Positions 1 through 41,271 of a stretch of DNA of 41,271 bases are shown in pieces. The notes beneath the pieces were generated by a model. It saw nothing but the letters and a program-made list of their open reading frames with translations, was not told the origin of the DNA and made no database searches. Position 1 is the stretch's first letter. The number at the start of each line of letters is the position of its first letter. The position numbers were made by a program, and so were the translations under genes. The stretch is from Bacteroidota bacterium. GTDB taxonomy: Bacteria; Bacteroidota; Ignavibacteria; UBA10030; UBA8401. The stretch lies in assembly GCA_021796215.1 (NCBI GenBank), contig JAJYOK010000026.1, positions 1 through 41,271 of the forward strand, given 5' to 3'.

Positions 1-695
1 TTAAGGTGTTAGAGTTTCACGGAGAGACAATCAAAAACATGCCGACGGCGGGGAGGCTCGTTCTCTGCAACATGTCAGTTGAGGCTGGGGCGACGGCTGG
101 TATTGTTCCGTCCGATCTCGAAACCGCGCGATATTTGCGAGACGAAGCCGGGGTGAAAGAACCCGTTACGGCGCTCACACCGGATGCCGACGCTTTGTAC
201 GATCAAGTCATTGACATTGATGTTTCGGCACTTGAGCCGCAAGTCGCATGTCCCCACACGGTCGATAATGTGAAACCGGTTTCCGAAGTGCGTGGAAAGA
301 AGATCCAACAGATTGTCATCGGGTCATGCACAAACGGCCGCCTCGAAGATCTGGAAGTTGCGGCAAAAATTCTCAAAGGAAGAAAAATTGCCAAGGACTT
401 ACGCATGCTTGTTTTTCCTGCCTCAGGAAGGATCTATTTGCAAGCGCTTGCAAAAGGCTATGTAGGTGCGTTTATGCAAGCAGGTGCCGTTGTAATGAAT
501 TCCGGGTGCGGTCCCTGTCTTGGCATCCATGAAGGAGCTTTGGGTGACGGTGAAGTTGCTCTTTCGACAACAAATCGAAATTTCAAAGGGCGAATGGGAA
601 ATCCGAATTCTGAAGTATATCTCTGTTCGCCGGCCGTAGCCGCTGCCTCGGCGATTACCGGTTTTATCACAGATCCAACGAAAGGAGTTAACTAA
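1..695 (+). CDS. leuC: 3-isopropylmalate dehydratase large subunit (aconitase family), 5' partial
   Basis: This is the C-terminal part of an aconitase-superfamily large subunit. In leucine synthesis the enzyme isomerises 2- to 3-isopropylmalate using a 4Fe-4S cluster. The frame is open to the window edge (the in-frame codon at 3-5 precedes the GTG at 6), so the gene begins outside the window. Two cluster-ligand signatures are visible: GSCTNGR near residue 108 and NSGCGPCLGIHEG near residue 167 of the visible part. The small-subunit gene starts one base after the stop, as expected for a heterodimer. Homoaconitase or dimethylmalate dehydratase use nearly the same fold, so the substrate is inferred rather than seen. 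Confidence 0.85.
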   Translation, partial: KVLEFHGETIKNMPTAGRLVLCNMSVEAGATAGIVPSDLETARYLRDEAGVKEPVTALTPDADALYDQVIDIDVSALEPQVACPHTVDNVKPVSEVRGKKIQQIVIGSCTNGRLEDLEVAAKILKGRKIAKDLRMLVFPASGRIYLQALAKGYVGAFMQAGAVVMNSGCGPCLGIHEGALGDGEVALSTTNRNFKGRMGNPNSEVYLCSPAVAAASAITGFITDPTKGVN

Positions 696-696
696 C

Positions 697-1191
697 TTGG
701 CAACAGTGGTGCTCAAAGTCGGGGATGACGTGTCAACTGACGTCATCTATCCGGGACGCTTTATGGCAACGGTACTTCCGAGTGAAACGCCTCAATACGC
801 ATTTGCCGATAATCGTGAATTCAATTCCAGGCTGAAAGCAAATCAGATTTCGGCTGGTAGCATTGTCGTTGGAGGAATGAATTTCGGATGTGGTTCATCG
901 CGCGAACAAGCAGTTTCGACTCTCAAAGGCTACGATCTGATTATCGTCGCCAAAAGTTTTGCGAGAATCTTCATGCAGAATGGAATCAACCTTGGTCTTC
1001 AGATGGTTGTCTGTCCGGACATCGAAGCATCCGAAGGAGACGATTTGGAACTGACGTCTTTGGAGGTTCTCAACAAAAAGAACAACAAGAGATTTCGCGT
1101 TTTGCCGATGTCCGAATCTCGCCAGGCGATCATTGACGCTCAGGGGCTCATACCCTTTACCCGAAAGAAACTTCTGGAGTCCAGCAAATAA
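697..1191 (+). CDS. leuD: 3-isopropylmalate dehydratase small subunit
   Basis: This is the swivelling small subunit that completes the active site of the preceding large subunit. It has 164 residues, the short form found in archaea and many non-proteobacterial lineages. The start is TTG at 697, supported by AAAGGAG at 681-687 and by the N-terminus VLKVGDDVSTDVIYPGRFM, the usual D-x-D-x-I-x-P-x-R/G-x substrate loop. The conserved GMNFGCGSSREQA segment near residue 63 is intact. The specificity loop (YPGRFMATVL) is not one I can assign to isopropylmalate over homoaconitate, so the leucine assignment rests on frequency rather than on a diagnostic residue. Confidence 0.85.
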   Translation: MATVVLKVGDDVSTDVIYPGRFMATVLPSETPQYAFADNREFNSRLKANQISAGSIVVGGMNFGCGSSREQAVSTLKGYDLIIVAKSFARIFMQNGINLGLQMVVCPDIEASEGDDLELTSLEVLNKKNNKRFRVLPMSESRQAIIDAQGLIPFTRKKLLESSK

Positions 1192-1401
1192 AGTGAAATA
1201 TTTCATCGTTGAGCGGCCGCGCTTAGAACCTTGAAATCCCATACACATCACTCCGGCAAAAGCGGCGCTGAAAGTGCTGGAGTTTTATCTTTCCCTTTCA
1301 AAAAATTTTCCCTTAGGAAGCATTTCAATAACCGTCGGCGAAATAAGTGCGGCAAATGAAACATGCTGGTCAAAATTGACCTTACTGTGCCGAAGGTGCG
1401 A

Positions 1402-2295
1402 CTAACGATTTATTGTTCTCGAAGTCAAACAATGTAAGCCGCCGCAGGCGAAAATACGTTGACCAATAATCCCACTTTGAATATCAACTTCGTTGACGTA
1501 CGTTATGGATTCCATCTCGCTCAAATCCGGAAGCGTTGCAACAGTCGGGTCCCACGGATTGATTGTCGAGCCGACAACTCTCTTCTTTCCGTTCCATTCC
1601 CGCGCGTAAATCACCATGCCGTCAGCGGGCGCCACAATCGTGAATTCTTTCATCGTGTTTTGAAACATTTCCAGACGTTGACGTTCTTTCATCAGGTCTG
1701 CTGCGACCGCCTGTATTTTGGCGATTGCTTGTCGTTTTTTTGTCACGTAATTTTTCCGCGTCTGATCATAAGTCCGCTGCGCCCGCTCGTAGTCAATTTC
1801 TGCCTGCCGCCGCATCGCGGGGGCTTCATACGTTGACTGCTCTAACGCGAGCTTTTTTTCTTCCCGTGTGTAACTGAGATTGACAAGCTCGTCGCGCGCC
1901 TGCGAAAGCGTCAGCGTACTGTCGAGGGTTGTCTGCAAGTATTGTGCTTCAAGTTTTTGCACATTAAGCTGAGATTCCTTGAACTTGTCCGTTATCTCCG
2001 ATTTATCGAGATCGGGAACGAACGCCCCCTTCTTTACGGTTGTTCCTTCATCAACGAGGCGCGAAATTTTCATCTGATAAATTCCCGCCATCATTGCTTT
2101 CGTCGGTCCCATAATCTGTGTGGAATTTTTTGCCTGAAGCTCGCCGGTGGTAGTAACGACGACGGTAAATTCTCCTTTTTTCGGACTGATAAAAATGCTT
2201 GCCTTCTCGGCGCCTTTGCTTTTGAACATGAGCCACAGAACGCCAACAAGAACGATAACGGAAAGTGAGGAAATGATGATGAGGCGGGATTTCAT
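1402..2295 (-). pseudogene. Truncated RND/ABC efflux periplasmic adaptor (HlyD/MacA family)
   Basis: The product is a membrane-fusion adaptor. It has an N-terminal membrane anchor (residues 4-24), a first barrel-sandwich half, a long Gln/Arg/Glu-rich coiled-coil hairpin (about 80-205), the second lipoyl half (VAPADGMVIYAREW) and the beginning of the beta-barrel domain (TYVNEVDI). It stops at 297 residues with a tail, CGGLHCLTSRTINR, that does not look like this family. Adaptors of this type usually run to about 400 residues and end with a membrane-proximal domain. The loss starts next to a GC-rich palindrome at 1438-1452. No MacB-like permease is adjacent, so the gene is probably inactive. 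Confidence 0.7.
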
Positions 2296-2325
2296 AATGC
2301 GCTCATAAAATGTGAAACAACAAGT

Positions 2326-2715
2326 TTATTGGACTATGAACGTTGTGTCTATAGTTGTACTATCTGATTGCCAGAACTTAAAAGAGTACGTTCCGGGCGA
2401 AGGAATGTTGATTGTGACCGGTGCTTCAAAAGAAATCACGACAGCAAGGCATACCGCATTTTTAGGCTGTCTTCCAAACACTTTAATTGAATAGACGGAA
2501 TCGGTTTTGGCAACAACCGCACGCGAAAAACTTCCGCAGCTGCTTCCCCAAATTGCCCGGGTCGTAAATGAAACCGACGAGGAAGATTTCGCTGTAACAG
2601 TTTGAGAAACAACCGGAGTAGCCCACTCTATGTAACCACCTTCATCCGTTGAGCTGGAACAACTGAGAAGAAGTGTTGCGGCTACTATATTAGAATATAG
2701 AAGAAGATTTCTCAT
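2326..2715 (-). CDS. Small lipoprotein of unknown function
   Basis: This 129-residue protein has a short N-terminus, a hydrophobic stretch and a lipobox (LLLSC, about residue 19) followed by a Ser-rich spacer. It should therefore be exported and lipid-anchored. The rest is a compact beta-rich sequence with two Cys in the first half (WGSSCGSF) and one in KNAVCLAV, ending in FKFWQSDSTTIDTTFIV. I do not recognise a family. It lies in a minus-strand run of envelope genes, just downstream of the propeller lipoprotein at 2740-3783. Confidence 0.6.
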   Translation of the reverse strand: MRNLLLYSNIVAATLLLSCSSSTDEGGYIEWATPVVSQTVTAKSSSSVSFTTRAIWGSSCGSFSRAVVAKTDSVYSIKVFGRQPKNAVCLAVVISFEAPVTINIPSPGTYSFKFWQSDSTTIDTTFIVQ

Positions 2716-2739
2716 AAGAATAGTCTTTCTGGCAATAGG

Positions 2740-3783
2740 CTACTTGTTTAGAATTAATATTCCATTAAGAGTGCATAGCCATTTGTTATTATAATCGTCA
2801 ATGCCAATATCTTCTATAAAACCATTCATTCCTAAGCCAAATGGATCATCATATTTTTGCCAATTATTACCATCGAAACTCAGTACGCCTGAACCATCAG
2901 TACCAATCCATTTTACATTATTTTTATCAACCTTTATTACATTAATTAGATTTGACCTCGAATTAAAATTATTACCGTGTTTAGTCCACTGCAAACCATC
3001 ATAACTAAACAAGCCATCGTTGCTTCCTACCCATACCGCATTATTATTGTCTATTGCAATTGTGTTGATATATCTCTCTGGTAATATCGAATTAGTTGTG
3101 TCAAAAATTTTTACTGTGCTGCCTTTGCGGTAATATAACGCTTCAGACGTGCCCGAGTATCCATAGATCATAGCTACAAACAAATCTTTTTTTACATTAA
3201 CTAATCTGTAACCGAAGCTGAAATATTCTGAAGAATCAATTTTAATTTGTTTCCAAGATAGTTGATTGTATTTGAACAATCCTTCGCTGGTTCCGACCCA
3301 TATATTATTGCTGTCGTCTAAGGAGACAGAATAAATCCAAGATGAGCTTGACCCGTAGCTGTGGAAATCCTCCGTTGCCCAAATATTATTGGAATAAATG
3401 AATAAGCCGGTTTCTGTCCCTACATAAACTTTTCCGCCCTTATCAACCTTGATTTTCCAAAAGGGAGTGGCGATAGGGTAGCTATTGTTTTGATTATATA
3501 CAACCCAATTCGTTCCATCATACCTTGTTATTTTGTTTTTGCGCGGTGGGCTGTACAAATAATTTCCGGGATAAGAAACAAGCCAGGCAATATTATTTTC
3601 AAAATCAATAGAAATAGCACCGCCCCAAGGGATATTTGAATTTGTAGTATCAATGAGAGTCCACTCATCCTTGTAGGGATTTTCTTTTGGTGCTAAAATG
3701 TTTTCATCAGTTTTACATGATGAGAAAACTGAAATTGCTATTAGAAAAGGCAAGTATCGACCAAGATAAAGTTTAATTCTCAT
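2740..3783 (-). CDS. Lipoprotein with two-component-regulator propeller repeats
   Basis: The protein is a predicted lipid-anchored beta-propeller. It carries a lipobox (VFSSC, Cys about 23) and at least four repeats of the Reg_prop type, with the pattern N-N-x-x-W-V/I-G-T/S-x-x-G-L/V-x-x-[YF]-D/N-x-x-x-W (for example near NNIWVGTSEGLF, NNAVWVGSNDGLF and NNVKWIGTDGSGVL). Such repeats normally form the sensor part of hybrid two-component systems. Here there is no kinase domain, so it is a free-standing extracytoplasmic propeller. The start at 3783 is chosen over 3798 because GAGGG lies six bases upstream. The coding sequence is more AT-rich than its neighbours. Confidence 0.75.
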   Translation of the reverse strand: MRIKLYLGRYLPFLIAISVFSSCKTDENILAPKENPYKDEWTLIDTTNSNIPWGGAISIDFENNIAWLVSYPGNYLYSPPRKNKITRYDGTNWVVYNQNNSYPIATPFWKIKVDKGGKVYVGTETGLFIYSNNIWATEDFHSYGSSSSWIYSVSLDDSNNIWVGTSEGLFKYNQLSWKQIKIDSSEYFSFGYRLVNVKKDLFVAMIYGYSGTSEALYYRKGSTVKIFDTTNSILPERYINTIAIDNNNAVWVGSNDGLFSYDGLQWTKHGNNFNSRSNLINVIKVDKNNVKWIGTDGSGVLSFDGNNWQKYDDPFGLGMNGFIEDIGIDDYNNKWLCTLNGILILNK

Positions 3784-3829
3784 AACAGCCCTCAGCATAG
3801 CTTTTAACAGTTTATTGATCTAATGCACT

Positions 3830-4093
3830 TCAGTCAAAGGTGGGTGAGCTTGTGCCGCGTTCATCGGCCTGTCGTTTGATTTTTCTCTGGTCAATATACC
3901 GTGAACCGAATGTGAGCACAGCCGAAAGAAAAGCGAGCGTGAAAACAATGTCCACGGGTGTGTGACCCGAGTTCCCGAAAATCAATGTCAAGTCATCGGC
4001 GAGATGCCATCCGCCAAAGAAGATGATGAATAAGAGAAGAAAATACCGCACAGGATGTTCAATTGCGGCAAAAGGCTTAAAAATGGGTTTCAT
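3830..4093 (-). CDS. Small two-helix membrane protein
   Basis: This 87-residue protein has two hydrophobic segments (about 16-30 and 47-64), a short polar loop and a basic, charged C-terminus (RYIDQRKIKRQADERG). The topology is probably both ends cytoplasmic. I recognise no family. It sits between the T9SS cargo gene and the propeller lipoprotein on the same strand. Confidence 0.5.
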   Translation of the reverse strand: MKPIFKPFAAIEHPVRYFLLLFIIFFGGWHLADDLTLIFGNSGHTPVDIVFTLAFLSAVLTFGSRYIDQRKIKRQADERGTSSPTFD

Positions 4094-4104
4094 GAAATAG
4101 CTCG

Positions 4105-5058
4105 CTAACGTAGCAAAATTAATTTTTTAGTTTCTTTGTGTTGCATTGCGATTAAAGTATAAAAATAAATGCCACTTGAAGCATCTTTTGGATTCCATTG
4201 CCTTGAATAATTTCCTGCTGGCAAGTATTCATTTACAAGTGTTGTTACTTCTCTTCCCAAAACATCAAATATTTTCAGAGTGACAAAGGTTTTTGTTGGA
4301 GTGCTAAACGTTATATTGGTTGAAGGGTTAAATGGGTTCGGAAAGTTCTGAAACAAAAGTGGTCCGGCTGGAAGCAAAGATTTATCAGCAGAAGAGTGCT
4401 GCAATGTCACTTTCTTTGTTAACAGCTGAGAAAAAATACTTGCTCCTGAATGGCTATGATAACCCAATGTACCTGCAGCGGTATTAGTAATAAGCCCTGA
4501 GTCAGTAGCAAATGTAAGTTGATAAATCATATAACGTGAATTGAAATTGTCACATATGCTTATTTTAACTGAACTAGTATTTGTAGAAGAGTCAACAATT
4601 TGATAACGATAGATAACGGTACTATCACAATCACTTGTATAAAATGGCCAAAGCGACGAAAAGTTCTTCTGTTCATTAATGACAAGAGGGTGGTTGTCTC
4701 TTTTCAACTCCCACATAGTAAAAAACGATGTATCAACGACCGCAAAAGTCGTTTCGCTGATGACCACCAAGGCTCCTATTTGTTGTAGAGTACGAATAAT
4801 TGAGCAATTCCTTTGCACGCTCCAAAAAATTGTATCACTGTTAGATGCCGAATCAACAACGGTATACGATACTGTGCCTGAATCAATTTGCGCTGAACCA
4901 TCCGAGTTACCAATGTCACTATTGAAAAACTGATATGAATAGAGCCAATGGTTTCCTATTGATAAAGGAAATACATCTTTGGGTGATATGCCTTCGCCAA
5001 AAAGATTGTTTTTGATGCAAAGAGACGTAATGATCAAGATAAATAAAAGTAATTTCAT
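4105..5058 (-). CDS. Secreted protein with type IX secretion C-terminal sorting domain
   Basis: The 317-residue product has an N-terminal signal peptide (about residues 1-21), a beta-rich body beginning with a segment like FPLSIGNHWLYSY, and a C-terminal domain from about residue 230. That domain carries QNFPNPFNPSTNITF, LKIFDVLGREVTTLV, AGNYSRQW and SGIYFYTL, and it ends in KKLILLR. It is the T9SS type A sorting domain in the form typical of Ignavibacteria and relatives. It directs export through the outer membrane and is cleaved or anchored at the surface. The function of the body is unknown. This domain is the strongest taxonomic hint in the window. Confidence 0.85.
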   Translation of the reverse strand: MKLLLFILIITSLCIKNNLFGEGISPKDVFPLSIGNHWLYSYQFFNSDIGNSDGSAQIDSGTVSYTVVDSASNSDTIFWSVQRNCSIIRTLQQIGALVVISETTFAVVDTSFFTMWELKRDNHPLVINEQKNFSSLWPFYTSDCDSTVIYRYQIVDSSTNTSSVKISICDNFNSRYMIYQLTFATDSGLITNTAAGTLGYHSHSGASIFSQLLTKKVTLQHSSADKSLLPAGPLLFQNFPNPFNPSTNITFSTPTKTFVTLKIFDVLGREVTTLVNEYLPAGNYSRQWNPKDASSGIYFYTLIAMQHKETKKLILLR

Positions 5059-5277
5059 GGTCGCCTCAGCGTACGAAATGCCGTTTATGTCGCTAAATAA
5101 TTACATCGCCCACATTATGCATAACATTTCTTTGGGAAATCTTATCCCGTAATGAAAACTTCTTCGGTGTGTAGTGAAGTAGAAACCATGTTAATGGTGG
5201 TGAGTCGTCAATCTTTCGTTCAGGGGATGAGACTCACATTTAATGTCTCTTTTCTCCATTAAAAAATCAAGCCCTTT

Positions 5278-6303
5278 TTACTGACGCGCCACCAGCGCGT
5301 TCTTAATCCACGCCAGCGCATAATCGAACACCGGATCATCGCCTTGCGCAAAATCGGTCGAGTCTGCCTTCACATAAATGTCGGGCGCGATTCCATTCCA
5401 CTCTATCACTTTCATGTCGGCGGTATATTCAATCCACTGCGGCACAGAATACTGCCAGCCGTTGCCAAACGCGTAGAGCTTCGGATTTCCGCTTCCACCT
5501 CCGGTGGTATCTCCGATAACAGTGATGCCCGGAATATTCCGCATCGCAGAAATGAATCCTTCGCAACTGCTGAAACAGACGCGCCCGGAAAGAACGGCAA
5601 CAGGTTTCGTCCACGTCCAGCCGCGCGGCGAAACTTTAATCGGTGCCGGCGAAGTAAGATCAGAATGATTCGGCCCGTTACGAACCGACCAATAACTTCC
5701 GATGGTAGTTGACGAAGTAAATCTTCCCGCAACCTGCAGCGCAAGGTTCTGGTCTCCGCCTCCGTTCGGGCGCACATCGAGAATTATTCCATGCATTGCT
5801 TTGCACGAATCGAGGATGCGGTCGAAATCGGCGACAACAAAATTGTCGTCAAGCCATGAAAGAATTCCGATGCAGAGAATGGAGTCAACAACTGCGTAGC
5901 CCAATCCTTTATCAACGAACTCGCCCCCGTATTTTTGGTAGAGCGACTGGTACACTTTCATATCGTAATTGGCGTGATAAGGTGAAACGCGTGTTCGATG
6001 GTAAGAGCCGTCAGGCGCAGTGAAGTACACATGTCCGTCGCGAAGTGGAGCGAGCATCGCAGTGCAAATTCCGACGAACGATTCTGCCGACGACACAGTG
6101 TCAATTTCCGGACGATAGCGATCGTGCAGCGCGTTCCAGTCAATGTTTTTCATGGGAAAATAGCAATATTCCTGATCGAAATGAGACCAGAGCGTTTCAA
6201 AATCCTGCGTGTACTCGGTCTGTATCGGAGTGATAATCGTATCATTCTTTTTGCAGCCTGAAAAGGCTGTGATGAAAATGAAAAGAGCAAAACAATTTCG
6301 CAT
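5278..6303 (-). CDS. S41-family (tail-specific-like) peptidase, lipoprotein
   Basis: The protein is a predicted serine peptidase of family S41 anchored as a lipoprotein (AFSGC, Cys17). Family features seen are LRDGHVYF (about 87-94), the core GIILDVRPNGGG (172-183), and the nucleophile region CFSSCEGF with Ser246 as the likely catalytic residue, followed by VIGDTTGGGSG. There is no obvious PDZ domain, so this is the short C-terminal-processing-peptidase-like form common in the Bacteroidota and relatives. The gene is followed on the minus strand by a long non-coding stretch (5059-5277) in which I see no clear signal. Confidence 0.85.
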   Translation of the reverse strand: MRNCFALFIFITAFSGCKKNDTIITPIQTEYTQDFETLWSHFDQEYCYFPMKNIDWNALHDRYRPEIDTVSSAESFVGICTAMLAPLRDGHVYFTAPDGSYHRTRVSPYHANYDMKVYQSLYQKYGGEFVDKGLGYAVVDSILCIGILSWLDDNFVVADFDRILDSCKAMHGIILDVRPNGGGDQNLALQVAGRFTSSTTIGSYWSVRNGPNHSDLTSPAPIKVSPRGWTWTKPVAVLSGRVCFSSCEGFISAMRNIPGITVIGDTTGGGSGNPKLYAFGNGWQYSVPQWIEYTADMKVIEWNGIAPDIYVKADSTDFAQGDDPVFDYALAWIKNALVARQ

Positions 6304-6312
6304 GATGGAAGT

Positions 6313-7170
6313 TTATTTCTTGAGTTTATTGAGATTTGAAAAGAAATTTTTCGGCGAAACCGATTCTGTTGTGAAATAAACCGACACTCCAAACAGCGGA
6401 CAATCAAACGATCCGTTCGTAATCGAAATCAATTGTCCGGTGTTGACATTTTTCCCGCTGCCGGAAAATGTTCCTTTGATTGTTTCATTTGTTATGGACG
6501 AAATGACAACGCTTCCAGAAGTCAGCGTGTCGGACAAGGGTTCACTGAATGCCTTGCCGTAAAGGAGATACCCTGCAGTAGCATTCTGTCCGATTGTGTA
6601 TGTGCGGCGAGTAACGCCGGCTGTGTCGTTAAGCTCAACGAAGACTTTTCCAGCATCAAAGTACGAATAAAACTTATACCCTATTATAGATATTTGCTGA
6701 ATCTTTTCGTTTCCTTGCAAATGCACTGCGCCGCATCCTTCGCCGCTCCGCGTCTTCAATGCCTCAGGACTTCCGTTTACAGAAAAGCTCCCTTCCGTGG
6801 CATCAAAAGATATTTTTCCAGCTGGTGCAACAATATTGATTGGAATGGTCACGGTGTGGTTCGAATCGTCTGAAATGGTAATGGAAGTGAAGCCTGCGCC
6901 AAAGCCAACAACGGTCAGCTTTGAATCATAGAAAAAATAAATGACGATCGTTGAATCAGGTTTTCCCGAAACAACGTAGCGTCCGGTTCCGCCGGAAATG
7001 CTGCATGTGTCTTCCTGAAACAACCGGAGCGAGAATGTTGTCCGGTTTGAAGACAAACCGTTGCCGAGTGATGGACCGGTGGGGCCAGTTGTTTTATCGC
7101 ATCCATTTATGCAAATGGCAATGACGCTGCATACAATCATCATGAAAGAAAAACGAAAGTTAATTTTCAT
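6313..7170 (-). CDS. Lipoprotein of unknown function
   Basis: The 285-residue product has a signal peptide with lipobox (CINGC, about residue 24) and a low-complexity linker (TGPTGPS). One half resembles the Ig-like surface domains common in these bacteria (FSLRLFQEDTCSISGGTGRY, then SITISDDSNHTVTIPINI). The second half begins near SFSVNG and has alternating hydrophobic strands. I do not recognise the family. The stop is nine bases upstream of the S41 peptidase start, so the two may be cotranscribed. Confidence 0.6.
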   Translation of the reverse strand: MKINFRFSFMMIVCSVIAICINGCDKTTGPTGPSLGNGLSSNRTTFSLRLFQEDTCSISGGTGRYVVSGKPDSTIVIYFFYDSKLTVVGFGAGFTSITISDDSNHTVTIPINIVAPAGKISFDATEGSFSVNGSPEALKTRSGEGCGAVHLQGNEKIQQISIIGYKFYSYFDAGKVFVELNDTAGVTRRTYTIGQNATAGYLLYGKAFSEPLSDTLTSGSVVISSITNETIKGTFSGSGKNVNTGQLISITNGSFDCPLFGVSVYFTTESVSPKNFFSNLNKLKK

Positions 7171-7222
7171 AAAAGCTGCCTTTCATACAGTGCGACTGAC
7201 TATGTGGCGGTATGCCGTACGG

Positions 7223-7480
7223 TTATTCTGCTTCCTCAACGCTGAATGTTCCGTTTATTCTGACCCGTGTCGGATGATTTTGCTCGCCGACTGTAAATAC
7301 AAGCGTTTGTCCATCAGCGTATCCCCAATCAAGCGCATTCCAAGTGGCAACGACATTGTTACCGGAATAAAGTTTGACGGTATAATGTTTAGGTTGGCTT
7401 TGAGAAAAAGTACTTGAAAAGGCAAACATGAATAAAGCAACCGCAATAATCACCGTGCCGACAAATAATTTTAACTTCAT
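7223..7480 (-). CDS. Small exported protein of unknown function
   Basis: This 85-residue protein starts with a clear signal peptide (MKLKLFVGTVIIAVALFMF, cleavage probably after FSSTFSQ). The mature part has about 55 residues with HYTVKLYSGNNVV and two Trp. The start is supported by AAAAGGAG just upstream. The family is not recognised. It lies between two lipoprotein genes on the same strand. Confidence 0.55.
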   Translation of the reverse strand: MKLKLFVGTVIIAVALFMFAFSSTFSQSQPKHYTVKLYSGNNVVATWNALDWGYADGQTLVFTVGEQNHPTRVRINGTFSVEEAE

Positions 7481-7500
7481 TTTTTTCTCCTTTTCTTATT

Positions 7501-7538
7501 AAAAAAACATCCCCTCTCTAAAATAAATTAGAGAGGGG
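7501..7538 (-). terminator. Rho-independent terminator
   Basis: A perfect 11-bp stem (7511-7521 with 7528-7538, starting CCCCTCTCTAA) closes a six-base loop. On the minus strand it is followed by a run of seven T (complement of 7501-7507). It sits directly after the stop of the large lipoprotein gene at 7558-9414 and should end that transcript. Confidence 0.85.
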
Positions 7539-7557
7539 AATAAAGAGAAATGCCAAA

Positions 7558-9414
7558 TCAGAACTGCTTGCCGTTTGCCGTTTGGTCCATTCCATTTCCG
7601 GCAAGGTCTGTTACTCCGGTAACACCTAACGAGTAACCGACAGGAAGTGCTGCATCCGTGGAAACAGAAAGTTTAACAATATATGCGGCTCCGGAAAAGC
7701 CCATATAGTTCGCCGCATTTTTTGTGAACGTTACAGCTCCGGTGTTAAAGAACGAATAGTTGCTGAGGTTTTCCGCCGTCGAGATAGTGAGCGGCTCGGA
7801 AAAACTCAGCGTGTATGTCCAATTGTTTGTGCCCGAAGCGGCGGCAATAGTTGCATTGAGCAAACGCGGACTGACTGCATCAGTGACCGTGATAACATTG
7901 CTCGATGCGCTTTCGGTAAGGTCGCTGCTGACCGCACGAACGAGATAGCTGACGGAGCCGGCACGAAGCGGATCCGTGGCATTGAGCGGTACAACAAGTG
8001 AGCCGCTGTTCTCAGCGAACTGTGTTCCGTAAAAATCTTCCTGCAGAAGCTGGAACGGGCTGCCGTTTACGCTTTTGTAGATATTGTAGCTTCGCGCGTT
8101 AGCATCGTAATTCCATGCCAATCCGACGGTACCGCCGCCGAAATCAAGATTACTGAACGAACCTGCGATGAACCGGCGCGTTACAGCCGGTGCATCCGGT
8201 ACAGTTGAACCGCCGTTCGTTGTAAATTGCAGCGTTTCGAAATCGCCGGTGATCTTCGCGTTATTGACCAGTGTATTTCCTGCGGCGTCCGTAATTTTTC
8301 CGGAGTTGAACACTGTCGTCATGTTCAGTGTATACTGTGCCGATCCGACGATGCCATTCGGTGTAATTGAAAGCTGGTTGAATGTTGAATTCCATTGTGC
8401 CGAGAATGTGATGAGTGCGGCTGATTTTTTCATACCGACGAAGTTGAACACAATATCATCGAGCATGGTTTTACTTCCGAGCGGAAGGTCTGTTCTTGTG
8501 TAAGCAGTTTGTTTGATCGGTTCGGAAAATGTGTACACAATCTGCAAGCCGCTTGGCTGTACATCCGAATTATTTTCCGGCGTAATGTTGATAACGTATG
8601 GATTGATATTATCCACAGGTTGAAGCATAATGCGTTCTGCGGAAAAACCGCTGCGCAGAGAGTCGGTCGTCACATTTGCAGGAAGTGTGAGAAAGCCCTG
8701 CAGATTTCCTTGCAGCGAACCGTCCTGGCTCATTGCTTTTATCCACACCGTCAAACCGTTATCAACATGTGCAAAGCTGTACGATCCGTCGGAAGCAGTG
8801 GCAGTTTGTGCGATTGCCGCAGCCGGCACGATTGTTTCGTCATACAGTGTCACGACCGCACTGGAAACGGGCTGCATGTTTTGATCAACGATTTGCCCTT
8901 TGATTGTTGTGTTCAGATAAGAAATATTTAGCAGCACACTGCCAACTAATCCGCTGACAGCAGTCGAGTCAACTTGTCCTTGCGATGTAAAGACAACTGT
9001 GACCGCGCTGTAATAGTAATCGCGGTACTTCTTGTCCGCATCAGATTGTGAAGAATTATAGCTGACGAGTGATACGGTGAGCGTGTACGTGCCTGAAAAA
9101 ACAATACCGCCTTTCGAATCCTGATACTGTCCAGCCGGAACGTTGGCAAACGAGAATTGCCCGGCATTGTCGGACACGGTTGTTTGCACTTCGCCGTTGT
9201 ATGCGAGCGAAATTTTTGCGGAAGCAACCGGCTCGCTTGTCGTCCAGTTTTTGATCAAGCCGTGGATTGTTCCTTTCGGCTGCGATACCTGACTGGAAGG
9301 AGTGAGAGGTGTTGAAGAATCTTTGGAACACCCGAACATCGAGAAGATGAGCACGATAACGCTCAGTCCCAAAGGGGTTTTCAACTTCATGAGTGCAGAA
9401 GATAGATGAGACAT
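7558..9414 (-). CDS. Large multidomain lipoprotein with carboxypeptidase-regulatory-like and Ig-like domains
   Basis: This 618-residue surface lipoprotein has a lipobox (FSMFGC, about residue 29) and a Ser/Pro linker. Two CarboxypepD_reg-like beta-sandwiches follow (TIHGLIKNWTTSEPVASAKI, then TIKGQIVDQNMQPVSSAVV). Next come an SbsA-type Ig-like domain (ITPENNSDVQPSGLQIVYTFSEPI), a fibronectin-III-like section (SYNIYKSVNG) and a second SbsA-like domain at the end. Such proteins act as scaffolds or adhesins at the cell surface. No catalytic motif is visible. A palindromic hairpin (9438-9467) lies just upstream of its ribosome site, and a strong terminator follows. Confidence 0.75.
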   Translation of the reverse strand: MSHLSSALMKLKTPLGLSVIVLIFSMFGCSKDSSTPLTPSSQVSQPKGTIHGLIKNWTTSEPVASAKISLAYNGEVQTTVSDNAGQFSFANVPAGQYQDSKGGIVFSGTYTLTVSLVSYNSSQSDADKKYRDYYYSAVTVVFTSQGQVDSTAVSGLVGSVLLNISYLNTTIKGQIVDQNMQPVSSAVVTLYDETIVPAAAIAQTATASDGSYSFAHVDNGLTVWIKAMSQDGSLQGNLQGFLTLPANVTTDSLRSGFSAERIMLQPVDNINPYVINITPENNSDVQPSGLQIVYTFSEPIKQTAYTRTDLPLGSKTMLDDIVFNFVGMKKSAALITFSAQWNSTFNQLSITPNGIVGSAQYTLNMTTVFNSGKITDAAGNTLVNNAKITGDFETLQFTTNGGSTVPDAPAVTRRFIAGSFSNLDFGGGTVGLAWNYDANARSYNIYKSVNGSPFQLLQEDFYGTQFAENSGSLVVPLNATDPLRAGSVSYLVRAVSSDLTESASSNVITVTDAVSPRLLNATIAAASGTNNWTYTLSFSEPLTISTAENLSNYSFFNTGAVTFTKNAANYMGFSGAAYIVKLSVSTDAALPVGYSLGVTGVTDLAGNGMDQTANGKQF

Positions 9415-9437
9415 AGTTTTGATCTCCGATTTGTTTT

Positions 9438-9467
9438 TCAGCCAGAGGGTGATTCGCCTATGGCTGA
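9438..9467. repeat. REP-like palindrome in a gene leader
   Basis: TCAGCC at 9438-9443 pairs with GGCTGA at 9462-9467, with a GGGTGATTCGCC centre. The same TCAGCC/GGCTGA arms recur at 32621-32635. The element is between two minus-strand genes, immediately upstream of the ribosome binding site of the lipoprotein gene starting at 9414. Confidence 0.55.
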
Positions 9468-9496
9468 GAAGCGGTTATTTGATATGCGATCATTTT

Positions 9497-10183
9497 TTAG
9501 AATTTATTTACCAGCGGTACCGATACCTTGACTCCACCTGTAATTCCGCGAAGCGTGAAATCAAGGTCTGACCGCTGTGGCGATGGAGTTGTTGCGTAGA
9601 AGTATCCGCCTTCCAGCGAGAATGAAATGCCGGAAGAATGGAAAAATTCTGCTCCAACCGTTCCATGAAGCTGAAACAAGCCTGCGTTCACATGCACAAC
9701 ACCAACCTGATCAGTGTACGTCCGCTGAGTGTTGATCCGCAAATATCCCAAGCCGGGACCAACGAAAAACGACAAGCGGTTGAAAGGAAAATTGATGAGA
9801 TAGGTGCCGCCGGCATAATACATTTGCAGAAAGCTTGTAGATTGAGTTTTGCTGCTCGAAGTACCAAGCGGAGATTTATACATGCTCGCGCCGAATTCCG
9901 CCCGAATCGTTTGCTGTTCCACCGGAGAAAATTTAATTCCTCCTGCTACCGAATAATAACTTTTGAAATCCTTTCCGGCAGGGAGAAAATAGTTCTTTTC
10001 GATGGTTGTATACACCGCATTGATGTCATCGAGCTTCGGGGCAAAATAATTTCCCGAAATGAAAAATGAAACGGCGGGAATAACACGGGGCGGCGTTTCC
10101 TTTTGTTGTGCAGGGAGAATCTGAGGCAGAAAACAGAGAGAGAGGAAAAGGACAGAGAAAACCGCGACAAGATTTTTTTTCAT
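9497..10183 (-). CDS. Outer-membrane beta-barrel protein
   Basis: The 228-residue protein has a signal peptide (cleavage near LPAQQ) followed by about eight amphipathic strands rich in Tyr, Gly and Phe (AGGIKFSPVEQQTIRAEFGA, SFFVGPGLGYLRI, GTVGAEFFHSSGISFSLEGGY). It ends in Phe, the usual outer-membrane insertion signal. It fits the small OmpA/OmpW-like porin-type barrels of about eight strands, with no peptidoglycan-binding domain. A good Shine-Dalgarno sequence (AGGAGG) lies nine bases before the ATG. It is upstream of the large lipoprotein gene on the same strand. Confidence 0.7.
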   Translation of the reverse strand: MKKNLVAVFSVLFLSLCFLPQILPAQQKETPPRVIPAVSFFISGNYFAPKLDDINAVYTTIEKNYFLPAGKDFKSYYSVAGGIKFSPVEQQTIRAEFGASMYKSPLGTSSSKTQSTSFLQMYYAGGTYLINFPFNRLSFFVGPGLGYLRINTQRTYTDQVGVVHVNAGLFQLHGTVGAEFFHSSGISFSLEGGYFYATTPSPQRSDLDFTLRGITGGVKVSVPLVNKF

Positions 10184-10266
10184 AGCACATCGCCTCCTTT
10201 ATTTGTTCATGAAATCACTTTTGTCTTACGACACGACTCGTTAAGCCGCATCGTTCTTGCCTATTA

Positions 10267-10677
10267 TCAGGCTTCAAGTGTTGTTTGGGGAATTTTAGAA
10301 AATTCTTTTTTCTTAAGGCGCTGACTTATCATAAAGAGAATTCCTACAAGAGCAAATGGAATGGTAATCATTAAAATAATGATGAAACTTATCCCGACGG
10401 AATGGTTTCTCTGATAATTCATCATAAAGACAAGCGGGCTTAACCCAATGCCTATGGCCATGAAAATGATTCCGCCAATAAATTCCCATTTCCATGCAAT
10501 GATAAGAAATCCGGCTAAAATGAATGAGGGAATAAGATGCAGGAAGAAACCTCCGAGCTGCTGCCACATGGTCAGGCCGGGCGCAAATGCATCCAATGCA
10601 AATATACTGACGAAAAGAATAGCCAAGATACAGATAACTCGCGGAAGCCAGTGGAATATTGTAACAGATGTTTTCAT
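10267..10677 (-). CDS. Four-helix integral membrane protein of unknown function
   Basis: Counting from the ATG at 10677, which has GGAGG four bases upstream, the product is 136 residues with four hydrophobic helices (about 9-28, 37-55, 58-76 and 90-113). It has a basic C-terminal tail (QRLKKKEFSK). An in-frame start at 10740 exists but has no ribosome site. The sequence resembles small uncharacterised membrane proteins annotated only by domain-of-unknown-function numbers. No catalytic or transport motif is visible. Confidence 0.6.
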   Translation of the reverse strand: MKTSVTIFHWLPRVICILAILFVSIFALDAFAPGLTMWQQLGGFFLHLIPSFILAGFLIIAWKWEFIGGIIFMAIGIGLSPLVFMMNYQRNHSVGISFIIILMITIPFALVGILFMISQRLKKKEFSKIPQTTLEA

Positions 10678-10834
10678 GGAACCTCCGGATGAATCACGTT
10701 TTAGTGGCCGCAGCAGATCGGTTAACAAAACGGACGACACTAAGCTACGGCGATGAAAACTTTCTATGTGTGATGTGTTTCACGTGCTCGTTTTTTTAGT
10801 TTGAGCGACTTTGCAGACTACATTCAATTGGATC

Positions 10835-11650
10835 TCATTTGTACATCTTATTAGCTCTAAACGTTGCCGATAACGAAGATTCAATGTTCTGCTCCATTAA
10901 CCGATAGCCGATTCGATTTGGATGAATCGCATCCGACATTAATTCCGTACGCCAATAGATACCCATCATGGCCATTTCGACAAAATAATCCGCGCGAGTG
11001 GACCCAACGCGAGTGAGCATGTCAAGATATGCACGAGCATCATCCTTGCGGGAATAAAGAAAATGCGATGCGGGTATAGAATCAATCATCTCCGGATACA
11101 GAAAGCTGATCAATACCACCTTGCTGCCGAAGGAATGTAAAGTGTCTATTAATGTGTTCAATCGTTGTTCGGTAAGCGGTGCGTCAATATTTTGCAAGAG
11201 GTCATTCGCGCCGAATTCCAACAGTACAAGTGCCGGATTTTTTTTGAAGACGCTGTCAGCCACAATCGTAAGCGCCCTTTCGCAAGTGGCGCCGACAATT
11301 CCTTCATTAAACACTTTGATGCGAAGAACCTGGCCTAAGAGTGCCGGATATGAAGTCGAATCGGTGAAAACTTGTTGGGTGTTTGTTCGTCGCTCTGAAA
11401 AGTCAGGTTGTTGTTGAAAAATTTTGGACCCCGCGGGCACAATTATATTCCAATTTAACATAAAGCCGGCGGTAAGGCTGGTTCCGAAACAGACAATTGA
11501 TTGTTGCTCTGTCCATGGTACGGACAACACTGCTTCATGTGGCGATGTAGGGTTTTCGCATGAGGAGAGGAGAAGGACGCTTGCGAGCAAAAGCGAGAAA
11601 GCAATTCTAATGTATAAATGTCGAAAAATATTATGCAGTTGAAGTATCAT
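10835..11650 (-). CDS. SGNH/GDSL-family esterase, lipoprotein
   Basis: This is a predicted lipid-anchored hydrolase, arylesterase or lysophospholipase type. After a lipobox (LLLSSC, Cys31) the four SGNH blocks are seen: IVCFGTSLTAG with nucleophile Ser57; the Gly of NEGIVGATCERAL; LLEFGANDLL with the Asn; and DAIHPNRIGYRLM with the Asp-x-x-His pair. All catalytic residues are present, so it is probably active on ester substrates at the periplasmic face. The long spacer between blocks I and II is somewhat larger than in compact family members. Confidence 0.8.
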   Translation of the reverse strand: MILQLHNIFRHLYIRIAFSLLLASVLLLSSCENPTSPHEAVLSVPWTEQQSIVCFGTSLTAGFMLNWNIIVPAGSKIFQQQPDFSERRTNTQQVFTDSTSYPALLGQVLRIKVFNEGIVGATCERALTIVADSVFKKNPALVLLEFGANDLLQNIDAPLTEQRLNTLIDTLHSFGSKVVLISFLYPEMIDSIPASHFLYSRKDDARAYLDMLTRVGSTRADYFVEMAMMGIYWRTELMSDAIHPNRIGYRLMEQNIESSLSATFRANKMYK

Positions 11651-11739
11651 CGAACCTCTTGGTTGTCACCTCTCTAATATTTTTTTGTGAATCTCCGTCT
11701 TCACGGTCAACATCCGCTCAAGCAAAAACGGAATTTTTT

Positions 11740-11892
11740 CTGCCTACTGCAGACAGGCTCGCCTCGCTCCCGCTTCGGCGGAGCGGGCTCACCGAACATG
11801 AGCATCATATCACAGCCGAACGCCATCCGGCAAAAATGGGGGAAAAATATAAGAGAATCTGGGGCTATTCTCTCCTGCCTACCGCAGGCAGG
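11740..11892. repeat. Cluster of intergenic GC-rich palindromes
   Basis: Three hairpin-forming repeats occur within 155 bases: 11740-11756 (CTGCCT/AGACAG, one mismatch), 11769-11787 (CCCGCT/AGCGGG) and 11874-11892 (CCTGCCT/AGGCAGG, perfect, loop ACCGC). The first and last are versions of one unit that continues into GGCTCRC. They occupy the 558-base gene-free stretch 11651-12208 upstream of the Crp/Fnr gene. I see no other gene there; the short open frames have no ribosome site or recognisable product. Confidence 0.55.
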
Positions 11893-12208
11893 CTCACTAA
11901 ACAATGGCATAATCTCACTTTTCTTTATCACAAAATCAAGCCCCCCTAACGCTCACATCTCTTTGCGAAAGGTCATTTTTTTTACAATGCCCTCTTCCAA
12001 GTTTTCTTCAAATCTCAAAACATCCCAACTCCGCACAGTTCCATGAACAGAGCCAAATTGTGCTTCAATTTCCAATTTTTCAGTTGTACAAATCTAAATC
12101 CCGGCGGTACAAGTGCAATCCCGCCATACCAGTCGTTTCCTCTCTGCGCCAATTACTATCCCGCCTTCACCTCTTGCTAATTTCAATTTCTCTCTTCATT
12201 TTTATATT

Positions 12209-12844
12209 ATGATCTCCGAAGCCGTACTCAAAAAATATCATGCAACTGTCGTTGTTCTTAACAAAGGAGAGATTCTGTTTCAGGAAGGGGACCTTGCCGG
12301 CTTTTTTCATATTGTAAAGTCCGGAAAGATTAAAATGGCGAATTATAACACCGATGGGCGTGAATTTGTGCAAGGGTATTTCACGCGGGGCGAAAGTTTT
12401 GGCGAGCCGCCGTTTTTTTCCCGTCAGCCGTTTCCCGCTTCGGCTGTCGCAGTAGAAAAAAGTGAAGTGTGGAAAATTTCCTACGACGAATTTATGAAGC
12501 TGCTCGAGAGGAATTTCAAAGTTCACTTTGAGCTAACTCAAGTGCTCTCTGACCGGCTGATGTACAAAGCGAAGATGCTCTCAGAGCTTGCCATGGAGGA
12601 AGCCGAACACCGCCTCACCACACTTATCGAATACCTCATCGCACATAACGGCAAGGGAAAGAAGTCTCCGCTGAAACTCACCCTTACACGTCAACAGCTT
12701 GCCGATATGACCGGCTTGCGTGTTGAAACTGTTATCCGGTCAATCAAATTATTGGAACAGAAACAGCTTTTGGAGATTGATGAAAGCGGAAAAATTATTT
12801 GGAAACACTTCTCCCGAAAAAAACAAAACCCGCCGACTGAATAA
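12209..12844 (+). CDS. Crp/Fnr-family transcriptional regulator
   Basis: This is a 211-residue regulator with an N-terminal cyclic-nucleotide-type effector domain (NKGEILFQEGDLAGFFHIVKSG at about 18-39 and the GESFGEPPFF turn). A long dimerisation helix and a C-terminal winged helix-turn-helix (TRQQLADMTGLRVETVIRSIK) follow. The N-terminal Cys cluster of oxygen-sensing FNR is absent, so a DNR/NnrR-like nitrosative-stress role is more likely. The neighbour is the repair gene ric, with a palindrome of CRP/FNR geometry between them at 12880-12897. The start at 12209 is chosen because the domain begins right after it; the 32 upstream in-frame residues look non-coding. Confidence 0.85.
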   Translation: MISEAVLKKYHATVVVLNKGEILFQEGDLAGFFHIVKSGKIKMANYNTDGREFVQGYFTRGESFGEPPFFSRQPFPASAVAVEKSEVWKISYDEFMKLLERNFKVHFELTQVLSDRLMYKAKMLSELAMEEAEHRLTTLIEYLIAHNGKGKKSPLKLTLTRQQLADMTGLRVETVIRSIKLLEQKQLLEIDESGKIIWKHFSRKKQNPPTE

Positions 12845-12879
12845 ACTTTTGGTGCCCAAAAGAAAACTATATTTCATCC

Positions 12880-12925
12880 TTATGATATAAGTCATAAACT
12901 CCGATCCCGCCTCCGTGGCTATATT
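12880..12925 (+). promoter_or_regulatory. Candidate Crp/Fnr-type operator and -10 element before ric
   Basis: TTATGA (12880-12885) and TCATAA (12892-12897) form a perfect inverted repeat with a six-base spacer. This gives the TGA-N6-TCA core spacing of CRP/FNR-family sites. A TATATT at 12920-12925 could be the -10 element; transcription would then start near 12932, putting the operator centre at about -43, close to the class II activator position. The regulator encoded just upstream is the obvious candidate ligand. This is inference from geometry only. Confidence 0.5.
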
Positions 12926-12970
12926 ATTTCATAGTACATCAGAGTTTAAAACTATACCACAAGGAGAAAT

Positions 12971-13708
12971 ATGACAACCTCAGATCTGCAGTCTCTCACA
13001 ATCAAAGATATCGTCACGCAGGATTTTCATGCAGCAGCAGTGTTTGAAAAATACTCGCTCGATTTTTGCTGCCGCGGCGGAAAAAGCATTGACGAAGCAT
13101 GCCGGGAAAAAGGAATAACGGCAGAGCCGGTTTTTGCCGAGCTCGAGAATCTTAAATCAAAAGCGCAGGAATCGTCCACACACTTTGGAGAGTGGGACGC
13201 CGATTTCCTGATCGACTACATTGTGAAGAACCATCATGGATATGTTGCAAAGATGATCCCGATTCTCTATGCGCACACACAAAAAGTAGCTTCCGTGCAC
13301 GGGGTAAATCACCCGGAAGTGATTGAGATCGCAAGCCGCTTTAAGGCGGTTGCCGCCGAATTTCAACAGCACATGCATAAGGAAGAGCATATTCTTTTTC
13401 CGTTTATCAAAGCTCTTGCTCATGCAAAGGCTAATGCTGAACGGGTGTCGGCCCCTCCTTTTGGAAGTGTCCAGAATCCAATTCAGATGATGCTGGCGGA
13501 ACATCAATCTTCAGGCGATGAAATGTATGCAATCAGGAAATTAAGCAGCGGCTACACCGCTCCCGATGACGCGTGCACGACGTACCGTGTAACATTTCAG
13601 GAATTGCGGGATTTTGAATTGGATCTGCACCAGCATGTGCATCTTGAGAACAACATTCTTTTTCCCAAAGCGATTGCATTGGAACGTGAGATCGTCTCAA
13701 CAAATTAA
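12971..13708 (+). CDS. ric: Iron-sulfur cluster repair di-iron protein (Ric/ScdA/YtfE)
   Basis: The protein repairs iron-sulfur centres damaged by nitric oxide or peroxide. The N-terminal ScdA domain holds the conserved LDFCCRGGKSIDEAC (Cys33-Cys34). The hemerythrin-like four-helix part supplies the di-iron ligands: His/Glu in NHHGYV, HMHKEEHILFPF, AEHQ and HQHVHLENNILFP. At 245 residues it has full length. AAGGAG at 12961-12966 fixes the start. The preceding Crp/Fnr gene and the palindrome between the two suggest control by a nitrosative or redox regulator. Confidence 0.92.
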   Translation: MTTSDLQSLTIKDIVTQDFHAAAVFEKYSLDFCCRGGKSIDEACREKGITAEPVFAELENLKSKAQESSTHFGEWDADFLIDYIVKNHHGYVAKMIPILYAHTQKVASVHGVNHPEVIEIASRFKAVAAEFQQHMHKEEHILFPFIKALAHAKANAERVSAPPFGSVQNPIQMMLAEHQSSGDEMYAIRKLSSGYTAPDDACTTYRVTFQELRDFELDLHQHVHLENNILFPKAIALEREIVSTN

Positions 13709-13776
13709 AGTACACTGAACAGTCCAGCATTATGGCTGTGTCATAGTTTGACGAAACCGAACAAAATATAAATGTC

Positions 13777-13807
13777 ATGCCAGCTCCACGTACAGCGGGA
13801 CTGGCAT
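13777..13807. repeat. Inverted repeat downstream of ric
   Basis: ATGCCAG (13777-13783) pairs with CTGGCAT (13801-13807), and further partial pairing of TCC with GGA follows inside. It has no T-run, so it is not a classical terminator. It may be an intergenic repeat unit or an RNA-stabilising hairpin at the end of the ric transcript. Confidence 0.4.
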
Positions 13808-13936
13808 CCAGTACGCAGGTTCGGAATGGCTTAAATATTGAAATTAGGATACCGCTCTTACCCTTCTCCACTTGAGTTTCTTCTCTATTTTTATTACATA
13901 ATAGAAGACTTATCCGCCGTCTTTTTGGCGGAAACG

Positions 13937-13969
13937 ATTCCCGCAGCCATGAGTGCGCGGGAATTTTTT
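13937..13969 (+). terminator. Terminator-like hairpin just before the M50 protease gene
   Basis: ATTCCCGC (13937-13944) pairs with GCGGGAAT (13957-13964), followed by T at 13964-13969. This is a classical intrinsic terminator on the plus strand. It lies 22 bases before the chosen start at 13991, so it either ends the ric-region transcript or acts as an attenuator for the downstream operon. It also covers the alternative ATG at 13949, which argues against that start. Confidence 0.65.
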
Positions 13970-13990
13970 ATGTGTTTCAGAAAGCGTATC

Positions 13991-14656
13991 ATGCTTCAAC
14001 AATTATATGTTCTGCCGATCTTGCTCTTCTCGGTTATTCTTCACGAAATCGCGCACGGATGGATGGCGCTTCGCTGCGGCGATCCGACTGCAAAAGAAAT
14101 GGGACGGCTGACGCTCAATCCTATTCCGCACATAGATTTATTCGGCTCGATCATCATTCCGCTGGCATCGCTGGCTTCTACGGGAAGTGTCTTCATCGCG
14201 TGGGCGAAACCTGTGCCGGTGAATCCCGGAAATTTTCGTCATTTCCGCCGGGATGAAATTCTCGTTTCTGCCGTCGGTCCCTTAACCAATATTGTTATTG
14301 CAATTCTTTCTGCGTTTGCAACGGCGGCGTTCGCCTCCGTGTATGCCGCGCTGCCTCGCGGCTCTCATGCGGAAGAAGCGGTCGTCTCGTTTCTTGTGCA
14401 AATGTTTTACGCAGGCATTTACCTGAATATTTTTCTTGCTGTGTTCAATCTCATTCCGATTCCGCCGCTCGATGGTTCGCACGTTCTCGCATCGCTGCTG
14501 CCGGAAAAGCTCGGCGCAATCTATCACCGCGTCGGCATGGCCGGAATTCTTCTTGTCATTGTTGCGATGCAGGTGCCGGCAGTCTATTCGTTGGTGGTGC
14601 ATGTTGTTCGTGCGCTTGCGTCGCCGCTCGAACAAATTGTTAGGCTATCATTGTAA
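13991..14656 (+). CDS. Site-2 protease family (M50) membrane metalloprotease
   Basis: This is a 221-residue intramembrane zinc protease of the short, PDZ-less type. It shows HEIAH (residues 18-22), the NP turn in LTLNPIPHID, AVGPLTNI in the third helix, and FNLIPIPPLDGSH, which carries the third zinc ligand Asp. About six hydrophobic segments are present. ATG at 13991 is chosen because the residues after it match family N-termini and the upstream ATG lies inside a terminator hairpin. The DUF1611 gene follows after three bases, so they are cotranscribed. The substrate is unknown. Confidence 0.85.
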   Translation: MLQQLYVLPILLFSVILHEIAHGWMALRCGDPTAKEMGRLTLNPIPHIDLFGSIIIPLASLASTGSVFIAWAKPVPVNPGNFRHFRRDEILVSAVGPLTNIVIAILSAFATAAFASVYAALPRGSHAEEAVVSFLVQMFYAGIYLNIFLAVFNLIPIPPLDGSHVLASLLPEKLGAIYHRVGMAGILLVIVAMQVPAVYSLVVHVVRALASPLEQIVRLSL

Positions 14657-14659
14657 ACC

Positions 14660-15712
14660 ATGTCTCGCCGAATGATCATTCTCGCTGAAGGGAAATTCAG
14701 TCCGCTGCATTCTAAAACGGCGAACGGAGCGATTGTCTATTTGCGTAACGAGGTGCTTGCGGTTATTGACAGCACACAGGCGGGCAAGACGGCGCAGGAT
14801 GTGCTCGGGTACGGCGGCGCGATTCCTGTTGTGAAAAATGTTGAAGAAGCGCTCCGATTCAATCCGAACACGCTGCTCATCGGTATTGCGCCCGCCGGAG
14901 GGAGGCTGCCGGAAACATGGCGCTCGGAAATTCTGACGGCACTTCGCCATCGCCTCAATATTATCAGCGGGCTTCACACATTTATTTCGGACGACGCAGA
15001 ATTTACCGCGCTTGCCCGCGAATACAGATGCGTAATCAGTGATCTGCGAAAAATTCCCGTTGAGTTTGAAGTTGTCTCGCAGGGAAATTGGCGCACGCGA
15101 AAATCGAAAACCGTTCTCACCGTCGGTACCGATTGCAACATTGGCAAGATGACGACGCTGCTTGAAGTGCATAAAGAATTTTCTTCGCGCGGATGGAAAA
15201 GCGATTTTGTCGGAACGGGGCAAACCGGAATTTTGATTTCGGGAAAAGGCATCGCGGTTGATTCGATTGTCAGCGATTATGTTTCCGGCGCGATTGAAAA
15301 AGTGATAGATGCTTCTGCAGAGAATTACGATGTAATTTTTGTCGAAGGGCAGGGCGCGTTGACGCACCAAGGATATTCGAGCGTAACACTCGGTTTGATG
15401 CACGGTACAATGCCGGATGCAATGATCTTGTGCCATCAACCAACAAGACTTGAAGATGATTACGGCATTCCTTTGCCGGAAATCAAGCGCATCATTCATC
15501 TGCATGAAGAAATTGTCAACGTGTTTCGTCCGACGAAAGTTGTCGGCATCGGTATCAATTCCGTCGGTCTGACTGATGAAGAGAGCAAATCGGAAGCGAA
15601 GAAACTTGAAGATGCAACAGGGCTGCCGGCAGTTGATGCGCTCCGTTTCGGCGGCGCGAAGCTTGCCGACGCGCTGGAGAAATATTTTAAGGAAAGAAAG
15701 AACAGCACATGA
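14660..15712 (+). CDS. DUF1611 family P-loop protein (DgcN-like)
   Basis: The 350-residue protein has an N-terminal Rossmann-like domain (DUF1611_N, about 1-135) and a C-terminal P-loop NTPase-like domain with VGTDCNIGKMTT (about 157-168), VEGQGAL and CHQPTR. The family includes DgcN, reported to act in D-glutamate N-acetylation, and members often lie beside dipeptide epimerases. Here the neighbours are aspartate kinase, into which it overlaps by ATGA at 15709-15712, and, further on, an LD-carboxypeptidase. A role in handling peptidoglycan-derived acidic amino acids is plausible but unproven. Confidence 0.75.
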   Translation: MSRRMIILAEGKFSPLHSKTANGAIVYLRNEVLAVIDSTQAGKTAQDVLGYGGAIPVVKNVEEALRFNPNTLLIGIAPAGGRLPETWRSEILTALRHRLNIISGLHTFISDDAEFTALAREYRCVISDLRKIPVEFEVVSQGNWRTRKSKTVLTVGTDCNIGKMTTLLEVHKEFSSRGWKSDFVGTGQTGILISGKGIAVDSIVSDYVSGAIEKVIDASAENYDVIFVEGQGALTHQGYSSVTLGLMHGTMPDAMILCHQPTRLEDDYGIPLPEIKRIIHLHEEIVNVFRPTKVVGIGINSVGLTDEESKSEAKKLEDATGLPAVDALRFGGAKLADALEKYFKERKNST

Positions 15713-17091
15713 TCGTCATGAAATTTGGCGGCACTTCTGTTGAAGATGCCAAAGCCATTCGCAACGTTACCGAGATTGTCAAAAAGGAAATTCCGAATCA
15801 TCCCGTCGTCGTTGTTTCTGCCTGTGCTGGAATAACGAATCAATTGCTGCAAAGTGCAACGCTTGCATCGGAAGGGAAAAAAGACGATGCACTCCAGCTT
15901 GTTGCTGCGATTGAAGGGCGGCACAAAAAGATCGTCAAAGAATTGTTCGATGCCGACGCCGCGAAGTTTTTGTACAAGCACATCTCGCAATTTGCGGAAG
16001 AGCTTGCGGCGCTCGTCAACGGCGTTTCGATTTTGGGCGAGCTGACGCCCCGCTCACTCGATGCATTTGCATCGCACGGCGAGCGAATGTCATCGTTCAT
16101 CATTCATCATTTTTTTGAAGCACAGAAACTTCGCTCGTTTTTAGTTGATGCGCGTTCGTTCATGATCACCGATGACCAATACACGAAAGCGCTCCCTCAG
16201 TTCGATATTGTAGAGCGAAAGTTGCGCGAAATTGTCCAGCCCAAAGTCGCCAATGGTTATGTCGTGACGACGCAAGGGTTTATCGCCTCGACGCACAACG
16301 GCATTACGACAACGATCGGGCGCGGCGGATCGGATTATTCCGCTTCTATCATCGGCGCACTGCTCGATGCGAAAGACATTCAAATCTGGACCGATGTTGA
16401 CGGCATCCTCACGGGCGATCCGAGCGTTGTGAAAGGCGCGAAGAAAATCAAAGTGATGTCGTTCAACGAAGCCGCAGAGCTTGCATATTTCGGCGCGCGC
16501 GTGCTGCATCCCGAAACGATTCTTCCGGCGGTAAAGAAAAATATTCCTGTGCATGTTTTGAACTCGAAAAATCCCGGCTCGACCGGTACGTTGATCGTTT
16601 CAAAGCCGAAAGTGGATAAAAAATGTATCGTGAAATCCATCGCGTACAAAGAAGGCATCACACTGATCAACATTGTTTCGACGCGCATGTTTATGGCGCA
16701 CGGTTTTTTGGAAAATGTCTTCGATGTATTTTACAAATACAAAACAATCGTGCATACCGTTGCCACATCCGAAGTCAGCATCTCTGTCACGGTTGACAAC
16801 GTCAAATTCCTTCCGCACATTGTGAAGGAATTGCGCGCCTTCGCGACGGTAACGACGAGCGACCGGAAAGCGATCGTCTGCGTTGTCGGCGAGAATCTGA
16901 AGAACAGTCCCGGTGTTGCGGCAAAAGTGCTGAACGCAATTTCCGACATTAATGTCAACATGATTTCGCAGGGCGCGTCGGAAATCAATATAAGCTTTGT
17001 CGTTGACGAAGAGCTTGTGGATTCGGTGGTGCAGCACCTGCACAAAGAATTTTTTTCAAACACATCGGCGTTACCGGAAATTTTCGAATGA
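15709..17091 (+). CDS. lysC: Aspartate kinase
   Basis: The enzyme phosphorylates aspartate, the first step to lysine, threonine, methionine and diaminopimelate. It shows MKFGGTSVED at the N-terminus, the substrate and nucleotide segments TTIGRGGSDYSA and IWTDVDGI, and a C-terminal pair of ACT domains (GITLINIVST; GVAAKVLNAISDINVNMISQG). With 460 residues it has the length of the monofunctional LysC/ThrA-type group, and no homoserine dehydrogenase domain is attached. Feedback by lysine or threonine through the ACT domains is expected for the family; which one cannot be read here. The start ATG overlaps the preceding stop, and asd follows. Confidence 0.93.
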   Translation: MIVMKFGGTSVEDAKAIRNVTEIVKKEIPNHPVVVVSACAGITNQLLQSATLASEGKKDDALQLVAAIEGRHKKIVKELFDADAAKFLYKHISQFAEELAALVNGVSILGELTPRSLDAFASHGERMSSFIIHHFFEAQKLRSFLVDARSFMITDDQYTKALPQFDIVERKLREIVQPKVANGYVVTTQGFIASTHNGITTTIGRGGSDYSASIIGALLDAKDIQIWTDVDGILTGDPSVVKGAKKIKVMSFNEAAELAYFGARVLHPETILPAVKKNIPVHVLNSKNPGSTGTLIVSKPKVDKKCIVKSIAYKEGITLINIVSTRMFMAHGFLENVFDVFYKYKTIVHTVATSEVSISVTVDNVKFLPHIVKELRAFATVTTSDRKAIVCVVGENLKNSPGVAAKVLNAISDINVNMISQGASEINISFVVDEELVDSVVQHLHKEFFSNTSALPEIFE

Positions 17092-17137
17092 AAAACTTGC
17101 TACAAACTCACAAAGACACGAAGAAAGAACTATCACA

Positions 17138-18139
17138 ATGAAACTTTATGATGTCGTCGTAGCCGGAGCTACCGGCATGGTGGGGAGAAAAATGATTCAA
17201 GTATTGGAGGAAAGAAATTTTCCTGTCGGCAGAGTGATTCCGCTGGCGTCGGAACGTTCGGTCGGACACGAAGTGGAATTTCGCGGACAACCCGTACGCG
17301 TGGAAAAATTGTCGCGCGAAACATTGTCGGAGCGGAATATTGAAATTGCTTTGTTTTCTGCCGGCGCATCGGTCAGCCGTGAGTTCGGGCCGATTGCCGC
17401 CGCGAATGGAATTCTCGTAATTGACAACAGCAGCGCTTTTCGGATGGAGAAAGGCGTGCCGCTCGTTGTTCCGGAAGTAAACCGCCGGCAGATTTTCAAT
17501 CACAAAGGGATTATCGCCAATCCCAATTGCTCGACCATTCAAATGGTGGTGGTGCTGAAGCCGTTGCATGATCATTTTCATATCAAGCGTGTCGTTGTGT
17601 CAACCTATCAATCGGTTACCGGTGCCGGGAAAAAAGGTTATGATCAGTTGATGCGAGAATTAAACCACGAAGAAATTACCGCGCGTAAATTTCCGCACCA
17701 GATTTCTTTCAACTGCATTCCGCACATTGATGAGTTCTTCGATGACGGCTACACGCGCGAGGAACACAAAATGATCAATGAAACACAGAAAATTCTTAAT
17801 GATGATTCGATCAAAGTCACCGCAACGTGCGTCCGTGTTCCGGTGATCGGCGGGCACAGCGAATCGGTGAACATCGAATTTGAAAAATCGTTTGACCTTG
17901 ATGACGTGCGTTCACTGCTGTCAAAAATGCCCGGCGTCGTTGTGGAAGACGATCCGAAAGATAACGAATATCCGATGCCGATCCGTGCACACGAGCGCGA
18001 CGAAGTATTTGTCGGAAGAATCCGCCGCGATCCGAGTGTGAAGCACGGGCTGAATTTGTGGATCGTGTCGGACAACATCCGCAAGGGCGCTGCGACAAAC
18101 GCTGTGCAGATTGCGGAGGAGTGGATAAAAGGAAAGTAG
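17138..18139 (+). CDS. asd: Aspartate-semialdehyde dehydrogenase
   Basis: The enzyme reduces aspartyl phosphate to aspartate semialdehyde with NADPH, the step after the preceding kinase. It shows the nucleotide-binding GATGMVGRKM (about residues 10-19), the active-site Cys in NPNCSTIQMV, and the substrate-binding GGHSESVNIEF region with the catalytic His. At 333 residues it has normal length. ATG at 17138 begins at the usual family N-terminus; the longer open frame upstream overlaps aspartate kinase and is not needed. The 46-base gap to the kinase suggests one transcript. Confidence 0.93.
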   Translation: MKLYDVVVAGATGMVGRKMIQVLEERNFPVGRVIPLASERSVGHEVEFRGQPVRVEKLSRETLSERNIEIALFSAGASVSREFGPIAAANGILVIDNSSAFRMEKGVPLVVPEVNRRQIFNHKGIIANPNCSTIQMVVVLKPLHDHFHIKRVVVSTYQSVTGAGKKGYDQLMRELNHEEITARKFPHQISFNCIPHIDEFFDDGYTREEHKMINETQKILNDDSIKVTATCVRVPVIGGHSESVNIEFEKSFDLDDVRSLLSKMPGVVVEDDPKDNEYPMPIRAHERDEVFVGRIRRDPSVKHGLNLWIVSDNIRKGAATNAVQIAEEWIKGK

Positions 18140-18234
18140 CATTGTTTATCCACGAAGGACACGGAGAAAATCGGATTTCGAGTTTAGAAATTACCAGATT
18201 TTAAGAAACTTTAACTTTATTGTGAGAACCGCTT

Positions 18235-19323
18235 ATGGCTATTGAGTTTGTTTCCCGGCGAAAATTTATCGCCGGCATGTCGGCATCAGCGCTCGCCGCT
18301 GTGTACCCGCCATCTTTTCTCCGTCGTTTTGAAGAACACGTTTCCTCAGACAAAGAGCTTCCTCTGTTGAAACCCAAAGCATTAAAACCCGGCAACACGA
18401 TCGGTATTATTTCACCGGCTTCGAACGTGTACGAGCACGAAGAGATTGTCGTCGGAAGGGAAATCATCGAGTCGCTCGGTTTCAAAACTGTGCTCGGAAA
18501 AAATGCTGCGCTGCAGTACGGCTATCTTGCCGGCACCGATGAACAGCGCGCTGAAGATATGAACGAAATGTTCCGCCGCGACGATATTGACGGCATTATT
18601 TGCTTGCGCGGCGGCTGGGGTTCAATGCGCATTTTGCCGATGCTCGATTATGAAATGATGCGAAAAAATCCGAAAGTGCTGATGGGCTACAGCGACATTA
18701 CATCGCTGCTGCTTGCGGTGTACAAGCACGCCGGCATTGTCACATTTCACGGTCCCGTCGTGCTTTCCACGTACAACGATTACACGATGGAATATTTAAC
18801 GAAAGCAGTTTTTACTTCGCAGCCCGTCGGACTTATCAAGAATCCGCCGCTCTCTCCGGGCGAAAAAGTGGAGCAGGAAAACCGCATCATCAAATTAGGA
18901 AAAGGGACGGGAAGCGGCGCGCTTGCCGGCGGCAATCTCTCGCTTCTTGTTTCAACGTTGGGTACGCCGTTCGAGGTTGATCTAAAGGGAAAAATTCTTT
19001 TCATCGAAGAAGTCGGCGAAGAGCCGTACCGCATTGACCGGATGCTGACGCATTTGTGGCTTACCGGAAAATTACAGGAACTTGCCGGTTTGGTGATCGG
19101 CAAATTAACGGATTGCGTGCCGAACGATTACAAACCCGCGTTCCCTCAAACGCTCAGCGTAGAAGAAATTCTCCGCACACGCATTGAACCGCTCGGCATT
19201 CCCGCAGTGTATGGATTGATGATCGGGCACATCAAAGATAAAATCACTGTGCCGCTTGGCATTCAGGCAACGCTCGACGGCGATGCAGGCACGTTGACGA
19301 TTAACGAAAGCGCGGTAGTGTAA
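18235..19323 (+). CDS. LD-carboxypeptidase (S66 family, LdcA/MccF type)
   Basis: This is a predicted serine peptidase that removes the terminal D-alanine from L,D-linked murein tetrapeptides or acts on similar peptides. The S66 nucleophile elbow GYSDITSLL, the Glu-containing IEEVGEEPYRIDRM and the His in GHIKDKITVPLG give the Ser-Glu-His triad. The N-terminus SRRKFIAGMSASALAA looks like a twin-arginine or ordinary export signal. Most LdcA enzymes are cytoplasmic, so a periplasmic or lipid-anchored form would be noteworthy. The gene follows asd by 95 bases on the same strand. Confidence 0.87.
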   Translation: MAIEFVSRRKFIAGMSASALAAVYPPSFLRRFEEHVSSDKELPLLKPKALKPGNTIGIISPASNVYEHEEIVVGREIIESLGFKTVLGKNAALQYGYLAGTDEQRAEDMNEMFRRDDIDGIICLRGGWGSMRILPMLDYEMMRKNPKVLMGYSDITSLLLAVYKHAGIVTFHGPVVLSTYNDYTMEYLTKAVFTSQPVGLIKNPPLSPGEKVEQENRIIKLGKGTGSGALAGGNLSLLVSTLGTPFEVDLKGKILFIEEVGEEPYRIDRMLTHLWLTGKLQELAGLVIGKLTDCVPNDYKPAFPQTLSVEEILRTRIEPLGIPAVYGLMIGHIKDKITVPLGIQATLDGDAGTLTINESAVV

Positions 19324-19346
19324 TTAATTTTTTGCAGGCAGTTGTC

Positions 19347-19634
19347 TTATAATTTTGCTGCAACGACCGCAACGTCTTTCATCGCACTCACGGTCCCGCC
19401 GAAATTATCCAGTGCTTCAAAGAGAATGATGTACATTCCGATGCGTACGCGCTCTCCTTTGTCATCTAACCCGTTCCAGATTATCGTCCCTGATGAAGAA
19501 GCCGGCTCATCGTTTGCCAGCAAGCGGACCAACCTTCCCGTCACGTCGTAAATGCGCAGTCGGATGGTTGCACTGTTCGTAGGAAGCGCATAATTGATGG
19601 AAAGAAAATCTTCAACGCCGTCCTTGTCCGGTGA
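19347..19634 (-). pseudogene. 3' remnant of a T9SS/FlgD-like surface protein gene, cut at the recombinase junction
   Basis: Read on the minus strand from 19634, the frame gives SPDKDGVEDFLSINYALP, then a C-terminal domain with IYDVTGRLVRLL, the WNGLDDKGERVRIGMYII turn and a final VAVVAAKL. This is the FlgD-like/T9SS type C-terminal domain that normally ends much larger secreted proteins after an SPNxDGxxD linker. Immediately upstream in the same frame there is a stop codon at 19635-19637, and unrelated recombinase sequence begins. The 5' part of the gene is therefore missing here, most simply because an element inserted. Confidence 0.75.
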
Positions 19635-21181
19635 TTAGTTGCCATCATTTTGATGGAGGGGGAAGGTGGCGAATTTGGTGTGTTTTGAGGCAACGGAGGC
19701 GGGGATGATAAATCATCAGGTGATTTTTCAGTCGGCGTAGCGGAAGGCATATAACAAAGCGATATGGTAACGTCTGACTTCCCGATAACGATTTTTTCAG
19801 TGATGGTTTCAATAACCTTCCGCTTGTCCTCATGGGTAAATTCCGACCACCGGCTGTAGAGATCCCGTGCCTCGTGGAGAATTTCATCGCTTGAAAGATA
19901 CTGAATCTTTAAGAAATCAATATTTGCCTGAAGGTCTGGGATTTGCTTGCCAAGCTGCTTGGAACGTTCATCCAGCGGATCGTAGTAGCGGCGAAACCCG
20001 TTGGGTGGAATATTGCCTGCTTGGTAAAGTCGCATAATATTGTCCATCTCTTTCTGGACTTTTTCTTGCTCGGAAACGAGGGTCTCGAATGCTTCTTTCT
20101 TTTCTTGGAGAGCAGTATGGGCTTTTTCCAAATGTTGTTTGATTTCTTGGTCCGAGAAGAGGAACGATTTTAGTTGCTCGTGAAAGATAGATTCCAAATC
20201 CATCGCCTCTATTTTATTCCGGCACTGCCGACAAACATATTTCGAGGAGTTCGACGGAACGTACATTTTTCCGCCGCAAGAACAAACCGCCACTCCGGCG
20301 AAGAGATGCACCGGCGAACGAGCGTACACTTTCCGCTTTTGGTGCTGCTCTTCGACAATTTGGTTGCATTGATTCCACAATTCTTCCGATACTATGGCGG
20401 GAACCCTATTGTAGATCCATTCTGATTCCGGCTTGATGATACATTCCTCATAATTCTTTCCACCGCGCCGGGTGTAATTACGGCGATGGAGACCTTTAGC
20501 CGTAGAATCGCTGATCAGCCGGTTGATGGACGTGTAGCCCCACTTTGTCCCTGTCCGTGTTCGATATCCACGCTCGTTGAGTATCCGGGCAACTTTCTTC
20601 TTCCTCCGGTGTTCGAGGTAGAGTTCGTAGATCAATTTTCTCACTGGTACTTCCTTGGGATCGGGAACGAGTTTCTTGTCAACCCAATGATATCCAAAAG
20701 GAGATTGGCCGCTTAAAGGTTTCCCCATCTGAGCTCGGATGGGTACTGAAGCAGCAACCCGGGAGGCAATCTCTTCCCGCTCCCACTGGGCCATCGCGGC
20801 AATCATCGTGTAAAAGAGGCGGCCGGCGGGACTCGAAGTGTCTATAGATTCCTGAAGAGAAATAAGATCCGCACCGCATGATCTGAAGATTTCTGAGAAT
20901 TCTAATAGCTCCTTTGTATTCCGAGCGAGGCGCGCCAATTTTGAAAAAATGAGTCCGCTGATCTCGCCCTTGCGGATATCCTCGAGCATCTGCTTCGCTT
21001 CGGGTCGATCCATGATTGCTTTTCCGCTCACCGCTTCAAGGCGGTATACTTTTTTTACTTCCCATCCTTTTGATTCTGCATACGCGCGGGCGCGGCGTTC
21101 GTGATGTTCAGGGCTCTCTCCTTTAACTTGGTCATCCGTTGAGACGCGAACCCAAATGCCAACCAATTTTTTAGAATCCAC
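19541..21181 (-). CDS. Large serine recombinase (site-specific integrase)
   Basis: This is an integrase of the large serine class. The N-terminal resolvase domain has the catalytic Ser14 in WVRVSTDDQ and the conserved FSKLARLARN and AAMAQWEREEIASR segments. It is followed by the Recombinase domain (about 165-270), a zinc ribbon (CSCGGKMYV...CRQC, about 300-325), a coiled coil (about 340-400) and a C-terminal strand region. At 546 residues it has full length. The last 30 or so residues, after KMMATN, are encoded by sequence that belongs in another frame to the adjacent T9SS remnant. The integrated form therefore probably carries a host-encoded tail. It is the presumed integration and excision enzyme of the element to its right. 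Confidence 0.9.
   Translation of the reverse strand: MDSKKLVGIWVRVSTDDQVKGESPEHHERRARAYAESKGWEVKKVYRLEAVSGKAIMDRPEAKQMLEDIRKGEISGLIFSKLARLARNTKELLEFSEIFRSCGADLISLQESIDTSSPAGRLFYTMIAAMAQWEREEIASRVAASVPIRAQMGKPLSGQSPFGYHWVDKKLVPDPKEVPVRKLIYELYLEHRRKKKVARILNERGYRTRTGTKWGYTSINRLISDSTAKGLHRRNYTRRGGKNYEECIIKPESEWIYNRVPAIVSEELWNQCNQIVEEQHQKRKVYARSPVHLFAGVAVCSCGGKMYVPSNSSKYVCRQCRNKIEAMDLESIFHEQLKSFLFSDQEIKQHLEKAHTALQEKKEAFETLVSEQEKVQKEMDNIMRLYQAGNIPPNGFRRYYDPLDERSKQLGKQIPDLQANIDFLKIQYLSSDEILHEARDLYSRWSEFTHEDKRKVIETITEKIVIGKSDVTISLCYMPSATPTEKSPDDLSSPPPLPQNTPNSPPSPSIKMMATNHRTRTALKIFFPSIMRFLRTVQPSDCAFTT
19622..19645. other. Probable attachment-site junction of an integrated element
   Basis: Host-gene coding sense ends at about 19634, and the recombinase frame is read without a break across this point. 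The junction lies within a few bases of the CACCGG motif read on the minus strand. The exact crossover dinucleotide cannot be set without the partner junction, which is outside the window. Confidence 0.5.
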
Positions 21182-21192
21182 AATTTCCTCCT

Positions 21193-21903
21193 TTAATTTT
21201 TTAACTTCTTCAATTCAGCCAGCAAAGATGGCCAATTATTTTTAATAATGTGAGCGATCTGTGTTCTTGAACCGCCGTGTCGAAACGAGAACTCTCCCAA
21301 ATACGCATTAAAAGCGGCTCTTGCTGTTACCTTACGCATAATATTGAGAAGTTCTTTGTAGGTTTGACGGGTAGCTTGTTTATTAGGAGAAAGAAACCTC
21401 TTGCCTTTCAGTTCAGTGTAGAGCAGTTCATTTCTTTTCTTGAAGTATTCTTTTGCCAGCTTATTGAAGTCAATAGGTTCTAATATCTCAGAAACATTTT
21501 CGAATGTATTGTTCAGGATTTCAGGAATAGACAACTCTTGGGGATTCAATTGAAGAAAATTCTTAAATAATATTTCATCTTGCTTCCAAGATTTTATTGA
21601 GAGCTTTAACTTCGACTTATGATTGCGGAAAGATTCTCTAAGCGCTCTTTCCGCTCCTTCTTTGCCTTCAAAAGAATCTTCCTGATACTCCATTAGCAGA
21701 AATGCTTTTCCAACTTCCTCAAGTGCGGTGTAAAGGATGAAAGATGCAGTCTCAAAGAATTTTGATTGTGCAAGAATCTCCGCTGCCTGTGTAAGGCGTT
21801 TGGCATTGGCAAGGCACGTTTGAATACCCCGGTTGGCTTGCTTGATAGTTAAAGGAAGGTTTCCGGTAGTGTGTAGTTTCTTTTGTCTCATGTGTAACTT
21901 CAT
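21193..21903 (-). CDS. AbiV-family HEPN abortive-infection protein
   Basis: The protein is all-helical and matches the AbiV pattern. An N-terminal NAKRLTQAAEILAQSKFF-type helix is followed by AL-EE-GKA (LEEVGK at 61-66) and later RNELLY (157-162), the position of the HEPN R-x-x-x-x-Y/H element. AbiV members give phage resistance by growth arrest and belong to the HEPN fold, which includes many RNases; catalysis is not shown for AbiV itself. ATG at 21903 is preferred over the longer frame from 22002, but the ribosome site (TTGGA) is weak. The recombinase gene follows after 11 bases on the same strand. Confidence 0.7.
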   Translation of the reverse strand: MKLHMRQKKLHTTGNLPLTIKQANRGIQTCLANAKRLTQAAEILAQSKFFETASFILYTALEEVGKAFLLMEYQEDSFEGKEGAERALRESFRNHKSKLKLSIKSWKQDEILFKNFLQLNPQELSIPEILNNTFENVSEILEPIDFNKLAKEYFKKRNELLYTELKGKRFLSPNKQATRQTYKELLNIMRKVTARAAFNAYLGEFSFRHGGSRTQIAHIIKNNWPSLLAELKKLKN

Positions 21904-22039
21904 CAATCCAATGGACGTGGATTTTGTTCTTGTACAATTTAGAAAAATATATTGAAAAGGTGAGCACAAATCCAATGAAATTTTTGATACATTCAAAAAC
22001 AAAAGCCCAGCGAATAATGTCGTCAGGCTTTTTACTCAT
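21752..22039 (-). CDS. Small membrane-anchored protein between SymE-like and AbiV genes
   Basis: This is a 95-residue frame with one hydrophobic helix (about 12-32, AFVFECIKNFIGFVLTFSIYF) and a polar tail. Its ATG overlaps the stop of the SymE-like gene as ATGA (22036-22039), which suggests translational coupling. The 3' half overlaps the AbiV frame by about 150 bases, which is unusual. Either the AbiV start is further downstream, the small gene is spurious, or the tail is random sequence. I recognise no family. Confidence 0.35.
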   Translation of the reverse strand: MSKKPDDIIRWAFVFECIKNFIGFVLTFSIYFSKLYKNKIHVHWIDEVTHETKETTHYRKPSFNYQASQPGYSNVPCQCQTPYTGSGDSCTIKIL

Positions 22040-22269
22040 TCCGTACTGCGATTCCCATTCGATGGTTTCGTGATGAGAATTCTTCCCACCTCAAACTCGA
22101 CTTCGATTCTGTCGCCGACAGAAAACCCTAACCGCTTTAGATATTTTCCACCGAATCGAATCATCGGATGCGGATTGCCCCACTCGGAGTCGTAATACGC
22201 GGAATAGACTTTTCGTTTCTTGGGCACGGTCGGTTTTGGAGTTTCCTCTGATACATCCAATTCAATCAT
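22036..22269 (-). CDS. SymE-like / AbrB-type small protein
   Basis: This 77-residue protein has a core PMIRFGGKYLKRLGFSVGD followed by RIEVEFEVGRILITKP. That matches the SymE pattern (P-x-[IL]-R-[LF]-x-G-x-[WY]-L-x-x-x-G-F-x-x-G). SymE is an SOS-induced toxin in E. coli derived from the AbrB/MazE swapped-hairpin fold, and many phage and island homologues exist. ATG at 22269 has GGAGG four bases upstream; the longer frame to 22341 is not needed. The stop overlaps the start of the small membrane-protein frame. An antisense RNA partner, as for SymR, cannot be judged from sequence alone. Confidence 0.7.
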   Translation of the reverse strand: MIELDVSEETPKPTVPKKRKVYSAYYDSEWGNPHPMIRFGGKYLKRLGFSVGDRIEVEFEVGRILITKPSNGNRSTE

Positions 22270-22576
22270 CTCGCCTCCAGTCTGTGAAATAAATGAATAC
22301 CGAGGAGCTCTTGTGAGTATAGTTCGGAGGTCTGATAGCAAGTAAGTGAGGAGAAATTGCCTAAAGGAGGATCTATTTTTTAACAGAATTAACAGTAAAT
22401 AATGAAAAACATTGTTTTCAATAGATGAAAGTTTTAGATTTGTATGGAACTGCTTTTAAGGAACCCCTAAACAGATATTGAGTTACAATCTGATTCTTCC
22501 GTTTTTGTCACAGGCAACGTCAAAAAAGTAACAGAAGAAAATAGTAGCGGCTGTCACAACAATGAAAAATGTGAAT

Positions 22577-22597
22577 AAAGTTGTAGCTAACTTTTTT
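22577..22597 (+). promoter_or_regulatory. Inverted repeat with T-tail before the LysR-like gene
   Basis: AAAGTT (22577-22582) and AACTTT (22589-22594) enclose GTAGCT and are followed by T to 22597, only 13 bases before the start at 22611. It could be an attenuator or an operator of the LysR-like product. The rest of the gene-free stretch 22270-22610 is AT-rich, and I see no gene in it. Confidence 0.35.
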
Positions 22598-22610
22598 GCG
22601 AGGTAAAGTT

Positions 22611-23735
22611 ATGAAGAACAAATTCCCAAGGAAATCCGAACAGCGAAAATTGAAGAAAAACGAAGGATTGTTAAGTGAAATATTGACACAGCAGAGCCCT
22701 TTGGACAATCTTGTTTCTCAAATACCAAGTTCGATGATGAGGTGGTCACTCTTGGACATTTATCTGATGACGCGTGCCCTTGAGACCACGTCGATTTCGC
22801 GTGCACTAGAAATCGGCAAGAAATTTCATTTCACGCCTTCAAGACGACATCTGTTAGATATGAACCATCTTATGATGGAGCAGTTTGGGGGTATGAAATT
22901 GTTTGACGACACTCGCCACGGATTTATAATTCTAACTGAAGCGGGCAAGGCGTTCACCGCTCAGATGAATCTTGCGCTTAAAACTATGTGTGAGAGTTTA
23001 CATAACGTTCGTACAGAAAGCGGTAAGCGTATCAAAGTTGCAGCTACCCAATTTATGATGATTCCGGTTACGGGGTTTCTTCATGAATGGAAATTAAACC
23101 TCGAATCTGGCAGCGAAATTGATGTTGAACAGATAAGAACTGCTGAGCTTGAAACTAAACTACTGAGTCGCCAGGCGGATTTGGTGTTCAGCGCGTGTAT
23201 TGTTAGGAACGATGGAACAAAAGAGATTAACCAAGAATTGGAGTTTCAACCCGTCAAACAACTTGAAGAAAACATTGGGATACTAACAAACATTCCAAAT
23301 CTTAAGATAAATGATGCAGCTGCATTTAAGTCATTATTGAAGAGTGCATACTTTGCTTTACCAGAGCGAGGATTGATACATGAATTTACGCGTGAGCTCT
23401 GTGAGAAATATCCTGAGCTTGAAACAAGCCAGATTAAGTGGGTCAAGGACGTATTGATCGGTATTGTCACCTTGCAGAGTGGATATGTACACGAAGGACG
23501 TAGTCGGGGCTGCATGTTCATGTTGGAAGGAGCAGCAGAATGGACAGAAAGATTGTGGATAGGAGATGACGGAGCGAAACTAAGTTTTGTGTCCTTGCCC
23601 AATGGTATTTTTGAGAAAAAAATACAAATCGGTGTGTTCAGAAGAAAAGATGATTCTAGTTTCGATAAAACTCATCCACTTCAAAAATGCTGGCAATTAT
23701 TCCAAGAAAACTACAATAAAGCGAAACCGAAGTAA
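22611..23735 (+). CDS. Divergent LysR-like transcriptional regulator
   Basis: The 374-residue protein has, at about 45-125, a helix-turn-helix region ending in the LysR signature G-x-K-L-F-D-D-T-R-H-G-F-x-L-T-E-A-G-K. Two alpha/beta lobes of substrate-binding type follow (RIKVAATQFMM..., LLSRQADLVFSA, ALPERGL). The helix spacing and the N-terminal extension differ from typical LysR proteins, so it is a distant relative. ATG at 22611 with GAGGT six bases before is used. The EEP-methyltransferase gene follows after two bases, so the two are one transcription unit and the regulator may sense a product of the cassette. Confidence 0.65.
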   Translation: MKNKFPRKSEQRKLKKNEGLLSEILTQQSPLDNLVSQIPSSMMRWSLLDIYLMTRALETTSISRALEIGKKFHFTPSRRHLLDMNHLMMEQFGGMKLFDDTRHGFIILTEAGKAFTAQMNLALKTMCESLHNVRTESGKRIKVAATQFMMIPVTGFLHEWKLNLESGSEIDVEQIRTAELETKLLSRQADLVFSACIVRNDGTKEINQELEFQPVKQLEENIGILTNIPNLKINDAAAFKSLLKSAYFALPERGLIHEFTRELCEKYPELETSQIKWVKDVLIGIVTLQSGYVHEGRSRGCMFMLEGAAEWTERLWIGDDGAKLSFVSLPNGIFEKKIQIGVFRRKDDSSFDKTHPLQKCWQLFQENYNKAKPK

Positions 23736-23737
23736 GC

Positions 23738-25072
23738 ATGATACGAATTGCATCAATCAATTTGAATAAAAGACTTGGCAATCCCAAGGCACGACTGTTG
23801 TTAGAGGCGTGGCTCGAAAAAAATCAAGTTGATCTTTTACTTATGCAGGAACCGTGGGTCATTGGGAATAAGAAGCATATTGAACTCAACTTCTTTGATG
23901 ATTTAGGTGGCACGGATTCAGTGAGGGCTTGGATAAGACGTAAATGGAAACACCCCGGAGTCGAAAACAGGGCAAATAATTGGCAAATTATTCGGCTCGA
24001 TTTTCTTGACCTTCACAATGTTTATTTATCAGCTTACGAATCTCAGGAGCGAATAATTTTTTTGAACATTTTGCGAGGCTCGGTTGTTGCAGAACAACTA
24101 AAACCAGTATTGATTACTGGGGATTTCAATCTTGCGCCTACACCTATTGATGGTATGGTCGGAAAACACCTTAGCAATTTTACAAAAGAAGAGGAAAGAA
24201 AAGCATTCAATAATTTGTTAGAAGTGGGCAAGATTGTAGATAGTACCCGCACTATTGACCCCCCAAAAGTTCAGTATACCATTCAACGAAAAACGCAAGG
24301 TGTTGAATCACGTTTTAGATGTGATCTTGTACTTGTAAGTGATTACATAGTGGAAGAAGCGCTAATAACGTACGACCACTCCGTTCGAGAGACTCCAAAT
24401 AGTTTTACTGATCATAGCGCAATTTTAATCAACTTTCCTATAGATTTACCCGTTGGGGAAAACCAGCCGTTAGATCTCTTTGAAGATTTTGAAAAAGAGA
24501 AAAAACTTCCATTATGGCAATATAGTACACACAAAACAGCGATGTCTCGCCCAGAACCTTCTGCAATTGCAAAATTGGTTGTGAAAAATGAATTGTTTTC
24601 ACTGAAGAACAAACGAATACTAGACTTTGGCTGTGGCAGAGGAGCAGATGTTGAATTCTACAAAAGTCAAGGACTTAACGCTGAGGGTTGGGATCCGCAC
24701 AGACCGTTTGGATATGGAGTTCGACCTAATGGACTATTTGACGTTATTGTCTGTGCCTTTGTTTTGAATGTTCTACCGAATCCGTACGAACGAATAAAAG
24801 CATTGGAAGATGCGTTGAGCTTTCTAAAAAACGACGGCATGCTAGTAGCGGCAACACGCTCACCAGAGTCGATTAAGAACGAGGGAACTCATAAGAAATG
24901 GGAACGGCACAATGATGGATATTGGTCGTCTGGAGAGCGAGGGACTTTTCAAAAGGGTATTGGTGTTAACGAGATCAGTCGCATGATAAAAAGACTAGGA
25001 TATAGAATTCACGCTTCTACTGAGTCACTCAAACCTATTCAAGATGCAGTGGTAGTGGTTATCGCCCGGTAA
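23738..25072 (+). CDS. EEP nuclease/phosphatase fused to a class I methyltransferase
   Basis: Residues 1-235 are an endonuclease/exonuclease/phosphatase domain with Asn8/Asn10 (SINLNK), Glu38 (MQEPW), Asp129/Asn131 (ITGDFNLAP) and Asp225-His226 (DHSAIL), so the metal and catalytic set looks complete. After a linker, residues 262-444 form a SAM-dependent methyltransferase with KTAMSRPEPS (266-275), LDFGCGRGADV (motif I), GWDP, the FDVIVCAFVLNVLPNPYER stretch and a late YWSSGERGTFQKG. The KTAMSR/GCGRG/WDP/LNV set matches the putative methyltransferases associated with DNA phosphorothioation clusters, but no dnd gene is present. The fusion of these two domains is unfamiliar to me. The substrate is unknown; a nucleic acid or nucleotide is likely. 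Confidence 0.75.
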   Translation: MIRIASINLNKRLGNPKARLLLEAWLEKNQVDLLLMQEPWVIGNKKHIELNFFDDLGGTDSVRAWIRRKWKHPGVENRANNWQIIRLDFLDLHNVYLSAYESQERIIFLNILRGSVVAEQLKPVLITGDFNLAPTPIDGMVGKHLSNFTKEEERKAFNNLLEVGKIVDSTRTIDPPKVQYTIQRKTQGVESRFRCDLVLVSDYIVEEALITYDHSVRETPNSFTDHSAILINFPIDLPVGENQPLDLFEDFEKEKKLPLWQYSTHKTAMSRPEPSAIAKLVVKNELFSLKNKRILDFGCGRGADVEFYKSQGLNAEGWDPHRPFGYGVRPNGLFDVIVCAFVLNVLPNPYERIKALEDALSFLKNDGMLVAATRSPESIKNEGTHKKWERHNDGYWSSGERGTFQKGIGVNEISRMIKRLGYRIHASTESLKPIQDAVVVVIAR

Positions 25073-25085
25073 ACAGAACTGAATA

Positions 25086-25101
25086 CACAACGAATGTTGT
25101 G
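25086..25101. repeat. Small hairpin between convergent operons
   Basis: CACAAC (25086-25091) and GTTGTG (25096-25101) form a six-base stem with a four-base loop in the 50-base gap between the convergent ends of the EEP-methyltransferase gene and the 296-residue gene. It lacks a T-run on either strand, so it is at best a weak bidirectional terminator. Confidence 0.35.
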
Positions 25102-25122
25102 AGCGAACTCCTCGTAACGTAC

Positions 25123-26013
25123 TCATGGCAAGTCAAATTTTTTTTCAGGGTTGATGACATCCCAGTATGTTGTCCCTCTTCCGTTTCCTAAGTCAGAAGA
25201 GCTGATAACTAGGTGTTTCCACGGCGAATATCTTCGGTAAGTACGACCTACGAGAAACGCAATTTCGTACCAATTAATGATATCCTTCCAACTGACTTGT
25301 ATTCTATCTTCACGAAACAGAGCATTGAATCCATTTTCTAGCAGCCAGTTTTTTGCGAAAGATTCTGTATTATTCTTAGAATCTATCCCGATCGCTGGGA
25401 GTAGTTCACTCGCAATCCTGTGAAGACGCTGGAGTCGCATCTCAGCCAGATTTTCGCAGTTCGAATGTTGCTTCACAAAGAGTGGATGAGGTTTTTCATA
25501 GAACATCCAATTTATTTGTGAGATTGTGAATGATAATTCCGGTGAGACAAGCCCACGATTTAAATCAGATAAATCAAATCCTGGACCGAGTAACTCAATA
25601 TGAAAAAACCCTTCAGCGTCTAGACCGAGGTTGACTGTGAGTTTGTTGTTAAATCTATTTGTGGGAGTCATCGCCACTACTGCCCGACCAATTCGTAACA
25701 TCTTCATCGTCATTTTAATAGCCCTGTCAAAATCAAGGCTATTTCCGCCACGGATATAGTCTCCCGATTCTCTTCCACTATCAGTTCGTATTAGTATGCG
25801 GTCGAGTTTATCCACCAACATGAACCTTTGAAGAGCACGATTAACCTCATCTATCGCTGCACTTGGATAAATTAACAGACTATCCAATACTGGGAGGTGT
25901 AAATATTTTAACAAACAAGAAGTAGACCACTTTGGATATCTCATTGAAACAAATTGCGTCCACAAATCATGTTCAGATAGATCTGCTATAAATTGGACAT
26001 TCTTAAAGCACAT
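25123..26013 (-). CDS. Unknown protein, third gene of the deaminase/HIT operon
   Basis: This is a 296-residue protein of mixed alpha/beta character. I do not recognise the family with confidence. The segments LDRILIRTDSGRESGDY, then GRAVVAMTPTNRFNN and VNLGLDAEGFFHIELLGPGFDLSDLNRG, are spaced like the ligand-binding strands of ATP-grasp-type enzymes. This is a loose impression only. ATG at 26013 overlaps the end of the HIT gene by 11 bases, so the longer frame to 26076 is probably not used. Position as the last gene of a coupled three-gene operon suggests that it acts on the same molecule as the HIT and deaminase-like proteins. Confidence 0.65.
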   Translation of the reverse strand: MCFKNVQFIADLSEHDLWTQFVSMRYPKWSTSCLLKYLHLPVLDSLLIYPSAAIDEVNRALQRFMLVDKLDRILIRTDSGRESGDYIRGGNSLDFDRAIKMTMKMLRIGRAVVAMTPTNRFNNKLTVNLGLDAEGFFHIELLGPGFDLSDLNRGLVSPELSFTISQINWMFYEKPHPLFVKQHSNCENLAEMRLQRLHRIASELLPAIGIDSKNNTESFAKNWLLENGFNALFREDRIQVSWKDIINWYEIAFLVGRTYRRYSPWKHLVISSSDLGNGRGTTYWDVINPEKKFDLP

Positions 26014-26692
26014 TTGCTTCGTCCCTGTTGATGTTGGTCGGGCGAACGATAGGTATTTCACGAATACCGAAAGCAAAATGATGTTTGAGCCTTGCTGTTG
26101 TAGCTTTCATTTCCTCGTAAAACGGAAACATTCTCCAATTCCACATATCCGGCAACCCATGAAGTGTCGCACAAACAGAGCGCACAAACTGCCGTGGGAA
26201 TTTCTCAGTGTTTGTCCAGACCAAAAACTTGTCACCCCGCCAGTTCAAATATATATATGGTTCGCCACTGAGTACTGAAAGGTCGGACATACTATTAAGA
26301 ATTGTCGGCGGCCCGCCTACGTTTAGAAATTGCTTTAACACCATTAATGAATCATTCACCGGAATTAGGTGGATGTGCGCGTGATTGATACAACTTGCTC
26401 CACATTTTGTTTCGGAGCCAGCACCGTGTTCGGCCATAATCAGTTCAGAGGAATATTCTCTCTTTAAAATGTCTGAAATTTTGTATAGTTCGTCCTGAAC
26501 TCTCGTCAGTTCAACTTTGCCGAGGAAAGCGAATGAGGTAACATGTTTTGTTGGCAAGTACAGACAGTACCCCTCAGTGAAGCAACCAACAGTGGGAACT
26601 AAAGCGTAACCGCCATCTGCGTATATCAATCTAGAGTTTTGCGCAATTTTTGTTCCAGAATATTCTTCACAAAATGGACATTCGTAAAACAT
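26003..26692 (-). CDS. HIT-domain protein with N-terminal zinc-knuckle-like Cys pair
   Basis: The protein is a nucleotide hydrolase or transferase of the histidine-triad superfamily. It has the triad in INHAHIHLIPV preceded by EHGAGSETKCGAS, the usual spacing, and an N-terminal CPFC pair that may bind zinc with later Cys or His. At 229 residues it is longer than simple HIT hydrolases (about 110-150). A C-terminal half with YLNWRGDKFLVWT and WNWRMFPF may define a substrate pocket. ATG at 26692, with AAGGAAGG about nine bases before, is preferred; a GTG at 26698 overlaps the upstream stop. Substrates of this family are usually nucleoside phosphoramidates, dinucleotides or sugar nucleotides. Confidence 0.75.
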   Translation of the reverse strand: MFYECPFCEEYSGTKIAQNSRLIYADGGYALVPTVGCFTEGYCLYLPTKHVTSFAFLGKVELTRVQDELYKISDILKREYSSELIMAEHGAGSETKCGASCINHAHIHLIPVNDSLMVLKQFLNVGGPPTILNSMSDLSVLSGEPYIYLNWRGDKFLVWTNTEKFPRQFVRSVCATLHGLPDMWNWRMFPFYEEMKATTARLKHHFAFGIREIPIVRPTNINRDEANVL

Positions 26693-26694
26693 GT

Positions 26695-27264
26695 TCACCG
26701 TCCTTCCTTAACTTTTGTAAATTCTCTGAAAAATAATGATCGCAATTCGTCTTCTTTGCCGTAATAAAAATGATTCATGTGCTTACTGCTCTTATTGATA
26801 TCGACCATTGTCTGGCATTCAAAAATGATTACTTTTGCTATAGGCATAGACTGAGTCAATCGTATTTGGCAAGGAGAGAAGTTGTATAGCTCAAAAGTTA
26901 TATGGCCAGAGAATTCTGGGTCAATAAAAAAGCTGCTTGGACTAGACATCACACCCAATCTCGCAACGTGAGACAATGTAGTGAAGAGTCCAAAGTGATT
27001 CGCGTCCAGCAAAATTTGTTCCTTACCAGAACAGAGAACAAATTCTTGTGGTTTGAGGTCATAGCGAGTCCAATTGCGTTGTAACGTTCCGTACGCTTTC
27101 CTGATGTCGCTTTCGGAGTATGGATCAATCGCAGTATCTTCCTTGTTTGAAAACGGCTGAAGATTTTCTCCAAGTGTGATAAGGAGGCTTTCCTTTCGGA
27201 TCGTACCTGAAAAAAGTATCGACCCATTTGTAAATGCATCACGCAGCCCAAGAAACCGAATCAT
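26695..27264 (-). CDS. dCTP deaminase/dUTPase-superfamily protein
   Basis: The 189-residue protein has the trimeric dUTPase/DCD beta-fold. The YDLKPQEFVLCSGKEQILL strand, ARLGV, IDPEFSGHITFELYN with the presumed catalytic Glu125, and a late IRLTQSMPIAKVIIF strand align with dCTP deaminases. The phosphate-binding G-R-S-S-x-A-R element is changed to T-L-S-H-V-A-R, losing the Arg and one Ser, so it may bind another nucleotide or have another activity. It is the first gene of an operon with the HIT and unknown genes. In phage defence, dCTP deaminases deplete the dCTP pool; whether this one does is inference. Confidence 0.75.
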   Translation of the reverse strand: MIRFLGLRDAFTNGSILFSGTIRKESLLITLGENLQPFSNKEDTAIDPYSESDIRKAYGTLQRNWTRYDLKPQEFVLCSGKEQILLDANHFGLFTTLSHVARLGVMSSPSSFFIDPEFSGHITFELYNFSPCQIRLTQSMPIAKVIIFECQTMVDINKSSKHMNHFYYGKEDELRSLFFREFTKVKEGR

Positions 27265-27378
27265 AATGTTCATCCTTTTTGTTTTCTGTAAGTTAACGAC
27301 ACGAGAATTTTGAGTAAAGAAAAATGATGTAAAATTGATCTAGGCTTTTATAAAATGAGTTAATGTATTAGAAAAAAG

Positions 27379-27405
27379 TAAAATGAAAAATCAATTTTCA
27401 TTTTA
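27379..27405. repeat. Perfect 11-bp inverted repeat upstream of the deaminase operon
   Basis: TAAAATGAAAA (27379-27389) and TTTTCATTTTA (27395-27405) form a perfect inverted repeat with a five-base centre, about 115 bases upstream of the dCTP-deaminase-like start. It has no T-run of terminator type. It is a candidate operator for a regulator of the divergent transcription units. The surrounding stretch 27274-27668 contains no gene. Confidence 0.5.
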
Positions 27406-27485
27406 TGAAAATCGTGATTGATAGCATGTAACAGGCTCACGCTTTAAAGCTGACTTTTTTGAACGCTTACCTCAACTCTACTGAG

Positions 27486-27518
27486 CAGTAGGATTTTTGT
27501 GTTATAACAGTAGGATTT
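27486..27518 (+). repeat. Two direct repeats spaced 22 bases
   Basis: The 11-mer CAGTAGGATTT occurs at 27486-27496 and again at 27508-27518, that is two DNA turns apart on the same face. It could be a tandem binding site for a transcription factor. Two copies are too few to call iterons. Confidence 0.4.
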
Positions 27519-27564
27519 AGTTGTTTCTGGAATGGTTTTAAGGCAATGACATGTTTCTCAATTC

Positions 27565-27649
27565 AAGGAGGTACTCCTTTTCAACAAAATTTCCCTCCTT
27601 ACAAAAAAACCCCCCTTGCCCAATGATGAAATCAGATCATTTCATCATT
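27565..27649 (+). promoter_or_regulatory. Structured leader of the 237-residue gene
   Basis: AAGGAG (27565-27570) can pair with CTCCTT at 27574-27579 or with the CCTCCTT at 27594-27600, which gives two mutually exclusive hairpins. A perfect 11-bp hairpin, AATGATGAAAT (27622-27632) with ATTTCATCATT (27639-27649), then ends five bases before the AGGAGG ribosome site at 27655-27660. The arrangement suggests control of translation or antitermination. No known riboswitch is recognised. Confidence 0.45.
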
Positions 27650-27668
27650 CATATAGGAGGAATTTCAC

Positions 27669-28382
27669 ATGGGCATCACTATTCATTACAAAGGGAAGGC
27701 GAAAAGCCGGGAAGCGATTGACGATCTCATTGACACGCTTGCCTACATCGCCACGGAGCGGAAATGGAAATACCGGCTTGTGCACGAGAAAGTGCAAGGG
27801 ATGTATCGCCCCTCATGGGGATACGGATATGGGTATATACCGGCGCTTGAGGATCGGGGAAAAGAGGGAATAGAATTCTTTCCCAAGATGATCTCCGAGG
27901 ATTGCAACGGCTACTTTCGCATCTTTGATACTCCGTACGCCGAAACCGTTCGCCATGCATTTACTGAAGGCCGTCAGCCGCAATTTCATATTGACACATC
28001 CATGAGGGGTATCTCCCTCGATCTCCATCCTCAGTGCGAGTCACTCGAGTTCATCTTTGATCTCAAGACGCTTGAGCTGGCGAATTACCAGACTTCTCAA
28101 GATCGTCCGCGCGTTGTCCTCGGTTACAATGGTTTCTTTTGCAAAACCCAATTCGCCGGGTTTGATACTCATATCACGGTGTGCAAGATCATCAAAATGA
28201 CGGAACGCTACATTGACTACAGCAGTATTGACGATGAAGCCGGCTTCTACTACCAGCAAGACACGGCAAAGGCTCAGAAGGAATTCGATGACATGGCGGA
28301 AAGGATTGAGTCGATGCGAAAGACGCTTTCGGCGCTTGGCAAGAAACATGGTTTCAATGTCGTCACCGGAGAAGAATTATAG
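27669..28382 (+). CDS. Uncharacterised conserved protein (MGITIHY family)
   Basis: The 237-residue protein begins MGITIHYKGK, and later has GISLDLHPQCESLEFIFD, FCKTQFAGFDTHITVCKII and a DDEAGFYYQQD segment. I have met this pattern in a widespread uncharacterised family whose members share the MGI-IHY start, an HP-CE-L-F-D strand, the KTQFA-x-x-x-HI strand and a DE-GY/F-W/Y element. No function is known to me. A strong AGGAGG fixes the start, and a clear terminator follows. Base use is richer in GC than the flanking deaminase cassette, suggesting a different origin. Confidence 0.65.
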   Translation: MGITIHYKGKAKSREAIDDLIDTLAYIATERKWKYRLVHEKVQGMYRPSWGYGYGYIPALEDRGKEGIEFFPKMISEDCNGYFRIFDTPYAETVRHAFTEGRQPQFHIDTSMRGISLDLHPQCESLEFIFDLKTLELANYQTSQDRPRVVLGYNGFFCKTQFAGFDTHITVCKIIKMTERYIDYSSIDDEAGFYYQQDTAKAQKEFDDMAERIESMRKTLSALGKKHGFNVVTGEEL

Positions 28383-28391
28383 CTACGAATA

Positions 28392-28419
28392 AAGCCCTGC
28401 GTAAGAACGCGGGGCTTTT
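28392..28419 (+). terminator. Rho-independent terminator
   Basis: AAGCCCTGCG (28392-28401) pairs with CGCGGGGCTT (28408-28417; one G-T pair) over a six-base loop and ends in TTTT. It follows the 237-residue gene by nine bases. Confidence 0.85.
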
Positions 28420-28582
28420 GAATTGCTGCGAGGTGGTCTGCTTGCTTGGCTTTGTGAGAAATAGTAGATTTGAGGAAAGACGGATTGATTAGGCCAATGA
28501 GATGGAAAGAAGTTAACAAAGCAAAGCGGCTGTAACACAGTATGATTCAGAGCCGTATTCAGCCAAGGAGATGAAGAAGAAA

Positions 28583-28744
28583 ATGGTTGACAAGATTGAT
28601 GTGCACGGTCTGACAGAAGAAGAAGTTGCGCTTCTCCAGCGAATTGTGGACTTGCTGAGGGGCGATGTTAAGGAAGACGAAAAGATGGAAGACGAAGAAA
28701 AAGTAGAAGGAAGCCGCTCCCTTAAACCACATTCACGGGAGTGA
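28583..28744 (+). CDS. Small acidic antitoxin-like protein
   Basis: This 53-residue frame, with an alternative ATG at 28571 directly abutting AAGGAG, encodes MVDKIDVHGLTEEEVALLQRIVDLLRG. A highly acidic tail of Glu, Asp and Lys follows. The V-H-G-L-T/S-E-E-E-V-x-x-L-Q-x-x-V-x-x-L pattern is that of short antitoxin-like proteins often paired with PIN toxins. No toxin frame follows it; the next gene pair is a separate MazEF-type module. It may be an orphan antitoxin. Confidence 0.5.
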   Translation: MVDKIDVHGLTEEEVALLQRIVDLLRGDVKEDEKMEDEEKVEGSRSLKPHSRE

Positions 28745-28787
28745 AAGATACGCTGAATCGAAGGGAAATTTACAAGGACTGGTATTC

Positions 28788-28816
28788 TTGACACCCATCC
28801 CTTGAATTGCTATCGT
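28788..28816 (+). promoter_or_regulatory. Sigma-70-like promoter of the MazEF-type pair
   Basis: TTGACA (28788-28793), a 17-base spacer and TATCGT (28811-28816) preceded by TGC (an extended -10) lie about 70 bases before the antitoxin start. This is a near-consensus housekeeping promoter by enterobacterial standards. Confidence 0.5.
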
Positions 28817-28881
28817 TGGTATGGTAACTTTAGATAATAACCATGACCAAAATCAAACCACTCAATTTAATAGGAGATCAT

Positions 28882-29103
28882 ATGACTTCGACTGAAATAA
28901 TAAACGAGTTCAAGAAACTCCCGCCTGATCAGCGCATTGACACGCTGGAAGCTGCTTTGCGATCTCTGCGAGACGAATTCAGAAGCAGAAATGACATAAA
29001 GCAAAGAATGGCGCGCGCGGCAAAGAAGTTACTGCCCGACTATGCTGCTGGCAGTGAGTTGACAAGTTTCACCGCGCTTGACAGCGAGAATTTCCATGTA
29101 TAG
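28882..29103 (+). CDS. Antitoxin of a MazF/PemK-type pair
   Basis: This 73-residue helical protein (STEIINEFKKLPPDQRIDTLEAALRSLRDEF, then a basic segment) precedes and overlaps the MazF-type toxin by eight bases, the usual toxin-antitoxin order. TAGGAG at 28871-28876 supports ATG at 28882. It has no obvious DNA-binding AbrB domain; the N-terminal helices may contact DNA and the C-terminal acidic or hydrophobic tail the toxin. Assignment rests mainly on position. Confidence 0.7.
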   Translation: MTSTEIINEFKKLPPDQRIDTLEAALRSLRDEFRSRNDIKQRMARAAKKLLPDYAAGSELTSFTALDSENFHV

Positions 29104-29434
29104 AGGAGAGATATGGCTCATCAATTTAGATCCTGCTGTCGGCTCCGAAATTCAGAAGACAAGACCATCTGTCATTGTAAGCGATGACACGGTGGGTATA
29201 TTGCCCCTTAAGGTCATCGTGCCAATCACAGAATGGAAAGATCGCTACGAAGATGCGCCATGGATGGTGCGGTTGGACCCCGATAGTGAAAACGGATTAG
29301 ATAAACCTTCTGCTGCAGATGCATTTCAAGTCCGCTCTCTTTCCCAGCAGAGGTTCGTACGGAAAATAGGTAAAGTCTCTGAGAAGAGCATGAAGAAAAT
29401 CACGGAAGCATTGGGTTTCGTCTTGAGCATCTGA
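29096..29434 (+). CDS. MazF/PemK-family endoribonuclease toxin
   Basis: The 112-residue protein is a predicted sequence-specific mRNA interferase. It starts MYRGEIWLINLDPAVGSEIQKTRPSVIVS, the family N-terminus with the catalytic Arg and Thr/Ser region, and has VIVPIT followed by the long loop, DAFQVRSLSQQRF and a C-terminal helix. ATG at 29096 overlaps the antitoxin stop, which couples translation. A terminator follows at 29454. The pair probably stabilises the element. Confidence 0.88.
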   Translation: MYRGEIWLINLDPAVGSEIQKTRPSVIVSDDTVGILPLKVIVPITEWKDRYEDAPWMVRLDPDSENGLDKPSAADAFQVRSLSQQRFVRKIGKVSEKSMKKITEALGFVLSI

Positions 29435-29453
29435 AATGTGTTGAATCTATTTG

Positions 29454-29482
29454 ACCATCCCAGCCAATTGGGATGGTTTTTA
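29454..29482 (+). terminator. Rho-independent terminator after mazF
   Basis: ACCATCCCA (29454-29462) pairs perfectly with TGGGATGGT (29469-29477) over a six-base loop, followed by TTTT. It ends the plus-strand toxin-antitoxin transcript; the minus-strand reading has no T-run. Confidence 0.85.
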
Positions 29483-29512
29483 TTTGTACTATTTTTCCGC
29501 CGAACCTCACTA

Positions 29513-30913
29513 TTACAAGAGCTTCCTCTGCCGCGTTTTGTCGCACTCTTCTTTTACATCAATAAAATAATCTCGCTTATATCTCATCAGAATCTTCGCT
29601 TCAACATCCTTTCTTAACACTCCATACTTCAATCGTGATTTTCTTATAATCTCTTCAACAAATGAATTCTCCGGTATTCTCACCGGCAGTGTCACCGCAC
29701 TGAAAGGCTGTGAGGTCACGCCGTTGATCATGAGTCGGAGATAGATGTGAAAGTTGGGGAGATTGACAAAGTCAGCGACGCCGAATGTCGGCTGAAACTC
29801 TGTAGCTAAATACCTCGCATCCTCTGCTCCGATCCTGAATGAAATAATCGTTCCGACATTGCCAAAGACAGCCGATCGCACTTTCTCATGCAATTGAGAA
29901 ATATACTGATGCGCGAAAATTAAATACAAACCATACTTCCGGCTTTCAGATAAAATGTCCGCAAAGGAAAGCGATACGAACGTGTGAAACTCATCGACAT
30001 ACAGATAAAACGATCTTCGTTTCTCAATCGGAACAGAAGCGCGGCTTGTCGCTGCAAGATAGATCATTGCTACAAGAAACGAACCCAAAACCATGCAGTT
30101 ATCTTCACCGATTGCTCCCTTGGAAAGATTCACGAGAAGAATCTTTCCCTCATCCATGATACTTCTGAGTTTGAAGCTGCTTTCCGGCTGTCCCACGATG
30201 TTCCTCAAGGGAAGGCTCGTCAGGAATTGTCCCATCTTATTTAAGATAGGTGCCGTCGCCTCAGAGCGGAGCCACTGGTTATATTTATCGAACTCATGAC
30301 TCCAGAACCGGCTCACCTCGATGCTCGTGAGATGACGAACCGCCTCCTGCCGGAACTCCGGTTCAGTCAGAAGCCTCGGAATATCGAGAAGCGTAGCACC
30401 AGGATATTCAAGGAGTGTCAGCAATGAATGCCTCAGGATATGCTCAAGTCTCGGTCCCCAGAACTCGAACCAGATCTTTTTGAAAACAGCGATCAGACCC
30501 GATACCACTAAGTGCTGTTGGTCGGGAGATATATTATAGAGAGGATTGAAGCCGATGGGGTAGTTCAAATCTCCCGGATTGAAGTAGATCACGTCTTTGA
30601 GCCGTTCTTTAGGAACTTGCTTGAGAAGCGTCTCAACCAAGTCCCCGTGCGGGTCAATGACAGCAATACCGTTGCCCTGTTTTATATCAGAGATTGCCAT
30701 TGTGGCGAGGAGATTTGACTTTCCCGTCCCTGTTTTTCCAATCAGATACATGTGCCCCCGCCGATTCTTCTCCTTGATGCCGAATTTCTTTCTGATGTCC
30801 CGCCAGTTTGTGACCGCAATGGGGGTGACCTGATGCTGTTCATCATTCATCCATGAATGATACGTCCGCACATTTTGGAAAGAAAAGAGGGGTTCTTTTG
30901 TCGCCTTGGGCAC
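29513..30913 (-). CDS. VirD4/TraD- or HerA-like DNA-pumping ATPase
   Basis: This 466-residue P-loop ATPase has Walker A GKTGTGKS (59-66), AVIDPHGDLVETLL, a Walker B region SFYLYVDEFHTFVS and a sensor-like FAHQYISQLHEKVRSAVFGNVGTIISFR. It belongs to the FtsK/HerA/TraD group used as coupling proteins for DNA transfer. No N-terminal membrane helices are visible, so it is a soluble form like those in many integrative elements. There is no relaxase or type IV channel gene in the window. The gene lies alone on the minus strand between plus-strand modules. Confidence 0.8.
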   Translation of the reverse strand: MPKATKEPLFSFQNVRTYHSWMNDEQHQVTPIAVTNWRDIRKKFGIKEKNRRGHMYLIGKTGTGKSNLLATMAISDIKQGNGIAVIDPHGDLVETLLKQVPKERLKDVIYFNPGDLNYPIGFNPLYNISPDQQHLVVSGLIAVFKKIWFEFWGPRLEHILRHSLLTLLEYPGATLLDIPRLLTEPEFRQEAVRHLTSIEVSRFWSHEFDKYNQWLRSEATAPILNKMGQFLTSLPLRNIVGQPESSFKLRSIMDEGKILLVNLSKGAIGEDNCMVLGSFLVAMIYLAATSRASVPIEKRRSFYLYVDEFHTFVSLSFADILSESRKYGLYLIFAHQYISQLHEKVRSAVFGNVGTIISFRIGAEDARYLATEFQPTFGVADFVNLPNFHIYLRLMINGVTSQPFSAVTLPVRIPENSFVEEIIRKSRLKYGVLRKDVEAKILMRYKRDYFIDVKEECDKTRQRKLL

Positions 30914-30972
30914 AAATACCTCTCTTACGAATCACTCTCCGATGAAAGAAAATGAAATCAGCAATTTACAAT

Positions 30973-31006
30973 TCCGCCACAGGCGGATCAGACGATTATT
31001 GTCTGA
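30973..31006. repeat. Two-hairpin REP-like leader element
   Basis: TCCGCC/GGCGGA with loop ACA (30973-30987) is followed directly by TCAGAC/GTCTGA with a seven-base loop (30988-31006). The unit ends 19 bases before the AAGGAGG of the gene starting at 31038. The same two-hairpin layout occurs at 32606-32635. Confidence 0.65.
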
Positions 31007-31037
31007 CAACCAATATCATCACGATAAGGAGGTATGT

Positions 31038-31430
31038 ATGAAAACCGTCCGATATCTCGACATCTGCACCATTGATGGACAGGTGCTCTTCAGTTTTTGT
31101 CTTACCGAGCGGGAAGTTCGGGAAACCTATGCGGCAGCAGAGCAGCCCGCCTCGCCACCGTCGAAGCCAACAATTACCGCTCAGCAGCGCTCACCGGTTG
31201 AAAAGAAAAACGGCACACCGGATGGAGAACCAATGACACAGGCACAACAACGGAAGCTCTTCCGTCTTCTCGCGGCAAAAGAAATTGAAGGGGAGAGAGC
31301 TCACGATGAATTGAAGCGACTTTTTCAGGTTGTCTCGCTCAGTGACATTAGAAAAGCTGAGGCGAGCGCCATGATCGACCGTTTGATTCAGGAAACGAAA
31401 GGAGGGAACGGTCATGGACCATCTCTCTAG
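31038..31430 (+). CDS. Small recombination-associated-like protein
   Basis: The 130-residue protein has an N-terminal beta segment (VRYLDICTIDGQVLFSFCL), a Pro/Ser-rich linker and a C-terminal helical module MTQAQQRKLFRLLAAKEI...LSDIRKAEASAMIDRL. That module resembles the T-x-x-Q-x-x-x-[IL]-x-x-L...L-[ST]-x-x-E-A-S-x-[LM]-I-x-x-L domain that often ends phage recombination and single-strand DNA-binding proteins. AAGGAGG five bases before ATG fixes the start. The end overlaps the Cas4-like nuclease gene by 17 bases, so the two are coupled. Function is inferred. Confidence 0.55.
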   Translation: MKTVRYLDICTIDGQVLFSFCLTEREVRETYAAAEQPASPPSKPTITAQQRSPVEKKNGTPDGEPMTQAQQRKLFRLLAAKEIEGERAHDELKRLFQVVSLSDIRKAEASAMIDRLIQETKGGNGHGPSL

Positions 31431-32223
31431 CAGCCAGATCAATCTTTATCTCCAGTGCGCGTTGAAATACAAATTCCAATATATTGACCAGTTCCCGAAG
31501 CCATTTCGGCCGTCAGCCCTTGTTTTTGGGAGCGCCGTCCATTCCGCTCTTGCATGGTTTCATGAGGAGAAGATGAAGGGGAACCAGATAACGCTCGAAG
31601 CGCTTTACCGCATCTTCGATGCCGATTGGTTCAGCCAAAAGATAGGAGAGCCGCTCCGCTTCAAAGAAGGGGAACAGGAAATGGCATTGGTCAACTTGGG
31701 AAAGGAGTTTCTCACGATGTATGCGAAAGAGGAGCTTCCGGAGATCAAGGGAGCCGAAATTCATTTTTCAATTCCTCTCGTTGATACGATAACGGGAGAA
31801 GACTTCAAGATTGATTTGGAAGGATTCTTCGATCTTGTCGAAGGGGAAGGAACGATTGTGGAATTTAAAACATCGGCACAGACGCTAAGTGCCAGCGACA
31901 TCGACAATCGTCTTCAGCTTACCGCCTACTGCTATGCCTATGAAATCCTGAACCACAAGCCACCCGCAGGATTGAAAGTTGTGAACTTCGTCAAGGCGAG
32001 AAAACCGAAAATGGTGGTAACAGAAACAAAGCGTGGAAAGGGAGACTATCAGGGATTCTTCTACATCGTCCGGGAAGTTCTGAATGGCATCAAAGGAGGA
32101 TTCTTTCCTCCCCGGATGGGATTTTGGTGCAAAGACTGCGAGTATGCGGCGATCTGCCCTCTCTGGAAACATACTGTTGGAGTAAAGACCAAGGAGAGCC
32201 AATCTGCAGTTGAAGCATACTGA
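31414..32223 (+). CDS. Cas4/RecB-like PD-(D/E)XK nuclease with four-Cys cluster
   Basis: The 269-residue protein is a predicted DNA exonuclease of the RecB/AddB/Cas4 group. The SSSQINLYLQCALKYKF N-terminus (Cys15), His43, the catalytic core GFFDLV (Asp140) with IVEFKTS (Glu150, Lys152) and the QLTAYCYAY helix are all present. The C-terminal WCKDCEYAAIC (Cys239, 242, 248) completes a four-Cys iron-sulfur site with Cys15. No CRISPR array or other cas gene is in the window, so this is a stand-alone mobile-element nuclease probably acting with the preceding small protein in recombination. Confidence 0.85.
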   Translation: MDHLSSSQINLYLQCALKYKFQYIDQFPKPFRPSALVFGSAVHSALAWFHEEKMKGNQITLEALYRIFDADWFSQKIGEPLRFKEGEQEMALVNLGKEFLTMYAKEELPEIKGAEIHFSIPLVDTITGEDFKIDLEGFFDLVEGEGTIVEFKTSAQTLSASDIDNRLQLTAYCYAYEILNHKPPAGLKVVNFVKARKPKMVVTETKRGKGDYQGFFYIVREVLNGIKGGFFPPRMGFWCKDCEYAAICPLWKHTVGVKTKESQSAVEAY

Positions 32224-32267
32224 CACAAAGAGATACACTAATCACAATTCATTCACAAGTCCCGAAG

Positions 32268-32282
32268 TCCGCCGAAGGCGGA
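32268..32282. repeat. REP-like hairpin in leader of DUF3276 gene
   Basis: TCCGCC/GGCGGA with loop GAA (32268-32282), identical arms to those at 30973 and 32606. It ends seven bases before AAGGAG of the gene at 32304. The second hairpin of the longer units is absent and is replaced by TTCGAA. Confidence 0.6.
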
Positions 32283-32303
32283 TTCGAAGAAAGGAGCCAT
32301 ATC

Positions 32304-32528
32304 ATGGCAGAGACCAATGCGTTGTTTTCGACCAAGGTCAAAGTGGGCCGGAATACTTATTACGTCGACGTCAAAGAGGCGAAGAACGGAAATAAGTATC
32401 TCTCGATTACTGAGAACCAGTATGACGGGGAGACAAACAAGAAGACCACGATTCGTGTCTTTGGCGAAGCGATCGGTCAATTGAGTCAGGCAATCAGTGA
32501 TGCCTTGATTTCAATAGTGGAATCCTGA
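32304..32528 (+). CDS. DUF3276 / PUR-like small nucleic-acid-binding protein
   Basis: The 74-residue protein has FSTKVKVGRNTYYVDVKEAKNGNKYLSITENQ followed by a strand and a terminal helix. This is the PUR-repeat pattern of DUF3276, a family of the Bacteroidota and relatives that binds single-stranded DNA or RNA. It may assist the preceding nuclease and recombination-like proteins. AAGGAG eight bases upstream fixes the start, a palindromic hairpin stands just before it, and a terminator follows. Confidence 0.75.
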   Translation: MAETNALFSTKVKVGRNTYYVDVKEAKNGNKYLSITENQYDGETNKKTTIRVFGEAIGQLSQAISDALISIVES

Positions 32529-32553
32529 CAACTGGGATTTTGCTAATTCATAC

Positions 32554-32584
32554 AATGCCCTGTTTCAAGACAGGGCATTCTTTT
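32554..32584 (+). terminator. Rho-independent terminator
   Basis: AATGCCCTGT (32554-32563) pairs perfectly with ACAGGGCATT (32570-32579) over a six-base loop and is followed by CTTTT. It ends the nuclease/DUF3276 transcript. Confidence 0.85.
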
Positions 32585-32605
32585 GTTCAACGATACTTAT
32601 GAAAG

Positions 32606-32635
32606 TCCGCCAAAGGCGGATCAGCCTTTGGCTGA
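32606..32635. repeat. Tandem pair of perfect REP-like hairpins
   Basis: TCCGCC AAA GGCGGA (32606-32620) is followed without a gap by TCAGCC TTT GGCTGA (32621-32635), two perfect 6-3-6 hairpins. The AAGGAG ribosome site of the next gene begins at the next base, 32636. It is the best-preserved copy of the family seen in this window. Confidence 0.7.
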
Positions 32636-32649
32636 AAGGAGAATGTTTT

Positions 32650-33221
32650 ATGGGACACAATCTTAATGAAACGCTACAGTGGATAAGAATTTTGTTTCTA
32701 GGGTCTACAGTTACGTTTATCAGCTGGTAAGTGATGTTCTCACAACGCCACAAAAAGATTTTGGCATTAAGCTGTTAGATTTTGGGGCGGGTACAGGATC
32801 CATGTGTCAATTTATCAAGTACAATGGTATTGATAGTAAGTACGGAATTGAATTTTATGCTGTTGATATAAATCCAAAATATGAAAACAAGAGTATTGCC
32901 CCTTACAGCAAGTATACACTCATAAAGAACGGTGAGGGGATGATGTACCCGAATCGGTTCTTTGATGTGATAGTGAGTCTATACGTTTTTCACTATTCCA
33001 TTCCAGCTGCTCACATTCAGTAAATCTTTCGCACACTCAGAGAAGATGGAATTTTCATTTTCAACCTGTATGGGCCGACTAATGACCATAGAGACCGGGT
33101 AATTTCTCTAGTAGAGCTTGCAGGATTCCAATGGGAGAAAAAGGTCTTTTCAAGTGAAGTCAAGTTTTTCGGACTCACTCATGCACCGACAGAATTTTAT
33201 CTCTGTCGGAAGCGTATATAG
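32650..33221 (+). pseudogene. Class I methyltransferase gene with a frameshift and a nonsense codon
   Basis: AAGGAG and ATG at 32650 start MGHNLNETLQW, which leaves frame near 32678. The other frame continues at once with DKNFVSRVYSYVYQ, so one G was probably lost from a TGGG run. The methyltransferase body follows: LLDFGAGTGSMCQF (motif I), YAVDINP, FFDVIVSLYVFHYS. A TAA at 33021-33023 then interrupts it. The same frame continues with IFRTLREDGIFIFNLYG and on to a TAG at 33219-33221 after FYLCRKRI. The intact product would be about 190 residues. Two independent lesions make loss of function likely. A stand-alone GTG start at 32679 would give only 114 residues. Confidence 0.75.
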
Positions 33222-33631
33222 TAAATGTTAGTCAAAACACAATTCTCACTAAAGTCGCAAAGCGGTGTTCTCTAAAATCCTTACTACACTTCCGGTGACG
33301 ATCCCCAAGCTATGGTGTTTACAATGATGTGGCTGAATTTATCGATCATTGTTGCTGTCCTAATGCCGCACTGTCGCAGCTATTGAAATCGATTTGGTTC
33401 GGCACTGGAGAACAAATCAATAAGCGTGTATTTGAAGTCTCTCTAGCAATATTGAATTAGGGATAACTCTGTATTTCAACAAATGCCTCCATTCACAGAT
33501 TTCATTCTTTGGGTCGGCCGAGCAACTCTATATCTATGCTTGTATTTGTTTCTCAAAATCGAGTTGTTGCCTTTTGTTGTGACTTAGCCTAGTAGCATTT
33601 CAATGATAAAAGTGTTAACATCTAAGAAGAA
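33222..33631. other. Gene-free stretch
   Basis: I see no coding frame with a ribosome site, no terminator-type hairpin and no recognisable RNA in these 410 bases between the broken methyltransferase and the sce7726 gene. The composition is AT-rich and the sequence may be decayed cargo. Confidence 0.4.
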
Positions 33632-34252
33632 ATGAAGGAGATCAATATTTTTCCAACATCTGATAAGGCGATACGGCCTGCCTTGCGAGAGAATCTTCAA
33701 AAGATATATGGAGCTGATTCTACGACGAAGATTATCGAAGAGCTAGGACTCAAACACGGTGAAGCGCGAATTGATATTGCCGTTGTTAATGGAAGTATTC
33801 ACGGTTACGAATTGAAAAGTGACATCGACACTCTTCGTCGCCTGCCAGAACAAATGAGTGTTTATAATTCTGTTCTTGATTACGTGACATTGGTAGTCGG
33901 GAAAAACCATTTGCTCGATGCTTTCAATATGGTTCCTGAGTGGTGGGGTATCACCATCGCGAAGGCTTCTACTACTGGCGACAAGGTTTCTTTTTACTGC
34001 ATTCGCGAAGCCGATGAAAATCCGTACAAAAATAGTGTAGCGATAGCTAACCTGCTATGGAGAGATGAAGCGTTGTGTATATTGGAAGAAAAGGGAGAAG
34101 CAAGGGGGGTGCGGTCTAAATCAAGGCAAGTGTTGTACGAGAAACTTGCAGAAGTACTTAATCAGAACGAATTGAGAGCAAAAGTAAGAGAATATCTTTC
34201 CACTAGGGAATGTTGGCGATCAGGTGTGCCACTAATGACATGTGGTGATTGA
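33632..34252 (+). CDS. sce7726 family PD-(D/E)XK-like protein
   Basis: The 206-residue protein has the nuclease-like core EARIDIAVVNGSIHGYELKSDIDTLRRLPEQ, with Asp48, Glu60 and Lys62 as the D...E-x-K set. It then has VTLVVGKNHL and VPEWWGI, the hallmarks of the sce7726 family. Members are predicted restriction-like nucleases and are often found next to sce7725 or T4-beta-type proteins, as here. The 3' end overlaps the convergent T4-beta gene by 50 bases. The ribosome site is weak (AAGAAG before ATG). Confidence 0.8.
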   Translation: MKEINIFPTSDKAIRPALRENLQKIYGADSTTKIIEELGLKHGEARIDIAVVNGSIHGYELKSDIDTLRRLPEQMSVYNSVLDYVTLVVGKNHLLDAFNMVPEWWGITIAKASTTGDKVSFYCIREADENPYKNSVAIANLLWRDEALCILEEKGEARGVRSKSRQVLYEKLAEVLNQNELRAKVREYLSTRECWRSGVPLMTCGD

Positions 34253-35288
34253 TTCCTGCTCTAAGCCATGTTTCTGTGCTTCCGGTGCCTTTAACCAAGG
34301 GATTCTTCATATAGATTGGAAAGTGTTTTGCTTTAGCTGAAATATAGCTATCTCCACTCGAAAAGTTTTCACCGCAGTATCTATTGTCTTTTACGAGACT
34401 TGCTGCACTTGCCAAGTACAACTCGTGCCTTTGTTTTTTCCCTTTCATGATTAGCCAGTTCTCTTCTAACGTGTATTTTATGCTCGTCGTTGGTGGATAA
34501 AATTGTGTAGCTTCTTCATAGATTGGATGTTGAATAGTGTAATCAGCGAATGTGGGTTTTCGCCTCAGTTTTCTATCATTGAGAGAATCCTTCCAACTAA
34601 TCCACTCGATTCGAGGAATCAAATTCTCTTCTGCAAATTTACACTCTGATAAATCTTTTGGAAAAGAACCAGCGGCAAAGATGAAGGTTCTCCATTTTGA
34701 TAGTTGATGGATTTTCTGACTCAGATACAAATAGCGTAAATATTTATTGCTGTTTTCTTCGGTCTCTTTTATATCGACCAACAAATCAATATCCTTTTCT
34801 TCCAATCCAGATTTTGCTAACATAGCATTTAGGTCATTGCTGAGCTTGCCTTGATCCAAAAAATCGGTACATATAAGCCGTAAACAGAATCCTGATCCAG
34901 TCACTTTGGCTAGTTTAAAAGCCACTTTTTTTATTGCATCGTCATCATTGAGATGGATTACTGGAATAAAATTAGCTTTACTCTCGTGTCCTTTTTGTGA
35001 AACAGTTTCTAGACTTTTAACTTTCAAAGGCGTAGTAAAAAGGAGGCTGACATCAATAAATAACGGTTCTTTTCCCCATACCTCGATTAATTTATTAGGA
35101 ATTTCTTGTGCGAGTTTTTCAAATCGTGTGACAAGTTTTTCTAGGGTTTCATCGGATTTCGGTGTTGGCATTACAAATTGAATCAACGGAGTGATACAGT
35201 TTTTTCGCTCGGCGGATAATTCTTTGAGCGCTCCTTGTTCAGCGCGTTTCCACTTGAGGATTGGTACAAAATGATGCGAGTCAAACAT
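34203..35288 (-). CDS. T4-beta-protein family protein
   Basis: The 361-residue protein begins FVPILKWKRAEQGALKEL and has later TPLIQFVMP, LFIDVSLL, FIPVIHLNDDD and DIDLLVDIKE. This is the pattern of the 'beta family' proteins (T4 beta/sce7725-like), a TIM-barrel-like family of unknown activity found in defence and mobile contexts. ATG at 35288 starts one base after the stop of the HigA-ImmA gene, so translation is coupled; the longer frame to 35345 is unnecessary. It converges on the sce7726 gene, a recurrent partner. Confidence 0.75.
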   Translation of the reverse strand: MFDSHHFVPILKWKRAEQGALKELSAERKNCITPLIQFVMPTPKSDETLEKLVTRFEKLAQEIPNKLIEVWGKEPLFIDVSLLFTTPLKVKSLETVSQKGHESKANFIPVIHLNDDDAIKKVAFKLAKVTGSGFCLRLICTDFLDQGKLSNDLNAMLAKSGLEEKDIDLLVDIKETEENSNKYLRYLYLSQKIHQLSKWRTFIFAAGSFPKDLSECKFAEENLIPRIEWISWKDSLNDRKLRRKPTFADYTIQHPIYEEATQFYPPTTSIKYTLEENWLIMKGKKQRHELYLASAASLVKDNRYCGENFSSGDSYISAKAKHFPIYMKNPLVKGTGSTETWLRAGINHHMSLVAHLIANIP

Positions 35289-35289
35289 T

Positions 35290-36507
35290 TTATTTATTCC
35301 ATTTCTCATGAGTGAAACAATTTCGGACTTTCGATTCATTAACAATCTTGCTCAGGTAAGCATAATTGTTCCCTTTGTGCCTGATTTGTCCTGCAATAAT
35401 AGCAACGTGAATGCCGAGTTCTTTCGCAAGACTATTTGCCGCCATTGGGGAAGGAATGAGTCTCGCTGGGCTCATTTCCCATTTTGCTTTTGGTAAAAGT
35501 ATTTCCTCTGCCAATTTATCTGCCGCTTGTTCCCTGTCATCAAGGTTGATGGTTTTTATTCCTTCAAGATCATCAAAAAAGAGATTAATACCCGAATCGT
35601 AATGCAGGGATATGTGTGCCAATTCGTGCATCAATGTAAACCAGAAATTATCCAAGCGATCAAAGCGGAGAGTAAGTCCGATGATGGGATTATCTTTATC
35701 ACTCAGAATCGTAGCTCCGTCTAAATAGGTTTTAGCAAAGTGAGGCTCAATAACTAGGTTAATGCCGAATTCTTTCAGATATTCCTGAGCAAGAATTGGG
35801 CTTTTTTCTTGAGCGCTCAGTTTGACTAACTCTTGCAAAAATTTCTCGTTGACAGTGCCACGTCTATATTTTTTTGACGCCCGCATCTTCTGAGATTTTT
35901 TTACAACAAAAGCAGCCCAGACAGCTAATGCTCTTTTATCAGTGAGGGGAGATGAACGATAATTCGATTTTCGCAACATCCCTACAAATTGAGGTGGAGA
36001 ACCGAATTGCCCCCAAAAAGCATTAAGTAATTCTTCTTTGCTGTGTTTTTTAAAAGGATATTTGCCAAAGTAACCTCTTCGATCCATTTCTGAAACTAAG
36101 CGATCATCCCAACTCTGATAATCGAACTCATTGCCTGCGCCTGATTTTTGAATGAGCACTTTAGAAGGTATGCCAAGGCCGGCTTCTAAAGAGCGTACCA
36201 TCTCAAGAGTTAATGGCCTTTTTCTGGACAAAATTTCTGAAACCCTGCTTCGGCTGCCGAGGTACGGGACAAGATCATTTGGCTTCAAATTGTTCTGTTC
36301 CATTCGGAAAAGAATTGCCTCAATCGGATCAGGGAGGTTTTTTGGAAAAGTTCTTGATTCGTAATCGCTGACTAACGTGGTCAGCAGATCAAGTTTTTCT
36401 CCGTCTTCCGATTCTGGATCAGGGTTAGTATTCATTAGCCCTTGAATTAGTTTAAGAGCTTCTTCATGATCTTCTTTTGTATTTATTTTCTTAATTTTAA
36501 TAGTCAT
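35290..36507 (-). CDS. HigA-like antitoxin fused to an ImmA/IrrE metallopeptidase domain
   Basis: The 405-residue protein has an N-terminal HigA-type helical region and Xre helix-turn-helix (about 60-118, with LVPYLGSRSRVSEILSRKRPL). After a middle region comes an ImmA/IrrE zinc peptidase domain with FWFTLMHELAHISLHY, HELAH at 294-298, and a downstream DDREQAADKLAEEILLP glutamate helix. Such fusions can both repress the operon and cleave a regulator on stress. It follows the HigB-type toxin by seven bases, giving the toxin-first order typical of higBA, and precedes the T4-beta gene by one base. Confidence 0.85.
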   Translation of the reverse strand: MTIKIKKINTKEDHEEALKLIQGLMNTNPDPESEDGEKLDLLTTLVSDYESRTFPKNLPDPIEAILFRMEQNNLKPNDLVPYLGSRSRVSEILSRKRPLTLEMVRSLEAGLGIPSKVLIQKSGAGNEFDYQSWDDRLVSEMDRRGYFGKYPFKKHSKEELLNAFWGQFGSPPQFVGMLRKSNYRSSPLTDKRALAVWAAFVVKKSQKMRASKKYRRGTVNEKFLQELVKLSAQEKSPILAQEYLKEFGINLVIEPHFAKTYLDGATILSDKDNPIIGLTLRFDRLDNFWFTLMHELAHISLHYDSGINLFFDDLEGIKTINLDDREQAADKLAEEILLPKAKWEMSPARLIPSPMAANSLAKELGIHVAIIAGQIRHKGNNYAYLSKIVNESKVRNCFTHEKWNK

Positions 36508-36514
36508 GAATTCT

Positions 36515-36793
36515 TTACCATTTCATATATTCTTGGTGTGTTCCGACCTTTAATACTAGAACGATTTTATTTCTGTAATTTATTTGTGTGAGTAACCTAT
36601 ACCTATTCCCTTTGATATTGAAGACAACCTGATTGTCTCCAATAAAACTTGCGCTGCCGTACTGTTGCCTAACATCTTGGGGCAGTGACCAATCTGTGTC
36701 TTCAACTTCTGCCCCCCAAGAATCAATCTGAGAACAAGCATCGGGATGTTTTTCCTTGAAGTCTGCAAGCTTATCTCTGCCTATGATTTTCAT
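36515..36793 (-). CDS. higB: HigB-type toxin (RelE superfamily)
   Basis: The 92-residue protein matches the HigB mRNA-interferase type. It starts MKIIGRDKLADFKEKHPDA and has W...DVRQQYGSASFIGDNQVVFNIKGNRYRLLTQINYRNKIVLVLKVGTHQEYMKW, with the terminal H-x-x-Y. These toxins cut mRNA on the ribosome. The gene is first in an operon with the HigA/ImmA fusion. A strong promoter overlapped by a palindrome stands 30-70 bases upstream. Confidence 0.85.
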   Translation of the reverse strand: MKIIGRDKLADFKEKHPDACSQIDSWGAEVEDTDWSLPQDVRQQYGSASFIGDNQVVFNIKGNRYRLLTQINYRNKIVLVLKVGTHQEYMKW

Positions 36794-36820
36794 TATACCT
36801 TTTTATTATCTCTGTGATTG

Positions 36821-36863
36821 TTCCCATAATGGGAAATATAATAAACTAATTGTCTAATGTCAA
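36821..36863 (-). promoter_or_regulatory. HigBA promoter with overlapping palindromic operator
   Basis: On the minus strand TTGACA (36858-36863), a 17-base spacer and TATATT (36835-36840) form a near-consensus sigma-70 promoter. A perfect 7-1-7 palindrome, TTCCCAT A ATGGGAA (36821-36835), overlaps the end of the -10 box and the likely start point. This is where a HigA antitoxin would bind to repress its own operon. Confidence 0.65.
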
Positions 36864-36973
36864 TTCAAAGCTCTCGGCCCTGGTCGACGTAACGGTTAAC
36901 TTTCTCTTTGATAACCTTGTAAATAGAATCCGGGAGGAGATTAACCGAGCACCGTCTGTGGTATCATTGCCGG

Positions 36974-37189
36974 ATGAAGAACAAGGACTATCCCAAGATA
37001 TCCAACAACCTGAAGTACTACCGGGAACTTAGAGGTTTAAAGCAACGAGAGGTAGCAGCGATTCTGCGTTTCATGAATACAAGTCAAATCTCATTGTGGG
37101 AAACCGGCAAAAGGTTTCCTAACGCAAAGAATGCCCTAAAGCTTTCATCATGGACTATGATCGGTATCGAGGCATTCCTAATAATCTAA
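36974..37189 (+). CDS. Small XRE-family helix-turn-helix regulator
   Basis: The 71-residue protein has an Xre/Cro-type DNA-binding domain: ISNNLKYYRELRGLKQREVAAILRFMNTSQISLWETGKRFPNAKNALKLS. The family would be complete at about 65-70 residues, as here. The ribosome site is weak. Its end overlaps the start of a second, broken copy of the same domain at 37150. It lies between the HigBA promoter and the convergent ubiquitin-like operon, and its target is unknown. Confidence 0.6.
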   Translation: MKNKDYPKISNNLKYYRELRGLKQREVAAILRFMNTSQISLWETGKRFPNAKNALKLSSWTMIGIEAFLII

Positions 37190-37398
37190 GATGCTTCCGG
37201 GAAGATAGAGGACTCACACAGAAGCAGGTAGCCGATAAATTAAGCTTCAAAGACAAAACATGGATCTCCCACTGAGAGAGGGGGGATGCGCTACCGAATT
37301 TGATAAATGTATTGCGTCTTTCAATTCTATATGGAACCCCAGTTAATGAATTGTTTGGGACTGTTGAGAAGGTGCTTTGTGAGGGGTTGAGAATCTAA
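37150..37398 (+). pseudogene. Second XRE-family gene with an in-frame TGA
   Basis: ATG at 37150 opens YRGIPNNLRCFREDRGLTQKQVADKLSFKDKTWISH, then TGA at 37273-37275, then ERGDALPNLINVLRLSILYGTPVNELFGTVEKV to TAA at 37396-37398. The first gene has ISLWETG at this point, so a TGG Trp codon has probably mutated to TGA. The intact protein would be 82 residues. It is a tandem paralogue of the gene at 36974, decayed by one visible substitution. Confidence 0.7.
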
Positions 37399-38790
37399 CT
37401 ACTTTGTTTGCCATAATCTTTCTGAAAAGGCTAATTTGGTTGGATTAGCGCAAAATGAGCAATTTGAATTCTTCACAATCTGTTGTCGCAAAGCTAAAAC
37501 CGGGGATGACCAAGGACTCAATCTAAAAGAGTTGTAGGTGTGAATGCCTGTCGAGATTCTTTGAACAAATTCAATTGCAAGGATCGCGCCGGCCAGGACT
37601 GAGATAAAAGCAAATGGAGCCAAGACATGAGACTCGCTTTTACTTATGATGGTACCTTTACCACAAAGCTCCTTAAAAAGCGTGTCATAGGATTGACCTT
37701 CTAAATCCCCCGGTTTGTATTGAGTATACTTTGAGCATATTCGAGTAGCGGCACTAGAGGAGATAGTCAATTGCTCGATATCCGAAAGCGCCACTCCGAG
37801 AAATTCAGCAACGTGATGTTCATGCACCTTTTCAAGGGTGTCAACAGGGTATGCGCACTCCAAGCACGCTAAGTTGCTAAGCGGTCTCTTATTGAAATGA
37901 AAAAATGCTTCTTGTATATCAGTAGTTGAAGCATCAAACGTTTCGTGTGGTATTTCTGAGTTCAAACTTCGCCTTGCCCTTCTACTATCCACTGCAACTA
38001 CTAACCGATCGAGCCAGGCACCACCTTTTGCTTTCTGAGGTATTGACGATAAAGTGCCTTCATGTGGAGTCAGAACAATTTTTGAGAATTGTGGCTGAGC
38101 CACACGTGCAAGCACTCCAGCTTTATTGTTCCCGACTTCTGATGCATCAAACCAGAGGCACCGGTTTAGATTCCCATCGCTAACCTTATCAGCATCACAA
38201 ACAAAAATCTGTCCCGCCAATTTAAACGTTTGCAAAGTATAGAGAAAAGCGTTGCCTATCGCCCCTGCACCCGCCAAGTACACCTTCCCGATGTCCGTTT
38301 GCTTCTCGAGAAAATCCATATTTGGGAAGAGGACCTCAAAATCGATATTTATTTCTGCAGGGGAAGGGAGTAATTTGATAGAAGATCCAAGAAATTGTCT
38401 CATGGTGAATGCGACAATATAGCAGGCGGTGACAATCTGAAATGCCTCGTGGAGCTCAAATACACGAGATTCCTTTGTTGGCTTATTTTGAGAAATTACT
38501 AGTTTTCCAAAGTCGCCAAATCTGACAAATGTGTGAATACACTGGGTGCGCTCGGGTATATTGCCAATTACGATTTCACAGGAAATTTCATCTGAGAGTT
38601 TCGTGGTAATATTGGCGAACGTTCTCGAAAGTATTTTCTCCAAATGATGGGTTAGCTTCGAAGCAATTTGATTACTATCATCGTAGGTTATGAGAATTGT
38701 TTCTGAAAGAAGTGTTTCGGCTTCTTCTTCGGCAAGACCAAGAATGCTTGTTAAAGTCAACTTGTTTTCATCGTGGGCAGTTAATGCCAT
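37399..38790 (-). CDS. E1-like (ThiF-family) ubiquitin-activating enzyme
   Basis: This 463-residue protein has an N-terminal domain of about 165 residues that I do not recognise, followed by a ThiF/E1 adenylation domain. The domain shows the nucleotide loop VYLAGAGAIGN (GAGAIG at 174-179), VCDADKV (Asp199, Asp201), NLNR (207-210), Lys223 and VVAVDSRRARR (Asp268), all the ATP-binding positions. A CLEC (309-312) and CSFC (444-447) pair should bind zinc. The catalytic Cys that would form a thioester is not certain. It would adenylate the Ubl encoded upstream. It is the last gene of the operon, 13 bases after the JAMM gene. Confidence 0.85.
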   Translation of the reverse strand: MALTAHDENKLTLTSILGLAEEEAETLLSETILITYDDSNQIASKLTHHLEKILSRTFANITTKLSDEISCEIVIGNIPERTQCIHTFVRFGDFGKLVISQNKPTKESRVFELHEAFQIVTACYIVAFTMRQFLGSSIKLLPSPAEINIDFEVLFPNMDFLEKQTDIGKVYLAGAGAIGNAFLYTLQTFKLAGQIFVCDADKVSDGNLNRCLWFDASEVGNNKAGVLARVAQPQFSKIVLTPHEGTLSSIPQKAKGGAWLDRLVVAVDSRRARRSLNSEIPHETFDASTTDIQEAFFHFNKRPLSNLACLECAYPVDTLEKVHEHHVAEFLGVALSDIEQLTISSSAATRICSKYTQYKPGDLEGQSYDTLFKELCGKGTIISKSESHVLAPFAFISVLAGAILAIEFVQRISTGIHTYNSFRLSPWSSPVLALRQQIVKNSNCSFCANPTKLAFSERLWQTK

Positions 38791-38803
38791 GTTGGTCTAG
38801 GAA

Positions 38804-39256
38804 TTAACAGAATTTCACACAATCATGTATGTTGACTTGTTTCCATTCGTCGTTATCCGACAACCGAAAGCAAGCCACCTCGTCGAAAAAGTTCTCTAGA
38901 GTTGTATCAAATGCAAAATTAGGTAAGACCAAGGAAATTGCTCCTTCGTGCCTAGGCACGGCAAGACAATCGTCCGTATACGAATGAAATGCCTTCTCTG
39001 GATGCGAATGAACTTGAGCAGCAACCATAAGTCTTTCAGCTCTTACCTTATCGAAAATCTCTTTCATTCCCTTTTGGGGAATGCGGATTGAAACCTCTGT
39101 TGCTTTTTGTCGTGGTAGGAGCAGTTCGTGGATAGCAATCTCGGCTTTTTTACGTTGACCTAACCATAAAACCATTCGCTCACTGGAGCTATTGCCCGCA
39201 TCTTGTAAGAGTTTAATAGTATCCTCGACAATTATTTTCTGGACTGAGATTTTCAT
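38804..39256 (-). CDS. JAB/JAMM-family deubiquitinase-like metalloprotease
   Basis: The 150-residue protein has the JAMM zinc site: Glu26 in SSSERMVLWLG and VHSHPEKAFHSYTDD with His83, His85, Ser92 and Asp95. The spacing is H-x-H-x6-S-x2-D, one residue shorter than in many members, so the fold is kept but not the textbook count. It would trim the Ubl precursor or remove Ubl from targets. ATG at 39256 is chosen because it overlaps the E2-like stop as ATGA (39253-39256); in-frame starts further up add only eight residues. Confidence 0.85.
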   Translation of the reverse strand: MKISVQKIIVEDTIKLLQDAGNSSSERMVLWLGQRKKAEIAIHELLLPRQKATEVSIRIPQKGMKEIFDKVRAERLMVAAQVHSHPEKAFHSYTDDCLAVPRHEGAISLVLPNFAFDTTLENFFDEVACFRLSDNDEWKQVNIHDCVKFC

Positions 39257-39693
39257 TGTGATGATTTCCATGCGCTCCAAACTCTAGTCAAGATCCCTCC
39301 CAGATCATAGCCCGACTTGTTCTTATAGTTATCCCACTTATCAGAAATGTGACTGCTGTGCTCATGATATTCCCTGACTCCGGGTATGCACAGAAATGGT
39401 CTTTTAGTTATGGGATGTAGTGAGTTATTGAACACGCTGTGACCTTGTCCTTGCGGAAATTTGGCGAGAGGAGTGCCTGTTTGGTCGAGCAGATCAATAG
39501 AAGGAGGTAGGTCATCCCATTCGTCACAAAGCATTTTTATTATGATAGGTGGCCTACCGTTGGATGAAAACTCAACTTCCATTCTTGGGAATGACAATGT
39601 AACGATTTTCCAAGATCGAACTGAGAGCAAGGTAGCATCCGAGCAGAACTTCGTCTGAATTTTGAATATTTCTTCCGAGAGCTCACTGTTCAT
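39253..39693 (-). CDS. E2-like ubiquitin-conjugating protein
   Basis: The 146-residue protein has a UBC-like strand order and a C-terminal block HPITKRPFLCIPGVREYHEHSSH, then DKWDNYKNKSGYDLGGILTRVW. Cys102 in P-F-L-C is the candidate thioester-forming Cys. The HP (93-94), Tyr109-His110 and His112 and His115 around it are the conserved surroundings seen in prokaryotic E2-like families of Ubl operons. ATG at 39693 overlaps the Ubl stop as ATGA (39690-39693). No E3 is visible, as is usual for these systems. Confidence 0.75.
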   Translation of the reverse strand: MNSELSEEIFKIQTKFCSDATLLSVRSWKIVTLSFPRMEVEFSSNGRPPIIIKMLCDEWDDLPPSIDLLDQTGTPLAKFPQGQGHSVFNNSLHPITKRPFLCIPGVREYHEHSSHISDKWDNYKNKSGYDLGGILTRVWSAWKSSQ

Positions 39694-39962
39694 AACAAAA
39701 AGCCGCCGCCGGTTTGGCGTGGTCCCCAGTCGATGAAGAATTCGCCTGCCAAATTGTTTTCCAGATAGCTCTTATCGATATCTATTATTTTGCCGCCAAC
39801 TTGAGCGATCCACCCATCAGTCGAAGTTATCTTCAATTCTTTTGCTGCTTTTTCTATTTCTATCCTAATTTTTTGATGTGCGGGGACTTTGTTGTAACCG
39901 CTGCTTGGATAGGCTCCACTCGTAGTTACAACCGCAACTTCTATAAATTGTTCTTTTTCCAT
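39690..39962 (-). CDS. Ubiquitin-like protein with GGG-F-L-L precursor tail
   Basis: The 90-residue protein is of beta-grasp size. It has an N-terminal hairpin (EVAVVTTSG, KVPAHQKIRIEIEKAAKEL), a middle WIAQVGGKIIDIDKSYLENNL and a C-terminus WGPRQTGGGFLL. The Gly85-87 motif followed by three more residues looks like a ubiquitin precursor that must be trimmed before activation, for which the operon's JAMM protease is the candidate. AAGGA six bases upstream supports the start. The downstream genes encode E2-, JAMM- and E1-like proteins, all overlapping or nearly so. It is one Ubl domain, unlike the tandem-Ubl forms of some systems. Confidence 0.75.
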   Translation of the reverse strand: MEKEQFIEVAVVTTSGAYPSSGYNKVPAHQKIRIEIEKAAKELKITSTDGWIAQVGGKIIDIDKSYLENNLAGEFFIDWGPRQTGGGFLL

Positions 39963-39983
39963 AATTGTTCCTTATGTTGATTA

Positions 39984-40652
39984 TTATTGTCCTTTTGGTT
40001 TTTTTATAACCCGTACGACCTTTCCGCTGATAGTGAAATCATCATCTGGGTGAAGATGGATAGGCTCATAATCGAAAGACGAATCAGCTTTCAATACGAT
40101 TTGTCCATGCTCTCGGTCATTAATGACTCTCTTGATTGTTCCTTTGTTGTCTATGATTGCCAAAACGACATCATTGGTTCGAACATTCAAATCGTTTTTG
40201 TCTAGAATCGCATAATCCCCATCTTCAATTTGTTTCCCGTCAATTTCTGCTCTGTTCATCGATGAACCACTCGCCTTAATGGCGTAAAGACCTGTCGGTT
40301 TGGAACGTCCGACTAATTTACTTGAGACGCGCAGAAAACCCTCGAAATTTTCTTCCGCAAAAATGGTGGCTGGACCACAGTTTGCTGTACCTACTATTGG
40401 GATGGAGAAGAGGTGTGTTGTTTTCTTCAGGAGACCTTTGGCCCAATCCGGAGTGGTGGATGACCGTCCCATCATTCCTTTCGCACGATCTATAGAAAGA
40501 AATCCCTTCTTCTGCAACTGAAGAAGGTGGTGTTTTATCTTCTGCGGTGATTCGTGAGGCAAACCGATCTCTCGAGCCATATCACGAAGACTCAGTTTCG
40601 CAAGGTTCTCTCTCTTAGAGAGAGAAAGTAATCGTTCTTGAATTATGTGCAT
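39984..40652 (-). CDS. LexA-like self-cleaving repressor (S24 family)
   Basis: The 222-residue protein has an N-terminal winged helix (SLRDMAREIGLPHESPQKIKHHLLQL). Its C-terminal S24 domain has the scissile-type bond at Cys92-Gly93 (IVGTANCGPA), catalytic Ser131 (KASGSSMNRA) and Lys174 (GTIKRVI). LexA uses Ala-Gly; Cys-Gly is used in several phage and island repressors. It should respond to DNA damage through RecA and release the operon, whose Ubl gene starts 21 bases downstream. ATG at 40652 has no ribosome site and lies just where a -10 box predicts the transcript to begin. Confidence 0.85.
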   Translation of the reverse strand: MHIIQERLLSLSKRENLAKLSLRDMAREIGLPHESPQKIKHHLLQLQKKGFLSIDRAKGMMGRSSTTPDWAKGLLKKTTHLFSIPIVGTANCGPATIFAEENFEGFLRVSSKLVGRSKPTGLYAIKASGSSMNRAEIDGKQIEDGDYAILDKNDLNVRTNDVVLAIIDNKGTIKRVINDREHGQIVLKADSSFDYEPIHLHPDDDFTISGKVVRVIKKPKGQ

Positions 40653-40658
40653 GGTTTC

Positions 40659-40687
40659 AATATAGCATATTAACATCTTTAAAGCAA
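40659..40687 (-). promoter_or_regulatory. Promoter of the LexA-like/Ubl operon, probably leaderless
   Basis: On the minus strand TTGCTT (40682-40687), a 17-base spacer and TATATT (40659-40664) form a good promoter. The A of the ATG at 40652 is seven bases past the -10 box, so the message would begin at or next to the start codon. No Shine-Dalgarno sequence is present. Confidence 0.5.
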
Positions 40688-40705
40688 GTAAGTCCTTAAA
40701 ACTTG
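40685..40705. promoter_or_regulatory. Candidate operator between divergent promoters
   Basis: CAAGT (40685-40689) and ACTTG (40701-40705) form an inverted repeat with an 11-base centre. It covers the -35 regions of both the minus-strand LexA-like promoter and the plus-strand DUF3892 promoter, so one bound dimer could control both. The candidate ligand is the LexA-like protein. Confidence 0.4.
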
Positions 40706-40731
40706 ACAAAAATAGTCTGGTTTATTATCTT
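40703..40731 (+). promoter_or_regulatory. Promoter of the DUF3892 gene
   Basis: TTGACA (40703-40708), a 17-base spacer and TATCTT (40726-40731) precede the gene at 40777 and diverge from the Ubl operon promoter. Confidence 0.55.
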
Positions 40732-40776
40732 CATAACAAAAGTCGTTTTCAAATGTCGCAAAAAGGAGAAGAAATT

Positions 40777-41058
40777 ATGCCTGATTATAGAGTAACCTGT
40801 ATAAATAAACCACATTCACTGAGTCCTCATGAGCATATTACACACATTGGTGGGCTTGGATGGAGGATAACACGCGATGAAGCAATTCAGAGAATTGATG
40901 CTGGATCTGATAGGTTCTATGTGGAAGATCCGCTAACTAATAAGATCGCCTTCGTCGGTGTAGTGCGTGAGTTAGGCAAAGTTCGGTTTCTAAGAACCTA
41001 TGCTGATGGATATTGGAACGACAATCTTTTGTCACTGGGTCAATGCTCAATTTATTGA
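40777..41058 (+). CDS. DUF3892 family protein
   Basis: The 93-residue protein begins MPDYRVTCINKPHSLSPHEHITHIGG and has the family pattern W-x-I-T-x-x-E/D-A-I-x-x-I, FYV-E-D, then a final LRTYADGYWNDNLLSLGQC. DUF3892 proteins are small and uncharacterised, and are often found in mobile and defence contexts. ATG at 40777 has AAGGAG eight bases upstream. It is divergent from the LexA-like/Ubl operon with a shared control region, so it may be a regulated accessory. Confidence 0.8.
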   Translation: MPDYRVTCINKPHSLSPHEHITHIGGLGWRITRDEAIQRIDAGSDRFYVEDPLTNKIAFVGVVRELGKVRFLRTYADGYWNDNLLSLGQCSIY

Positions 41059-41208
41059 CTTGACTTCATAATTGCTTTCAATCGCTTCAAACTTAAGAGA
41101 TGTTTATAAAGGTTAGGGGTAGTGACGGCCTCCTCATAAGCAGTGTGATCTTGCCATGAACTTTCGGACACCAAGAAAAGAGAGTATATTCTCTCAGGAG
41201 GTGTTCAG

Positions 41209-41271
41209 ATGTCAGAATCACAACAACGGCGTAGATTTGATGCCCAATTTAAGCATGATGCACTCCGGTTG
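41209..41271 (+). mobile_element. Start of an IS3-family-type transposase (OrfA), cut by window end
   Basis: ATG at 41209 with AGGAG at 41196-41200 starts MSESQQRRRFDAQFKHDALRL and runs off the window. The R-R-F-D-x-x-F-K-x-x-A-[LV]-R-L opening is typical of the IS3/IS911 OrfA helix-turn-helix domain. A left end could lie near the TGAACTTTCGGACACC at 41157-41172, but the terminal repeat cannot be tested without the right end. Confidence 0.65.

What the first reader, a model, noticed from the sequence alone, without database searches (positions are those of the whole stretch)
37399..40652. Compact ubiquitin-like conjugation operon under a LexA-like repressor
Seen: minus-strand genes for a LexA-like protein, a 90-residue Ubl ending GGGFLL, an E2-like protein with a candidate Cys102, a JAMM protease and a ThiF/E1-like protein. 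Ubl-E2 and E2-JAMM overlap by ATGA. Known: related bacterial Ubl-E1-E2-DUB operons (the Bil and Bub types) have been linked to antiviral defence, some by modifying phage structural proteins. Inferred: this is a relative with a single Ubl domain, gene order Ubl-E2-JAMM-E1, no E3, and DNA-damage-linked control. The repressor in front is not a part of those systems that I recall, and it would tie Ubl conjugation to SOS-like stress.
Basis: partly seen in the sequence, partly recalled or inferred. Interest (0 to 1): 0.92.

Follow-up and report, generated by a model that had tools for sequence, protein, structure and literature searches.

The report
LexA-controlled bacterial ubiquitin-like conjugation operon
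This is a complete bacterial ubiquitin-like protein-tagging operon of the known anti-phage Bil type, but with a LexA-type (self-cleaving) repressor gene in front of it; the same small repressor clade also sits in front of a second, diverged tagging operon and a CBASS immune operon, which suggests a so far undescribed class of DNA-damage switch for bacterial immunity.

Summary
The genes are real and correctly placed. Four form a standard BilABCD operon: beta-grasp Ubl (bilA), CEHH E2 (bilB), JAMM protease (bilC), E1 (bilD). Their catalytic residues match the solved Bil system one for one, and Ubl-E2-JAMM-E1 is the usual Bil order. The single Ubl and missing E3 are not new. The window belongs to a well-supported 'short-E2' Bil clade.

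The unusual part is the LexA-like gene 21 bp upstream. It keeps the Cys-Gly cleavage site and Ser/Lys dyad and is the only S24-domain gene found in its genome. In the 98 genomes held for the order its clade has exactly three members (100/100, apart from canonical LexAs). They stand before this Bil operon, a very different Bil-like operon and a CBASS operon: 3 of 3, against 0 of 80 other LexA/S24 loci checked. In the closest Bil relative an unrelated LexA lies divergently upstream. [quoted passage not shown] I found no report of a LexA-type one.

Most likely: LexA-like represses; RecA-ssDNA triggers self-cleavage; Ubl conjugation is induced. Repression, operator and RecA dependence are inferred.

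The parts
39984..40652 (-). lexA-like repressor gene (222 aa): N-terminal winged HTH plus S24 domain; predicted cleavage site C92-G93, catalytic Ser131 and Lys174
   Evidence: Pfam S24 8.6e-19 and LexA_DNA_bind 2.7e-5; alignments with E. coli LexA and relatives keep the Gly, Ser and Lys; only S24 domain found in the genome
39690..39962 (-). bilA: ubiquitin-like modifier, 90 aa, C-terminal tail TGGGFLL to be trimmed behind the glycines
   Evidence: AF2 beta-grasp model, hits SUMO and BilA 8tyx; 52% identical to the single-Ubl BilA of L012
39253..39693 (-). bilB: E2 with CEHH motif C102, E108, H110, H115; overlaps bilA by ATGA
   Evidence: Metal_CEHH 1.1e-9; phmmer to BilB 8tyz aligns C102 with Cys138; C, E, H, H invariant in 30 sequences; fold TM 0.77 to BilB
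38804..39256 (-). bilC: JAMM deubiquitinase-like protease, E26, H83, H85, S92, D95; overlaps bilB by ATGA
   Evidence: PADLOC BilC 6.7e-13; phmmer to BilC 8tyx 4.8e-15, E26 opposite the E33A position; alignment
37399..38790 (-). bilD: E1 with N-terminal E1-N domain, ThiF adenylation domain and catalytic Cys376
   Evidence: ThiF 9.4e-14 and E1-N 2.2e-10; phmmer to BilD 8tyz 4.4e-11, C376 opposite Cys417; Cys invariant
40724..40752 (-). candidate promoter TTGAAA-17-GATAAT upstream of lexA-like (lead only; count not above chance)
40696..40709 (-). candidate operator half-site TTGTCAAGTTTTAA, same as one arm of the dyad before the CBASS-linked relative in G420 (lead only)

Best explanation
A five-gene transcription unit, lexA-like followed by bilABCD. 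BilC trims BilA behind its glycine run; BilD adenylates BilA and carries it on Cys376; BilB takes it on Cys102 and conjugates it to lysines of targets, by analogy with studied Bil systems phage virion proteins; BilC can reverse this. The LexA-like protein is a dedicated, autoregulated repressor of the unit. When phage infection or DNA damage yields RecA-ssDNA filaments it cleaves itself at Cys92-Gly93 (Ser131/Lys174) and frees transcription. It belongs to a small LexA-like clade that serves as an exchangeable immune-operon controller, playing the part that CapW, CapH+CapP or CapK+CapS play elsewhere. Shown by sequence or structure comparison: gene order, catalytic residues, folds, Bil kinship, the repressor clade and its repeated position before immune operons. 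Inferred: conjugation, targets, repression, operator, RecA-stimulated cleavage, phage defence.
For: Catalytic residues match solved Bil one for one (residue roles from PMC11354881). Structures. Conserved order. LexA-like keeps cleavage site and dyad and ends 21 bp before bilA. Its clade has exactly 3 members in the 98 genomes held for the order, 368-398 bits against 88 for the next, and is 100/100 apart from canonical LexAs. All three precede immune operons: Bil (window), a diverged Bil-like operon (L123), CBASS with SMODS cyclase and 2TM/SLATT effector (L156). None of 80 other LexA/S24 loci has such a recognisable neighbour. The repressors (42-49% identical) are more alike than the Ubl operons behind two of them (E1 29% over 126 aa, Ubl no match), so controller and operon have been exchanged. 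In the nearest Bil relative, L012, another LexA lies divergently upstream. Other Bil operons carry HTH plus ImmA/IrrE (L009, L022) or WYL (L008) genes there. RecA is present.
Against: No operator is established: the window promoter has no significant dyad and the shared half-site could be chance. Only three clade members were found, all in one order; none in viral contigs at close similarity, plasmids or phages. A LexA-like protein that works without RecA is known (IrvR, abstract of PMC7101444). Nothing here tests conjugation or defence. The E2 of the G191 operon lacks the full CEHH motif, so that operon is only Bil-like.
Confidence: 0.72

Rival explanations
1. The LexA-like protein is the host's general LexA, the SOS master repressor, and stands next to bilABCD by accident or controls it as one of many SOS genes.
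For: It is the only S24-domain gene found in a genome rated 100% complete, and the two genus mates have none, so it could have taken over the SOS role.
Against: Its two clade mates live beside a canonical LexA in their genomes (G191:C6:74865 and G420:C122:33545). The clade is separate from canonical LexAs and sits before immune operons 3 of 3 times. The candidate half-site is not near recA within 2 mismatches. The gene is missing from its genus mates.
Confidence: 0.15
2. The LexA-like protein controls the operon, but is released without RecA, by another protease or a direct ligand or phage signal, as reported for IrvR.
For: IrvR of Streptococcus mutans is a LexA-like exception to the RecA rule (abstract of PMC7101444); the clade differs from LexA by insertions around the catalytic Ser.
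Against: Cleavage site and Ser/Lys dyad are kept in all three members, or Ala-Gly in place of Cys-Gly in G420, and RecA is present.
Confidence: 0.2
3. The operon is a real Ubl conjugation system, but serves a general stress response or modifies host proteins, not phage defence.
For: The authors of PMC13373217 note that the related Bub operons have not been shown to protect against phage and that the line between stress and immune pathways is fuzzy.
Against: It is Bil, for which anti-phage function is published, not Bub; it lies beside a PD-Lambda-2 type defence system and its repressor clade also precedes CBASS.
Confidence: 0.2
4. Neighbourhood by chance: the LexA-like gene has nothing to do with bilABCD.
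For: The gene is absent before nearly all other Bil operons.
Against: Same strand and 21 bp gap; three clade members out of three stand directly before immune operons with gaps of 13-31 bp.
Confidence: 0.05

Closest known systems
Bil system (BilABCD; solved complexes 8tyx to 8tz0)
   Same: Gene order, four protein families, all catalytic residues, glycine tail on the Ubl, no E3
   Different: Short-E2 clade (about 145 aa against about 205 aa); E1 only about 21% identical to the long-E2 example L011; LexA-like repressor gene upstream
CapW/BrxR, CapH+CapP and CapK+CapS controllers (PMC13373217)
   Same: Regulator gene before Bil, Bub, CBASS and other immune operons; exchangeable between operons; DNA damage as the (here inferred) signal
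   Different: Single LexA-type protein with S24 self-cleaving domain; no WYL, ImmA/IrrE protease or kinase; the signal would pass through RecA filaments
LexA (SOS repressor)
   Same: Winged HTH plus S24 domain, Cys-Gly site, Ser/Lys dyad
   Different: 27% identical to E. coli LexA; below the TIGR00498 cut-off; separate clade; coexists with canonical LexA in G191 and G420; sits before immune operons
Bub (bacterial ubiquitination-like) operons
   Same: Ubl, E1, E2 and protease cassette, often behind a DNA-damage controller
   Different: All sequence and fold evidence here points to Bil; the Bub papers could not be read, so Bub features were not tested

Membership tests
Bil (BilABCD) | Ubl, E2, JAMM and E1 genes in the order bilABCD | tested here: met
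Bil (BilABCD) | E2 with CEHH motif (Cys138, Glu144, His146, His151 of BilB) | tested here: met
   C102, E108, H110, H115, same spacing (PMC11354881)
Bil (BilABCD) | E2 with UBC fold like solved BilB | tested here: met
   AF2 model, TM 0.77 to 8tz0_C, the only strong hits
Bil (BilABCD) | BilA with beta-grasp domain(s) and C-terminal glycine processed by BilC | tested here: inconclusive
   Beta-grasp and GGG tail met; processing not testable here
Bil (BilABCD) | E1 with inactive and active adenylation parts and a Cys domain (Cys417) | tested here: met
   E1-N, ThiF, C376 opposite Cys417; domain folds not modelled
Bil (BilABCD) | JAMM active site | tested here: met
   E26, H83, H85, S92, D95
Bil (BilABCD) | Conjugates Ubl to targets and protects against phage | not testable with these tools
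   Needs bench work
LexA / S24 self-cleaving repressors | S24 domain with cleavage site and Ser/Lys dyad, HTH DNA-binding domain | tested here: met
Canonical LexA (TIGR00498 equivalog) | Score above the curated cut-off; grouping with LexAs of related genomes | tested here: not met
   78.8 bits against 110.95; separate 100/100 clade
CapW, CapH+CapP, CapK+CapS | WYL protein; HTH plus ImmA/IrrE; or GHKL kinase plus STAS repressor before the operon | tested here: not met
   The gene before bilA has only LexA-type HTH and S24 domains
Bub | Bub-specific enzyme features | not tested
   Defining papers not held

The most novel reading that the evidence does not exclude
A fourth class of DNA-damage-responsive immune controllers: a LexA-like clade, distinct from housekeeping LexA, exchanged between Bil, Bil-like and CBASS operons and coupling them to RecA-ssDNA by self-cleavage.
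Probability: 0.6. Interest if true: 0.75.

Novelty: new variant of a known kind. Interest (0 to 1): 0.64.

Why it matters
How costly immune operons are kept silent and then switched on is an open question. Three controller types that respond to ssDNA or DNA damage are published for Bub, Bil and CBASS operons. A LexA-type controller would join bacterial ubiquitin-like conjugation to the best understood damage signal, RecA, through a single gene, and can be tested with a reporter and one mutation (S131A). It would also show that bacteria filled the same regulatory slot with unrelated damage sensors several times, including a second, independent LexA in Acidobacteria.

Tried and rejected
Reading the E2 only as a metal-binding protein, as its Pfam name suggests: rejected, since CEHH is the catalytic motif of BilB and the fold matches BilB. 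A novel gene order or a novel single Ubl: rejected, both known. Orthology of the window's and L012's LexA: rejected by the tree, though L012 has a long branch. Operator search: one dyad stands out in the CBASS-linked relative (1 of 200 shuffles as good), none in the window, G191 or L012; the shared half-site stays a lead. The first genome-contig scan with one protein found nothing; the alignment scan gave 80 loci. Viral contigs: no Bil relative; LexA hits there were distant S24 proteins at 26-28%. Phages: no match for the E2 or for the LexA-like protein. PF14455 in 395 genomes of the phylum: only the window genome. Centring a genome search on the Acidobacteria locus was not possible, so LexA-like members outside this phylum were sought only in plasmids, phages and viral contigs. 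The host organism was not identified.
Full report
OBSERVATION. The five minus-strand genes are present as described. The lexA-like gene runs 40652-39984; bilA 39962-39690; bilB 39693-39253; bilC 39256-38804; bilD 38790-37399. bilA/bilB and bilB/bilC overlap by ATGA; lexA-like and bilA are 21 bp apart, bilC and bilD 13 bp. Pfam gives ThiF plus E1-N for the last gene, a sub-threshold Prok-JAB, Metal_CEHH for the E2-like protein, nothing for the Ubl, and Peptidase_S24 plus LexA_DNA_bind for the first gene.

THE CONJUGATION CASSETTE IS A BIL OPERON. By sequence the best PDB matches of E2, JAMM and E1 are BilB, BilC and BilD of one solved system. The alignments place C102 on Cys138 and C376 on Cys417, the catalytic residues named in PMC11354881, and E26 on the residue mutated in the BilC E33A entry. 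The CEHH residues (C102, E108, H110, H115) are invariant in 30 BilB sequences; the JAMM residues and the E1 Cys are conserved in their families. The Ubl has no sequence match in the PDB, but its model is a beta-grasp whose hits are SUMO and BilA 8tyx; the E2 model matches only BilB strongly (TM 0.77). Related operons were found on Rhizobium and Bradyrhizobium plasmids and in 80 genome contigs from Pseudomonadota, Acidobacteriota, Actinomycetota, Gemmatimonadota and others; most keep the order A-B-C-D. Single-Ubl and multi-Ubl BilA both occur, also among solved structures (98-aa 8tyx, 243-aa 8u38). So gene order, single Ubl and lack of an E3 are ordinary for Bil.

A SHORT-E2 CLADE. BilB comes in two sizes, about 145 and about 205 aa, the longer one with an insertion before the CEHH motif. 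In an E1 tree the 17 rows with a short E2, the window included, form one group (100/100), with the window next to two Acidobacteria MAGs (99/95). Whether this clade has been named before I could not check: the primary Bil and Bub papers are not held.

THE LEXA-LIKE GENE. The protein keeps the Cys92-Gly93 site, Ser131 and Lys174. It is the only S24-domain gene found in its genome; the two genus mates have none, while most genomes of the order have one. RecA is present. The Bil E1 is missing from the other 21 genomes of the family, so the operon was probably acquired by horizontal transfer (inference).

RECURRENCE. A profile of the LexA-like clade finds three members in the 98 genomes held for the order, at 368-398 bits; the next best match has 88 bits. 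A search of 391 genomes of the class found no fourth member at that level. The second member (G191, locus L123) ends 31 bp before an 86-aa Ubl ending GGGV, followed by an E2-like protein, a JAMM protease and an E1. PADLOC names the latter three BilB, BilC and BilD, but the E2 lacks the full CEHH motif and the E1 falls outside the window's clade on a very long branch, so I call it Bil-like. The third member (G420, locus L156) ends 13 bp before a DUF2188 protein, followed by a SMODS cyclase and a 2TM/SLATT effector: a CBASS operon. The three repressors form a 100/100 clade apart from all canonical LexAs sampled. They are 42-49% identical, while the Ubl cassettes behind two of them share 29% over 126 residues of the E1 and no detectable Ubl similarity; this points to exchange of a controller between operons. 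None of 80 other LexA/S24 loci from these searches has a recognisable Bil or CD-NTase neighbour. Fisher's test on 3 of 3 against 0 of 80 would give about 1e-5, but most control loci show only about 1.5 kb on each side, some are duplicates, and the neighbour search used few queries, so this is only a guide.

A SECOND, INDEPENDENT LEXA. In L012, the closest Bil relative, a LexA with an intact dyad is transcribed divergently from bilA, 77 bp away. It is not in the window's clade. No other related Bil locus held then had a LexA match, though a few contigs end just before bilA (for example L018). Elsewhere the slot holds HTH plus ImmA/IrrE genes (L009, L022), a WYL gene (L008) or an Xre/RES toxin-antitoxin pair (L010/L013).

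LITERATURE. PMC13373217 (Chambers et al. 2026) describes CapK+CapS, and cites CapW/BrxR and CapH+CapP, as DNA-damage-responsive controllers next to Bub, Bil, CBASS and other operons; the word LexA does not occur in it. Searches for LexA together with CBASS, Bil or immune operons found no report of a LexA-type controller of such an operon. The library holds only open papers, so absence is not proof.

MECHANISM. Shown: anatomy, catalytic residues, folds, kinship, recurrence. Inferred from known LexA and Bil biochemistry: repression of its own promoter and so of bilABCD, release by RecA-stimulated self-cleavage, processing and conjugation of BilA, phage defence. A candidate promoter (40752-40724; count not above chance) and half-site (40709-40696) exist; the half-site matches one arm of a near-perfect 25-bp dyad before the CBASS-linked relative. 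By my rough estimate such a shared 14-mer could arise by chance, so it is only a lead. RecA-independent release is a real alternative (IrvR, abstract of PMC7101444).

VERDICT. The cassette is a new member of Bil; the controller is a new variant of immune-operon control. The interest rests on the controller.

Noticed in passing
window 34203-36793: Beside the Bil operon lies a three-gene PD-Lambda-2 type system (HigB-like toxin, HTH/ImmA protein, Beta protein; PADLOC 4e-39, 2e-140, 2e-36), with an sce7726/cll-like gene at 33632-34252 beyond it.
   Followed up: no
window 19541-21181 and 29513-30913: A large serine recombinase and a TraD/HerA-like ATPase (MADS8-like in PADLOC) suggest a mobile element or defence island.
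   Followed up: no
L123 6641-10014 (G191): Diverged Ubl-E2-JAMM-E1 operon behind a LexA-like gene; its E2 has a CICAPFSRKAY stretch without the usual E and H of CEHH.
   Followed up: partly
L156 766-7122 (G420): CBASS operon (DUF2188, SMODS cyclase, 2TM/SLATT effector, 1265-aa protein without family match) behind a LexA-like gene with a near-perfect 25-bp dyad in its promoter.
   Followed up: partly
whole genomes G000, G006, G007: The host genus seems to have lost canonical LexA while most of its order keeps an S24 protein.
   Followed up: partly
L007 3960-5830: In Bradyrhizobium septentrionale an IS110 element lies where bilA and bilB should be; only the later part of bilC was seen, bilD is intact.
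   Followed up: no
L006 4538-5396: In Bradyrhizobium barranii the annotated bilA leaves the family frame before its glycine tail and overlaps bilB, suggesting a frameshift.
   Followed up: no
L013-L017 and L020, upstream of bilA: A conserved Xre/ParS plus RES-domain toxin-antitoxin pair stands divergently upstream of bilA (annotated in L010/L013).
   Followed up: no
L029, L030, L038: Bil operons of Acidobacteria and a gammaproteobacterium with no bilC found between bilB and bilD; in L030 and L038 a JAMM gene lies some kilobases away on the other strand.
   Followed up: no
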